This document shows, in pieces, positions 1 through 64,000 of a DNA stretch of 64,000 bases. The stretch is taken from assembly GCA_004369045.1 (NCBI GenBank), contig ML213508.1, positions 921,395-985,394 of the forward strand, written 5' to 3'. The translations under genes and the position numbers were made by a program. This DNA comes from Heliocybe sulcata. Its lineage: Eukaryota > Basidiomycota > Agaricomycetes > Gloeophyllales > Gloeophyllaceae. Under the pieces are notes generated by a model that was given only the letters and a program-made list of their open reading frames with translations, was not told the DNA's origin and did not search any database. Every line of letters begins with the position of its first letter. The stretch's first letter is position 1.

Positions 1-45
1 GTTATTCAGCAGCATTGTCGTACACACTAACATATGCTAATACAG

Positions 46-222
46 GAATGAATGCGCTCGTGATTGGCAGGTGAAACACCCAGAGAAACTGCAGAAGGAG
101 TTTGCGGCATATTATCGAGCGCTCGATGGAGATGCAAAGCGGGTAAGTGTCATCCGAGATCTCGTACATGGGTAGCTTCTGATTGATTATTCTTTTTGTC
201 GATACAGCCTTGGAAAGATTGA
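46..222 (+). CDS. 3' end of an unrecognised gene
   Basis: Two terminal exons can be read: 46-142, preceded by an acceptor (CTAATACAG), and 208-222, separated by a GTAAGT...ACAG intron. The joined frame reads ARDWQVKHPEKLQKEF and continues through ALDGDAKRPWKD to a TGA at 220-222. The frame is open, the intron is canonical and the phase is consistent, so this is probably a real gene whose 5' part lies left of the window. The C-terminus is hydrophilic, charged and probably helical. I do not recognise the family, and the single Cys upstream of the helix is not enough to call a CHCH protein. Confidence 0.5.
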
Positions 223-1097
223 TTACGGAAAGCTGGGGCATTGAAGGAGAATCAGCCTGCTATAAAGGTGTGTCACTCGAGCTTATTAATTATTCGCTGG
301 ATCATGTAACTGAGTGAAAGCACAGAAATGACCACGGTCCGTAGGCATATATGGCGGGAGGTGGGGTAATGGAGGACCGGCAGTAGTGGTGTGAGGGTAG
401 GGTGGCTGGAGGGCTGGAGGGGATGGTGCCCGTACGGATAGTAAATGAATGAAGTTGTTTGATCAGAAATGATTCCAAATGAACCTGAGTACAAATGTGA
501 TCGCAACGCTAGTGGACGGGCTGGCATCATTTACGATCTTTCAATTTCGTGCACCGTAAAGGTAATGATTGTCAATGATCTTGAATGAGATCGGATGAAC
601 TTGACGGATGCTCGCAATCTTTTAAAGCTGAAAATCGGCAACTTTTGTCAATTAAGAGCTTTCAATATCATTGCTTTTCATTGTGCTATACTAAATGAAG
701 TACATCGAAGCTAAATGATATTTAAAAATGTCGGTTCTTACTGGGATTGAGCAAGTGTCAAAGTGGAGCGCCATAGGCCTCTGCACCGAAATGATAACCG
801 ATTCTAGGGAATCGGAATCTGCGCCACAATGCCTGCGATTAATTCTTTCCTCGCGTCGCGCATTCAGGGCCTCTGGGACAGCCTGACGGTGGTACTTATG
901 CCTCGTATTTCGACTGTATCCATTGGCAGTAACTCTCGCGTTGATAACGATACAGCATACATAATACATCGAGACCAGGAACTCAAGATGAAACTACGGT
1001 GGAAGAACCAGATATTAGTATTCCACTAGACCAGGAATAAAAGAGCAAGGAGCTAACGTGAGCCCCGCTGTGCTTGGATAAGCTAGTGGCAACCGAA
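223..1097. other. intergenic stretch without a supported gene
   Basis: Between the end of the partial gene and the 3' end of the P450 I see only short open frames on both strands. None has a recognisable motif or a convincing splice structure. The part after 540 is moderately AT-rich and looks like 3'-flanking sequence of both convergent genes. Confidence 0.4.
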
Positions 1098-3378
1098 TCA
1101 CTCGATATCCTCCTCAATCAGGTCCCGCAGCCTGTCCACCCGAGGTGAGAACTTGACGTGGTACGGCAATGGATGGGCGTTTGCCGTGTCGGTAAACGCG
1201 AGCGTGTCTATAGGATTAGACGGGTCTCCCGAAAGACCGAACGCCCACAAGATCAGAGCGGTATTTATAAACACAGATCTGCGCAGGACATGATATGAGA
1301 ACTCCGACCACATTATATCTAAGATGGAGTACACTCACCGAACAGCTACGTGTTGCCCGGGGCAGACACTGTCAAAATTGACACAGCCGTTAGAGTTAGA
1401 TAAAAGTCTCCCTTTAACCCACTTACCGTCGCCCGAAGCCAAAGGCATGATAGTTCTTCATGTCCTCCTTGACCTTACCATCCTCGCGGATCCACCGCTG
1501 GGGTTTGAAGGATTCTGGATCTGGATAAACCGCTGGATCCCTCGCAATTGCCCTGAGGTCACGGTACGGGTCAAGCAGAGAAGGTGAGAGCACCTCAATT
1601 GATGAAGGCATCTATTCTTACCAGTGGTTGCCAATGATCGCAGCACCTTCGGGGATACAGTACTCCTTCTGCCTCATAAACATGTAAGACCCACCAAGAA
1701 GCAAAGACAGCAGAGTCCGTACCCAGAATATATCCTGTGTTGCCTTGTGCATGAACCCTAATGGCAAGGTGCCCTTTAGTGCCATGTGAGCAAAGTAATG
1801 ATATAAAGAGCATTGACCCCCGGGCGTGATAGGCCTCCATCTGAAAGTTTCCAAAACAAAGGCCATCGTATATGGCAAGACATCCATATCCCCAAAGTTC
1901 GGCACTGTGGACCAGCCATATAAATACAAACATGCCGTAAAATGCTATAAATGAACTTACACCGATCTCGGCCCACAACACTGTCGAGCTCCTCCTGCAC
2001 CTTCTTTTGGGCATCCGAATGCGTGGCCGCGGCCATGATGGCAACACTAATGGCAGAGGCGCTCTGCCGCAAGCCGAGTGACGGACTGTCAGATCCACTG
2101 AAAATTCAAGAAAGCGGTGAGACTAACCGTATCAGATCCTGCACCGAACATCGAGCCAGCAAGGTATGCCAGTTCGTTATCTCTCAGATCATACTCGGCT
2201 TGCCGCTCAAGGAGATATTTAGCAAACGAGGGACGGGCCTGTCCAGACTCCTATATCCGGGAAACGAAAGTTGCAGATACGCTCGATCCTAGCTGAACCT
2301 GGCAAATGTTTGTACACTCACCAATTGCTTCCTGACAGTCTCGACCTGGCTTGTATATAATGCCAGCTCTTCCTTATGCCACTCTTTCAGAGTCCTGAAG
2401 TACCCAGGCACATACCTGAAGCAACCGCTGTAAGACTCAGTTGGCTTGTACCAAAGTCCCTTACCGCAAGAGTGGGAACACGTCTACCATCCACTTCCCA
2501 GGTTGGATCGTCGCACCTACTCGCATCGTAAATTTGTTGATACTCCGAACTTCCGGATCTGAGTACGACGTCGGCGTAGTTTTGCCATATGCCATGGACA
2601 TGATCACCGAGGCCGCATATCTGATCTGTAATCAATTAACCATGAGCGGAACGGGGAGGTCATTGCAGACCTTTTAGCGTGCGCCTGATGGTGAGACGGG
2701 TCCTGAAGAATATCTAGGAGCATATTCTTCGCGTTGGCCATCTGAATCGGCTCGTATGTGTCCACCACTTTCAATTGCAGTTGGGAATGAAGTGCCCTAC
2801 ATGAAGAATCGCGTTTTGAGCGACAACATTGCCTAACGGGCCTCTATGGCTGACCTTCTCAGTTTCTTTAGGCGCTCCCCAACTCCGGTCAGCAGTATGC
2901 GCATGCCGCCAGACAGAGTCTCCCCTGCAGCAATGGACCGTGGCCGGTCGGCCGTATTGGCACCCTCCTTCTCCAGGATGTCCACCGCGGCCTATATGCA
3001 ATTCACTACCCCTTTTGTTCAATGAACACCTGCAGTCGTACCTGGTATCGCCCGACGATGATAAGAATCTTCCTTCCTTGTCTAAGGGTGAATACAGGCC
3101 CGTACTCCTTCGTCCACTCATGAAATTGACGATGCGCGCTGTGGTTGTTATAAGTACTTGATCTGTATGACCACAGGTGATGCACGCAAGATGACTTACT
3201 ATGGTCTGGGCGTTGTATTGCCGTAGAGCCAATGGCCCGGCGGGCCAGGAGGGAGTAGTCCATGTTCACTGGTTCGTTGAATGTGCTTCACCTTCGTGTA
3301 CAGCGCATAACAAACCAGAGCTGCACATATCGCCAACGCAATCAAGTCTAAGCGCGTTATCTCATGGAGCACAAACAT
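1098..3378 (-). CDS. cytochrome P450 monooxygenase (14 exons, 506 aa)
   Basis: Membrane-anchored haem-thiolate monooxygenase, probably at the ER and working with NADPH-P450 reductase. Exons (complement): 1098-1278, 1339-1368, 1427-1552, 1622-1668, 1723-1757, 1818-1904, 1961-2063, 2128-2250, 2322-2415, 2465-2620, 2671-2796, 2855-2991, 3042-3138, 3200-3378; they sum to 1521 nt in one frame. Landmarks in order: an N-terminal hydrophobic anchor, the LLPPGPPG hinge, I-helix MFGAGSDTSASAIS, K-helix ETFRWRP (ExxR), the PERF-equivalent FKPQRW, and the haem loop FGFGRRVCPGQHVA with the Cys ligand. The ATG at 3378 is chosen because the open frame further upstream has only a TTG. A TATA box lies about 50 nt upstream. 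The style is that of basidiomycete P450s often annotated as O-methylsterigmatocystin oxidoreductase-like. The substrate is unknown. The gene looks intact and stands alone, about 20 kb from the second P450. Confidence 0.93.
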
Positions 3379-4196
3379 GCTGAAGACTTGCAAGACGGTA
3401 TCAGGAAGAGATCATTGCCGATGTCTGAAGTATATATAGTCCTGGGACCACAATCAGCAGCTGGTCACCGGATGGAGGTTATCGGCTTGCATTCGCCAGA
3501 TTTGAGTGTGACTTATCCGAGTTTAGTAACATAACAAACATACGCTGCAGACTGCAGGAGCAAATCATACCCTATTTCTGTATGAGTCTGGAGGCGGACG
3601 GATTGCGCACCGCAACTCCGAGTGTGTTTCGGAAAGGAAGGGGGTGAGCTCTTCTGCGCCCTGGCGCATCGGAGAGCAGTTTAGAATGACTGTCGAAAGG
3701 AATCCAGTCGACCATACAAGAGCAGTAAATCTGACGTGCCATTCAGCGTATCCAGCCGGCACAATATCCAGAATGATGGGGCTGACCCAGATCCTAGCCC
3801 ATATTTCTTCAACCCATAGTAATGCAGTATGCGGCGCAGCACAGTAAGTTTATGACTGATTGAAGTCAAGACGGTGGATTGATACTCCGCCGCTCAGCGG
3901 ACGGAAGTTCTTGCCGTTGCAACTTGAAGTGAACGTGAGTGCAGGCATGACAAGGAGTTCCTTCCGTGCGAGGGCAGACCCGTGTTGAGGTTCAGGAAAG
4001 CTGAAGCTGATCTATCTGAAGAGCTCTTTCATGTGAGTGTGTAGGGCAAGCGTTGCGGAAACAATAGATATGAAATCGTCTTCGTATCACAAAGGGCCTG
4101 AACCTAGCTGGGATAGCTATAGATCGGCTTGAGCAATGAAGACTATGATACATTTGACAGAACGGAGAGTAATACAAATTGGATGACCGCGCACAT
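3379..4196. other. promoter region and intergenic space left of HIG1 gene
   Basis: Holds the upstream region of the P450 (TATA box at 3431-3439) and, near 4190, the 3' flank of the HIG1 gene. No open frame in it shows a recognisable motif. Confidence 0.4.
3431..3439 (-). promoter_or_regulatory. TATA box of the P450 gene
   Basis: TATATATA on the minus strand, about 53-61 nt upstream of the chosen P450 ATG (3378). Its position supports that start over the in-frame TTG at 3393. Confidence 0.5.
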
Positions 4197-4824
4197 TTAT
4201 GATGGTTTCGAACCTCCTTTCCCACCCCACGCCCAGCCGTACCCAACTAACCCCCACCACCCACTCCCACTCGCATCCTTCGAACTACCCAAATATTTCA
4301 CCTCGATCCCTTTATCAGCCACCTCAACCACCTCCGCCTTCCTCGTTCCCCACCACGTGCCCTTCTTCATCGCCTCCTCCCTTTCATGCGCCTCCTCCGC
4401 CTCCTTCAGCCTCTCCTCGAACTCCCTCCTCTCCTTGGAGGCACTCGACAGTAAGCGCTCCTGCTCCGTCCGGGCTTTCGCTTCCTGCTGCTGCTGCGTC
4501 CGCCCGTATGCGTACGACCCTGCGACGACAGCCGCGAGTGTGAAGCCTTGCGCGATGATACGGGCGCGCAGCCAGTGGTTCATGGATCTTGCTTCTTTTC
4601 GGCGCGACTTAATTATCGCCATGGTTAGGGTAGCACATGTCGCCAGAGTACCTACAGGAACAAGGGAGAGCGAAGGGGTCAATTGATGATAAAGCAGGGA
4701 AAAGGGGGTTGACGGTACCCTACGAACCAATGGGCACTAATGGCTCCTCTTTAAACTTCCGGATGACTTTTTCCTTGAAGGTCTCGCGCGCGTGTACAGC
4801 GTTCACAGGTGCCGCAAAGCTCAT
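4197..4824 (-). CDS. RCF1: HIG1-domain mitochondrial protein (Rcf1-like respiratory supercomplex factor)
   Basis: Exons complement(4197-4651, 4728-4824) give 183 aa. The start ATG at 4824 opens MSFAAPVNAVHARE and leads to EEPLVPIGTLATC, the hallmark entry to the HIG1 domain; an intron falls inside the Gly codon. The domain continues with the first hydrophobic segment, a short loop (KSRRKEARSMNHWLRARI) and a second hydrophobic segment (AQGFTLAAVVAGSYAYG). This is the two-helix hairpin of Rcf1/HIGD proteins, which sit in the mitochondrial inner membrane and help assemble complex III-IV supercomplexes. A charged coiled-coil tail follows (QQQQEAKARTEQERLL onward, rich in E/K/R). The last 50 residues are Gly/Trp-rich and not conserved in the family as I know it. 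Length and order fit a fungal Rcf1. The symbol is assigned by domain only. Confidence 0.85.
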
Positions 4825-5426
4825 CTTGACTGTTTGCTCGAGATCGGGGAAGCCTCCGAGGTTCAAGAAAAAAACAAGAGTCCGGGAGTATCTGAGAAGA
4901 GCCTAGCAAGACCTTGTAGACGCAGCAGGGGATGCTTCAACCGGTCAAAACAAGCAGTCACTGGTAGTAAGCAGGACGACGAGGGCTCGGAGGAGAACCT
5001 TGGGACCCGGGCCAATGGGAAGCGCCGGCAAACGCCGTCCCGACCCCTCATCGTGGCCACAAACTGAGCCACATGATCGCGGGCCCTGGCCACAAGCCAC
5101 AGACAACATCGGCCATAATCACATACTCGATCTTTCGTGTACGTCCCGACATTAAATCAAATTTCTTCGAGATAAAGTTTAAGTAATCTCTATACCAAGC
5201 CATATGATTGTGAACGAGATATCTAATTAAACAAAATATCGAGCAAGCAAGAACAGCTTTCATAATGCAAGGAACAACAAGCATAGTGACATAGGAAATG
5301 GGATGCATGAGTTGTAGTAATCTATCGAAATGTCAAGCACGCTTTTCGCGGTTAAAGCTCCTCGAATCCAGCGAGCAGAGCAACGAAACAAAAACCAAGA
5401 ACAAAAACCCGCACAAGCGACCCCAT
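4825..5426. other. intergenic stretch between HIG1 gene and kinase 3' end
   Basis: Head-to-tail spacing between two minus-strand genes. I see no gene here. The part near 5150-5290 is AT-rich and probably holds the kinase 3' UTR. Confidence 0.4.
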
Positions 5427-7725
5427 CTAACCCGTCCCATCCGTAGTCCCCGATGTGCCTTCCCTCGTCCCAGTCGCACTACTAAAGTTCCGTGATCTCG
5501 CAGTAGACCTGGTCGTAGCACTAGCGGCTCCAATCGCCGCCTCCCAATGACTCTGGCCACGATCCCACTTGTTCTGCTTGTGGACCACCTCCGGATGTAG
5601 CATATTCTTCGCGGTGATGGAGACGCCTTGCGAACGCAGCAAAGTCTTCAGATTGTTGACATCCGCGGAAGCCCAGCTCGTGGGTTCCTCGTCGTCAGGC
5701 ATCGCGTTCACTATGTACTGGCTCGCTGTGAGGACATTCGCAGCGTCTCGAGGTGGGAATACGGGACACGTTCCGTTGGATAGTTGTGCAGCATCTCTGT
5801 CAAAGATAGGACACGTTATATAAAAATCGATAGGAGTATGCATAGATCACTGGCTTACACAGGATTCAGATAGCTATGTAATAGCGCTTCCGAGCCTTGC
5901 AGTCTTTTCGAAGGGCTGCGAGAAAGGAGCTTTGGAGTGATAGATGAGCTTAACAACGTTAAACTGGATCTGAGAGAATCCTCACCCTTCGGATGAAGTC
6001 CTTCAACAGTCCAGGGGAGCCAGCGAGCTCTAGCCTGTCCTCGAAATCACGGGGAAGCCCACGGCGAGCCGCCTTCTCTATCGCTCCCCAGTCGCCAGAG
6101 TAGAGCGTCTAAGCGAATTATCAGTCCTCGCGCAAGCAACTTAAAAACCAATCTACCCACAGTCTTGGTCTTTAGCTTGAACAAGCACACCCCAAGCGAC
6201 CACCAATCAATCGCCTGATCATACCTCGCACCCCTCCGGAGCAGCTCTGGGGCAGCAAATTCCGGCGTACAGATCAAGCTCTTGTCGGACGAGGAGAAAT
6301 GCTTTCCGGCTACAATCAACCTGGACGCGCCAAAGTCGCCGATAACGCAGTTTCCTCGATGGTTGATGAAGATGTTGCCTGGCTTGAGGTCATGGTGGAT
6401 CACGCCGTTTTGATGCAGCCAGTGAAGGCCGTGTGTCTGGAGAGCAAAGGGTCTAGAGTTAATGCCAGGATATAGATGATTCCGGTTCATTAATGACTGA
6501 CAAGGTGGGCTGCGACTCGGACGAGATGTTCGTCATTCAAAGCGCCGGCGTATTGGTGAAGATCTCCCAGCGGGCACCATTCCTATCCAGATACATCAGT
6601 CAGACACGTCAAGTACAACTACTGCGATAATCCACCTACCACAGCCATATGTAGATACCCAAACCTCGAAGCCCAGAAGAAATCACTTCCGTCTGGGTTC
6701 GCAGCAGGCTTCAGAATATACGGACTAAGCCGCCTCTCACCCTCAAGCCTCCGAATCCGCTTCAATATCTTGACTTCATTGATATACAGCGGCACATGTC
6801 TCCGCTTGCTGAGCCGCAGCAGATCGACCTTCCATGTCTCGTAATCCGGAAAGTCCTCGGGATCGACACGGACGGATTTGATAACAGCGTGTCTGCCTGA
6901 AGAGTTGTTTTGCGCGAGGTGGACCATGGTCTTTTCAGGGGTGTCCTTGATGACGGCCCTGGGATCCTCACACATGACTCGACGCAGCAGAGAGAAGTCT
7001 CTGATCTCGAGAGGGCGTACGAGTGCCCAGCGGTATTCCTGGCGGACGTCGATTGCAGTGATCGTCGCTGTCGAAATAGGCCTTTTCGAGTCGGGATAGG
7101 TGGAGTCACGCCATGGCTGAGCGTTCTCAGGTAGAGAAGGGCGCGGTGCGAGAAAATTGAGAGCGCGCAAAAGTGAGTTCTGTCTCCTCGGAGGGGGACG
7201 CGGCCCAGGGCGACCATTGGATCCCGATCCGTGTGCGTTTTCACGGTAAGGAGAAGCAGGCGCTTCGCCCTCTGGTAAGGGAGGCAGTGCCTTCCTCTCC
7301 CGGATGTAAACAGGAGGCACCCCATGGAACTGCGCGAGGAAGCTCCGCCTCATCGAGTTTCTCCGCATGTTCCCATTTTGCTTTTGATTGGATGGTCCGG
7401 GAGAAGCGAGCGAAGGAGACCGCGGGTCCTGCCACGTAGTCGTCCGTGTGTTATGGTCGATGTAGTAAGGTCTACCCTCGGGCGTCCGCTGCTCTTCCCA
7501 GCCATCATCCAGAAGGCGTGAAGCCGAAGTTGGGGTACGAAAATTTTCCCGGTAGTACTGGATGTAGTCGCCCTCAGTAATATCAATGACATTGGTATCA
7601 TCAAGAGACACGTCGAGGTCCTGTCCGTCATGATGGCTTCTAGTCGGGTATTCGTCCGTAGGAGGAGAAGTGGCACGTCCTTTGCCTTTGTCCGGCCTCT
7701 TGCTGAGTAGCCGGCGAAGACTCAT
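5427..7725 (-). CDS. WW-domain serine/threonine protein kinase (668 aa)
   Basis: Exons complement(5427-5796, 5859-5929, 5986-6108, 6161-6436, 6502-6582, 6640-7725), 2007 nt in frame. The N-terminal 130 residues hold one WW domain ([20 protein letters not shown], then RTTTWQDP), with both signature Trp and the closing Pro. A basic, proline-rich linker follows. The kinase domain begins near residue 240: the Lys strand is HAVIKSV, helix C has NEVKILKRI, the catalytic loop is IHHDLKPGN (HRD replaced by HHD), then GDFGASRL and a [11 protein letters not shown] activation-loop end. Subdomain XI reads [10 protein letters not shown]. The gly-rich loop is not recognisable. The AGC-like layout suggests a cytosolic signalling kinase that would recruit Pro-rich partners through the WW domain. 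The family is not one I can name. The ATG at 7725 is the first in a long open exon. Confidence 0.88.
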
Positions 7726-8741
7726 ATCGTAAATTGAATCGTAAGGGATCGTGCACTCGATCGTGATCAGCGTGAAGTGGAGAGTCCGCAGAACTGTTCG
7801 CCTCAGCCAGAGATGCCAGGCAAGACGTCCACGGCCCCGTCGGTTGTTCAGCGGCCACCAAGCAACCTATATACACTCAAAATTTACAACAATATTTGAG
7901 CACCGCAACGACCATCTAAGCGAAATGAACGCATTACCTTATAGCACAGAACGACGCCCATAAGGATCCACAACCCCGCGCGTCGGTCGCGTCGAGGTCC
8001 GAGTTTATAACAAAAACACGCGTATCATGCAGTACAATCCGATGTCACTGCAAATCAATCGATAAGCGAGGGGCGAGGACAACACAGCACCAAACGCGGC
8101 GTTGTTGCCCTTGACGTCTTAGGCAACGCCGCCCTTGTTCGGGGGGCGTGTTAAGAGACGGCGATGCCATTTCGAGAACAAGGCGTGGCCGTGAGACAGG
8201 GCCGATTGGAGCCAATTGGTCGGGCACGAGGATGGCGTTCAGTACGTCGGCTAACGTATTAGGAAAGTCGACATCGCCACCCGACGACCAGTTGTCGCAC
8301 TTGCTGGTCCTGGAGCTGAGGGATACAGCTGTGTATGATTGCTATGGTTGTTGCGCTAAGTTGGAATTAGGCAACTGGGCACAAGTCAATACCCCGTTAC
8401 CGTGCTATGCACGATCCAGGAGCAGGGAAGCGTTTAAATATTAATAATATGCAAACCCAAGCTCGTGAGCTTGCTAAGATGTTAGCATAGTGCGTTATCC
8501 CCAGTCGAAACAAGTGATATTCGCTAGATTCAGATTGTGGTAGCCCAGGGCTACCACCTTCGCCTTCGACGACGACCGCAATTACGCCCATGGTCAGGCT
8601 TTTCCAGAACAGTGATCCCCTTGTGTCTTCTTTATCGCCGCTCTACGACACCAAGAAATTCCCCTAGTGCGTGTATATCATACAAGAATTACAATATTCC
8701 AGAGTTAGTATGTCTCACGCTCGTCACAACACACAAACATA
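7726..8741. other. intergenic region between kinase start and DUF1774 gene
   Basis: Contains the kinase promoter (right after 7725) and the 3' flank of the next minus-strand gene. A 98-codon open frame on the plus strand near 8148-8444 has no motif or splice support. No gene is called. Confidence 0.4.
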
Positions 8742-10022
8742 TCATCCCCAAATATCTTCAGCAGTAACTTCCCCGGCAGGTCTCTGCTGGCGGGCAGGCG
8801 CAGCCGCAGCCTACGCATCGAATACCATAATCAGCGACACAAGAAATCGTGATTATAATTAGTGGGGTACAGCGCACCTGCTCTTCGTCATCTGGCGGCA
8901 AGGCAATCGGCTGCTTCGGCTTTCTCAGTCTTAAGTACAGGGCGGAAGCGACTAGCGCCACGGGATGGAGGACCGTGAACGCCAGTGCGGGGATCTGCAA
9001 CGACCACATATAGCTTTCCTATTTCTGCAGAAGGGAAGAGATACGCACCCAGACACCAACACCTCGCCACTTGGCCACCCAGATACTCACGTCGATCCAC
9101 ACGGCACCAACGCACCAGACAAAGTCTTGTCTCCAAACGATAACGAGGAGGGAAAGGATGTTCGTAGAGAGAATGACTAGCAGCGAAGGGAAGACGTGTT
9201 TCATCGCTTCGTTGGGTTGCGAGGGCGGGTAGGTTAGGTGGAGCATTATACTAATCTCCACTTCTCAGCCCATTTCTAGACGGAAGAGATGCTAGGGCAC
9301 TCACAATACGCTAACCTCGATTCCAATATTCATAACCAATATCAAGAACATCTTCAATGGGGCATGGATGAACACCAGGTCCATCGGGCGCTCTTTCCAG
9401 GTCGCAGGGAGGTGATATATCGACAGGACCATGTTGGCGTAGAGGAGAAGCATTAGGAGAGCCCCGAGGAAGATGGTGGAGATGAGGAACTGCTGCATGA
9501 CCCAGGAGATGGCCCAGAAGGCGACGACCCAGTTGGCGAAGACAAGGGAGAAGCCGACGCCTTTCAAAAAGGTTTGCTATCGAAGGTGTCAGTGGGTGTA
9601 CATGGATGGAGAGAGAAAGAAAGAGCGAGGATACCTTGGTTTCGGGTTTGCGAGCGAGGACGAGGAGGAGGCAGTACCCGATTTGGGCGACGTAGATGAG
9701 GACAGCGTAGACTGCAATGGGCATCTTGGCGGGCGTTATTGGTGTTGGGTGGAGGGAGGCAATATCACCTGAGCATCACTAAATTCTATACTGTATCTCG
9801 TCGGTAGAAGACAGGAAGACTTACCGATCCCTGGTGCTGCAATCACAGTGCAAACTAGCACCGTGGCCATATTTATGACCAGCGATAATGGCGTTAATAC
9901 CTGAAGTCTGATATCCAGAGTTTCAGGCCTGTCCGCCTTCGTTATGCGACGGCAGCTCACCTAATGAGATGCAGATAATCCCGCACCGCTGGGTGGTGCG
10001 GGTCTAGGGGAAGGCCTTCCAT
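8742..10022 (-). CDS. multi-pass membrane protein, DUF1774-like (320 aa)
   Basis: Exons complement(8742-8810, 8878-9018, 9049-9250, 9305-9576, 9635-9768, 9825-9907, 9961-10022) sum to 963 nt in one frame. The ATG at 10022 opens MEGLPLDPHHPAVRDYLHLI. About seven hydrophobic segments follow: around LSLVINMATVLVC, AVLIYVAQIGYCLLLVL, FANWVVAFWAISWV, LGALLMLLLYANMVL, HAPLKMFLILVMNIG, LLVILSTNILSLLVIV, and FTVLHPVALVASALYL. A short charged tail ends the protein. The order of segments, the APLKMFL motif and the VWCVGAVWI / LHPVALVA pair match the fungal DUF1774 family as I remember it; its function is unknown. The acceptor of exon 6 is chosen to avoid a stop. The gene is transcribed away from ISD11, with a MITE between their starts. 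Confidence 0.8.
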
Positions 10023-10286
10023 GTCTTCAGTAATTTCGCGCCGGTGTTTCGGTGCAGATTTTTCTCTTGCAGTTTCGACACGTTCCCCTCGTCAAAGTTA
10101 GAACTCGGAGAAGGTAGAAGTCGAGCGAGAAGAAGTAGCGAAAGGCGTGCAATCGAGGAGGTTTGGGTCCAGGAATAGCCTACATATGACGTAGCTCGGG
10201 TCCAAGGCGGTTTAAGGCACTTCACGGCCACCGCGTAGCCTTCAGACCGTGCGAGCAAATAATCATCCCACGCTGACCAACTCGAT

Positions 10287-10972
10287 CTCCCATGAGGACC
10301 CTGGATAATACTAATAGAGGTCTAATCCGAGTCCCGGTCAAAGTGGACCTCGCCAGCGTCCATGTCGGGGTCGCGTCCCGGTCAAAACGTGACACAGCCA
10401 CGGCAGGTCGGATCCTCGCGTCCCGGTCAAAGTGGCCGTCCGCCGCGAGGTTGGATCCGATCCCGGTCAAAAATTAGAAGTCCGCCCGCCTCTTCAAGCC
10501 ACACAGGCATATGCATACTCCAGAACGCATTTCTCCCGTGAGCAATATCAATGCAGATGGCATTCTCATTAGCTCCAGCAGCTGACATTGAGGAGAGCTA
10601 CTTTACGAATGACATGGGTTTTTGATCGGGGAAAAGGCTATGACTACGATGTACACCACTAGCTGTAGACTTTTCCGCCATTTTGCTGGATATTATAGCA
10701 GATGTCACAATTCCTCTAGTTGACAAGGGTCAGAATTACATGCTTAGCCATACAGTTGCGCTTTTGATTTTTCCAAAATTGTTCTATAATTTTCGCAAAT
10801 TTGGAGGTCTGATCAGGATATCCCGGTCAAATTGGCCCTGTGGCCGAGGGTCTGTGTGCGATCCCGGTCAAAATAACCCCAAAAGGAGACTCCGGGTCCC
10901 GGTCAAAAATGTCCCGGATGGCCAACTTCCGGATCAGACCTCCATTGGTATTATCCAGGGTCCTCTCCCATG
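10287..10972. mobile_element. non-autonomous hAT-like element (MITE) with 8-bp target duplication
   Basis: The element occupies 10295-10964 (670 bp) and is flanked by the direct repeat CTCCCATG at 10287-10294 and 10965-10972. Its ends are inverted repeats of about 36 bp starting AGGACCCTGGATAATAC; left and right differ at only a few positions. Just inside each end is a subterminal array of TCCCGGTCAAA: 10332, 10376, 10421 and 10461 on the left; 10821, 10862 and 10897 on the right. The middle is AT-rich and carries no open frame longer than a few dozen codons. An 8-bp duplication with short TIRs and subterminal repeats is the hAT pattern, but the superfamily is inferred, since there is no transposase. 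It lies in the shared upstream region of the DUF1774 gene and ISD11. Confidence 0.8.
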
Positions 10973-11056
10973 CCGAACGCTTTACGCAGGACCACGCTTT
11001 CCTTTGCTTTCGTACACTCGTACACTCACCAGTCGCCCGATAATAACTAGCACATC

Positions 11057-11403
11057 ATGTCGACTCCTCCGACGAGAAACGCCATCCTGAATCTCTACGC
11101 CGCAACCCTCCGCGCGTCGAGAGGCTTCAGCTCGTACAACTTCCGCAACTACTTCATCGGGCGGACGAAGGACCATTTCCATCAAATCCGGGTATGTCAA
11201 TTCCTCCAATTAACCTCTACTACCTCTTCTAATATACTATTGCATAGAATGAACAGGATCCTGCTAAGCTGACGGCATTCTACAATGATGCTCGTAAGGA
11301 GCTTGCCGTATTAAAGCGGAGTGCTATTGTGAACCAGCTATACGGTGGATGGCGGCTGGTTGTGGAGGACCAGAAGCCAGAGAGGGAGAGGGGCATAAAC
11401 TAG
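11057..11403 (+). CDS. ISD11: ISD11 (LYRM4), mitochondrial Fe-S cluster biogenesis factor
   Basis: Exons 11057-11191 and 11248-11403 give 96 aa, the usual size. ISD11 is the small LYR-family partner that stabilises the cysteine desulfurase Nfs1 and binds acyl carrier protein in the mitochondrial matrix. The sequence shows the family's first helix (AILNLYAATLRASRGF), the SSYNFRNYFIGRTKDHF segment, and the second half KLTAFYNDARKELAVLKRS with NQLYGGWRLVVED. This alignment to yeast Isd11 and human LYRM4 from memory is close over the full length. The signature tripeptide is LYA, not LYR (LYK in budding yeast). The intron is canonical with phase 0. The gene is divergent from the DUF1774 gene across the MITE. 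Confidence 0.9.
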
Positions 11404-12131
11404 AGCGGTCTTGTGTCGGGTTCTTAACAGGTCATGTCATACGTGCGTGTATCCTACAACTTGTCGAAGAGGCTGGCGCTAACTCCGTCCTTCTGTAGCG
11501 TATCATACGCTAATCATGTACAACAGTTGCAAAAAAGCCCCGCGGTGTATGTATAGGCGTGTAGCTTTTGAAACAGCGAAGATTAAGTGATTGTGCCATG
11601 TCGGATGCAGTGGTCGACCGCCGGTCAGATAAAACCGTAGTATCCGATATTCAGCATCTGTTGCCATGAGCATACTACCAGCTGTGCTGTATCTTTCTGG
11701 GAGTGATACAGCACAGTTTGTAAGACGTTTGTGGCAATATGCTCGATGTCTCTTGAGGCGCCTTCCCTCGCGAAAAGCATCCAGTCTTCAACACCATGCG
11801 AACAAGGTGTCTCCTTAGCTGGGTAGGGCACGGGATAAATCTCCTGTGTACCCGTGTATCCTGGAAGACGGTCTTGCTTCTGGAAGGAAAAGCCAGGGAT
11901 GGGTCTGAGCTTAGTGGTGAGTACTCGGTAGCCCGTTCCGCTATGCCTTGACAGAAGCGGTCTAGAGAGGAATCGACGGTCTACCGCTGTAACAGTTGAT
12001 TATGTGTCATTCACCCGGACTTGTTAGGACACGGAATGTCGCAAGCAGTCGGGTGGGGAATGATTAACATTTATTATACATAGATAATACACGTCTACTC
12101 CGAGACATCCTATCGCGCCTCATATCATATA
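11404..12131. other. intergenic region between ISD11 and first amidohydrolase
   Basis: Two convergent genes end here. I see 3'-flank sequence and short frames only. No gene is supported. Confidence 0.4.
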
Positions 12132-13854
12132 TCAAACCCTCTGCCACTGCTTCTTCACCTCCGGAAAATCAGGCACAATAACATGTCGATTCCCATCCTG
12201 GCCCGCGACGGGGGGCGGGTGGAACTCCGCTGGGCTCACCTTGTGCACCCGTCCGTTGATTACAATGACATCGAGTTTGTCATGGTCCTGGAGGACGCGG
12301 ATGTCCTCCAGCGGGTTGCCATCGACGAGGATGCAGTCAGCGTAGTAGCCCGGCTGAATCTTGCCAAGCTCGTGCGGGCGCATGAAGAGCTCGGCGACGC
12401 CGGTTGTGGCAGAAAGGATGGCTTCCATGGGCGTAAAGCCGAGGAGGTTGACAAAGTGCTCGAGATCGCGGGCATACGTGCCGTGCGGTGTCCAGGCGAA
12501 GCCGTAGTCACTATGATTCGCTCGTCAGTCGAAATGCTGGGGCTCGAGATGATAAGGGACGCCTACCCGCCAGGAAGGACTTTGATGCCTCTCTTGTGCA
12601 TCTCCCTCAGCGCCTTCACCGCTGTCTCCAACTCGCGCTTGTACCCCACCTTTTCCGCCTTACTCTGCCCATACCCGAACGGCGCCGCCTCATACAACGT
12701 TGCGTACAGCCAATTGATCGCCGGCACGACCCAGTGCTTGTCCTTCGCCTTCTCCAGTTCATCCATGCCGGCGTCGTCGATGTAGGAGGCGTGATAGATG
12801 ACGTCGACGCCGTGTCTGATGCACATGGTGACCGAGTCGCGCGCGCGGGCGTGTGCGCAGACGAGTTTGCCGTGCTTGTGCGCTTCGTCGACGCACGCGG
12901 CGGTTTCTTCGTCGGTGAAGTAGCAGTCTTCGGCGGAGCGGGTTTCTGTGATCTACACGGGAGGATCAAGATGTATACCGGAGGACATTTAATATGTAGA
13001 CTTACCTCCTCGCCAGACATACTAAGCTTGACGTTGTCCACTCCGAGAGCGACGTGGTGGCGGATGACTTCCCTCATCTCGTCTAAACACGAGCATGTCA
13101 GCAGTGTGCGAGGATGCAAATAAAATAGTGTCTCAACCTGGTCCGTCTGCATAGGCAGTGATGCCCGCGCAAAGTTCGCCATCACGGCGCGCCATCTCTT
13201 TACCGTTTGCCAGACTGCGCGGTCCTGGGAAGTCACCAGCATTGATTGCATCGCGGATGACGACGTCCAGTCTCTCTTTCGCTGATGCTGCACCAAAACA
13301 CCTGCGCACATATGAATAAAATCAGTCCTATTCTTATACGAAAAGAATTGGGAAAGATCCACGTACATAGTGTAACCAGAGTCAAGGAAGCACTGGGCCG
13401 ATCGTGCAGTGAGCAGGGTATGTTCTTCGACGGCCAATTCACCCAGTGCCTCGAGGTCACCGCCGTTCCATGACATGTGGGTGTGTGCGTCGCCAAGACC
13501 GGACATCAGTGTGCGTCCTCGGCCGTTGAGCACTCGGACCCTGGGGTTGTTCACAAGTGTGGCACGCGCTGGTACTGTGCCGACTTGCGTAATGCGTTCG
13601 CCTAAGAAGACCATCCAACGGTTACTGAGTCAGTATGAGACGAAGGAACGTGAGGAACGGCACTCGCCTTCTATGAGCACGTCGCCCATGTAGGGCTCAC
13701 TTCCTGTGGAGTCCAGGATGTTGACGTCCAGGAAGAGGATCTTGCTGTCGGGGTGCGTCCCAGCCATAATATAATTCTTCGGCTGCAACCATGACTTGGA
13801 TTCATTGGTGTGCCCATCGACCTGAACCGTCTCGTTGACGCCGTTTTGTGACAT
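12132..13854 (-). CDS. metal-dependent amidohydrolase, copy 1 (475 aa)
   Basis: Exons complement(12132-12510, 12567-12952, 13006-13082, 13138-13301, 13367-13601, 13668-13854), 1428 nt. Member of the amidohydrolase superfamily, imidazolonepropionase/prolidase-like branch, which hydrolyses C-N bonds with a binuclear metal site. Candidate ligands in order: HxH in GLGDAHTHMSWNGGD, the likely carboxylated Lys in DNVKLSMSG, His in LVCAHARARD, His in VIYHASYIDDA, and Asp in LPGGDYGFAW. The C-terminus returns to the beta-sandwich (PGYYADCILVDGNPLEDI). No signal peptide is seen. The substrate is unknown. Intron 1 (13602-13667) has a GC donor (AG|GCGAGT) and a normal AG acceptor. The second copy lies 1.3 kb upstream in the same orientation. 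A TATA box is at 13968-13976. Confidence 0.9.
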
Positions 13855-13967
13855 TATGGTAAATGAAAGGACTAATGAAAAGTTGAGAGGAGATGATAAA
13901 TAGAAGCGGGCGGCTTGGGCTACTGAAAGCTTCCGAAATCTACTGGGTGGGGTCCCGTAAGCCGCTT

Positions 13968-13976
13968 CTTATATAC
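13968..13976 (-). promoter_or_regulatory. TATA box of amidohydrolase copy 1
   Basis: GTATATAAG on the minus strand, 114 nt upstream of the ATG. The same box is kept in the duplicate. Confidence 0.5.
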
Positions 13977-15178
13977 GGGTACGGAGCTTCTGGCGCTGTG
14001 AGAGTCTGGGATACTAAGAGGCCGCAGGGAAGTTCGTGTCGAGTGGATCAGGTATCTCCCATTTCGAAGGGAGCGCGAGCCAAAGATAGAGGCCTGATGA
14101 AAGCTCGGGGGAGATACCAGAACCCGAGTTCACGAAGAAGCGCGGCGCTCTTTCACACAAAGCTATTTGCGAAAAGATGAGCGCTTCTTTATGAACTCGG
14201 AGAGTTAGGCGGTAGTTGATTGGGCCTTCGGCTGTGTCAGCTATGACGATGGTACATTCTTCGATATTTGGATTCGTTCTTATCCAGGCGAACACACGGA
14301 GCGCTATCCAAGTCAGTTGGCAGGACAAACAGTCAGCTCGGCATTGAGCCACTATCTTTCGGGAGGTGCATGTGATGCTCATCCAAAATCCCATGACAGA
14401 CTAGCGGGTCTGGCGCCCCGAGCCATGAGAAGTCGGAAAGTCGGACGGGCGACTGCACTATTCGGCAGCACAGTTAGATCCAGTCAAACTAAGGATCATA
14501 CAAAGATGTACTTACTAGTAGGGTCAGTCAGCATGAAACATCAGGTATGCGAACCTGCTGATTCACGCTATCCAGCGGCATGGACGTCACCTGAATGGTA
14601 CGAAGAATTTGAGGTTCCCCGCCAAAGGACTCATGACGAAGGTCACGATGGGCTAGCATAAACTTTATGGACATTAGCGGCGGTTATAGACGGCCCAATC
14701 CGCCAATCTAGAGTATCTTACCGATGTTGGAGGAAGGTAAATCTTGGCTCTGCTGACGTCGAGTTGAAATAGGTAGCGAGAACCGGTATGCGGAGACGCA
14801 TTCCCGCAGCTTGATTGTAGACACAGATTGTGACATCGCTTCCTGGCATAGTAGCGCTGCAATATAGCTCAGCGGATGAGATTTAACGTAAATGGGAGAA
14901 GAAGGAATGTGACTGGTCAATAGTCACGTCACGTTGAATGCCTTAGCTGTATCGTGCCTTGCAGCCACTCGCAGACTATTCATGATTAATGTGATCGGTG
15001 TGTCCGCTGGATAGCTAACCCGTGACGCAGAATAGACTGGAAAGGGTGTAGGTACCATATGTTCTTCGCACGCCGGGGCGAAATCAATTGTAGAGCCCGG
15101 TAGCTTCGAGTGATGAGAAATGCGACTCTTGAATGATCTACAATTCATCAGAATTATACGTACACAAGTACCATGCAT

Positions 15179-16929
15179 CTACTTCTCGGTGTCGTATTGG
15201 CCGAAAGGCGTAGCTATATCGACCTTCTGCCACTGCTTCTTTACCTCCGGAAAATTAGGCACAATTACGTGTCGATTCCCATCCTGGCCTGCGACGGGAG
15301 GCGGGTGGTACTCCTGTGGCGACACCTTATGCACCCTGCCATTGATTATAATGACGTTAAGTTTGTCGTGGTCCTGAAGAATGCTGATGTCCTCGAGTGG
15401 GTTGCCGTCGACGAGGATACAGTCCGCATAGTAGCCTGGCTGAATCTTGCCGAGCTCGTGTGAGCGCATGAAGAGGTCCGCGACGCCAGCCGTCGAGGAG
15501 ATGATCGCTTCCATTGGGGTGAAGCCGAGGAGATTAACAAAGTGCTCGAGATCACGGGCGTAGGTACCGTGGGGCGTCCATGCGAAGCCGTAATCGCTAC
15601 AAGCTATGCATCAGTCAAAGTGCTTAAGCCCAAGACGATAGCGAGACACTTACCCTCCCGGAAGTACCCTGATACCTCTCTTGTGCATCTCCCTCATCGC
15701 CTTAATCGACGACTCGAGGTCGCGTTTGTACCCCACTTTTTCTGCCTTACTCTGCGCGTACCCAAACGGCGCCGCATCGTACAACGTCCCATACGGAAAG
15801 GCAAGCGCCGGCGCCACCCAGTGCTTGTCTTTCACCTTCTCGAGCATGTCCATCGTAGCGTCGTCAATGAAGGACGCGTGGAAGATCACGTCGACGCCGT
15901 GCTTGACGCACATCGTCACAGAGTCGCGGGCGCGGGCGTGCGCGCAGACGAGCTTGCCGTGCTTGTGCGCTTCGTCGACACACGCGGCGGTCTCTTCGTC
16001 GGTGAAGAAGCACTCTTCAGCGGAGCGATTTTCGAGGATCTGGAGGAGAGTCAGATACGCATGAAAGGGAGGAGTGGGTAGCGGACCTCTTCGCCAGACA
16101 TGCTCAGCTTGATGTTGTCGACGCCAAGAGCGACATGGTGCCGGATGACTTCGCGCATCTCGTCTGGAGGTTAAGACAACCAAAACATCAATACATTGCA
16201 AGGGTACGGATGACGAATTTTACTGGCCTGGTCCGTCTGCATAGGCGGTAATTCCCGCGCAGAGTTCACCATCGCGGCGCGCCATCTCTTTGCCATTTGC
16301 GAGACTGCGTGGCCCCGGGATGTCACCAGCATTGATAGCATCGCGGATGACGACGTCCAGTCTCTCTTTTGCGGACGCCCCACCAAAGCACCTGGACGTA
16401 TATCCCTTAGTCCCTTCCATCCCCCACAAGGACAGTGTGGAAGTTGCACATACATAGTGTAGCCGGAGTCAAGGTAGCACTGCGCCGACCGCGCAGTCAG
16501 CAGGGTGTGCTCTTCGACGGGAAGGTCACCCAGCGCCTCGAGGTCACCGCCGTTCCATGACATGTGGGTGTGTGCGTCGCCCAGGCCGGACATTAGCGTG
16601 CGTCCCCGGCCATTGATCACTCGGACCCTGGGATTGTTGACGAGCGTAGCCCGCGACGGAACTGTGCCGACTTGCGTAATGCGTTCGCCTGAGACCCATT
16701 CAGTGGTCAGTACAACATGAAAGGACGCGAGTCCGGAATGATACTCGCCTTCTATAAGTACGTCGCCCATGTAGGGCTCGCTCCCCGTAGAGTCTAGGAT
16801 GTTAACATCCAGGAACAGGATCTTGCTCTCGGGGTGCGTCCCAGCCATAGTGTAATTCTTGGGCTGCAGCCATGACTTTGTCTCGGTGTGCCCGTTCGCC
16901 TGGGGAGATCCTCCAACATTTGTAGACAT
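15179..16929 (-). CDS. metal-dependent amidohydrolase, copy 2 (486 aa)
   Basis: Exons complement(15179-15596, 15654-16039, 16087-16163, 16228-16391, 16454-16688, 16749-16929), 1461 nt. It is a close paralogue of copy 1: exons 2-5 have the same sizes (235, 164, 77, 386 nt), and the same metal-ligand motifs are present (DAHTHMSW, the SMSGEE segment, CAHARARD, IFHASFIDDA, LPGGDYGFAW). Intron 1 (16689-16748) again has a GC donor, and intron 3 (16164-16227) also appears to start with GC (CAG|GCCAGT) where copy 1 has GT. The stop codon lies further downstream than in copy 1, giving a 13-residue extension after WQKV. Catalytic residues are intact, so both copies could be active. The substrate is unknown. 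Confidence 0.87.
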
Positions 16930-17001
16930 TCTGACAAGTTGAACTGATTAGTATGAAGTGCACAGTGGAGGCTAGAACAGACCAATCGCTGCGAGATGCA
17001 A

Positions 17002-17010
17002 CTTATATAC
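17002..17010 (-). promoter_or_regulatory. TATA box of amidohydrolase copy 2
   Basis: GTATATAAG on the minus strand, 73 nt upstream of the ATG. It is identical to the box upstream of copy 1. Confidence 0.5.
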
Positions 17011-17735
17011 AGATACGGACCTTCTGGCGCTGTGAGAGTCGGAAGTACTCGGAGCCCGTAGGGAACACAGCGCCGAGTGGCTTAGGAATGTTCCTCTTCG
17101 AAAGGAGCATGAGACCAAAATAAGCTTGGAACTGATAATGGACCTCTTCAGCACTGAAGAAGTCCGGACAAACCCAACTTCGAGAAGAGGCACGCCGCTC
17201 TTTCACACAAGGCTATTTGTGAAAGGGTGAGGGTCCCTCCGTGAAGTGGGAAAGCCTGGAGCCAGAAATACGGGTCTTGTGGATGCGCCAACTATGACGA
17301 TGCTATTCAGCCGAAGCTCCTGCGCACCAGAGTTGTTGCTGCCGCTGTCCAAGGGAACGAAATTGGAACGTATTCAAACCTACGGAATTGACCACCATTG
17401 GGCTCCATATCCAGCTCACTATGTGAGAGGCGGCATCCGTCTCTCTTCCAGAGACGTAAGACGAGCTAATGGTTCTGGTGCTATGGGCATGAGGAGCCCC
17501 GAAGGCCGAAGAGCCCACTTCTCCGTTGGCAATTAGGTTACGATAACTTTCGACCTCCCAGGCTGCCCGGAGGTGAAGCTTAAGAGGTAATAATTAATAC
17601 GTCGAGGAGGCAGAATATACCAGAGGTTGACACTGGCATACAGCTGCGCCAAGGCTTCCCGGCGCTGTACTCGGTCAGTAGGGAGAAGAAGGCAAGAAGG
17701 GATGTGACTGGTCACGTCACGGTTGAATCACTTCG

Positions 17736-18320
17736 AAATGTTGTTCCTCTCGGTCGCTTCCTTCGTTTCGTTACTTATGAAGGCCCTCGCTCTGGGTAAC
17801 AGTTGAAATCCGTCGAGAATTATGCCAAGGCTGATACCTATCATATCTTTAGCCGTTTAAGCGGCCTCTTCTCTGCATCTGACGCCTCACATGCACTCAG
17901 AATGATCCGTTCATACGCAAGATGGCTTGCGCTCAGGCGGAGTCTAACGTCCGTTCTCCGTTCTGCATCTTTCTAGACCGGCCCGGGAGGGGGCACGGCG
18001 CTGCATCTCTTTCCACCTATCGAGGTCATACGCAGGAGGACGACACCATTGCGCTGGCACCAGCGATTATGCTATTCTCTGGTGGATCTCTTCGCGCTTA
18101 TACAAGGCTATTCTTGCTATCTTCACTTTCGCACTTGGTCTTCGAAAACTGGAAGATATTTCTTGCCTCCAATGTCAAATGCATGACGTTTTCGGTGGGC
18201 CACAGCAGCCCCGGTGGATCGAAGAACAGACTTAAATAGTCTACAGCTGCCTCTAAATTGGTCGTTAGAACTGCACTGTCCCTCTTCCGAGCACCCTAGA
18301 TTCACAATATCGTCTCATCT
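17736..18320. other. intergenic region before the FAH fusion gene
   Basis: Divergent spacing between amidohydrolase copy 2 and the plus-strand FAH fusion. No gene is seen. It should hold the FAH-fusion promoter, but no clear TATA box was identified. Confidence 0.4.
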
Positions 18321-20195
18321 ATGGCATCCAACGGAGTCGCATCGCTCACAAACTACGTCGCATACATTCCTGCTGGAGGCGTAGGCCGTCCACGGATCGG
18401 TCATCTTGACCTTGACAGTAACGAAATCACACCAGTTCGTCCTTTAGACTTTTTGTATTCATTTCTCTAACTGTAGAATCAGCTGGCATATCCCTCAGGT
18501 GCTCCTATATCGACTTTATACGAAGTCGTCGAAGCCCAAGGAGTGTCCTTCATACAATCCGGCGACCCAATTCCCTTGTCCTCGGCGAAGTTGCTCCCAC
18601 CCATTAGTGGTAGAGATGTACTCGCTGTTGGCAAGAATTACTCCGACCACGCCAAAGAGTTCAATGCGTCTGGCTACGATGCATCAGACAAAGTCGACAT
18701 GCCATCCCACCCAGTCATCTTCACAAAACGGGCCACAAGTATCATCGCGCACGGGGAAGAAATCTACCCTCATCCCGAGTTCACGCAGACTCTCGACTAC
18801 GAAGGAGAGATTGGTGTTATTGTCGGGAAGGCGGGGTTCAGAATCCAGCAGAAGGACGCATGGGACCACGTCTGGGGTTATACAATCATCAACGACGTAA
18901 CGGCTCGCGAGCGTCAGCGCGACCACAAGCAATTCACGATCGGCAAGTCAGCCGATACCTTCTGCCCCATGGGACCTATTGCCGTGCCCGCTTCGCAGCT
19001 CCAGGGGCAATTGAGGGTGCAGACTTACGTCAACGGAGAGAAGCGACAGGATGGGACGACGGACGACTTCATCTTCTCTATCCCTGTCTTAATCGAAACT
19101 CTCAGCGGAGGCCAAACTCTTCAGCCGGGTGACGTTGTGAGTGCCAGATTGAATCCGACTCCAGTTGATCCGTGTTAATTGAGTAACTCTATACAGATCG
19201 CCACTGGGACGCCGGCTGGAGTGGGTTTCGGCTTGAGCCCTCCTACCTTCCTGAAGCCAGGCGATGTCGTGGAAGTTTCCGTCACCGGACTCGGAAAGCT
19301 TACTAACAAGGTCGCGTCTCCTGACTCGAAGAACTACACCGTCGAGCGTGTAGCGAACACTTCCTCCGCCCCCATCTACAACCTCGATGTCACTCTCGGT
19401 GGCGTCGGGCTTACAACTCTCAATAATAAGAAGCTGTTCGTCAAGGAGGTGGGCAATGGTAGCTCGCCAATCGTCTTCATCCATGGCCTTGGGGGAACGA
19501 ACGAATTCTACGCCCCTCTGATTAAGGTCCTGGACCTGGCGTCGAGCCATAAGCTCTACTTAGCCGACCTCGAAGGGCATGGCCTGTCACCCACATCGGC
19601 GCTCTCTGCTATCAGCATCGAGACGTACGCCGCCGATGTCCTTGCCCTGATCAATCACTTCGGCCTGCAGTCTCCGACCATCGTCGCACATTCCATGGGC
19701 TGCTACATTGCCGAATACGTCGCCACTCATAACCCATCGGCGGTCAGCAAGCTTATCCTCCTCGGCCCCCCACCTCCAGCTCTGGCTGATGCTGGTCGGC
19801 AAGGGTCGCACGCTCGCGCAGCGACGGTCCGCAAGGGCGGCATGATCGCAGTTGCGGATACGGTCGTAGGTGGCGGGACGAGTGCGAAGACGCAATCCTC
19901 CAATCCTTTGGGTGTCAGCGTGGCGCGGCTGTCTCTGCTCTCCCAGGACCCCGAAGGGTACGCAAAAGGTTGCACTGCTTTGGCAACCGCACCAGTTGTC
20001 GATCCGTCGAAGATCAAGGCGCAGACCTTGATTATTACGGGTACTGAGGACAAGGTTAGTCCGCCAGAGATGGCGCGGAAATTGGCGGGGTCGATTGCGG
20101 GAGGAGGGAGAACGGAGGTCTTAGCTGACGTCGGCCATTGGCATATTTATGAGGATCCTGAGGGCGTAGCAAAATATGTCAAGTCGTTCTTGTAA
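18321..20195 (+). CDS. FAH-domain / alpha-beta hydrolase fusion protein (590 aa)
   Basis: Exons 18321-18434, 18477-19136 and 19197-20195 sum to 1773 nt in one frame. Residues about 70-300 form a fumarylacetoacetate-hydrolase domain: [27 protein letters not shown], the metal-binding [26 protein letters not shown] and [12 protein letters not shown]. From about residue 340 an alpha/beta hydrolase follows without a break in the same exon: oxyanion [11 protein letters not shown], nucleophile elbow [10 protein letters not shown], acid in [11 protein letters not shown] and His in [13 protein letters not shown]. This resembles 3-oxoadipate enol-lactonase. FAH-type enzymes cleave or decarboxylate 1,3-dicarbonyl compounds, and the lactonase-like half would hydrolyse an ester or lactone, so a bifunctional step in aromatic or dicarbonyl catabolism is inferred. 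The substrate is unknown. No targeting signal is seen. Confidence 0.92.
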
Positions 20196-20470
20196 GCGTA
20201 GAGTGGCCTCGGGAAAGAATATATAAATGAATGCTCTTACGAGCCACATGCCACAAATTTGTCAAAATAACGCGGTCGTGGCTTGCTCCCTTTGACTCTT
20301 GTTACGCTCGTCCCGTCGTCCTCATCCTCGGCGTTCACTGAACTCGGACACTCAAAAGGATTGATTTCTGGTGACTGACACTGGGCTCAGGTTTTTGCAA
20401 TCGAACTATGGTAACACGTTCAATAATTTACATGGGATATTCTGTAGTAGCTCCTGCAGTCAACTACGCC

Positions 20471-21343
20471 TCATCTCGACATCACCGATGCAAACGATCT
20501 CGCAATATCCAGCGCCTTTCTTCCTACCGTACTGAAAGACCGGAAGGAGTGCTCGTCTCGATCCGGCGGTGTCGCCAGCCTGCGGTCTGCTCGAGGATCT
20601 CTCGGATTCCGTCGCGTCTTGGACCGGAACCGGAACGCACGAGGAGTCTTCCAGCACCAATGGAACCGACTTCTCTTCTTCTGTACTTGCGGCGCTTTCT
20701 TGACATGGGGTGGTGCAATGGCGAGGATGGCCTGCATAAGATCGTCCTCGAACGTCACGAACCCTCTCCCGTTATTGGTGGTATCATCAAGTATCCAGCT
20801 GCTCGAACTTCTCCTGTTCGTCTCGCTAGTGCTGAGCCGCGACCACCTGTGCCTCCGACCGCCGTGCCTACTGCTGAAGTCGGCACTGGGCCGAGGAGGA
20901 TCGCTCGTTTGTGGACTTCTCGGACTCCGGCTGCCGTTGCTACTCGTCTCTTCTACCACTGGGCTCAAGGACGGTCGCGTGGAGCGTGCATATCCGTCTC
21001 CGTAGAGACTGTCCCTGCTCGTGACAGACTGTGCTGGGGAGCGTATATGCGAAGGCCGTGGTGGAGGTGTGGAGCCCCAGGTAAGTGACAGTTCTAGGGG
21101 TGGCGGCGTATTAATTGGTGGGAGACTCGGAGGTCTATCATGTCTCGGTGTGGACTCATAGGTTTCGAGGCCGAGTGCTGACGACGGCGGCGGCCACGTA
21201 AGTGAGTGTCGATAGATTGGCTTGACATCATGTGTGTAGGAAGATGTTCTGGAGACAGATGGGAATGGGATTGGACTTCCGTCCCACTCTGCGGGTGACT
21301 GGGACTGCTGAGAAGGATTTGGGCTACGTCGGTGAGATTCCAT
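20471..21343 (-). CDS. serine/proline-rich hypothetical protein (290 aa)
   Basis: A single open exon from the ATG at 21343 (MESHRRSPNPSQQSQSP) to 20471. The protein is low in complexity and rich in Ser, Pro and Arg, with many SP sites (SPAEW, SPAQS, SPVVEE, RSPRSPQ) typical of phosphorylated, disordered fungal proteins. The C-terminal 100 residues are more ordered: a hydrophobic stretch FEDDLMQAILAIAPPHVKK, a basic patch, then RKALDIARSFASVMSR. No known domain is recognised. The opposite strand has a 226-codon frame over the same span, which I treat as a shadow. The real start could lie further upstream if there is an intron. Confidence 0.5.
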   Translation of the reverse strand: MESHRRSPNPSQQSQSPAEWDGSPIPFPSVSRTSSYTHDVKPIYRHSLTWPPPSSALGLETYESTPRHDRPPSLPPINTPPPLELSLTWGSTPPPRPSHIRSPAQSVTSRDSLYGDGYARSTRPSLSPVVEETSSNGSRSPRSPQTSDPPRPSADFSSRHGGRRHRWSRLSTSETNRRSSSSWILDDTTNNGRGFVTFEDDLMQAILAIAPPHVKKAPQVQKKRSRFHWCWKTPRAFRFRSKTRRNPRDPRADRRLATPPDRDEHSFRSFSTVGRKALDIARSFASVMSR

Positions 21344-21986
21344 CGTAAATCTGCCAGAACCATTCGGACAATCAGCGTGCGTCAGCTCAACTCTGCCATT
21401 TGATAGGGTTCGGCTCTTTCGCACCAGAAGTCTTTGAAGCACAGTTCGCTAGAGATGTGTTGAGACGAAGCGAGGTTACGACAAGAAAGGTGGCATCTTC
21501 ATGTACTGTGCATGCGCAAGAGTGCAGCATGGTAACCACGAGGCCGTCTCCGAGCTCCAGCGTGGCAGGCGGATCCAAATTCGAATCCTCTCTCAGTTAA
21601 GATTGGTATTGCCCGTTGCAGGTGATCCGACAGGCTGGCTACAAATGGCAAACCGGATGTCCTTTGGAAACGGATCGCGCATATTACGCACATCCTTGGC
21701 TCGATACTTAGGTTAGGTGCAATGTACGTGCACTTCTCTGACCTCCTGCTGGCTGACGCTGTCGTGCAGGAGGACATGACTTCTCGTCAATCTTATCACA
21801 AACTCTGACGTCGACTAGAGACAATATCAAGGATCATTGCGACTTCATACACAATCAAAGACACGCGTCTCTTTATGATGTCCGCTGATTGGATACAACT
21901 CACAACATCCGCTTCTTGCAATATCGCGAGCGGAAGCAACGTAAGTAACTACAACGGAGGACGGCAAACATCTGCCACATGTACTG
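21344..21986. other. intergenic region left of the terpene synthase relic
   Basis: Only short frames are seen. One B-box-like TTCGAATCC near 21580 lacks a matching tRNA fold. No gene is called. Confidence 0.4.
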
Positions 21987-22111
21987 CTACAGCGAGGGCA
22001 TAGGAAGAATCCACGTCTGTCTCACTTCGTACCTGTCCGTACCGAGGTACCTCTTCGATCTGACACTGAACTCCAACATACCAATAGCCCAATTCTCCAT
22101 CCCTCGCACGT

Positions 22112-23406
22112 ATCCCTTGACGGGCCTAGGTATTTCTGCGAAGCACCGCGAAGCGCTGCGAAGCCTTGCGAACGGCTCTCTGAGAACTTGAACTAGTCCT
22201 TGCTGAACTGCAACTGCAACTTGGCTTCCCTCATCATTCGTCGACATATATGTATGAGATCTCTGCTGATGATGCACAATTGTATATGCCGCATTCATGG
22301 TATCTACGGGCTACCGGCCGGACCAGACCTACTGTGGTGCACATAGTCCCCATTACACGACACCCAGACATTCGGCTCTTCATGAAGAGATCTTCACTTC
22401 TCATACAGCGCGTTGAACCGGTGCTCTCTGATACGGAGAAAATACTAAGGCATAGATATCCTCGCAAAATTCAGAAGCTGCATCCACATAGTGGTCCTGG
22501 CTGACCGACTCGGTGGCTCGGTGACGAAGTACAAGTTTTATCACGCCTAAAACCGTCGAATATAGTTTCTCACATGCTCGTGAGGAGTGCGTATCTGGAA
22601 AGCCTGTGGCCACAAGAGCTGGGTTGAATAGCTGGCCTGCTTGCCGCAATACTATAGTAAGCTCACTCACCGTTATACTCCTTCTATGACATTAATCCGG
22701 GCCTAGTAGGTGCAGTATGCCACTCAGAACACTTCCTAAGCACTCCTCAAGTCATCTGTCGCCTTTCTTGTGCCATTCGCAGGTCGTTCGCAGGTGTCGC
22801 CGGTTGTTCGCAGGTGTTTCGCAGTTGTTTCGCAGGTGTTTCGTAAGGCAAGTGATCGAGTCCGATCGACTCATCGGAACGTAGCGATCACATCGGCAGG
22901 GCGTAATCTCGTGAGTCATATACATCGTCCAGCCTGCATCGCTTTCACGACAACTCAAAGGACAGTGTTGCACAGCGCAACCTCGCGCCCTCTTCCTTGT
23001 TGCAAATAGGTCACTGCATGTATACGAGCGCATGGTGGGCGAGCCGTAACCTGTCCTTCATTTATTCGTTATATCTATACATGCCGTAGAGCAGTGCTAG
23101 ACTACTGTACTCCCCGGTGCCGCTGACGTTAAGGCGCTGGGATACCGTAAGTGCGGCTCGCCTACGCGCCTACTCAGCACTCAGTGCTTTTCACTATGTT
23201 TGGCGATCCGAGCTTTAAGCTTTGCTTGCTGAGAACAGCTGACTGCATATCCTGAACCCCTGGTCGACATACAAACTAGCGACAGACCACCCCCAGAAGC
23301 TTCTATAACATTGTGCTCGCAAGAAACACTGTGTTGCAGGTGTTTCGCAGATTGCACAGCCACGTTTCGCAGCGCTTCGCAGAAATCTTGTGACCCATCC
23401 CTTGAC
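22112..23406. mobile_element. non-autonomous Mutator-like (MULE) element with 10-bp target duplication
   Basis: The element occupies 22122-23396 (1,275 bp) between two perfect copies of ATCCCTTGAC (22112-22121 and 23397-23406). Its ends are imperfect inverted repeats: left GGGCCTAGGTATTTCTGCG; right, on the minus strand, GGGTCACAAGATTTCTGCG. Inside both ends the repeat continues with iterations of GCGAAGC / GCTGCGAA. No open frame longer than about 90 codons is present, so it is non-autonomous. A 9-11 bp duplication with GGG-starting TIRs is the Mutator pattern; the superfamily is inferred. It interrupts the terpene synthase relic in the stretch encoding the C-terminal helix. Confidence 0.75.
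22785..22853. repeat. degenerate tandem repeat of TTCGCAGGTG inside the MULE
   Basis: Six or so iterations of TTCGCAGGTG/TTTCGCAGTTG lie back to back. The same core recurs at both transposon ends (TTTCGCAG... and CTGCGAA...), so the array probably arose by expansion of the terminal-repeat motif. Confidence 0.6.
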
Positions 23407-23840
23407 TACTCTGTCTACCTCGGGACCCCAAGACGGTAGACTGCCCTTGTCCCGCGAGAAATCATTGACGAGCTGCTCGTAGTGCACCCCTATGTGGTCG
23501 AATGCCTCCTGGAGGTCAAAGTTCTTGCTCTACATCAGGACGCTGACGATGTTCATGGCATGGATACCTCGCTCAGCCTCCATCCTGTACGAACCAAGGT
23601 CCTGAAGACGATGAATTATAGCACACGATACCAAATAACGGCGCTGCAGCAGACTTGCATTTGCCCATGTTCAAGAAGTGAGGGTCCCGGAAGACCTCGT
23701 CTGGCAGGTCTTCTCCCATCGCATATTCTAACAATGCAAAACAGGTGAAGACGGCGCTGCCGCGCCTTCGCAGAGGCACAGATGCCCGCCGGCTTTAGGC
23801 TGTACTCCCTTATGCCGTGGCTCTCCATTTCAGGGGCACA

Positions 23841-24916
23841 AAGCCCTGGCTAGCCCCAGTCCCGAGCGGCGATTCAGAGTATCCAGGCATAAGCTTGCTC
23901 GCAATAAGATAGATGATCCTGGCTGAGGTCGGTGCGGGTACAGCGGAACTGGGTGTATGTATAAACCTATATAGGATAAACGCGTAGCGTCGAAGGAACG
24001 TGGTCCATGAGTCCGTCTAGAGCGAGATCACGTTCGTGGCTGACCTTGAGCAGCACATCACAGATGCAACCTTCTTACTCATCTTGCCGCACATATATAC
24101 ATACCTGGCAATCAGTCATACGCGTCGCAGTATTAGACAATACGTCGATGAGTCGTAGGGGTTCTCTTGAGACAGGTATTTCCTCTCTTCTGAAAGAACT
24201 GGACTGCCAAGACTTGTGGCAAGAGAAACAACTGGCAGTGGAACGCCGCAGATCATCAGAAACCGTAGAGCAGTGGAAAAATCTGAGCGAGGCGGACAGC
24301 AAGATTCTTGAGCGGAGCGGGTCGATACGTGGGCTATCAACCAGACAAGTATAACAGTACCAAGACTCTACCTCAGCACTCATCAGGGACTATACTTGTT
24401 CGAGAGTGCCGGGAGAATCGCACGATGATAGTAAGCCCTGGAGGCCAGGCCGAGCAAGGAGGGCGCGGTGCATTAGTCGAGAACCGGCAAATGAAGAGTT
24501 CCAGTCACTGACAACCGCTGTGGTCTATCCAAAGACGTGTCGATTCATCGTACACCCAAAGTCCTTCGAGATGGAGACCTGAGAGAGGAGATATTCAAAC
24601 AGTGGAGGACCAGGTAGGGGAAGACCGTGGAAAACAAACGTGGGAATAACATGCCGAGCGCATGCCCGCTAATAGTGCAGTGCTCGCCTAATGATTATAC
24701 ACGTACTTATACCTCCGTATCGAAGGAGTCGATGATTACACTATGACTGCTGTTCATCTGAATTCTGCTGCTTAATGACAATACTAGGCAAGTAGAATGA
24801 CAAACCTTGTATGTGCCGGAATACAACACTCGGCCTTCTCGGATTAACTCAGTGATGTCCGTCAATCTATCACAGGCCTTATGGATTGGAGATGAACGCG
24901 GCTGGCGACACTTCAG
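23841..24916. other. region between the terpene synthase relic and the beta-lactamase gene
   Basis: A 115-codon plus-strand frame at 24007-24354 (helical, charged: LLKELDCQDLWQEKQ) has no recognised family or clear splice context. No upstream terpene synthase exons could be found here. No gene is called. Confidence 0.3.
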
Positions 24917-26902
24917 ATGAGGGCTACTCGCTCAACCATGTCTACTTCTGACCTTGGATGTGCTAAAGGCATTCCCCAATCTTCAAAGACGAGCTTGGCT
25001 CAAGCCAAGGCCTTTTCGTGGCGTTGGCTTGCGGCTTCACTTTGCTGTGGCTGTTTGTTGGCTCTGCTAGGGGACCGATACAGATGGTCTAAGCTACTTT
25101 CACGGTCGCATGAACGGCCTCTACAACGACTTCTGTGCAATCACCCGTTTCCGATACCGACCGAACTCTCTGTGGCAGACCCATCCGTATTAGCAGTTCT
25201 CGAGCGACAGTTGCAAGGCCGAGCGTCAGACGAGCGCATTGACAGTCTGTCTGTAGCGATCGTCACTTCGTCTGGCTCTCTTTTCGAATGGAATCATGGT
25301 GTCGTGAAGGCGAACGAAACGAGTCCAGGCCAACAGGGGAAGACGGATCGCAATACTATATATCGTCTCATCTCTCTCTCGAAGCTCATCACGACAGTGC
25401 AGACGTGGATCCTGAGCGACCGCGGTTTATTGTCCTGGTAAGCTTCACTCTGGACACTGTATGTGTTGACTCGTGGCTTACTCCACGCATGGACCTTAGG
25501 ACCGACGAAGTATCAAAATACATCCACGAATTGGACAATGATGACAATCGGCCCATGACTATCCAAGAAGTCGCTTCCCACCTGGCTGGAATACCATCCA
25601 ACATGCCTCCAGGCCCAATGCCTGGATGGCCGTATAGCCTGGAGGGTGCAGGAGAGCCTCCCGACAACGGGCTCCCATTCCCAACTCGGGAATCGTTACT
25701 CCAGGCAATAAACAGTCATTCACTTACGGTCCCACCTGGCTCCTACCCAGTCTATTCCAACACTGGTTTTTCGATACTTGGCATGGTCAATGTCGCTGCC
25801 GACGGTGGCTCAGAGAACCACGATGCGCTCGTCCAGCGCGATATCTTCGGTCCTCTAGGTATGAGCAGTTCCGGCTACCATATATCGCAGCTGGGAAAAA
25901 GCAAGGTAGCGATACCTTCCAATGCACCGCACGAGGCAGTAAGTTGTTCGATCGCATCGCTCGGCTTGAACAGCTTATTCAATGACCGCGTCTTTAGGAT
26001 TGGGACTTCCTAGACGCGATGAACCCTTCCGGTGGCTGTTTTAGCACCCTCGCCGACCTCATCAAACTCATGCAAGGTCTACTATCCCAAGACCCAAATC
26101 ATCGTCTACTGAGCGGCCATTCGATGCGCTCGTGGATGCGTCCTCTATATCCGTGGTATGACGATGTGACTGAACAGGGAATCCTGTGGGAGATACGCAA
26201 GTACCGCAATACATGGGGTCAGACTCAGCGGCTCTACGAGAAATGTTCGCGTCCTTCTTACTCGCCAGCGATCATCGCACTGACTACAGTACGGTACTCT
26301 AGACGGCCAATCCGAAGGATACCACACCGCATTGTCAATCAATCCCTCTCTTAACTACGGTGTCATCGTGCTCTCGACAGGATCCTACTTCGACACGCTC
26401 AATCTGACCATGGAGGTTATCCAAACAGTGCAGCCCTCTTTTGATCTTTTCGTTCAAGCGACCATGCGGCACCTATACGAGGGACGCTGGCTATCTACAG
26501 ACCCCGATGGCAAAGGCAGTGAAATCGTGCTCAGTATCGCTGGCGGGTCTATGTGGGCTGAGAAGGTAGTCCTGAATGGCTCAGATATCCTGAGGCTCGT
26601 TCAGCGAAAGAATAAGACGGAACGTGTTCCGGTCTGGTCCACAGGAAGGCCAGAAGAATTCAGGTAAAACTTCCAGTATGCTGGCGCCGTCTATGTACGA
26701 TGCTCACGACTATCATACCAGATTCGCGTTCGGGTTGCCGTCCGAGAACGATCAGTCTGGTCATGGATGTTTGCTATACTCGTTTGGTATGGATATAGGC
26801 TATGCCAAGGGTGCACCCATTAACCAGATGACTTTCTCTGGTGATGATGCTGATAGAACACTCTTTGTGCCTTCAGTGGGCGATAAATTACGAAGAGCCT
26901 AG
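24917..26902 (+). CDS. membrane-anchored serine beta-lactamase-family protein (582 aa)
   Basis: Exons 24917-25437, 25500-25938, 25998-26244, 26303-26663 and 26722-26902 sum to 1749 nt. An N-terminal hydrophobic segment (WLAASLCCGCLLALL) at about residue 35 suggests a signal anchor. The catalytic fold shows SxxK (ISLSKLI), YxN (VYSNTGFSILG), PSGGCFSTLADL and SEGYHTALSINP, the positions expected for class C beta-lactamase/PBP-like hydrolases. The C-terminal domain ends with FGMDIGYAKGAPI, shared by fungal homologues as I know them. Fungal members act as esterases, transesterases (LovD type) or unknown hydrolases; no substrate can be assigned. Its position between the terpene synthase relic and the methyltransferases makes a role in the same pathway plausible but unproven. 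Confidence 0.88.
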
Positions 26903-27280
26903 GGGTGCCGATATTCAATAAAGCCCGTGACGGTATTCGTCCCGCACCGTTTGTATAATCCGTGTGCTACCGTCTGGCCAGCAACATCTGGCACTCGGCT
27001 CAATTGCTATATCATAGAGGATAGGTGACGCAGCTAAATGAGTGACGCTACCGCCACTGAGCAATTCCGGTCGACGCAGGTAAATAGCGATAGCCCCCGC
27101 AAAACAGCGCCAGGTAGGCTTCGAGTTGCTCGCACATGAATTTTGTTAAATCTGCCCATTCTATGGTGCCATCCCGGCCATACTAACAAAGTCCAAATTC
27201 CAAGGCATGCAACGATCCCCTGGAATCAAGTCTCAGTTCTTATGATGCAATCGATCTGCAGAATCCAATCGTGATGTTCC
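26903..27280. other. short convergent intergenic gap
   Basis: 3' flanks of the beta-lactamase gene and OMT1. Nothing else is seen. Confidence 0.4.
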
Positions 27281-29108
27281 TCACCTTGTGGCATGAACAG
27301 CTTTGATTCGCATCCCTGCAAGTCTAGCCAAATGTTCCATGCGGTCATACGTGCGTACGAATGCTATTCATGATGATTGAATTAGAGTGAGAAATGATAG
27401 CAGTATGATAGCAGTTATCAGTCCTTACAGTTACAAAAAGCGAGGAGGCACACGTTGAGGTTATGCGCTAACTGTCTGTTGTCCCCGTACTCTTGTGGTA
27501 GGAACGGCGGAGGCGGGATTGGGACGTATTGATCCTTTCCTGAGAGAGCGTCCAAGGATGTTCTGATATCACGACCGTCGCTGGAGACTGTCACAGGGTA
27601 CACAAGGGAATCAATGACAAGCAATTTACTCTTGAGAATAGGTTGATCCGTGCCGTTTAGAACGAGTACGTGACACACGCACCTTGCCATCTGTGAGGCA
27701 ATCTCTGAGATGATCCAAAATTCTTGCCGCCTCAACATCAGACCAGGCGTGGACAACTGCGGCGTAGTACATCAGTTGCGTATGCCTAACGGGAATATGC
27801 AGAGATACCATACCATCTGCCAGCACAAAGACGTAACTCCCGGTGCCGTGGCGCCTGTTTGGTTCGAAAAAGTTTTGGCCTTCGAATTTAACCAGGTTTG
27901 AAAGACCTCTGGAGGCTACGTGCTTATCAGCCGCCCCCTTTAGACTCGGAAGGTCTTGAACTATGAATGACTTGATCTCGGGATGGCTGTCTCAGAAGGT
28001 CAGGATCAATCCAGAATTTAATTGCAGGAACTCGCGCTATAGCCAGGTCACAGCACAACGTGCCTTGGCCTCCGCCAACATCGACAATAGCACCCATATC
28101 CTTTGCAAGATGGATCCAGGGGACATCTCGCACAACTGCGTTATTTGTGGCACTGCCGAAGCCCGCCACTCTGGTTGGAACGTTAGAACATGAAGGTGGT
28201 GTGATCGTCAGGTATGGAGAATTGAAGTCACTCACGCTAATGCGAACTTCTCCGCCTCTTCCGAATCAGTATCAAGGAGACCACCTGCGCCAAAAACGGG
28301 CAACGGAGTGTTCGTATACAGGTTCCAGCCCGTGCTAGCAGGATCTCTTGACATGCGGACTCTCTCATCCGGATGTGTCATTAGATCCGGTATTTTGCTT
28401 GCAGAGCCATGCACAAAATACGTCCTGCACAACGTGTTGACCGATTCAATGACTGTGATAGGAGGCACAGACTCACATATTCTTGGCGACGTAGTACGAT
28501 TGAGAACCCTTCTTCAAGGTATGACTGCGGCGACTGTTCGCGAAGTAGCCGGGTTTTGTCTCGCGAAACCAGCGATGCGTAATCAAGAGACGCCGAATAC
28601 TCTCTATATGAATGGACGGCTTAGTAGAAGGACCATGTTGCAGTATGTACCGAGCACACCTAGCTTCGAACAGTTTGTGCCAGTTTTTGCTGCGATGACT
28701 TGGAGCTGTTCTCCAGTTTCTGGGTCCTCAGCCTCTTCCAATATCTCATGGAGATCCAGTTGCGCAGCGAGACGTAGTCCAGGCATTTCTCCAGAGGCAA
28801 AAGATGTTTTAACCACGGCTTCGAATGGATTCTCCACCAGGAGACGCAAGCGGTCCTAATCCATGGCTTTGATCAATGCCTGTAATGACCATGACGCTGG
28901 AAAGTTGAATCACCAGGCAGCCGAGTGCGGCCCTTTGCGCTTCATACATCCTTGGCGGTGACAGGTACGAGATGTGGTCTAGTGGATGAGGTCGGCTGGT
29001 GCACAATGAAGGTTCCGGTACGCCTTGCCGCACAAATTCAGCTTTCAAAATATCAATAGAGGCTGTGAGCGTGTGCAAGAGGGAAGAGAGTTCGGATGTC
29101 TGCGCCAT
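27281..29108 (-). CDS. SAM-dependent O-methyltransferase 1 (457 aa)
   Basis: Nine exons, complement(27281-27363, 27429-27630, 27683-27756, 27814-27986, 28036-28170, 28236-28424, 28477-28603, 28660-28855, 28914-29108), 1374 nt. The N-terminal half is the winged-helix dimerisation domain (RRLLITHRWFRETKPGYFAN). The catalytic half has the SAM motif I IVDVGGGQGTLCCDLA, the downstream SFIVQDLPSL and the catalytic His segment DVVHAWSDVEAARIL. This is the layout of fungal O-methyltransferases annotated as sterigmatocystin 6-O-methyltransferase-like, which methylate hydroxyls of polyketides, aromatics or terpenoids. The intron after motif I (27987-28035) starts with GC. The ATG at 29108 (MAQTSELSS) matches the start of OMT2; an upstream in-frame extension exists but is not conserved. 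Acceptor substrate unknown. Confidence 0.9.
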
Positions 29109-29624
29109 CTCGAGGTCAAGGAGAATAAGTTCGTTGGGCAAGAGAAGTGGAGGATAAGCCTCCAAACTATAGCGGAACAGACTCGCGTCAATATGATCAG
29201 CGTCCGTGACTGCGGAAGTGAGGGAAATTACAAAGTCAGATACTTGCCGGAAGTTCTCTCTGGAGCGGCCGTCAGGTTTGACTCTCAAAGATGCGCATAC
29301 TATGATTAGTACCACCGACAAGAGAAACACCAGCTTCCATACTGAGGTCATGGTTATCCTTAGCGTCCTGCCTTTGCTGTCGAGATCGCTAATTATAAAA
29401 CAGATGTGCCTTCTGTCCCCTTTTGCCAGAAGGGCATGAGAGAAATACGGGTATCAGGAGTCGGAAGTTACGTACCCTTCTGCATCCAAGAGGAACACTA
29501 GGCCACAGGTCACCTCAGGTGCAGCGTTCCCAAATTGACAACAGGAGGCAGATCATGTCGATGTCAGCGGAGGTCGGAACGGTTTGGGCAAGTATTTACG
29601 ACTGTATGAGGAAGTAACCGAATG

Positions 29625-29634
29625 TATATATAAA
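29625..29634 (+). promoter_or_regulatory. TATA box of an unidentified plus-strand transcript
   Basis: TATATATAAA, 58 nt before an ATG at 29682 and 116 nt before the candidate exon at 29750. Confidence 0.35.
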
Positions 29635-29749
29635 CCGCACTGTCGAGGGGCTTGGGTGTCAGGTTAGCCCTGAGACATATAATGGACATGAACGCACCCA
29701 AGGCAAAATCTCATGCTCTTGAATGGTTAACTTCCTTCAGGCGACTACG

Positions 29750-29866
29750 ATGAACAAGGCCCATTCATCAGACAGTCCTGACGTAACGGCGTCGCGCGTC
29801 CACGCAATCTATGAAGAGAACGCCAATCGTCTCAGTATGGCACGCCGGTTCCAGAGTAAACCGTAT
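29750..29866 (+). CDS. candidate first exon of an unidentified (possibly broken) gene
   Basis: An ATG opens 39 codons (MNKAHSSDSPDVTASRVHAI, then YEENANRLSMARRFQSKPY) ending exactly at a strong GTAAGT donor in phase 0, downstream of a TATA box. I could not follow it convincingly into later exons: the possible acceptors lead to stops within tens of codons. It may be a small gene or the remnant of a lost cluster gene. No family is recognised. Confidence 0.25.
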
Positions 29867-30867
29867 GTAAGTAACAGGACAGAATATTTGGATTGAGCAA
29901 TTCCTCAGACACCACGCACGGCGGGCATATCTGGCAAATAGACGTGTGACGCTACGGACTCCCGCCTGAAGCGTTTGGAAGGCATCTCAATTTGTGCGCT
30001 GGCGGTTTGACTACGATGCAGGACGAGCCCGGTTAACAAGTGTTGCTCTGGGTTAGCCATCTTCAACGAGTCTGCAGAGCCGGCCATCCAGTTCTCGGAG
30101 GACAACCGGCGCTGAGGAGTTCGTCCAGATTCCTCATGCGATGTGCGAGACGCGATGGCTGCTAAGATTGGCCGTGCACTGCCGTCAAGTCTACCTCGTT
30201 AGTTCCTCTTTAGTTAAGACCGAGATAAATCCAGAGGCATGACTGAAGGATGCGTGACAGAATGCCCGGAAAACCTCTGTTTACAACGCCACCAGGAAGT
30301 TTCGGGTATATTAGTATACATCACTTATAGTCTTGCTGCCGGGAGTAGAGTAAATCGGGATTTGCAGTCTCTATGGGAGAGACCCTGCACGTGGATAGAA
30401 ATCGCGAGAATGGAGTCGCGGGCCCAGAACCGCCAGAGGATATCGAGTCCGGCTTCCCTGAGGAGCAAAACGCATAGACGGAGTAGCAAGTTCCATCTGT
30501 TAAAACGCGGACCTATTGGTCCGCCATAGTACTGAAATTCTGTTGCCCGTATGCTCTGCGAGTCTGTAGTGAATGCAATATTGCATGGACGGTCATCGCC
30601 AGAGGGTTCAGACACAAGATTTGATTCAACTAGATGGTCTAGAGGGGGACGAAAGGTCTCTAGTGTAGGAGGCAGGTCCTGTAGCAGTACTATGAAGCAG
30701 TGTTCTGTGGTACAAGCAAGAACGAGAGGATGCTGACTTGGAGATTTCAAGGATCGACCTGCACCGATTTAGGTCGCTCGCACGAAATGGAAATGCCGGC
30801 GGATGCCGGTTCTTATTGTTAACTATGAAACCCGTTTGCTCGCCTACTCGAAAGACGCGCCTTCTCT

Positions 30868-33477
30868 ATGGAACCCAATATCGCTCGTGTACTCGGTTTC
30901 ATGGATGAGACGCGCCCCCAAGTCCAGTTAATGGCTGAAACATTTTCGCAAGTATCATATATGATTAATGCGCACCCGGGCGCTGTACGGCCTTTGGCAT
31001 GTATCACTACAATCATGCCGACCATCGTAGCACTGGGCACCCTGCTTTCCGTTCTGCTTGGGGTGCTATTTCTCCGAAGGACCCCCCGGAAATCCAGCCT
31101 GGATAAAGTTCCAGGACCGGCCGCCGAATCATTTCTTACCGGTACGCAAAGCTCGAGTCATGTATATGGGAGCAGTTACGAAGAAAGCCTTACAGGTCAT
31201 TTGCTGAAACTCTTCGACCCAAGCGGGCCCTTCCACAAAAACCTGGTAAATGCTTACGGGCAAGTCGTGAAGATCCAAGGGCTCCTCGGGGTTTGTGCCA
31301 ATTTGTCACTGAATGGCGACATCGAATGAGATCTCGACAGGCGGACCAACTCTACATTACTGATCCCAGAGCCATTTCTTATATCCTCGCGAACGATAAT
31401 GGCATCTTCGAGTCACCTCGGTAAGTCCATCACTGCAGGTTGATTAACATTGATGCACTGACGACGTACATGCGCCTCCTGATTCTTATTTCGCAGGCAA
31501 ACCGTTTCGTAAGTCTTGTTATGCGCGTAATCGCATTTGTTTGACACGCTGCCGTTTAGCCTGGGTAACGTACTCTTCGGACCTGGACTGGGTGGCGTGA
31601 GTGGTGAGTAGCTGAGTTACGACGGGACTCTGGTCTATAAGCGCGTTTTGCATACAGGGCCACAACACAAGAAGCAACGTAAAGTCCTGAACCCAGTCTT
31701 TGCGCCGGGACATATCAAGCAGATCACGCCTACTCTCTTTCAAGTGGGAAGGGAGCTCCAGGATCTGCTCTCGGCCAGAGTAAAGTCGGATGGGACAGAG
31801 CTCGACGTGCTGCGTTGGTGTACGCGAGCGAGCATCGAGTGCCTCGGGCGCGGAATTCTTGGTTATTCCTTCGGCGACCTTGACGGCCAAAACCAGTACG
31901 CAGACGCGTCCAACACTCTCATGTACGCCTTGATTCCGCCTAGAGCGATTAAATATAACCAACTTTGGCATCAGCCCGAACGTGGGGAAGCTCCGGGTGT
32001 TCGTACCGCTTCTGCCCCTTCTCCGTAAGCTCTGTCCGGCATCGCTCCAGCGACCCGTGATCTCGGCTCTGGCGGCATTTTGGCCGAATTTGAAGGCCCT
32101 GAAGCACGATATCGACGTACTCTCTGATACCGCTCTTCGGATATACAACGATGCGTGTGGAGCCTCCCAGGATCACCTCACAGGCGACGACAAGAACATA
32201 TTGACCATGCTGAGTGAGTATTGTCACCCCTGGATAGCAGTACAGTGACTTAGGCATAATATATGTGTCGTCATTCTTAGTCGAAGCCAATAGCACAGTT
32301 ACAGCGAAAGAACATCTGACCCGGGATGAAATTCTAGGAATAATATCGTGAGTCATATTGTCCAGCCCTTCCTTGACAAGTCTTATGGATCTCATTCAGT
32401 ATCATCATGTTCGCGGGGTCGGACACTGTAGGTCCTCCTTCATGCCACCATTTTCATTTACGCCTTAACCACCCCTTTCAGACCTCAAACACCCTAGTCC
32501 GCATTTTGGAGATCCTCGCTAGGAACCCTGATGTCCAAGCGCGGCTGAAGAACGAACTCCTGTCCGCATTTGCCGGTGCAAACGATATCGAACACGGTAC
32601 GCTCGTACAGCTGCCCTATCTCGACGCCGTAGTCAAGGAGACCTTGAGATTGTACGTCCGCGAGTTTATGCAGCTTATAGGTTGTCACAGGGCTCATATT
32701 CTGCGCGGTGTAGGCATCCCCCGCTGGTAATGATGGATCGCCAGTGCGTCGCGTCGCTGCACTCACAGTCTAATCACGGGCGGCTAACGACAGAGTACCT
32801 GATTCAGTACGAACGAGGACGCTGCCCTCCCGCTCCTTGATCCCGTCACTGGGACAGACCAGAGGGAGATCTCTTCGATACCTGTGCCGCGCGGTACAAT
32901 CGTATGGATGGCGATCGCCATGAACAACGCGAACGAGAAGGTTTGGGGCTCCGATGCGAAGGAGTTCAAACCTGAACGGTGCGTCGCTCTTCTAATTTTT
33001 TTCAAAGACCTGGTACCTGATGACTACAGATGGCTGAGTGACCTTCCGCCGAAGCTCGCTGACGCGAAGATGCCTGGCGTGCTTTCTCCTTTGTAAGCCA
33101 GTCTTGTGAATATCGACGAGTTGGTTTTGACTGTGATGCGACGCTAGGATGACCTTCCTAGGCGGTCCGCGCGCTTGCATGTAAGCACCCTCCCTCTCAG
33201 GCATCCGACTAACACTCACATCCAACGGCCCGTCCAGTGGGTATCGCTTCCCGATCTTGGAAATCAGTGAGTAACCGCATGATACTCCATCAATATCTCT
33301 CATCATTACTGCCTGTATATAGAAGTGCTTCTGGCGTCTTTGCTTCAGTGCTTCGAGTTCCGACCGTCCGCGGCTCACACGGTTCACTGGCGACTTGCTC
33401 ATATCCAAGCCCCGTACACGGAGAATAGACCTGACGCGCCTAGTATGCCCCTGTGCGTCTTGGAGGAACGGTTGTAA
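30868..33477 (+). CDS. cytochrome P450 monooxygenase, cluster member (15 exons, 602 aa)
   Basis: Exons 30868-31290, 31341-31420, 31497-31508, 31560-31603, 31658-31922, 31975-32213, 32281-32347, 32400-32427, 32482-32651, 32714-32743, 32808-32978, 33030-33092, 33148-33180, 33238-33266, 33323-33477 (1809 nt, one frame). A membrane anchor (IVALGTLLSVLLGVLFL) precedes KVPGPAAESF. Then come KQRKVLNPVFAPGHIK (C-helix), IIMFAGSDTTSNT (I-helix), VVKETLRLHPP (ExxR), EISSIPVPRGTIV, FKPERWL and the haem loop FLGGPRACIGYRF with the Cys ligand. Exon 3 is only 12 nt. The family is unlike the P450 at 1098-3378 and resembles CYP5144/5037-type basidiomycete enzymes in style; I do not assign a CYP number. It lies between two O-methyltransferases, fitting a hydroxylation followed by methylation. 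A start further downstream is possible. Confidence 0.9.
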
Positions 33478-33653
33478 GGAGATTGATCCGACGTTACGAC
33501 GTGGGCGTAGATACAGTAATGACCATGGCAGTAATAGAGGGTCTGTCCCTCAGCATTACCACCGTCTCTTCAAGACTCTATCCCTATCTCCAGCACGTGC
33601 ATCCGACCCCTAAGAAACACGTTTAGATGAGACTTCATCACGCACACTGTTTC

Positions 33654-35465
33654 TCACCTCGTAGCATGCACCGCCTTGATCTTCATACCCGCGAGCTCGG
33701 CAGCCCGTTCCATATCCTCATGAGTATACATAAACGCTACACGGAAAAGTTATATCGCGAAGGAGACAGGGCCTTGTGACTTACAATTGCAGATCGCCAT
33801 CACACATGCGTCAAGGGCGTGCGCTGTCAACCTGTTGTCGCCGAATTCCTTCGGTATAAAAGGCGGAGGTGAGATAGGCGTATACGTATCCTGGCGTTTC
33901 AGCGCCTCCAGAGACTCTTTGGCGGGAGGCCCGTCGCGTGAGACCGTAACAGCGCTCAGGAGGGAATTGATGACGAACAGCTTGCTCTTCACAAGGCGTT
34001 CAGTGGGCTCTCGGTTGATATGAGGTCACTTACCTTGCCATCTTTGAGACATTCGCGGATGTTGCCCAGGATTTTGGCCGAGTCCTCTACGGACCACATG
34101 TGGAGTACTGTATACAGCAAAAGGATGGTTATATCTCGCTTTGCTGTTGAGTGACTCACCGTTTTGCAAGGTAAAGATGTAACTTCCCGTGCCGAGCAAA
34201 CGATTGGGTTCGAAAAAGTTTTGACCTTGAAAGACGACCCTGTCGGAAAGGCCTTGCGAGGCAATGCTAGTCCTGACGATGTTCTCCAAGCTAGGGAGAT
34301 CTTGGACCACGAAGGTCTTGATTTCAGGGCAACTGCATAGTCAAGAAAGGTCAATATGGCCGTCGGACCATGGACCGAGCGGCAGTAAATTCCGAATATG
34401 CTCACGCCATAGCTAGCTTGCAGCAGAACGTGCCATGCCCACCGCCTACATCGACGAGTCCGTCCAGGCCTGTCAACATGTCTTGCCAGGGTATATCTTG
34501 TATCACGCTTTTCTCCGAGACGCTACCGACCCCAGCCCCTCTGCAGGTCAATGGTAAGGAGACAATCCGCGGTACAAGACAAGGCCTTACCCCTGCGCGA
34601 ACCGTTTCCCCTCTTCGGGGTGCGTATCGAGCCACCCTCCAGCGCCAAAGACATGTATGTCAGAGTTCATGTGCAGATTCCAGGCCGCCTTCGAGGGGGC
34701 TCTCGACATTCGGAACGTCTCGTCGGGATGCGCAAGTGCGTCAGGTAAACTTCCTACTGCGCCGTAACTGAGTCGAGCGCTGTGCGGCTAGATCTGTCAG
34801 TAAACTGGCGTGACGAAAGTAGTTGGCGCTGACATGTTTCTTATGGCGTGGTAACCAGCGGAATCCTTTTTCAAGGTGTGACTACGGCGGTTGTTCGCAA
34901 AGGTGCCGTGCTGGGTCTCTCGAAACCATCCGTGAATCACGAGATTGCGCATAACGTGCTCTATGATCAAGCATGAAACCTGTCAGTGCCGCGGCGCTCT
35001 ACGGAAGTTCGTACTACCTAGTTTTAGAGCATCCGTTTCCGTTTCTTGCGCGATGACTCGGATGTGTACTCCTTGTTCCGGGTCGTGGGCCTTGTCGAGA
35101 ACGTGGTGCAAGTCGAGCTCCACGGCGAGTCGAAGACCGGGAACTTCTGCGGATGACATGGATGTCCTCACGACAACTTCCGACGGATTTTCGAGGAGCA
35201 ACCTCAGTTGATCCTGGTTCGCGTCACGAAGTAAGTTACGAGCGGTCAGGTTAATACTGCGGCATCTCACCAAGCAGGTAACAGCAATCCTTTGCGCTTC
35301 GTACATCAGCGGAGGCGACAAGTATGACGGGCTATCGATTGCGTGGGGTTGGGATGAGCATAGTGAAGGTTCGGGTAAATTCTGCCGTGCGAGTTCAGCT
35401 TTGAATGTATCTATTGAGACTGTTAGCGTCTCGAGGAGGGAAGATAGCTCGGAAATCTGAGCCAT
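33654..35465 (-). CDS. SAM-dependent O-methyltransferase 2 (457 aa)
   Basis: Nine exons, complement(33654-33736, 33785-33986, 34034-34107, 34160-34332, 34406-34540, 34591-34779, 34834-34960, 35018-35213, 35271-35465), 1374 nt. Exon sizes are identical to OMT1 in every exon. Domain signs: winged helix LVIHGWFRETQHGTFAN, SAM motif I LVDVGGGHGTFCCKLA, TFVVQDLPSL, and the catalytic His in NVLHMWSVEDSAKIL. It starts MAQISELSSLLETLT, like its paralogue, and ends KIKAVHATR, also like it. All introns are GT-AG here. The pair is clearly a gene duplication, separated by the P450. Both copies look functional, so they may methylate different positions of one scaffold. Confidence 0.9.
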
Positions 35466-36571
35466 CTCGTTACTGTATGCTCCGGTGGGGGATAGAGATA
35501 GGATTCAATTATTGCCCAGTACGCTCTCATATATTCATGAACACTTGGACGCACGATAACATCGGACGGGCGATGTATAGACACCGAAAAGCCCAGTGGA
35601 AATATGGAGCCGATGGCTTACCACAAAGAATGTTCCTGGAGGCGCCAGCGACTAGCCAGCCGGCTATGTCAAGCTGACTGCCGGATCTAGAGGCGCGTGT
35701 GTCTTACCTCCGCGGAGAACGAGTGCGAACAATACGAGATAGCATTAATATCCCGTGCCGTGTTAGCTGGTGCTGCTGTAGCCTGCAAGATCAGATGCTC
35801 GCTCAGTCAAGGACTCACATGGAAGCTATCAGATGCACTGCTTCCGCGAATCCTGGCACGGTTTGATGGCCATAATTCGTGGCAGGAAGCGGATTGCTTT
35901 CTCCAGCGGTCTCATATAACGCTGGCAGCGGCTCCGAGAAGCTGCATCTGCAAAAGATCTATGCAGGCAATATGTGTAGCATGCATTAGAGCAGACGGAT
36001 CTGCGGACCATGGAGGATGCTTCAGCATCTCCTCCGATTACGTCCTTGGAGACTTGAAGGGACAGTCCATTTTTAATGGACAGATTGGACATGTACTAAG
36101 GTCCCCGCTCGTAGGTGGCGTTAGCGATATAATCACCGGATCCGTGTGGCATTGCCTGAATGCGAGCCCGTCGGCGGCTCTGCTATAGCGCTTTTATACA
36201 CGCTACATAACATGCCTTGACATGAGTGCACTCACCTGCCAGATTCAACTCTACTTTCCTTCCGGCAGCCGTGCACGTTAGTGAAGCGTATGTGAGCGCG
36301 CAGCGGTTCTGCAAGGCCGCGGCTTTCGACTGACGGCGACGAAACTCCTCCGGTGAATCTACGCCACGCGCATATATATCGCTGGACTGGGCCGTAAGAG
36401 CGTTCGCAATAGTCACGACCAAGTGCAGAGCAAATAGTAATGATTGCAGTCATTGTGAGACACGAAGAGGAAGAACGCACACCGCCAGCGGCGTCGGCGC
36501 GGCGTCGGCCCGAGCGCTTCCTCGGCCACAACTGCACTGTTGTATACCGATCAATAGAGCTACCGCGAACC
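35466..36571. other. divergent promoter region of OMT2 and the helicase
   Basis: About 1.1 kb with no convincing gene. An 80-codon minus frame near 36183-36422 has no motif. Confidence 0.35.
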
Positions 36572-39500
36572 ATGTCGTCTGAAGCGGAATTGTCGGCATT
36601 TATCCAGCGTCACAAACAACTGCTCACGAAAGAACGCGAAGCAGAAATTGAGCGCACATACCTTCTCCTCTCCAAATGCCCACCGAAACTGCTTGAACAA
36701 AAAGGCCTCTCTTTAGGTGGCCTAGGTATCGCGAACGTCAATATAGGCTTGGGCGGGAAAACGTAAGCGGAGGAATATGCATCGTCTACGTCAAGAAACC
36801 TGATTCCAACGGAAGAGCACAGTCTGGTAGAACTCGAACGACCGACTGCGTATCATACGACGCCGATCTTTCCGCCACATTCGTTCAGGTTTGTGCTTGA
36901 CTGCATACGCTATGCTGGTCACTGAAGCATCCGGCATAGACCGGGAGATCTTGCTGGGATAGAAGACAATGCATCCAGCACTAGCTCTAAGAAATCTGCA
37001 AAAACCAAAAAGCCTGGTACAAACGATTCAAAATCCTCAAGGTCAACAGAAGGCGTAGTATACAAGGTCATTGTACTGCTTTATCATGGTTGGGCTTTGG
37101 CTTATTCTGCTGCAGGTTACAGATACTCGCATAGTCATAGCCGTTGACCCGTCAGACTCGCCATCAGACGACCTCGATCTACCTGACCGATGCCGCGTCG
37201 TCAAACTCGCCAACAGTGTTACATACGACAGGTAGGCTCAGTCATCTTTATCTCTCTTCTTGCACGACATGCAACGACGTACCCAGAATGGAAAAGGCTC
37301 TTGACCAGCTTGAGAAGCTCGTTATTCCATCCGCCACAGGAGTGCGTATCCCCATGGCCCTGATCGGCTACCTACTGCAACTAACATATAGTAGAGTACC
37401 CCACCCGCGTGGCCCAAAATGACGAACCTCGTCGAAGTCTTAATGGGTATGAGCCAGCCCACAAAGCCCCAACCCCTGCAGGACATCACGTTCTTCGATA
37501 CCACCCTGAACGATAGCCAGAAAGAGGCAGTCAAGTTCGCTCTGGCTGCTCAAGAAGTGGCCTGCATCCACGGCCCGCCTGGTGAGCGACCTCTGTCCTG
37601 CCGTCTCGCAGACACCCACATGCATCCCAGGAACCGGCAAGACGCACACCCTGATCGAGCTCATCCGCCAACTCACCACCACCTCGCCGTCCAACCCGAA
37701 GCCGCTCCGCTTGTTGGTCTGCGGCGCGTCCAACCTCTCCGTGGACAACATCGTCGAGCGCCTCGTCGCGCTCCCCTCGACCAGCGAGAAGGAAGGAAAG
37801 CTGAAGATCACGCGGATCGGGCACCCTGCGCGGGTGATGGCGCACGAGGGCGTGCTGGACGCTACTCTGGATGCAAAGGCGGGGAGGAGTGAGCAAGTAC
37901 GTTTTTAGCTGGGAACAATAATGGTCTTGTCTGACATGTCCCTCTGCGCAGGCGGCTTTGGCAAAGGACGTGAAGAACGAGCTCGAAGCTGCGCTGGACA
38001 TTCTTTCGGGTAAAGGCAAGGGCGCGAAGGGAAAGGGACCTAGGGGCGCGGAAAGGAAGAAGATATGGGAGGAAGTCAAGGCCTTGCGCAAAGAGTACGT
38101 GAGCCGCGAGTAGTCCCGCATGATGAGGCTCAGATTCCTCGGGAGCAGGTATCGGCAAAGGGAAGGCGGAGTCGTTGAAACAGTCCTGGCAGAGTCGCAG
38201 GTAAGCATGCGCAGGTCCCGTCTAGCCGATTTCTGTATGTGCATATGTAGATCGTCCTCGCCACGTGCCACTCGGCTGGGAGCAGGCAGTTGTACAAGCA
38301 CGACTTTGACGTCCTCATCATCGACGAAGCGACACAGGCCATGGAAGCAGTGCGTACTGCGCGCAGTTTATGATAGCCTGTTTTATTTCGTGCTTTATCC
38401 AGGTATGTTGGATACCGATCTTCAAGGCGAAGAAGTTGGTTCTGGCGGGAGACCCCATGCAGCTGCCTCCGACTATCCTGTCCGTGGATCGCAAGACATC
38501 CAAGAACAACAAAGATGGGAAGAAACCCGTCAGCAACAAGGCCGGTTCATCTGCGAAAGGCAAGAAGACCGCGCAGGCAAAGGATGTGGTAGGAGATCCT
38601 CAGCCAGTTGCGGATGGCGGCGAGACGTCTGGAACGGAGAGCTTGGGCTCAGATGAAGAGGAAGGAGATGAGAAGCCAGGCAAGCCAGCACCGAAACCAG
38701 CTTCAGAATCGGATAAGAAGTCGATCAAGGGCCTGCGACCTCCAAGGTCCCTCGAAATCACCCTTTTTGACAGGCTAGAGAAGATGTACGGGCCAGGTAT
38801 AAAGCGCATGCTTGATGTTCAATACAGGTTCGTGTAGATTCCTACTCCTAGAATCGCGCTGATGGCAGAACTATTCAGGATGCACGCGCATATAGCGCAA
38901 TTCCCGTCTAAAGTCATGTACTCAGCCAGATTAAAGTCCCACTCTTCTGTCGCACAGCATCTCTTGAAGGACCTCCCGAATACGCACGCGGAGAATGAAG
39001 AAGACGAGAAGGAAGTGCTGGGGACGCCCGTTGTGTTCTTCGACACTGCGGGGTGCGAGTACTTTGAGCGGCTGGAAGGGGATGGGGATGAAGGGAGTAG
39101 ATGTAACGAGAACGAGGCTGAAGTGGTGAGGCGATGGGTTGAGAGATTGGTGCGCATTCTTTGAGTGTACTCATATTGACCGTTCTGAAGAACTTTACAG
39201 GTCGAAGCAGGGGTCTTGCCCTCGCAAATTGCAGTTATCACTCCGTAAGAGATGCTTCAGGACACTGCCCACGAGGCTAACCACTTACATAAGGTATCAA
39301 GCGCAAGTTACCTTGCTCACCAGTCTTCTCCGTGCTACATACGGCGCGGACCTCGAGATCGGGACGGTGGATGGGATGCAGGGACGTGAGAAGGAGGCGG
39401 TCGTGATCAGTCTGGTCCGGAGCAACGATAGTGTGAGTGATTGCAGGAGACTCCATGCCTGATGCGATTTTGAAACGTATCGCGACAGAGGGAGGTGGGG

Positions 39501-39777
39501 TTCCTGAAGGATAAGCGGAGGCTGAATGGTAAGTTACGTCGGCTTCGCGATAGTGCCGTCAACATGGATATTGACGAATTTATGGATTAGTTGCGATGAC
39601 GAGAGCCAGGCGGCATTTGGTAGGTTTGGCATCCTCTTTTCGTAGGAATACAGTAGTAACGGTTTACAGTGCGTCGTCGGCGACTCCTCCACAGTTCAGC
39701 ACGGTGGTTCCTTCCTCAAGCGATGGATGAAGTGGCTGGACGACAATGCCGACGTCCGCTTTGGAGGTCTAGACTAG
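36572..39777 (+). CDS. HCS1: SMUBP2/Hcs1-type superfamily 1 DNA/RNA helicase
   Basis: Starts MSSEAELSAFIQRHKQLLTK and ends DNADVRFGGLD. It is a UPF1-like SF1B helicase of the IGHMBP2/Hcs1 group (DNA polymerase alpha-associated helicase A in yeast). Motifs in order: Q-motif region LNDSQKEAVKFAL; Walker A HGPPGTGKTHTL, split by an intron inside its Gly codon (intron about 37581-37631); GASNLSVDNIVERL (Ia); Walker B VLIIDEATQAMEA; LVLAGDPMQLPPT (III); then QYR...MH, the IGTVDGMQGREKEAVVISLV segment (V) and NVAMTRARRHL (VI). About 90 residues rich in Lys, Asp, Glu and Ser are inserted between motifs III and IV (SVDRKTSKNNKDGKK onward). Many short introns. Nuclear or cytosolic nucleic-acid metabolism is expected. 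Convergent with the MFS gene, 76 bp apart. Confidence 0.92.
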
Positions 39778-39853
39778 CTGCTCTACTCTCAGATGCATCC
39801 GTTAACTTCAATAGTTACGTTCTACTGGCCGGGGAATCAACAGCGATCGGCGC

Positions 39854-42368
39854 TCAAAGCGTGAACAGGAAATCGGGATGTCTGTCACCGATAGGTGCCC
39901 TTGTCTTTCCGGACTGCCACAATTCCCTGTAGCGATCAATGTTCGACTGCCGTCGGCCTGTACGACGAGCCTTGTTCTCCAATACGCAATAGATTCTGGA
40001 ATTGATTGATTAGGATTGCGAGTGATCTTTCCCAGGATGGGAATCTTACACGTTGGCTGCGACGAGGATCCAAGCAAAGCACGCGAAGGCCAGTGCGATG
40101 CTATGTCCGCGGACGTACCGAGGAGCTTGATCTGCCAGTCTGCGGCTCAGAAGGGGACGTGTGGGCATGATATCATGCACTTACCTGCCGTATATGCCCA
40201 GGTCGCAATGAAGCCCCTGGTGTATTCAGTCAGTCAGAGGAAGAACACTAAGAGAGAGATATCTACCCGGTATTTGCTACGGCGAGTTGCAGTGCTGTCG
40301 TAGTGGCCTTCTTGTAATGTCCACTGCTATTGTTGGGCAGGATTGACAGAATGCACGGTCCAGAAGGGTATCTAAGAGGATAATGAGGGAGTCTGATGGA
40401 GTGCATTGTAGGCCTTCGATATCGGTGCTTACACTCCAGCCGCCATCAGAAAGACAGCTGCATACCGACCTTGATTGGTCTGAGCTGTGATCGCCACGAT
40501 GTATCCTGCAAACACCGTCAGCGAGTACCAGTACTCTGATTACTTTGCTGGAGTCTTACCGACGATGGTTACAGGCATGCATATCAATATGAAGATCCCG
40601 CGCCACCCGAGGCGATCACTCAGATACGCGACGACGACTGCCAGAACAGGTCGGTCAGAGGTACTTCTTTGTGGAAGGTCATACCTGTCAGAACTGCCGC
40701 AGGCACATATGGGGGAACTATGGCAGTTCGTTGAGTGAATTGCTTGGCGATGTTGGTCGAATGGACGTACCAGTGTGCAGTTGCGCCTGGTACCCTCCAT
40801 ATCCAAGGCCTGCAACGATAGTCGGACTACGGAAATCTGGATTTCAGCGTAACAATATATCTTCTGAACTGAGCACGACGGACAGAAACAGAGAGTACGA
40901 GTACAGTCCCACTATTATCCCAAGATACGCGAAGGCTGTGAGCCAGACTTGAATATCCTTGAATCCTGTGGATCGAGACACAGATACAAAACTGCATTAG
41001 CAGGGGCCGAGGTGTAGACGTACCCCGAATGACCTCTCCCCATTCAAACTGCTCGTCTTCTTGGAAGACAGCCACTTCTTTTGGCTGTTCTTCCTCTACC
41101 TCCACGACATCCGCACCTTTCTTCTCCACGTCTGCAGCCGGTTCGGGAGTCGGTGCACTTGCAGCAGTGGCATCTGACCTCCTGAACCGGTTTACTGTAT
41201 TAACGCCATCGTCAATAATCGAAGTAACTGATCCGCTTATGACGTACAGGCGAATTGTCTCTCTTCTTCGGTGAGGAACCGAGCAGACTGTATGCCCGCC
41301 GGTAGGAAGATGGCAGCAATGAATCCACAGACCACCGAGCCGATGCCTTCCAGGATGAAAATCCATCTCCAGCCAGCTAACCCGCCGACACCTTCCATCT
41401 TGAGAATTGCGGTTGCAAGAAGGCCTCCGAATGCACCGGATAGTGATGCTACACAGATCAACAGCTGGGTCATAAATCTGAAGTGACTGGGCAGCGTCGT
41501 TGACTTACCCGATGCATAGAATATGCCAACCCTGTGTCCTTGGCCTCAGCTCCTGCCATTAAACTGTGAGATCAGCAAGGTGCGACATACCGGAGCTGCA
41601 GCTCCTGCCGCTTGTAGATCGTGCTCAGATACAGAATCTATAGCGTGTTCGAAAGACTCATGACGCGGACAAGGAAGAAACGTACCATGCCGGGTAGGAG
41701 TCCGCCTTCACAAAATCCTAGAACGACCCGTACTGCAGTCAGGCCTGCGAAGTCCTGCACGAGCCCGCTGAGAGTGGTGACGGTTCCCCAAGTACATATT
41801 AAGATAGGCAACCATCGATTAGGCTTGACCTTCTTAATCACCCAGTTTGATGCTATGAGGTGATTAGAGACCTCTTCCGGTTCTTAATGGTGAATACTGA
41901 CGAAGCTCAACGATGATGTATCTTATTATATTCAGAGATGGCAATGAGTCCATGGACTAGGCTGCCGGTTCACTCACGATGCGTAAAACACTGGAACGAC
42001 TGTAAGTCACCCGACGCGCCATTTGGTGTAGACGTGACGTACCAGTCAAAGCAACATTGAACTGGTTCCCCTGTAGATGCGTATCTCGTTCCAGACCAGC
42101 AATTCTGATTATGAGTGAGCTGCTTGGGTAATATATGCATGAAACAAGGTGTACCTTGCATTCCCGATGTTCGACCTGTCTATGAAATTGGCCAGCCAGA
42201 GCTATACAGCCGTTAATCCCTTCTTGTAATCAAGGGCAAGTGTCACCTCGGACATACCAGAGCAAGTGGTGGAAGGATATAAAGGTCGAACTTCCAAAGC
42301 ACTCTCTTGGTCAAGATCTTCTCTGCGGTAGCGATTGACTGGTTCGCTATACCCAAGTTCTCGGTCAT
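39854..42368 (-). CDS. MFS transporter, Dal5/anion:cation symporter family
   Basis: Multi-exon gene from the ATG at 42368 (MTENLGIANQSIATAEK) to 39854. Twelve membrane segments of the allantoate/nicotinate permease type are visible: LWLANFIDRSNIGNAR after TM1, the inter-helix YASYIIVEL and SNWVIKKVKPNRWLP, VRVVLGFCEGGLLPG, GGLLATAILKMEGVGGLAGW then RWIFILEGIGSV, an acidic central loop (EVEEEQPKEVAVFQ), LGWRGIFILICMPVTIVG, and RYVRGHSIALAFACFAW. The C-terminus reads YCVLENKARRTGRRQ and is cytosolic. Members import small organic anions such as nicotinate, allantoate, biotin or pantothenate with protons at the plasma membrane. The substrate cannot be told. An upstream in-frame ATG-less extension is ignored. 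Intact as far as traced. Confidence 0.88.
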
Positions 42369-43160
42369 CACCGGAGGTGGAAGGCGGGAATGATCGCGTT
42401 CCAGCGTACTTGGCGTCCTAGCCGTCAGCGTTAAGAGCAACGATAGACGTGTCTATTGCCAGACATTTCGTCTGATAGAGCGCCGGACTTTCTCAAGACA
42501 TCACGAGGTCCCAATGCGTCGATCCCCAGCTGATTTAGTCCGCCTACTCTATCTCTGTCCCGCCGCAATTGCATCTTTGCAGTGGGGCACAAATAGGATA
42601 GCGGACCGACTGCAAAACCGACCTTGTGACCTTCCTTCCTTCCTGGCGAAAACGTGGGCAGCATGTATTCTTGATGCATTCCTAGAAACAACCATAGGTT
42701 CAAGAGCTGATGCGCCTATCTTAACTTCGTTTTTATATCACCATGCAGACGTAGACGACTCAGCCGCGAAGGGATTTCATGCACATGGAATTGGCGGGCC
42801 GTCGCGGTGAGCAGCTCAGAACCTCAGGTCATGACGATGGTTTGGGCTCTCCGGTATCCCGTTTATGCGTTCTTTTCTCTCCGATGCCCTAACTTCAATA
42901 ATCACTAGTAGACTGGAGAACAAGAGTAAGTGCACTCAGCAGTGGGAGGCGTTTGAGTTCAGATGCTCGACTTGTCCAGTGCATCATTTTGGTGGCACAC
43001 GCCCATATAAGGCAGAATATGTCGCAAAACATATTTTTCACCGCATTTACGTTCAAATGTGGTATTTACTTGCCACGATCCGTCCGGCACTCTGTTCCGG
43101 CAAGCGCGCTGTGTCACAGAACGCGTCGCGGACGCGTTCCCAGCGACTAACCACCACCAC
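42369..43160. other. divergent promoter region of MFS and cohesin genes
   Basis: No supported gene. The region serves both 5' ends. Confidence 0.4.
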
Positions 43161-46100
43161 ATGTCTGACGCGGAAGGCTCAGCACCTCGACGCTCGCAGC
43201 GCGAACGAAAGACAGTCGAGAAATACGGTTCTCGTACGTGCAGAATATGTCCTGAATTGGAGGTACTCATGTCTTCTTCAGAAGATGCCAAACGCAAACG
43301 GCAAGGCACCGACACTGAAGGGGACGATGTTGACGAGGTGACCGATCCCGAAAACGAGCGGGATGGCGAGATTGATGAAGACGATGTTGAGAGTGCGCCC
43401 AGACTGAAGCGGAAGCCTTCCGGCGCAGGTGGGAGGAAGGGCAAGGGCAAGGCTCCTGAGGCAGGCCCGCCACCGGCAAAGAAACCTCGTGTGGCTAAAA
43501 CATCGGGTAAGGGTACGGGGCGTCGCGGCAGGAAGCCTGCGGGAGTGGACGGGATGTTCGACGCTACGAAATTGGCAGAGGACACGAAGATCTCGGGCGA
43601 CAACTCCTTATTCAGTGCGTACTCTCCTCGGCATTCCTTCCGGGCAGTCGTGATCGTCCTCCGCCCATAGATGCTGTCGTAAATCCATCCGCCGCCGTAC
43701 AGTCGACTGTGGAGGACTTTCTGGAGTCGTTATCCCAGTCACCCGCCCTTGCGCAGGCTGAACTCATTAACTCCGTGTTCAGAGCATGTGGTTGTAATGA
43801 CTCGGTAGACTCGGACCAGGTGATGGATTACGATGGAGTAGTTGATGCACTCGATGACTTTACAGAGGGTCTGAAAAAGGTGCGTGACAGTCTTGGATGC
43901 ACACAACGCCGACTTCAATCCCCTGGCGCAGGATGATACCCACGTATACCCCCTCACCTCCAAACTTCCTGTATTTAAGCGCTTCCGCCATTCCCTCTCC
44001 GAATTCATCGAGCGCCTCATCTCCTCGTCCGCCGAACTGCGCCTCCTGTACACTACTGATCTGATGTCGACGCTGCAGACATGGGTCATCGCCATGTCTT
44101 CATCTCAGCTGCGGAGCTTCCGGCACACGGCGAGCGTGATTGCACTCGAGATGGAGACAGCTCTGTGCGACGTTGCAGCGAAGGTGGAGAAGGAGGCGGA
44201 GGTTGTAGGACGGCAGAAGGAGGGTGAGAGGAAACGTAAGGCAGGGAACAAGGGTAAGGGTGCGGAGGGACGAGAGAAGGAGTTAGACGCTAAGGCGAAG
44301 GAGATTCGGGAAAGGCGGTCCAAGGTCGCGGAGTTCCTGAAGGAGTTTGTGGACGGGTAGGTGGTCATGATTGATCTAAGCGGTCTTACATGGAGCTTGT
44401 GCCAACAGTGTCTTCGTGCACCGCTACCGCGACTTAGACCCTACCATCCGGGCCGAATGCGTGCGCTCCATGGGACAGTGGTTCAAGAAATACCCCAGCC
44501 ACTTCCTCGATGGCTCCTACCTGCGCTACGTCGGCTGGGTTCTGTCTGATTCGAACACGCAAGTCCGCCTTGAGGCTGTGAAGTCCCTCATCAGTGCATA
44601 CGAGAAGGCGGACTACATCGGATCGATGCATCACTTCACGGATCGATTCAAGCCTCGGCTCGTCGAAATGGCCACTGGGGACACGGAGTTAGCCGTGAGG
44701 GTAGCTGTGATTCAGGTTTTGCAGGCCATCGACGGACACGCACTGCTGGAAGACGAGCAGCGGGAGGAGTTATGTCTTCTTGTCTTCGATGAAGAGGCCA
44801 AGGTCCGGAAAGCCGTGAGCGGGTTCGTGGCGAACGTCTGGCAAGAGACTGCGGACGAGCGGCTCGTGGGCAGGAGCAAGGCAACCCAGAGCGACAAGGA
44901 TAAGGCTGGCATAAAGGCTCTTGGTACGCTCCTCGTGAAGTGGAGCAGGGCGCTAGATAAGAGGGCCCAAGGTAGCTCCAATGAGGATGACGAAGAGCGG
45001 AGTGTCACTTCGGACGAGCGAGGATCTAAACCCCCAAGGTTAAAGGAGATGGCGTCGCTGCTGAGTACGCAGCAGAAGAGCCGCACTGCGCTTGCTGTCG
45101 AGGCTCTTTGGGACGAAATCGACGCAGTAGGGGACTGGGAGACATTGTTGGATGTATTGCTGCTTGATCATAGTGCGGCTGCAACGCAATCGTCGAATAG
45201 TCGCGGCAAGAGGAAAAAGGGTGAAGATGGTCCTGAGGAGGCCGCTGTCGATGAGGCGTGGCGGTTGGAGGAAGTTGAGGAAGGCGTCCTCCTTGAGGTT
45301 CTTGTTGCAGCTATCCGTAAGACGAGAGCTGATGCTGCTGGCTCTAAGAAGGTGGGTTACTGACACGCATATGCTCGTAACTTGTCTGACTATATATTAT
45401 CTAGGGCGAAGAGGAAACGATCGTGTCGGATATCACTCGTGCCCTCATAAAGGCGTTGCCGAGGCTTTTCGTCAAGCACCAAACGGACGAAAGAAGGATA
45501 GCTGAGGTCCTCGTGATACCTCAACTGATGAACCTGGATATGTATCTCGAGATGAGAATGATTGCAGTAAGTGCAGATGTTCATAACGGGTGAGTTACGC
45601 TCAAGGCGGTTGTAGGCGTATGCCAGTCTATGGGACGACGTCACAAAGCAATTCCTGTCTCATTCATCGCCGATAGTCCTCTCACCAGCCGTCTCGACAA
45701 TTCGCCATCTTCTCGACGCGACGAGTCTTTCGAATACCAACAATACGAAGGTACTCGAGCTGGAAGATGAATTATCGTCGTCTCTACGAGAAATTGTTGG
45801 CGGACGTGATGAGCTCGAGGTGGCGTCCTTCAGCGAGGACGAAGTATTATCCCTGGCATCCATTTGTGCCCGGTTGGCTGCATTCGTTGGTATGCGTAAT
45901 ATGACAGCATGGATGGAGGAGAGTGAGGGCGGCAAGCAGAGTAGTGCATGGGATATCATCAACGCTTTGGTCGATCGAGGACGATTGGGTTACAAGGAGG
46001 AAGAAGCCGTAAGTTATGATCTGAACGTGCACATCATGATGTCTAAAACATACCCTGCAACAGATGGTCGAGCAGGCTATACAAGTACTCACCCTGCATA

Positions 46101-47988
46101 TCGTCTGGAAAGCGAAAGGCTTGACCACTGCAGCTGAACCTACGGAGGAAGAGGGAAAATACCGCGAGACCGTACGGGAACAGCGCGACTCTCTTCTAGA
46201 GAAGCTGCTTGAGTACGCCGTCGGAACTCAATCGAATACCCAGGATGGTGTAAAACGAGCTGTAAGTCTGTCCCGTTCTGCCCGTGGAGAGTGTTCCTCA
46301 TGAGGGTCTCGCAGGCGTTTCAAAACCTCATGAATCTGCATATCCTCTTTTGCCCTGTCCAGACGGTTGCTCCCGATGGAACGAACTTGCCGACTGCTTC
46401 TTTGTCCCTTGCTCTTGATGATGAAGCACAGTACCGCTGTGCAGGGTTCATACAGGCTGAGATTGAGCGGTATTCAGAAGAAGTGATAGGCAGTGTTTCT
46501 CTTCAGGAGAATTTGGCGGATGACGAAGACTCTGCCGGATCGGAAGCGGAGGACAACTCTGGTTCTAGTAAGGGCAAGACTAAGCAGCGGAAGGGTATCC
46601 AAGGTGAAGGTTAATGAAGCCCATGTAGCCTCGTCATTTACTGACATGCGCTCAGAGCCGAGGTCGACTTCGCGTTCACAACTCGAACGTGAGTATCTTT
46701 TCATCGGGACGATGACGACCTTCCTGCGGGCTATTCGGACTGGCGCAATCAACGTGCGTCATGCTGATGTCCTGCTTGCGCATTTTGGCCGCCTCGGCCC
46801 CTCTTTCGACGTTTGCTGCAAAGTTATCGTGGAACAGGTCCGTGAAGAAGGTCTCTTCAACGGCAACGGGCAGCTGGTAGTTGACATGGTTACCCGGGCA
46901 ACTCAAGAAGTGGGCGTTTTTTCTTGGATCACATTCCTATAATGCTGATCTGCTGCTGCTGTAGTCGTTCTCCTTGCTGCTGGACGGCATCGAGAACACC
47001 GAAGAGCACTCCGTAGCCCTGGCCAGATTGCTGTCTTCGTGCTTCCTTATGAGAGGTGCACAGCTGGCTGTCATTCGGCGACTCGATCCCAAGTTCGTGA
47101 ATGAAATCCACGTCGACTCCTTGACGTGGATAGGGAAGCGATTGGCTACTTACGAGAATAACGACAACAAGCGGGGGCGTAACAAGGCCCTGCTGTTCTT
47201 CAAAGTCTTGATACCGCTTCTAGCTGCAGTGGACAGCAGAGATGCCCTGCGGATGTAAGCTTGCATCCCTCATACTACCGAATGCGTCGCCGAGCTCATT
47301 TTGCAACAGCAAAGCGCACATGGAGCAAGTTCTTGCCCAAGCCAAGGTTCAGCCATCGGCGACGTCGAAGCCCTGGGAACCGCAACGGCTTTACGAAAAG
47401 CGCCTTGGAAACGTCGTTTCGAAAGATAAGGGTAGGCTAGCTATGGATCCTGATTCAGTCTCGGTTTATTGACTATATAATTCGCAAGCCGCGACAAGCA
47501 AGCCTAGGAAGAAGAAGGCGCTTAAAAGCACCGAACTGGCGAGTAGTGATGACGATGAAGAGCATGAAGTGGCAGGATTGGCAGGGGAGACTGCGGCGCC
47601 GGTCAAATCTCGCCCACGTCCAAGACGTGTGACTAGGGCAACGGCAGCCGAACTAACTAGCGAGGAATCAGAACTTACGGAAGATCCATCTGGGAACGAA
47701 GCAGCGAATGTGAGCACACCAAACGCTCGAAACAAACGTGGAGCGTCAGTTCACTCGGAAGAGCATCCATCACCCCTGGCCTCCCCGACTCAACTCAAAT
47801 ACTCTGCTCTTACCAACGGACATACGACGCCCAAGCAGGTCCAAAAGCGAGCTCGCTCTGAAGACGAAGAGAGTGTGCTCTCCGGGCTGAGTTCCGGATT
47901 GGGATCAGAAGGCAGAGATGTCTCAGTTTCACGCCCGCCTGTGGTCGAGGGTGAAATACAGATTAAGCGGAAGAGGATTCGTCATTGA
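43161..47988 (+). CDS. SCC3: cohesin subunit STAG/Scc3 (Psc3-like)
   Basis: Starts MSDAEGSAPRRSQRERKTVE and ends GEIQIKRKRIRH. Multi-exon, well over 1,000 aa. The N-terminal 170 residues are charged and nuclear-type (KRKRQGTDTEGDD, GRRGRKPAGVDG). The STAG domain follows (PALAQAELINSVFRACGC, then FKRFRHSLSEFIERLI and LMSTLQTWVIAMSSSQLRSF). After a long basic coiled coil comes the conserved stromalin domain VFVHRYRDLDPTIRAECV, with MGQWFKKYPSHFLDGSYL and YVGWVLSDSNTQVRLEAV. HEAT-like repeats fill the middle. The tail is acidic/basic and disordered (GLAGETAAPVKSRPRPRR). This is the Scc3/Psc3/Irr1 subunit of cohesin, which binds the kleisin Rad21/Scc1 and DNA. It is essential in yeasts, so it is expected to be intact. 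Confidence 0.93.
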
Positions 47989-48267
47989 TATACTTATTTT
48001 TCTATATTTTCATGCCTATGGTATATTTCCTGCTGTATGTCCTGCGATGTAAGTGACAAGGTGCTCTAATTATTCTCCAGAACTGGGCAGATGGGCATAC
48101 GTAACGAGTGTAGGGATAATGGAGCGAAGGAGTGACTTGCAATAGCGATACAATCCCACATAGCGAGGGAGGAAATAAATAGATGCGAGCACAATACATA
48201 CGGCGCGGTCACCAGCTGGGCTATGGAGAATAACTGGGTCAGACACTTGGCAACAACTTCGAATGGC

Positions 48268-51200
48268 CTATGAACTTACATCACTTGACATAGCGTCATA
48301 AATCTTACCCAAGCCAGCAGGATTAGCAGGCAGAGAAGCTCTACGCTGCAAAGGAGATAGCGGAGAGGTCTTGCCCTTCCGAACGGCCGCTTCTTCTAGA
48401 CTATCCATAGACAGACGCCGCGAAGTCCGATCACCCAGGTCGCCGACTTTGATACCAAGCATGTCGCACAGTTCAGCCTCCACTATAGCCCGCTCAGCAG
48501 ACAATGCTGTAATGACCCCCGATGAAACAACTGCGGATTTTTGTTCCATGTCAGTCTGTTGCTATCAAAAAAATAGGAATATCGCTTACCCATCGAACTA
48601 CGGCTAGCTAGATCCGAAGTGACAATGCCTGGACGACGAGGAGGAATGGGGGGAACAGGAGGAACCTCGTCCGAAGAAAACGTCGACCTCGCTGCAGACA
48701 ACAGAGGCATAGGGCTCACCCTCTGAGAGCTGCTACTGGACAGACGCTGACTTCGTCTGGCGCTGGTTGTCCGCAAGCCCGCTTTCGACGCCCTTAGGCT
48801 GGTCTTTCGTGCCACCAAGACTCGACTGGAGCGTCGGCTCCCTGACATAGCCGATGATGGCGTTTGTGCACCTGCATTCTCGTTCATACGGTCCTGTAGA
48901 TCATCATATTCATGTGCAACGTCCTCAGCCTGTTTCCATGCTTCGTCGCGCTCAGCTTCCAAGGTGGCGACACGGGCCTTGAGAGACTCTGCCTCGGCCG
49001 CTTTCTTGATCCAGCTTGTATTGAGCTTCCGCAATGCCATAGCGAGGGCACTGCTAGAATGCATGTCCGTTAGCCTTTGCAGCTGGTGGATCTGGTCGTT
49101 GACCACATGCAACTCTTCAACGACCTGGTCCAAGGAAGCGCATGTCTCCGCGAGATCTTCCAATGCCCTGAGGCGCGGAGAATACTCCATTGCTCCGGCT
49201 GCATCGTTGGGGCTTCTAGACAGAGCACCCAGGAGGGCAGTTCGTTTCCTTGCCAGAAGCTTGTACCTAGTCTTCAATTCCCCGCTCAGGTCCTCCAACC
49301 TTCTCATCTCTTCCGGGATCGCGTGATCCAGCACGTCAAGCGATAAGATTCGGATTGACGAAGCTTGACTGGAATGCACAATCGCCTTCGAGACGACGGC
49401 CTGGAGCTCTTCCGAAGTGAAAGTCCACTTTGCCATGTCAATGGTGTAGCCGCGAAATCGTACTGGTACTGTCTGAAATCTGGGAGGAGAGGACAGCGCA
49501 GTGCCAGGTGTGTATGGACTATGATGCATTGCGTTGCTCGTCAAGGATGACACAGACCCGTTGCGCTCGCGACCGGTTAACCCTAGGGATTGAGGTGGAT
49601 AAACAGCAGGCTGACTGGGTCTGCGCGGTCCTATAGGCAGCGGTGGCCGAGGCCTAATGGACCGCCGAGCACCAGCAGGAGGGTTATTCTGTGGCATCTG
49701 CGACGAGTTGTATTCAGGCGCTGAAGATTCCCTCACCGGAGTGTCATTCACTGCAGCCTGGTACGAGGGAGGAGGCACGAAAGACGGAGTCAGTATAGCG
49801 AGGAATGGCTCTTCTGGCGGAGTTCTGGGAGGTCGAGACAAGGGTCCAGGGGGAGAACGATTGCCGGGAGACATAGGCGACTCAGGCGCAGCAAGGGTGA
49901 TACCTGCTCGAAGCGACAGCCTAGGTGGAGGCGCATCCAGAGAATTACTCCTAGATGGGACACTCTTTTCGAGTATGCAATTTCCCAAAGCAGGTGAGGA
50001 AGGCCGATCAGTCTGTTGCATAGCCGCCGGTGGAGAATTGGATGGAACAAATTCTGATGGAACAGATGAGGGCTGAGGTGATGGAGGGTTGGGCGACGGG
50101 TGCAAAGGAGTCCGGATGGCTGTTGAGTTGACGTCCGGGTCTGAGTCTATGACAGTGATAATCTGACCATTTGGAGATACCGGCCTTGACCCGCTCATAG
50201 GTGGGGGTATAGTCGCAGCTCGGGACCTGTACCTGGCATCCGGCACCGTAGCAGAAGATGCTCTGTTGGTCGAAGACTGCTCCCCACGAGGAGCCTGACT
50301 AGAGGATGAGACCACGTTCGCGGAGACTCTCCTCATCACTGGAGGCAGCGGGCTTGGGGGCACCGCCGGAACGGGGGGTGCCGAAGTTAGATCGGGCGTC
50401 CACATAGGAGTAAATAGTCGGGGGGTCTCTGGGAATGTCTGCTGGTGCCCATGGGATCCTGTCGAAGGGCTGTTACTTTCGTTAGTTTGATCCCCTTCGT
50501 CTATTGGTATACCAAGAGAATACGTAGGTTCACGAATCACCCGAATAGGACTTGGGATGCTCCCAGAGCGCTGATGGTGGAATATAGAATGAGTGACTGG
50601 GAGTAAGATATCATCCAGAAGGTCCGGAGATTGTGGAGGATCGTCGGCTGGTGCTGCTAACGACGCAGAGGGTGGGTGCACCAATCGCCTCGTCGTTCGA
50701 GAAAGTCGGTGCTGGACTCTCGCCGAGTTGGCCGTATGCTCGTCATCCTCTGGGAAGGGCGACTCTGGCACAGATCCAGAGCCCCGTCGAGTGCCAATCG
50801 GAAGGCGAATGACAGAGTTTTGCAGACGCCTATCCTTGGACACCGTCGAACCCCGTGAATTTGCTCTGACTATCTCCGGCTCGGATTTTACAGAATAAAT
50901 AACTGGCAAGACCCAGTCAAGCTACGCTCGAGGTATGACGATGTGGACGTACCTCTGCCTGTGAGAGAGGAATCTCCGTTCTGACTATTGGATCTGGACC
51001 TTGCCGCAGATGGCACAAGGAGCTTCGAGGACGAAGGGGACTGGTGACCAGGGAACCGACGGTCCATCGGGGACAGAAAGCGGTAGTCGTCCAGCACTTG
51101 GTCGATCTCCTTGCCAGATCGTTCAGAATACGAGGTTGAAGCTGGAGGCCGGGCAGAGGACGGCGGAGCGGATGAAGGAGGAGTACTATCCTGCTGATCA

Positions 51201-52520
51201 CGGGAGTGGGAAGGAGACGGAGACGAGTGGCTCCCTTCTGCGCTCTTGCAGGGACTGGTTCCTGCGCTGAGGGGTGGCTGACTGCAAGTGCTAGGCACCG
51301 GAGAAGATGCTTCCGATATACGGGATATAGGTCGTACGTTGAGGGGCTCATTCAGATGCAGCAGTGCCGAACCGCGTCGCCTAGTGAGTGGCGGCGTTTC
51401 CGGCGGCAACAGGGTGGAGGATGCCTTTGACTGAAATTCGCTTTCTCCTTGGCTAACACCGGAGCTGGGTCTACTATGCATCTCAGGGGGTATATCGAGC
51501 AAGAGTGCAGAGGTGGGCATAGGAGGAACGGGGGGTATATCCGAGTTGGCATGGCTGCCGGGCGTGTGCACAATCTCTCCTCTCGCGCTGGTTCGCCTGT
51601 CTTTCCAATACGGCGAGTTGACCAAAGGGTATTCGCCTTTAGGCAGAGTCGCGGAGTCCTGTCGCGATATACCACCACTGCGATAGTGCGAGGTCCTCCT
51701 GGACTCGGGGCCATGAAGAGGAAACGCGCTGGAAATGAGTGCCTGTGCTAGCGTGGTCCCAGATATAGTCGACATGTTGTCCAATTCAGCGTCTATCTCC
51801 ACTATTGAATCAGGCCGAGTCTGGGCACGAGCAAGGGGCCGGGATGAACTTGCGTAGGGATGGGACTTTACAGGACCGTCGGACGTAGAGCGGTCAATCT
51901 GAGTCTGTGTATCATCCACCGGAGGTATCTGAATACGTGCGGGTGGCATGCGTCGTCCTGTATTCATGATCTGCAGAGAGAATAAGCAAGAGAGTTATGG
52001 GCGGCCTGAAAACGTTACCTGGTCGTCCGAGCTATCCGTTTCAGCCGAGAATACTCTCGGACGTCCATTCTACAATCGGCGTCAGCTTCAACTCAACTAA
52101 CAGAAAGTCTAAACTAAGCCTCAGTACCTGACCAACTTCCGATGTGACATTTCTGGTAGTCGCATCGAGGGCTCTCCGACTGTCGTTTCTGACCGGCGTT
52201 GCTTTGCCACCCTCTCGGGCTCGTACGGGACGCGAAGGAATGTCTCCTAGAAGCTCAGAAGGAAAGAACGTAGAAAGAGCATCTGAAGGAAGGTCCAGTT
52301 GCACTGTCGGAGAAACCAATTCCGCCTGGCCGAGGCTATCGCCCTGCTTTCTATTCTCTCCTATATTCGTAGAATGCGGCGACAGAAGCGGCGCCTTGAT
52401 GTCCACGACCGCTGGCGAAGTGAAACGCTCTGACGAGGGCGGCGACTGTATATGCTTAATGGAGGCTATGTCGATCTTCTTGGCTTTCCGCCGCGTCGTC
52501 CGATTCATAAAGCTCAGCAT
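48268..52520 (-). CDS. large disordered coiled-coil protein (1345 aa), function unknown
   Basis: Exons complement(48268-48530, 48590-50902, 50953-51970, 52019-52069, 52128-52520), 4038 nt, one frame. The ATG at 52520 opens MLSFMNRTTRRKAKKIDIAS. About the first 830 residues are Ser/Pro-rich and probably unstructured, with many SP and PxxP runs (PPVPAVPPSPLPPVM, RPPLPIGPRRPSQP). A folded part begins near KWTFTSEELQAVVSKAIV and runs into coiled coils (EEMRRLEDLSGELKTRYKLL, SLDQVVEELHVVNDQIHQL, AAEAESLKARVATLEAER). The C-terminus is LGKIYDAMSSDVSS. The layout resembles cytoskeletal, septation or polarity scaffolds. I recognise no named family. A short extra exon beyond 48268 cannot be excluded. 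Confidence 0.8.
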
Positions 52521-53689
52521 AGTCGAGTCGCAGCACCAAGCCAGGATGGAAGAGGCGAGGCGGGCGCGGCGCTTGAATGGTATAAGACGAGCAGAGGCCG
52601 GAGTCAGAGATCTTACAACAAGAAACGAGCATATGAAGCTGTGGGCCCCGCAACCCGAAGATGACATTGGTTACTCCCATCATGGCTGAGCACAGAAGAT
52701 CAATCTGTCCAATAATAGTCCAATCAAGTGTACCGGCCTTCATTGGACGTCCAGACACCCAGCGTTCATGTTTGCTTCTTTGCGTGCGAGACGTCCAGGG
52801 ATGCAATGGACGTCTTCAGAAATTTCACGCCGGCAGTCCTATACTTCAGAAAGACAGAATTATAACTCATGCATGAGATGCACGCAGTATGCGTAGCGAT
52901 AGCTGGGAAAGCCAGGGACATGATGGTGAGATGATAGCGCCGTCATGTGTTCCGGCTCCGGCGATGTTGATATTATGTCCGCGATATTGATCAAGTAATC
53001 ATTCGGTGCAAAGTGAAGTATTCTTGTATCCGGCGCTCAGGTCCTGCCACATAACCAGTGCGGAGCATAGCCCTAGAATAGTCTTCACGCGTGCGCCCCT
53101 CCCCGCTACTGTTAGACGCAAAATGAGTGCCGAGCATGGAATTCAGGACTACGTTAAAAGCGTGCAATGTCCGCAAGCACGGAAGAGAAGCTCGCTCAGA
53201 ATATAGTAGCCGCACCTGCATGAGAAGAGTCCACGATTGACTGATCATGATGATGATGTCCAAAGCGGCGGACGCTGAGCCTTTCTACGATAGATGAAGC
53301 TCGTCAAGCAAGGACAGAGCTGAGCGATATTCCTCCAAGAGTTCAGCATTCAGCGTTCAACGTTCAGCGCTCAGCGTTGGAGGTGGTAGCGACACGATAA
53401 TGCAAAAATACGGGAGACGCCGCGTGGCTAATCATATTTACACGTGTTTGCGAGCGGCCACGTTATAAGGAACACTGTGACACTTTTGTCACATCACAGC
53501 AGCCACATCATAATTCAAAGTCCGCCTGTAGGACTTGCGCGTTTCCATACTCCGATCGCTCAAAAGGGAAGGCGCCTACATAGCGTGTGCAGACTGGTTG
53601 CCACTCCCATGGGCCATCACCGCAGGGAACCGAATATACATGATCGCTGTAAACGCCGACCTGAATTGAGATGTGAGCTTTGATATATA
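52521..53689. other. intergenic region upstream of the coiled-coil gene
   Basis: Probable promoter of the 48268-52520 gene. Around 53339-53375 a short run of TTCAGCG/TTCAACG units is seen. No gene is supported. Confidence 0.35.
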
Positions 53690-54430
53690 ATATTCACCGG
53701 AGATGGCAGATTATTTTTCATATATGTTATGTTATGTATAGGAATTCATATATATGAAATACATACAAAGCTACATTGTGTTAGAATATGTTGAAGTGAA
53801 TTATAAATATTGTCCGATGTGTAGTTATAGTTATAATCCTCATTTGCATTGAGGTTTTCGATCGACAACAATTTCGAATATTCCATTGCACAGGGATTAT
53901 CGCCCATATCTGGTATATCTTACGAGATATGCTTGATGTGTGGAATTTCAAATTTACTTCGGGATACCCCAACAGGCCCGAATGAGAACCCATATATGGA
54001 ATATATCGCCATGACAAATGTTGGTCCCCGGTTTCAATTTGACATTTGTCCCACTGGTGCTGGAAGAAATATTGGCCATCATTTTTTCAAGCGGAGAATT
54101 TGAAATGTTTCACAAACTTCTGCTGTATATGGATATGCTTTACTAAATATGTAATACAGCCAGAACTACGTGAGAACCTAATATTTAAAACTTTTACTTT
54201 TTGCCGTAGCTTCGGCCAAATATGAGATCACCATTCACTTTAACCTTTGCACGTGAATAACAAATATGCCTTGCAAGTCATAAAATCAAACAAATTGTGG
54301 ATATATGTTCTCATTTTAACCATACATGATATATCAAATAAATAATCATGTATCCAATTGCACAGATATTTCAACCGTGACTTCCCGGTATTGGGTGACA
54401 TTTACAGGGCAGTCATATATTCCGTTACTG
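53690..54430. other. AT-rich island
   Basis: Clearly richer in A+T than everything around it, with many TATATA and ATATGT runs. An 84-codon plus frame at 53849-54103 has no recognised motif. No clear terminal repeat or target duplication was found by eye. It could be a decayed transposon, a matrix-attachment-like spacer, or a gene desert with relaxed composition. Confidence 0.4.
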
Positions 54431-55559
54431 GAAGTGCATCTCTGTGAGCTGTGGCAGTCTGCCACTACCGCAAGTTGAAATCAGTCTCTATTCCTGCTTC
54501 GACTCAGGCTGCATTGTGTTGGACTGATCACACCGGTACCCGTCATCCTGAGCTTCTACTGCCTGTGAAGAGTCGACCTTCGCGGTCTTGACCACCGACG
54601 TGCAAGACAAGCATTTCTCACATCATCAGAATATTCACTGACTTCATACGGCCACACCGAACACAAATATTGTGGTATGTGAAGCGAGCCCGAACATGAT
54701 CAACTCTACATCTCTTCAATCGCTCAGTGTGCCATCTCGTCAATGGATCTTCTCCTCATAACCACGCGTCTAAAACACCGCCACTCGGTTCTCCCAACCC
54801 CCCCTGATCAAAGACAGGTCTGGAATACAATCAGACCGGAATTTATGATTTTCCTAGAAGCCACCCTCGAGACAAAATGAAACACGGAGCCAAACTGCCG
54901 TGCCTAAAAATGCATGTTCTTACGCATGGTCCAGCGAGCAACCGGTGATTTACCGACACACATTGGGCATACGGACCCCCACCCAAACCTGACTTCGAGT
55001 ACTACTGCCGCTGCTCCAATACCTCGAACTTCCGAACAGCACCCAAGGTAGAACATCCAAGGTTATTATTATACGAAGGGATGGACCATACATGCAAGTA
55101 CGCTAAACGGACGGAATTACCAATCATGTCCATGAGATACTACGACGAAACGCTCAACTGGAAGGTCTAATGATACAACGCGCATGATAAGAGACCGTGA
55201 CAAGAACCAGGGGGAATGGAGCGGGCGGAACAAGTTACTGCAATGACAATGCCGACAAAGATGCGAAGATGCAGGATAAATCAATGGGAATCGGAAATGA
55301 AGGGGGCCGGGGGCATCGTGAACGAAACGTAGGAATGCGTCGATGATCAAGAGAATACAGAGTACCGATTATAGAATGCTGGACGCCAATAGTGTATTGT
55401 ATAAGATTTGTGCGAGGCGGGCAAGGTCCGCGATTAGGACCCAAAAAGGCCCCAGGTCCAAATGTATATGGATATTCCGAACGTATTCTAATCAGAACGG
55501 CAGTCGGTCAGCACGCGATAACACCTAGTGGGGCGATGAAACGTACTGCATTCCCGTGC
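54431..55559. other. intergenic region left of the second coiled-coil gene
   Basis: Normal composition and only short frames. Probably 3' flank of the 55560-58042 gene. Confidence 0.35.
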
Positions 55560-58042
55560 TCATTCCGACAACAGCTTCAACTTAGTGAACAGCTCAGCAG
55601 CTTCCGGGGACTGCTCCATAGCCTGCCCAAACGACCGGGCCTTCCCCTTCCGCACACCTGTGGCGTTTGAGAGTGTACCAGACGCGCTGACAACAGAGTT
55701 CGAGGACGACGCGGAAAGACGTTTCAACGCTCTTTCCAATTGCGTCTCATTCTGACTGTCGGAGACGGGGCTGTCGGGATCAGCGTATGGCGTGGGCGAC
55801 TCCGGGATCGCAGACAAGCCAGACGAGGAGGCGGTGTTCGCTGCGGTCAAGCCAGGCAGAGACGATGTCGATGCCGATGATAGAGAGGAACTAGACGGGT
55901 GGTTTGGGACCTGAGGGATGTCGAAGCCCAGACCAGTGAGAATGGTGCTGTCTAGCGTTTCAGCAATTGACAGGGCCGGCGATCTGTTTGACAATCCCGG
56001 GCTGGAATTTCGCAGAGTCGGGCTCGACGGGGAACCCTGTGTCCCAGCGCCGAAGGAGCGACTCGACCTTGGTGTTGTTGATGTCCCTGGAGCGCTGGCT
56101 TGAGCAGCGTTCGTTAATGCAGGACTGCTTTGCTGGAGTAGTCTCAAGCCTTCAACGGTATCTTGGCCAGGCGAGCGTGTACCAGATCTTGGGAACTCTA
56201 CACCTGACGAGACTTCATTACCTCGCAGGGCAGCCAGATCTGCAGAGGTGGCGCCGTTCATGACAAGATATCGCAGCCCCCTGATCTCCCTGTCCCGTTT
56301 CTGAGTCTCCTTCTCGAGGAACACAACGCGCCGCTCGAGCAGTGCCTTTTCTGCCTCGTGCTTCCCTACGATCTCCAGCAAGTATTCTGAGAGGTCGTCA
56401 ATCTTTGACCGCTGCGAAGTCAAGGCACGTCTGAGTTGCTCCTTGGACGCTTCCTCGATGTCGCGTGGCCTCGGTGAATTCTCATCTCCTAGATCCCTCC
56501 GCATAGACGGTGTTCTTTGCATGACAGTTGCGGGGGAAGTCGAGCCAGAAGGGAAAGCCAGTGATCGAGGAGAGCTAGGAGACTTCGATCTTTTAGCTGG
56601 CAGAGAGCATGTGGTGATAGCTCGGGGACGAGGAGAGCCATCTAATACGTAGGGGAGATGCTGCTGAGAAATAATAGAAGGTATCGATGGAATTGAGGAA
56701 GACATAGCGAATATGGCGCTATCAGATGAAGCGCTTGTCGGAGGAGTAGGCAGTGGTATGGCCGGAGGAGCCGTTGGAGCCTTGGACCGCAACGGAGACG
56801 GGATATGCTTGACAGATGGCCGCCTCTGGGCTATGCTAGATGTCGATTCAGCTAAGCTGAGGATAGAGGACGTGGCTCCTCCACTGTTCGTCCTCTGCCG
56901 AGTTAGGCTGACCTCCGACTCAGGCTCCGACATACGATCAAGAGAGGAATTCGAGGCATTCGTGCTTCTGTCCGGGTCCGAGCTGCTCGTAAGTGACGAG
57001 AGGCTTGCGTTCGACGGCTGGAATATCGCTCAGTCACGAGACAATCGAAATATAGAGTTTTGTACGCACGTGGTCACTTGGGACATCTAAATGCTCGAGA
57101 TCCACCTGGTCCAAGCGAGCGGTCCCCTTGGTAGGCGATATAGGTGGCGTAGGAGCAATGCGAGGAGATACATAATGTCCCTCGTCGTCTGTACTATGAA
57201 GGGGATTGCCTTGAGGAGGGGAAATAGCAATGGTAGGGCGTAGAGGGCGTGGTGTAGGCGATCGTGTTCCGTCCTTGGACGATTCAGAACTGCGTGGGGT
57301 GTAGAACGAATTGGAGTTGTTAGAAAAGATATTAGGTTTGGAGGTACGCTTGGGAATGGAAGATTGGAAAGTATTCGGCGTCAAAGGGGTGAATTGTCGT
57401 GTTACAGAGTCGAAGGATGGAGGAGAAACATTGACAGGAGGGAGATGGGAAGGAATGCTTGGCCGAGGGTGCTCATCCTCTGAGGATAGATCTTCGTTCC
57501 AAACTGCAGCCGGTATTCTGTTCAAACGTGTTAACAATCGCTAGGACCTGAATTTATAATGGCAGCAGGAACTATGAAGCCAAGCCTGGTAGCGGCGGAC
57601 AAATCTCGGCAGACGAAACTCAGAACACGGAGGAGAAGAGCAGTTTGGGAACAGAAGCAGGATGCTCGTCCAAGCCCAGCCAAACAAAATACCACAGAAA
57701 CCAATATATATATACACTGCTGAGGCAGACTCACCCGGTACCTTTGCCCTTTATATTACGGTCAGGTTTATTCCCCGCCGAAGGTCTGTCATTGGATAGC
57801 GAGGGCTTGGGAGGTAACGGAGGGGCTGAAGGAGCAACTGCGACAGGTAAAGCCGATTTCTTCTTTCGCCCTAAGAAAGGCAGTCTACGCCTGCTCTTAT
57901 GGACATCGGCCTCGGGCAGGTGCGGCAAGGGGGGGATTTCAGCCTCAAACGTCGCTCGAGGACCTTGAGTGCTACCTTGAACACGCTCTGAGGCATCAGA
58001 GGTTTTGGAACGAAAACGATGGCTAGGAGAGCGGCCAGACAT
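55560..58042 (-). CDS. serine/proline-rich coiled-coil protein (737 aa), function unknown
   Basis: Exons complement(55560-57017, 57070-57517, 57735-58042), 2214 nt in one frame; the donor GTGCGT after GACCAC is chosen because it alone keeps the frame. The ATG at 58042 opens MSGRSPSHRFRSKTSDASE. A basic motif RRRLPFLGRKKK lies near residue 55. Long Ser/Pro-rich stretches follow, then one coiled coil (EEASKEQLRRALTSQRSKID, EAEKALLERRVVFLEKETQ), then more low-complexity Ser/Pro sequence and an ordered tail KARSFGQAMEQSPEAAEL. No named family is recognised. Same strand and same general architecture as the gene at 48268-52520, but no direct sequence match was seen between them. Confidence 0.78.
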
Positions 58043-58875
58043 AACGAGGGTGAAGGATGCAAAGGAGTGACAGGACGGACAGAGCGTCAAAATTACTAAG
58101 AAAGGAAGGTGTAATGGATCGTATCGCGAGCACGGAAGCAAAGTCAGAGAGTAGAGATACCAGCAGGGGCCATAACAGAAATCATGCGTTACAAGACGGC
58201 TTATAAGCAAATTCGCGGCGGGATTATCGAGGCCTCCGGCCAAAATGAATCCGCAATGCACCAAATAATGGAACACCGCGAAGTCTGGCCGCCCGATTAG
58301 CTTAACGGCATCCGTTCCGCCAATGGAATGTAGGTTCCCAGATGGCTGCTTCGCGGCTGCCTCTGGATCTCAAAGGATCAAGCGCACCACGTTATTAATA
58401 TGGCATCAAGACAGAGGCACAAGCGAGCGACGCTCCAGGCGGTTGCCTACCGGAAGCCGCATGTGGCGCACAAAAATACCATGTGAAGCCGGCGGGTCAT
58501 GATTGAACACTGCTCTGTACAACATTCCATTCTGAACTGCTCTATAGGACAGTTATTAAGCTGAATTAAACTTAAAGGCTGGCATCCGGAAGAGCCCATC
58601 GAGCGATATGCTGACGTTCATGTGCCTTCGCGAAAAGTTCATACAGCCTCCTTGTCCTGCGGCTATATCAGAAGCTTCGGTGACGGAAGCAAAAATTCAG
58701 GGGGGTAAGGGGTATCTCAGGAAATAACCACGCTCGAAGGACCACGCTCGAAGGACCACGCTCGAAGGACTCCTTGACCGGCGGGAAAAAGCGCCCATAC
58801 CGTAAGGACATGCGCACATGAACGAATGAAGCCATCAGTATTAGTAACATATCACAAGCACGCAATAGCCAGAGT
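58043..58875. other. intergenic region with a short tandem repeat
   Basis: Promoter space of the 55560-58042 gene and 3' flank of the kinase gene. It contains three perfect 14-bp copies of ACCACGCTCGAAGG at 58727-58768. Confidence 0.4.
58727..58768. repeat. 3 x 14-bp tandem repeat
   Basis: Three back-to-back identical copies of ACCACGCTCGAAGG. A minor minisatellite. Confidence 0.8.
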
Positions 58876-61140
58876 CTACTCCGAAAGGGCTGTCGAGACG
58901 CTCATTCCCCATATGCCTTTCGGGTTGATCCATCCAACCCCGCTGAAAAAGTCGTCGGCTTCCTTTTCGCTGTGGCTCACGGTGAGTTCGAAGTCAACTT
59001 CGTCAGGATCATCAACATCGGCGTCATCTGAGCAAAAGAAGTCAGCTGCCAAGACCAATCAACAGTAGCCCTCGTACGTACTGCATGCATCATTGCATTC
59101 AGTCACGAGGGCTCTGCCGTCGAGGTCAAAGAATCGAGCGCTCCTGTCAAGAACATCTGACGTTAGTGATCCAGTCAATGCGTCTGGAACCGAATAGAAC
59201 TCGCCCATCTTCAGCGAACCACGCCCTATAACGGACCACATCTTCCAGCACAAAGCGGGTCTTCTGATCAATTTCTAGCAACTGAACGGGCGGAAGCATC
59301 AACAGGAAGCAGAAGTCCTATCCAATAAACGACACTTACGCCGGAAATCAAACTCTCCTCTGACTCCGATAATTTATGGTTTCTCCTGAGAGCAGCGAAC
59401 TTGACAAACGACAGAGCACAGGCAGGCTCCCAACTTATATACTGTTCAAAATCTAGAAAGCCGCGGTCGAAAAGCATCTACCGGACGAGTAAGTCAAGCC
59501 TTCGCAAAGAAGAAGATGTGCCGCACGTACCTCCCCAGTACGGAGATAAATTATGATACATCCCATAACCCACCAGTCAACCGCAGGGCCAATCATTTCG
59601 TGGCGCCATATTTCAGGGGCAGCGTATTCTTTTGTATAGACGTTCACCGGGTAATAGACCTCGCCTTCTTGGACAGGCCCTTCGTGGAGGTAGGCACCGC
59701 CAAAATCCGTTATACGGACATTCATATTAGCATCGATGAGGATATTTTCCGGCTTGAGGTCGCCATGAATTATTCCCATCTTGTGCAGAGCATCGATACC
59801 CATTGCCTGATCGTGGAGCAGTCAACGAGCAGCATAAAGCGCAGTAATAAGGGGTCCTCACTGTCTGTGCGATCCATCGTCTAATGAAAGGGTCTTGCTT
59901 GCCATTAATCACCACTGTGGCCATGTCCTCCCGAAGAAGGTCCTACAACGTCAAGGATCGTATCAGTAATCGAAAAGAAAGGCTTGCTGCAGCAGCATAC
60001 CATAACGACATATATAGTAGTTTCGTCCTGCAGGAACGCATGGCACTGCATCAGAAAAGGACTAGGGTTCTCTTGAACAGATAGACGCCTGTAAGCGCCC
60101 AGCTCAGCCAGCACGGTCTTATACACTTCGGGGCGCCGGCACAGATCCTTGTCGCACATCTTGTAACATAGGACCTTACCGCTGGAGAGGTCCCTCATCG
60201 TCCATATCTCACCAAAGGCGCCAGAATGGAGTGCGTTGATGTAGCTGACTCGCCAAACTAGAGGTGATATACCAACAGAGCCTGCGATGTCCGTAGGATA
60301 CTCTTTTCTGGACTTGGCGGGAGAGTATGTGAGAGAGTCTTGGGCAGGTATGTCGCGGAGTATCAAGGGCTCCGGATGAAGCGACGACAATCCAGTATCG
60401 TCGGGCTCGTTGACGTCGTTAGAAGACTCGCCTGGATAAAATGGAAGCGGATCTTCACAAACGCTATGGACGACGTCAACGAACTCAAGCCCCGACGCCG
60501 ACACCATGTCCTCCACGGACTCAGAGGGAAAGAACGGGAGGGGATCTTCGTAAGGGTGACCGCCTACTGAGTGTGACTGAACTTCTGGCATCCGCGGCAA
60601 GACGTCTTTCCCAGACTCAGTCGGCCCTTCCAGAGACAGGAGAGCAGGCGCAGGCAATAAAGCTCTTTCATCCGAGAAGTCCACGTCTATGGAGACGACG
60701 CTCATCGGTGGCACGATGCTGTCTGCTGATTCCTCGAGAGAAGTAGTCGTATAGTCGGTCAGCACACCGTCAGGACAATAGCTCGAATTAGCTGGCTGTA
60801 GAGACTCGGTATCCAGTCCACTGGCGTCTGCTTTCGCAGAAGATTCCTGTCCTTCGACTTCTACATCTGCCGGGATGCGCTCGTTTGCATCTGCACCAGA
60901 CCAAGGCCGCTGGAGCTCGTCCCAGATATCATCCGGAAAGATCCAATCCTCTCCTTGCCGCTCCGAAGTGAAGCCATCCTGGCGTTCGCGTTTCCGTGTC
61001 TGATCGATGCAGTCATCGTTCTGGGCGTAAATATCATCCTTCGTCGGCCCCAGACAGATCTCGGACAGTGAAGGGGTCAAAGGCGCGATATTTTCGAAGA
61101 CTAGGGGGTAGGGCTGCTCGGGAACGAAGAGCAGCGACAT
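58876..61140 (-). CDS. protein kinase with long acidic N-terminal region
   Basis: The ATG at 61140 opens MSLLFVPEQPYPLVFENIAP; the first 290 residues are acidic and low in complexity, with repeated EDPLPF(F/Y)P motifs. The kinase domain then shows HSGAFGEIWTM (gly-loop), LCYKMCDKD (Lys), IIHGDLKPENILID (catalytic loop, HGD in place of HRD), ITDFGGAYL (DFG) and YAAPEIWRHE (APE), followed by DWWVMGCII and a C-lobe ending LLEIDQKTRF / YRAWFAEDG. The C-terminal tail is acidic (DDADVDDPDEVDFELTV) and ends WGMSVSTALSE. The last two introns inferred here are only about 35 nt, so the exact 3' structure is less certain. AGC-like by order of motifs; the specific family is not recognised. It may be a distant paralogue of the WW kinase at 5427-7725. 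Confidence 0.8.
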
Positions 61141-63400
61141 GGTGGAGAACAACGCAGATGTGGCAGGTCAATCGATGCTGGCTTATTTATACCCGCGTGC
61201 TTGTGTTTGGGTTCGTGCCACACGATCAGCCAAACGCCACTCGCTTTGACCAGGCACGTGACTCCCGCCAAAGCGTGAGTTCCAACCACATTCAACAATC
61301 GCCGCAAGCCGTCCATATACCACAAAGAAGCAGATAACGGATGTCCAGATCGTCCTTGGCTGCGTAAATTTCTTCAAGTAGGCCAGTGCTTGATATCCCC
61401 GTGCCACGGGCACAGGCACAGTACGAATGCAAAGCGGCTGTTGCAGCTGATTATCCAGATAACGGCGCGAGCGGGCGGCCCTAAAGAGAGGCCTCGCCGT
61501 CGCCGTTCGCCGATGCTATTTGGCGCAGGGAAACTGGAGAGTTGTCTCCAAGTGAGCCTTTGTTTGCCCGTACGTCGACTGCATCCTGGCCACTATGCGT
61601 CGATTGCGTCTGCTTCGTTTGGGAAGGTGGACAAGCCGGGAACACATCCACATTTTGGCCCTAGATTTCCACGTCAAGCAGACGCTGATATCTGTAATCA
61701 GAGGACCTTCCAGATCGCGGTGAGCGCCAGTTCATTCTTTCAGAGACCAAGATACGATACTTGCATCCTGTTTATCAGGTTTAAGAACTCTGTGCATGTG
61801 CAGGAGTACGTCTCTTAATTGCCCGAGGATAGGTGTCACGGATGAGGGCGTTCTTCCATGAGAAGGTCGGCCATATCTGTTGAAGGTCCACGTCCTCGAC
61901 CAGGTATGCCTATCGACGTCACTCGGTCCCATTCTAGTTTTGCCTGGGGGGCGGGGATGGGCAAGGTCATATCGGCCCAGGTGCCAGGTGCAATCCCGCG
62001 CCTTCAGAAGAGGAAAATACAGCATATCTCTTGCGTGTCTCATTCGACGCGGTACGCGGAGTTCCAGAGCCCTATCAAGTCCCGAGACATCCTGGATCAG
62101 ACTCTAAAGATAGCGGAACCGTGAAACTTCGTGGCAGCAATAGGTTGACGAAAAGACGGTGCGGTGTCACCAATAGACGAGACCCTGAGGAACGCGAGAG
62201 CCGAAATGAATTCTGAGGGAGTACATGCTCCGCAGCACCAAGGTTCCTTGCATCGCTGAGACCCAAGACCGATCGTTCCGCCATCACCGTCAAGAGCATC
62301 AAGCACTTCGCATCCTCCATAGTACTGCACTGGCAGCACCGTCAATGGATTGGATCTTGGGGACTACGAGCGGTGGGTTCGGATTGTACCGATGTCCAGA
62401 TGGTGCGTAAACTGCGTGGCATCGCATCTGTCAACCTAACTGATCCACAGCTCGTTCTACTTAGGTCCAGGCAGAGGCAGGTAGTCGTAAACTGCCCAAA
62501 CAACTTGATACCAGAGCAAGTTGCGTTCCCAAGACATGCCATCACAGTCATCGGGCGTACCGCAACGTCTCGTCGGCACCGTGTAGGTCCGCGGTAGAGG
62601 GACGGCCATGGAAACTTTGGGATCCGAGTCCGCTGCGACTGGCTGGATGGCGGACCGCGTCGCCTGGAGAAGAGAAATTCAGTCGTGCCCTATCGATGGC
62701 AGCATCGTGACAAGGAGCCTGCGCCGGTAAAACCTGGACAAGTCGCTGTCGCTCTGTTTCCGAGAAGCCTAGTTCTTGGGCCTTACTACACGTTCTAAGG
62801 GTAGTCGGTCGCTGGGCCGTTCGACCCGTGCTCGCCTATGGTGCCGTACGCGACATTCCGAGAGGCTGCCTAAATGGAGGATCTCCCTTCGCAAGAACGC
62901 AAACAGTAAGACCAAGCGGACAGAAGTAAAGAGTCTCATATACAGTCACTCGACGATGGTCAAGTACTCCTGAGGCCTGAATATAGGCGACGCTGGTCGC
63001 CATGTTTCTTGCTTGAATACACGAGCAAGATAGGGCCATCCTGGGAATGGATGCGGGTGTTGTTCTGTCACCGTCACGAGTCACAGCTCAAGAACCCCGC
63101 TCAAAATGAAATCGTCTCCTAATTGGCTCCCGGACTATCCACCACCCTAAAGGACCAGGTTAAGTTTGATGGGAGGGTAGCTGCTTCCTGATTTCATTAT
63201 CCAACAACTGTGAAACTGAATCTCAGTTTGCCGAGGTCGCCGCAGCCCTAGCCGCTGTGCGTACAGTGAGAGTCCGCTTACCGTCCGTTCATTGCAGGCT
63301 TACAGCATGAAGAGACAAAGCACCAGGTCGCACTTGAAATAACTCCACCCCACTGTCCACAATGGAAGGATCGAAGATATGAATTCGGTCGCGAAGTAGC
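61141..63400. other. gene-poor region
   Basis: Several frames of 60-140 codons on both strands, none with a recognised domain or a clean splice pattern. A plus-strand stretch near 62384-62597 (VRKLRGIASVNLTDPQLVLL) looks coding-like but ends without support. Possibly relics of genes or of mobile DNA. Confidence 0.3.
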
Positions 63401-63499
63401 TGCGTATTCTGCCTTACAGGGCGATATGATCATATCGATTGTAGTATCTGGTGCGGCCGAAACATGACAACAACTTCCAGATGGATCTGAATATGCTCC

Positions 63500-64000
63500 G
63501 GCGGGATATCTTGGGCGGCCAATCGATACCTCGCTTTCATGAGGAATCTGAAATTTCTGAAGGCTGTTCTGTAGCGTCTCTCGCTTGGAGACACCTTCGA
63601 AGAACGGGGGAATCGTTGGTTGGCTCTAGAGAAGGTCAAGAAGGCAATCGATAGACCCCAAGTAGGCCTGGTCCAAAATTTCCACCGGTGGGACATGCAG
63701 AACCCGCATTTCGCTGTGCGCCTCCTACGATCTCCTAGGCTCGAAACGCTCGTCAGCCTAACGCCGTAGTCTCTGACCTATGGTGCAAGCTTACTGGCCG
63801 CACTGGGCTAAGTTCTCTAAGAGCCCCAGTTGGGAAGGTGCGAATGAAGCTACTGGCCGCATTAAGCCCCGACACCTTTACATTCACCTCAATGCGGACT
63901 TAGCACACTTAGCACATGCCGTATACAAGGCCGCCGAAGACATCTGAAGTTTCTCCACCTGGTGAGATTCGACGATGCCAAGCTGACGGCGATCAAATGG
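63500..64000 (+). other. possible coding fragments, gene running off the window
   Basis: In plus frames the segments AANRYLAFMRNLKFLKAVL, KKAIDRPQVGLVQNFHRW, VRLLRSPRLETLVSL and, at the very end, HLKFLHLVRFDDAKL read like parts of a leucine-rich F-box-type protein, a large family in Agaricomycetes. Frames are interrupted, so this may be a spliced gene continuing to the right or a decayed copy. The family call is tentative. Confidence 0.2.

Follow-up and report, generated by a model that had tools for sequence, protein, structure and literature searches.

A probable non-autonomous Mutator-type transposon lodged in a terpene synthase relic of Heliocybe sulcata

In a 64-kb window of the Heliocybe sulcata genome (the whole stretch of DNA that we analysed, 64,000 nucleotides), positions 22122–23396 very probably represent a non-autonomous Mutator-type (MULE) DNA transposon that landed in a terpene synthase relic, with its transposase supplied in trans, most likely by a coding relative on contig C16. 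A sequence-only reading had proposed a Mutator-like insertion at this place, and the results below support its account in substance.

Results

A 1,275-bp element with inverted ends and a target duplication

The 10-mer ATCCCTTGAC occurs at 22112–22121 and again at 23397–23406, identical at 10/10 positions, and the segment between the repeats (22122–23396) measures 1,275 bp. Both the exact 10-bp duplication and the 1,275-bp segment with GGG-starting inverted ends had been claimed from the letters alone, and both held up. Across the 64-kb window, only one of 62,705 position pairs at a spacing of 1,285 carried an identical 10-mer, and it was the ATCCCTTGAC pair. The inverted ends, GGGCCTAGGTATTTCTGCGAAGC on the left and GGGTCACAAGATTTCTGCGAAGC on the right (inverted), are imperfect, matching at 17 of 23 bp; they agree in GGG, in the 13-mer ATTTCTGCGAAGC and in one of the seven bases between. 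The longest stop-to-stop frame lying wholly within the element spans 106 aa. Its features are these:

22112..22121, no strand: target site duplication, left copy ATCCCTTGAC, identical to 23397–23406
22122..23396, plus strand: probable non-autonomous Mutator-like element, 1,275 bp; five genome copies share the paired ends
22122..22144, plus strand: left terminal inverted repeat, 23 bp, with the left-specific heptamer CCTAGGT; 5 genome places
22136..22172, plus strand: left sub-terminal array, period 10, CTGCGAAGC-like (Tandem Repeats Finder); candidate transposase binding sites
22776..22843, plus strand: internal array, period 11, TTCGCAGGTG-like (Tandem Repeats Finder)
23344..23381, plus strand: right sub-terminal TTCGCA sites, at equal distances from the end in C16
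23374..23396, minus strand: right terminal inverted repeat, 23 bp, with the right-specific heptamer TCACAAG; 5 genome places
23397..23406, no strand: target site duplication, right copy ATCCCTTGAC, identical to 22112–22121

Elsewhere in the window, at 10287–10972, we observed a second small DNA transposon of 670 bp (10295–10964) with inverted ends AGGACCCTGGATAATAC, flanked by a perfect 8-bp direct repeat CTCCCATG; it is hAT-like by duplication length.

Five copies in the genome share the paired ends

The sequence-only reading had suggested looking for further copies with these ends and duplications of 9–11 bp. We searched the genome (G000; 31.6 Mb in 51 contigs, with the element under study on contig C6) with each 23-bp end, allowing up to 3 mismatches and taking the reversed pattern as control. 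Over the whole genome, the left end was found at 5 places (mismatches 0, 0, 0, 1 and 1) and the right end at 5, all exact, with 0 places for either control. These ten ends are arranged as five facing pairs, one each on C6, C7, C2, C14 and C16, and no end is unpaired. These longer patterns were used because the bare 13-mer is not specific: with 1 mismatch, ATTTCTGCGAAGC occurs at 58 places in the genome vs 31 for its reversed control. Of the 10 places with exact ATTTCTGCGAAGC, nine belong to the ends of the five copies; the tenth, on C5, has no 23-bp end.

For each copy, we took the element as bounded by GGG...CCC, tried duplication lengths from 7 to 11 and kept the best flank match. The duplications are perfect in three of the five copies (10/10 in C6, 9/9 in C7 and 10/10 in C14), match at 9/10 in C16 and at 7/9 in C2, where the duplication looks decayed. 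In 1,264 aligned bases, 4 substitutions separate the C7 copy from the C6 copy (11 gap columns, 1,260 columns matching), which supports the earlier claim that the insertion is fairly recent. Between C2 and C6 there are 59 substitutions in 1,255 aligned bases (28 gap columns, 1,196 matching). The C14 copy consists of four pieces with 88–90% identity to the C6 copy, spread over 24 kb that is swollen by other insertions.

The C14 composite contains a Transposase_21 (tnp2) protein (L011, 6417–8135; Pfam, 5.5e-9). At about 1480–4090 of the same locus, an insert of ~980 bp is nested, bounded by AAGGGGCGGACA/TGTCCGCCCCTT and showing by eye the 9-bp repeat GTGACGAAG; together with the adjoining element sequence it is present as a tandem pair, perhaps owing to the assembly.

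A coding relative carries the same end architecture

The C16 relative is 7,264 bp long and carries both 23-bp ends. It matches the C6 element, in order, over element positions 1–67 (85%), 664–912 (74%) and 1172–1275 (89%), as a diverged deletion derivative of a coding relative would. The internal period-11 array overlaps the start of the common block at 664–912. TGCGAA stands at element positions 16, 36 and 46 in C6 and C16 alike, and each end has three sites (TGCGAA/TTCGCA) at identical end distances in the two copies, though C16 is nearly six kilobases longer. Counting TGCGAA or TTCGCA, we found 11 in the C6 element vs 0.8 expected (simulation maximum 5) and 15 in C16 vs 3.2 expected (maximum 11), so that the observed number was reached in 0 of 2,000 first-order simulations for either. 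At the left end, the heptamer reads CCTAGGT in four copies and, in C16, CCTAGAT; at the right end, all five copies have TCACAAG. The sub-terminal sites may serve as transposase binding sites.

On the same strand as the C6-like blocks, C16 has a predicted gene of seven exons and six GT-AG introns (52–83 bp), with 1,613 codons and no stop; the introns were picked from the sequence alone and are predictions. One exon frame contains a PHD finger (PF00628, 2.5e-6, above the Pfam cut-off). By eye, the product also shows D (LSDAAHKFW), D (QVMDYG), C..H (GCHEHF) and E (TTNAEEAMH), in what we take to be the order of MULE transposases, the second D motif (QVMDYG) falling just after a predicted splice junction. 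Likewise by eye, NSCWLDTSLQ and HFTACFY...YDGMKHGG resemble the Cys and His boxes of ubiquitin-specific proteases. Three of the exon frames (533, 184 and 261 aa) have matches in C16 only when searched against the genome. A degenerate direct repeat ~180 bp in length, seen by eye and unreported by Tandem Repeats Finder, precedes the predicted gene on its upstream side (L014, about 7400–7720).

Profile and structure searches backed neither the DD-C..H-E nor the protease reading in Pfam or PDB. The Pfam MULE model had no match to C16, whether in pieces (E up to 1) or in the joined predicted exons (E up to 10), and a comparison of C16 with two PF10551-positive proteins from this genome was also negative. 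By sequence, the best PDB hits were KREPB8 for the protease-like region (0.012 and 0.018) and a tautomerase for the first exon (1.3), neither of them convincing, and a structure predicted for the first exon on its own was too poor for use (mean pLDDT 33.6). PADLOC gave no match for two protease-like frames. In the search for relatives of the C16 transposase, 7 stretches in viral contigs and 16 in bacterial and archaeal genome contigs fitted the pattern, with 0 confirmed in either set. Regarding the autonomous MULE transposase with these ends that the sequence-only reading had proposed to look for, an apparently unbroken predicted gene with both ends and, by eye, the DD-C..H-E series exists on C16; the MULE profile is the part that did not follow. 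This gene is the likely source of transposase for the C6 element.

The ends, duplications and motifs point to the Mutator superfamily

Mutator-like elements include non-autonomous members, the superfamily is known for long ends, and the host of Mutyl, with which we compare the element below, is Yarrowia. The ends here are short (23 bp) and imperfect, which counts against membership, as does the failure of the Pfam MULE model to detect the coding relative. The paired terminal inverted repeats, and the common ends of coding C16 and non-coding C6, are as in MULEs, and our duplications of 9–10 bp lie within the 8–11 bp that PMC6446971 gives for Mutator-like elements, along with inverted ends of 14–500 bp. 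No Pfam model recognises the transposase part of C16, so the case for membership is built on the duplication length, the ends and the motifs. On this structural basis it appears well supported: the Mutator-like assignment of the sequence-only reading survives as the best fit to the 9–10 bp duplications, the G-starting inverted ends and the C16 motifs seen by eye, and finds no echo in the MULE profile.

Described groups resemble the family in part. According to the same source, Mutyl (Hop group) has 9–10 bp duplications, 22-bp ends, two ORFs and a C2H2 finger and occurs in ascomycete fungi (PMC6446971); duplications and end size are near those here, whereas C16 has one predicted fused protein and a PHD finger. 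Rehavkus is described there with a PHD finger, 9-bp duplications and a C-terminal minisatellite, in arthropod and annelid hosts (PMC6446971). PMC12730594 gives 8-bp duplications for Zisupton and usually 8 bp for hAT. The KDZ elements of fungi (Zisupton, Dileera) are, like this one, fungal DNA transposons with inverted ends (PMC12730594), but with 9–10 bp duplications here we rejected both KDZ and hAT membership on those figures. Among the matches listed in the open-licence literature, we recognised no printed precedent for the family.

It is unlikely that the element only resembles Mutator and instead comes from a different superfamily whose duplications are long (Rehavkus-like, Merlin-like or an undescribed lineage). 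Such a reading would accommodate a partner protein that the Pfam MULE model does not recognise, and the PHD finger of C16 and the 9-bp duplication of C7 (9/9) recall the features listed for Rehavkus in PMC6446971. However, the two perfect 10-bp duplications exceed the 9 bp given there, and Tandem Repeats Finder reported no minisatellite at the 3′ end of the C16 gene, where Rehavkus would have one, its two arrays lying near the left end and upstream of the gene. The order of the C16 motifs, judged by eye, fits a MULE.

A six-frame genome search with PF10551 gave five matches, 0 of them on C16. They lie on C21, C38, C22 and C25 (L047–L051) and belong to other families, on contigs without these ends. 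One might suppose that a PF10551-positive MULE of this kind, carrying the domain for which C16 gave no match, mobilised the element in place of C16. We consider this very unlikely: neither 23-bp end occurs on those four contigs within 3 mismatches, and both are present on C16.

The target is a terpene synthase relic with a visible empty site

Two parts of the host gene flank the element:

21999..22121, minus strand: terpene synthase relic frame left of the insert, toward the C-terminus; tblastx to L054 (C12), 49% of 41 aa, E 2.8e-10
23398..23791, minus strand: terpene synthase C-terminal region, two pieces right of the insert; PF19086; tblastx to L054, 52% of 42 aa and 54% of 74 aa, E 4e-31

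Terpene_syn_C_2 (PF19086) has matches on the minus strand to the right of the insert (2.3e-7 and 2.9e-5). Four right-flank frames were compared with this model: one passes the curated cut-off, one falls below it at 0.0036 and two have no match; neither left-flank frame has a Pfam match. We searched the flanks separately by tblastx against 21 paralogue loci. The right flank matches L054 up to position 2248 and the left flank from 2240 on, an overlap of nine bases, or three codons, within the duplicated ten. Together, the flanks therefore cover L054 unbroken at this site, overlapping only in the three duplication codons, and the empty site is visible in this paralogue. One terpene synthase on both sides of the insert, as the sequence-only reading had it, is thus borne out.

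The other defects that this reading attributed to the host gene are also present. An in-frame TAG stands at 23530–23532. Between 23796 and 26500, tblastx returned no more than 4 short rows, at ~22 bits and in mixed frames, with no convincing match to the N-terminal half; the gene is for these reasons a relic. The relic retains 49–54% amino-acid identity to L054 vs a divergence of 0.3% between the C6 and C7 copies, so the insertion is likely the younger event, later than the decay of its host gene.

Genome-wide, PF19086 gave 23 rows, about 14 terpene synthase loci by position including the relic, with neighbours on C12, C15, C21 and C35. Together with the short introns, these synthases fit a fungal genome. 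Beside the relic, at 25243–26013 on the plus strand of the window, lies an open frame for a Beta-lactamase-family serine hydrolase (PF00144, 1.1e-16).

The five paired-end copies and the paralogue that is contiguous across the site agree with the transposition history proposed from the sequence. That a chance direct repeat flanks a segment that never moved has a vanishingly small probability and is already refuted by the genome copies, with the single identical pair at the 1,285 spacing and the contiguity of L054 standing against it as well; nothing was seen in its favour.

Discussion

The following course of events would account for the locus. A transposase acting in trans, with the 7.26-kb C16 relative as its most likely source, would recognise the 23-bp imperfect inverted repeats and then the array of TGCGAA sites; the element would be mobilised and joined to a staggered cut of 9–10 bp in the 3′ part of the terpene synthase relic gene, and gap repair would yield the target duplication. 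In this scheme we infer the supply of transposase by C16, the binding to the arrays and the strand-transfer chemistry.

The insertion itself is ordinary and sits in a dead gene, and we regard the finding as sound but modest. The fused C16 protein, with its transposase, protease-like and PHD parts, is what might draw a specialist's attention. In a more speculative reading, which we hold to be doubtful, the family may represent an undescribed fungal Mutator-type lineage. Its fused one-copy protein would combine a zinc-finger-like region, a DDE transposase, a ubiquitin-protease-like cysteine protease, a PHD finger and a further C-terminal region; the left-only CCTAGGT and right-only TCACAAG, kept through divergence, would let the two ends be told apart, and, at the insertion target, the PHD finger and protease might act on the host's chromatin. 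The family is small and clearly delimited, and with one coding copy that seems unbroken and two non-coding copies that are nearly identical, it may lend itself to tests of how the ends are recognised.
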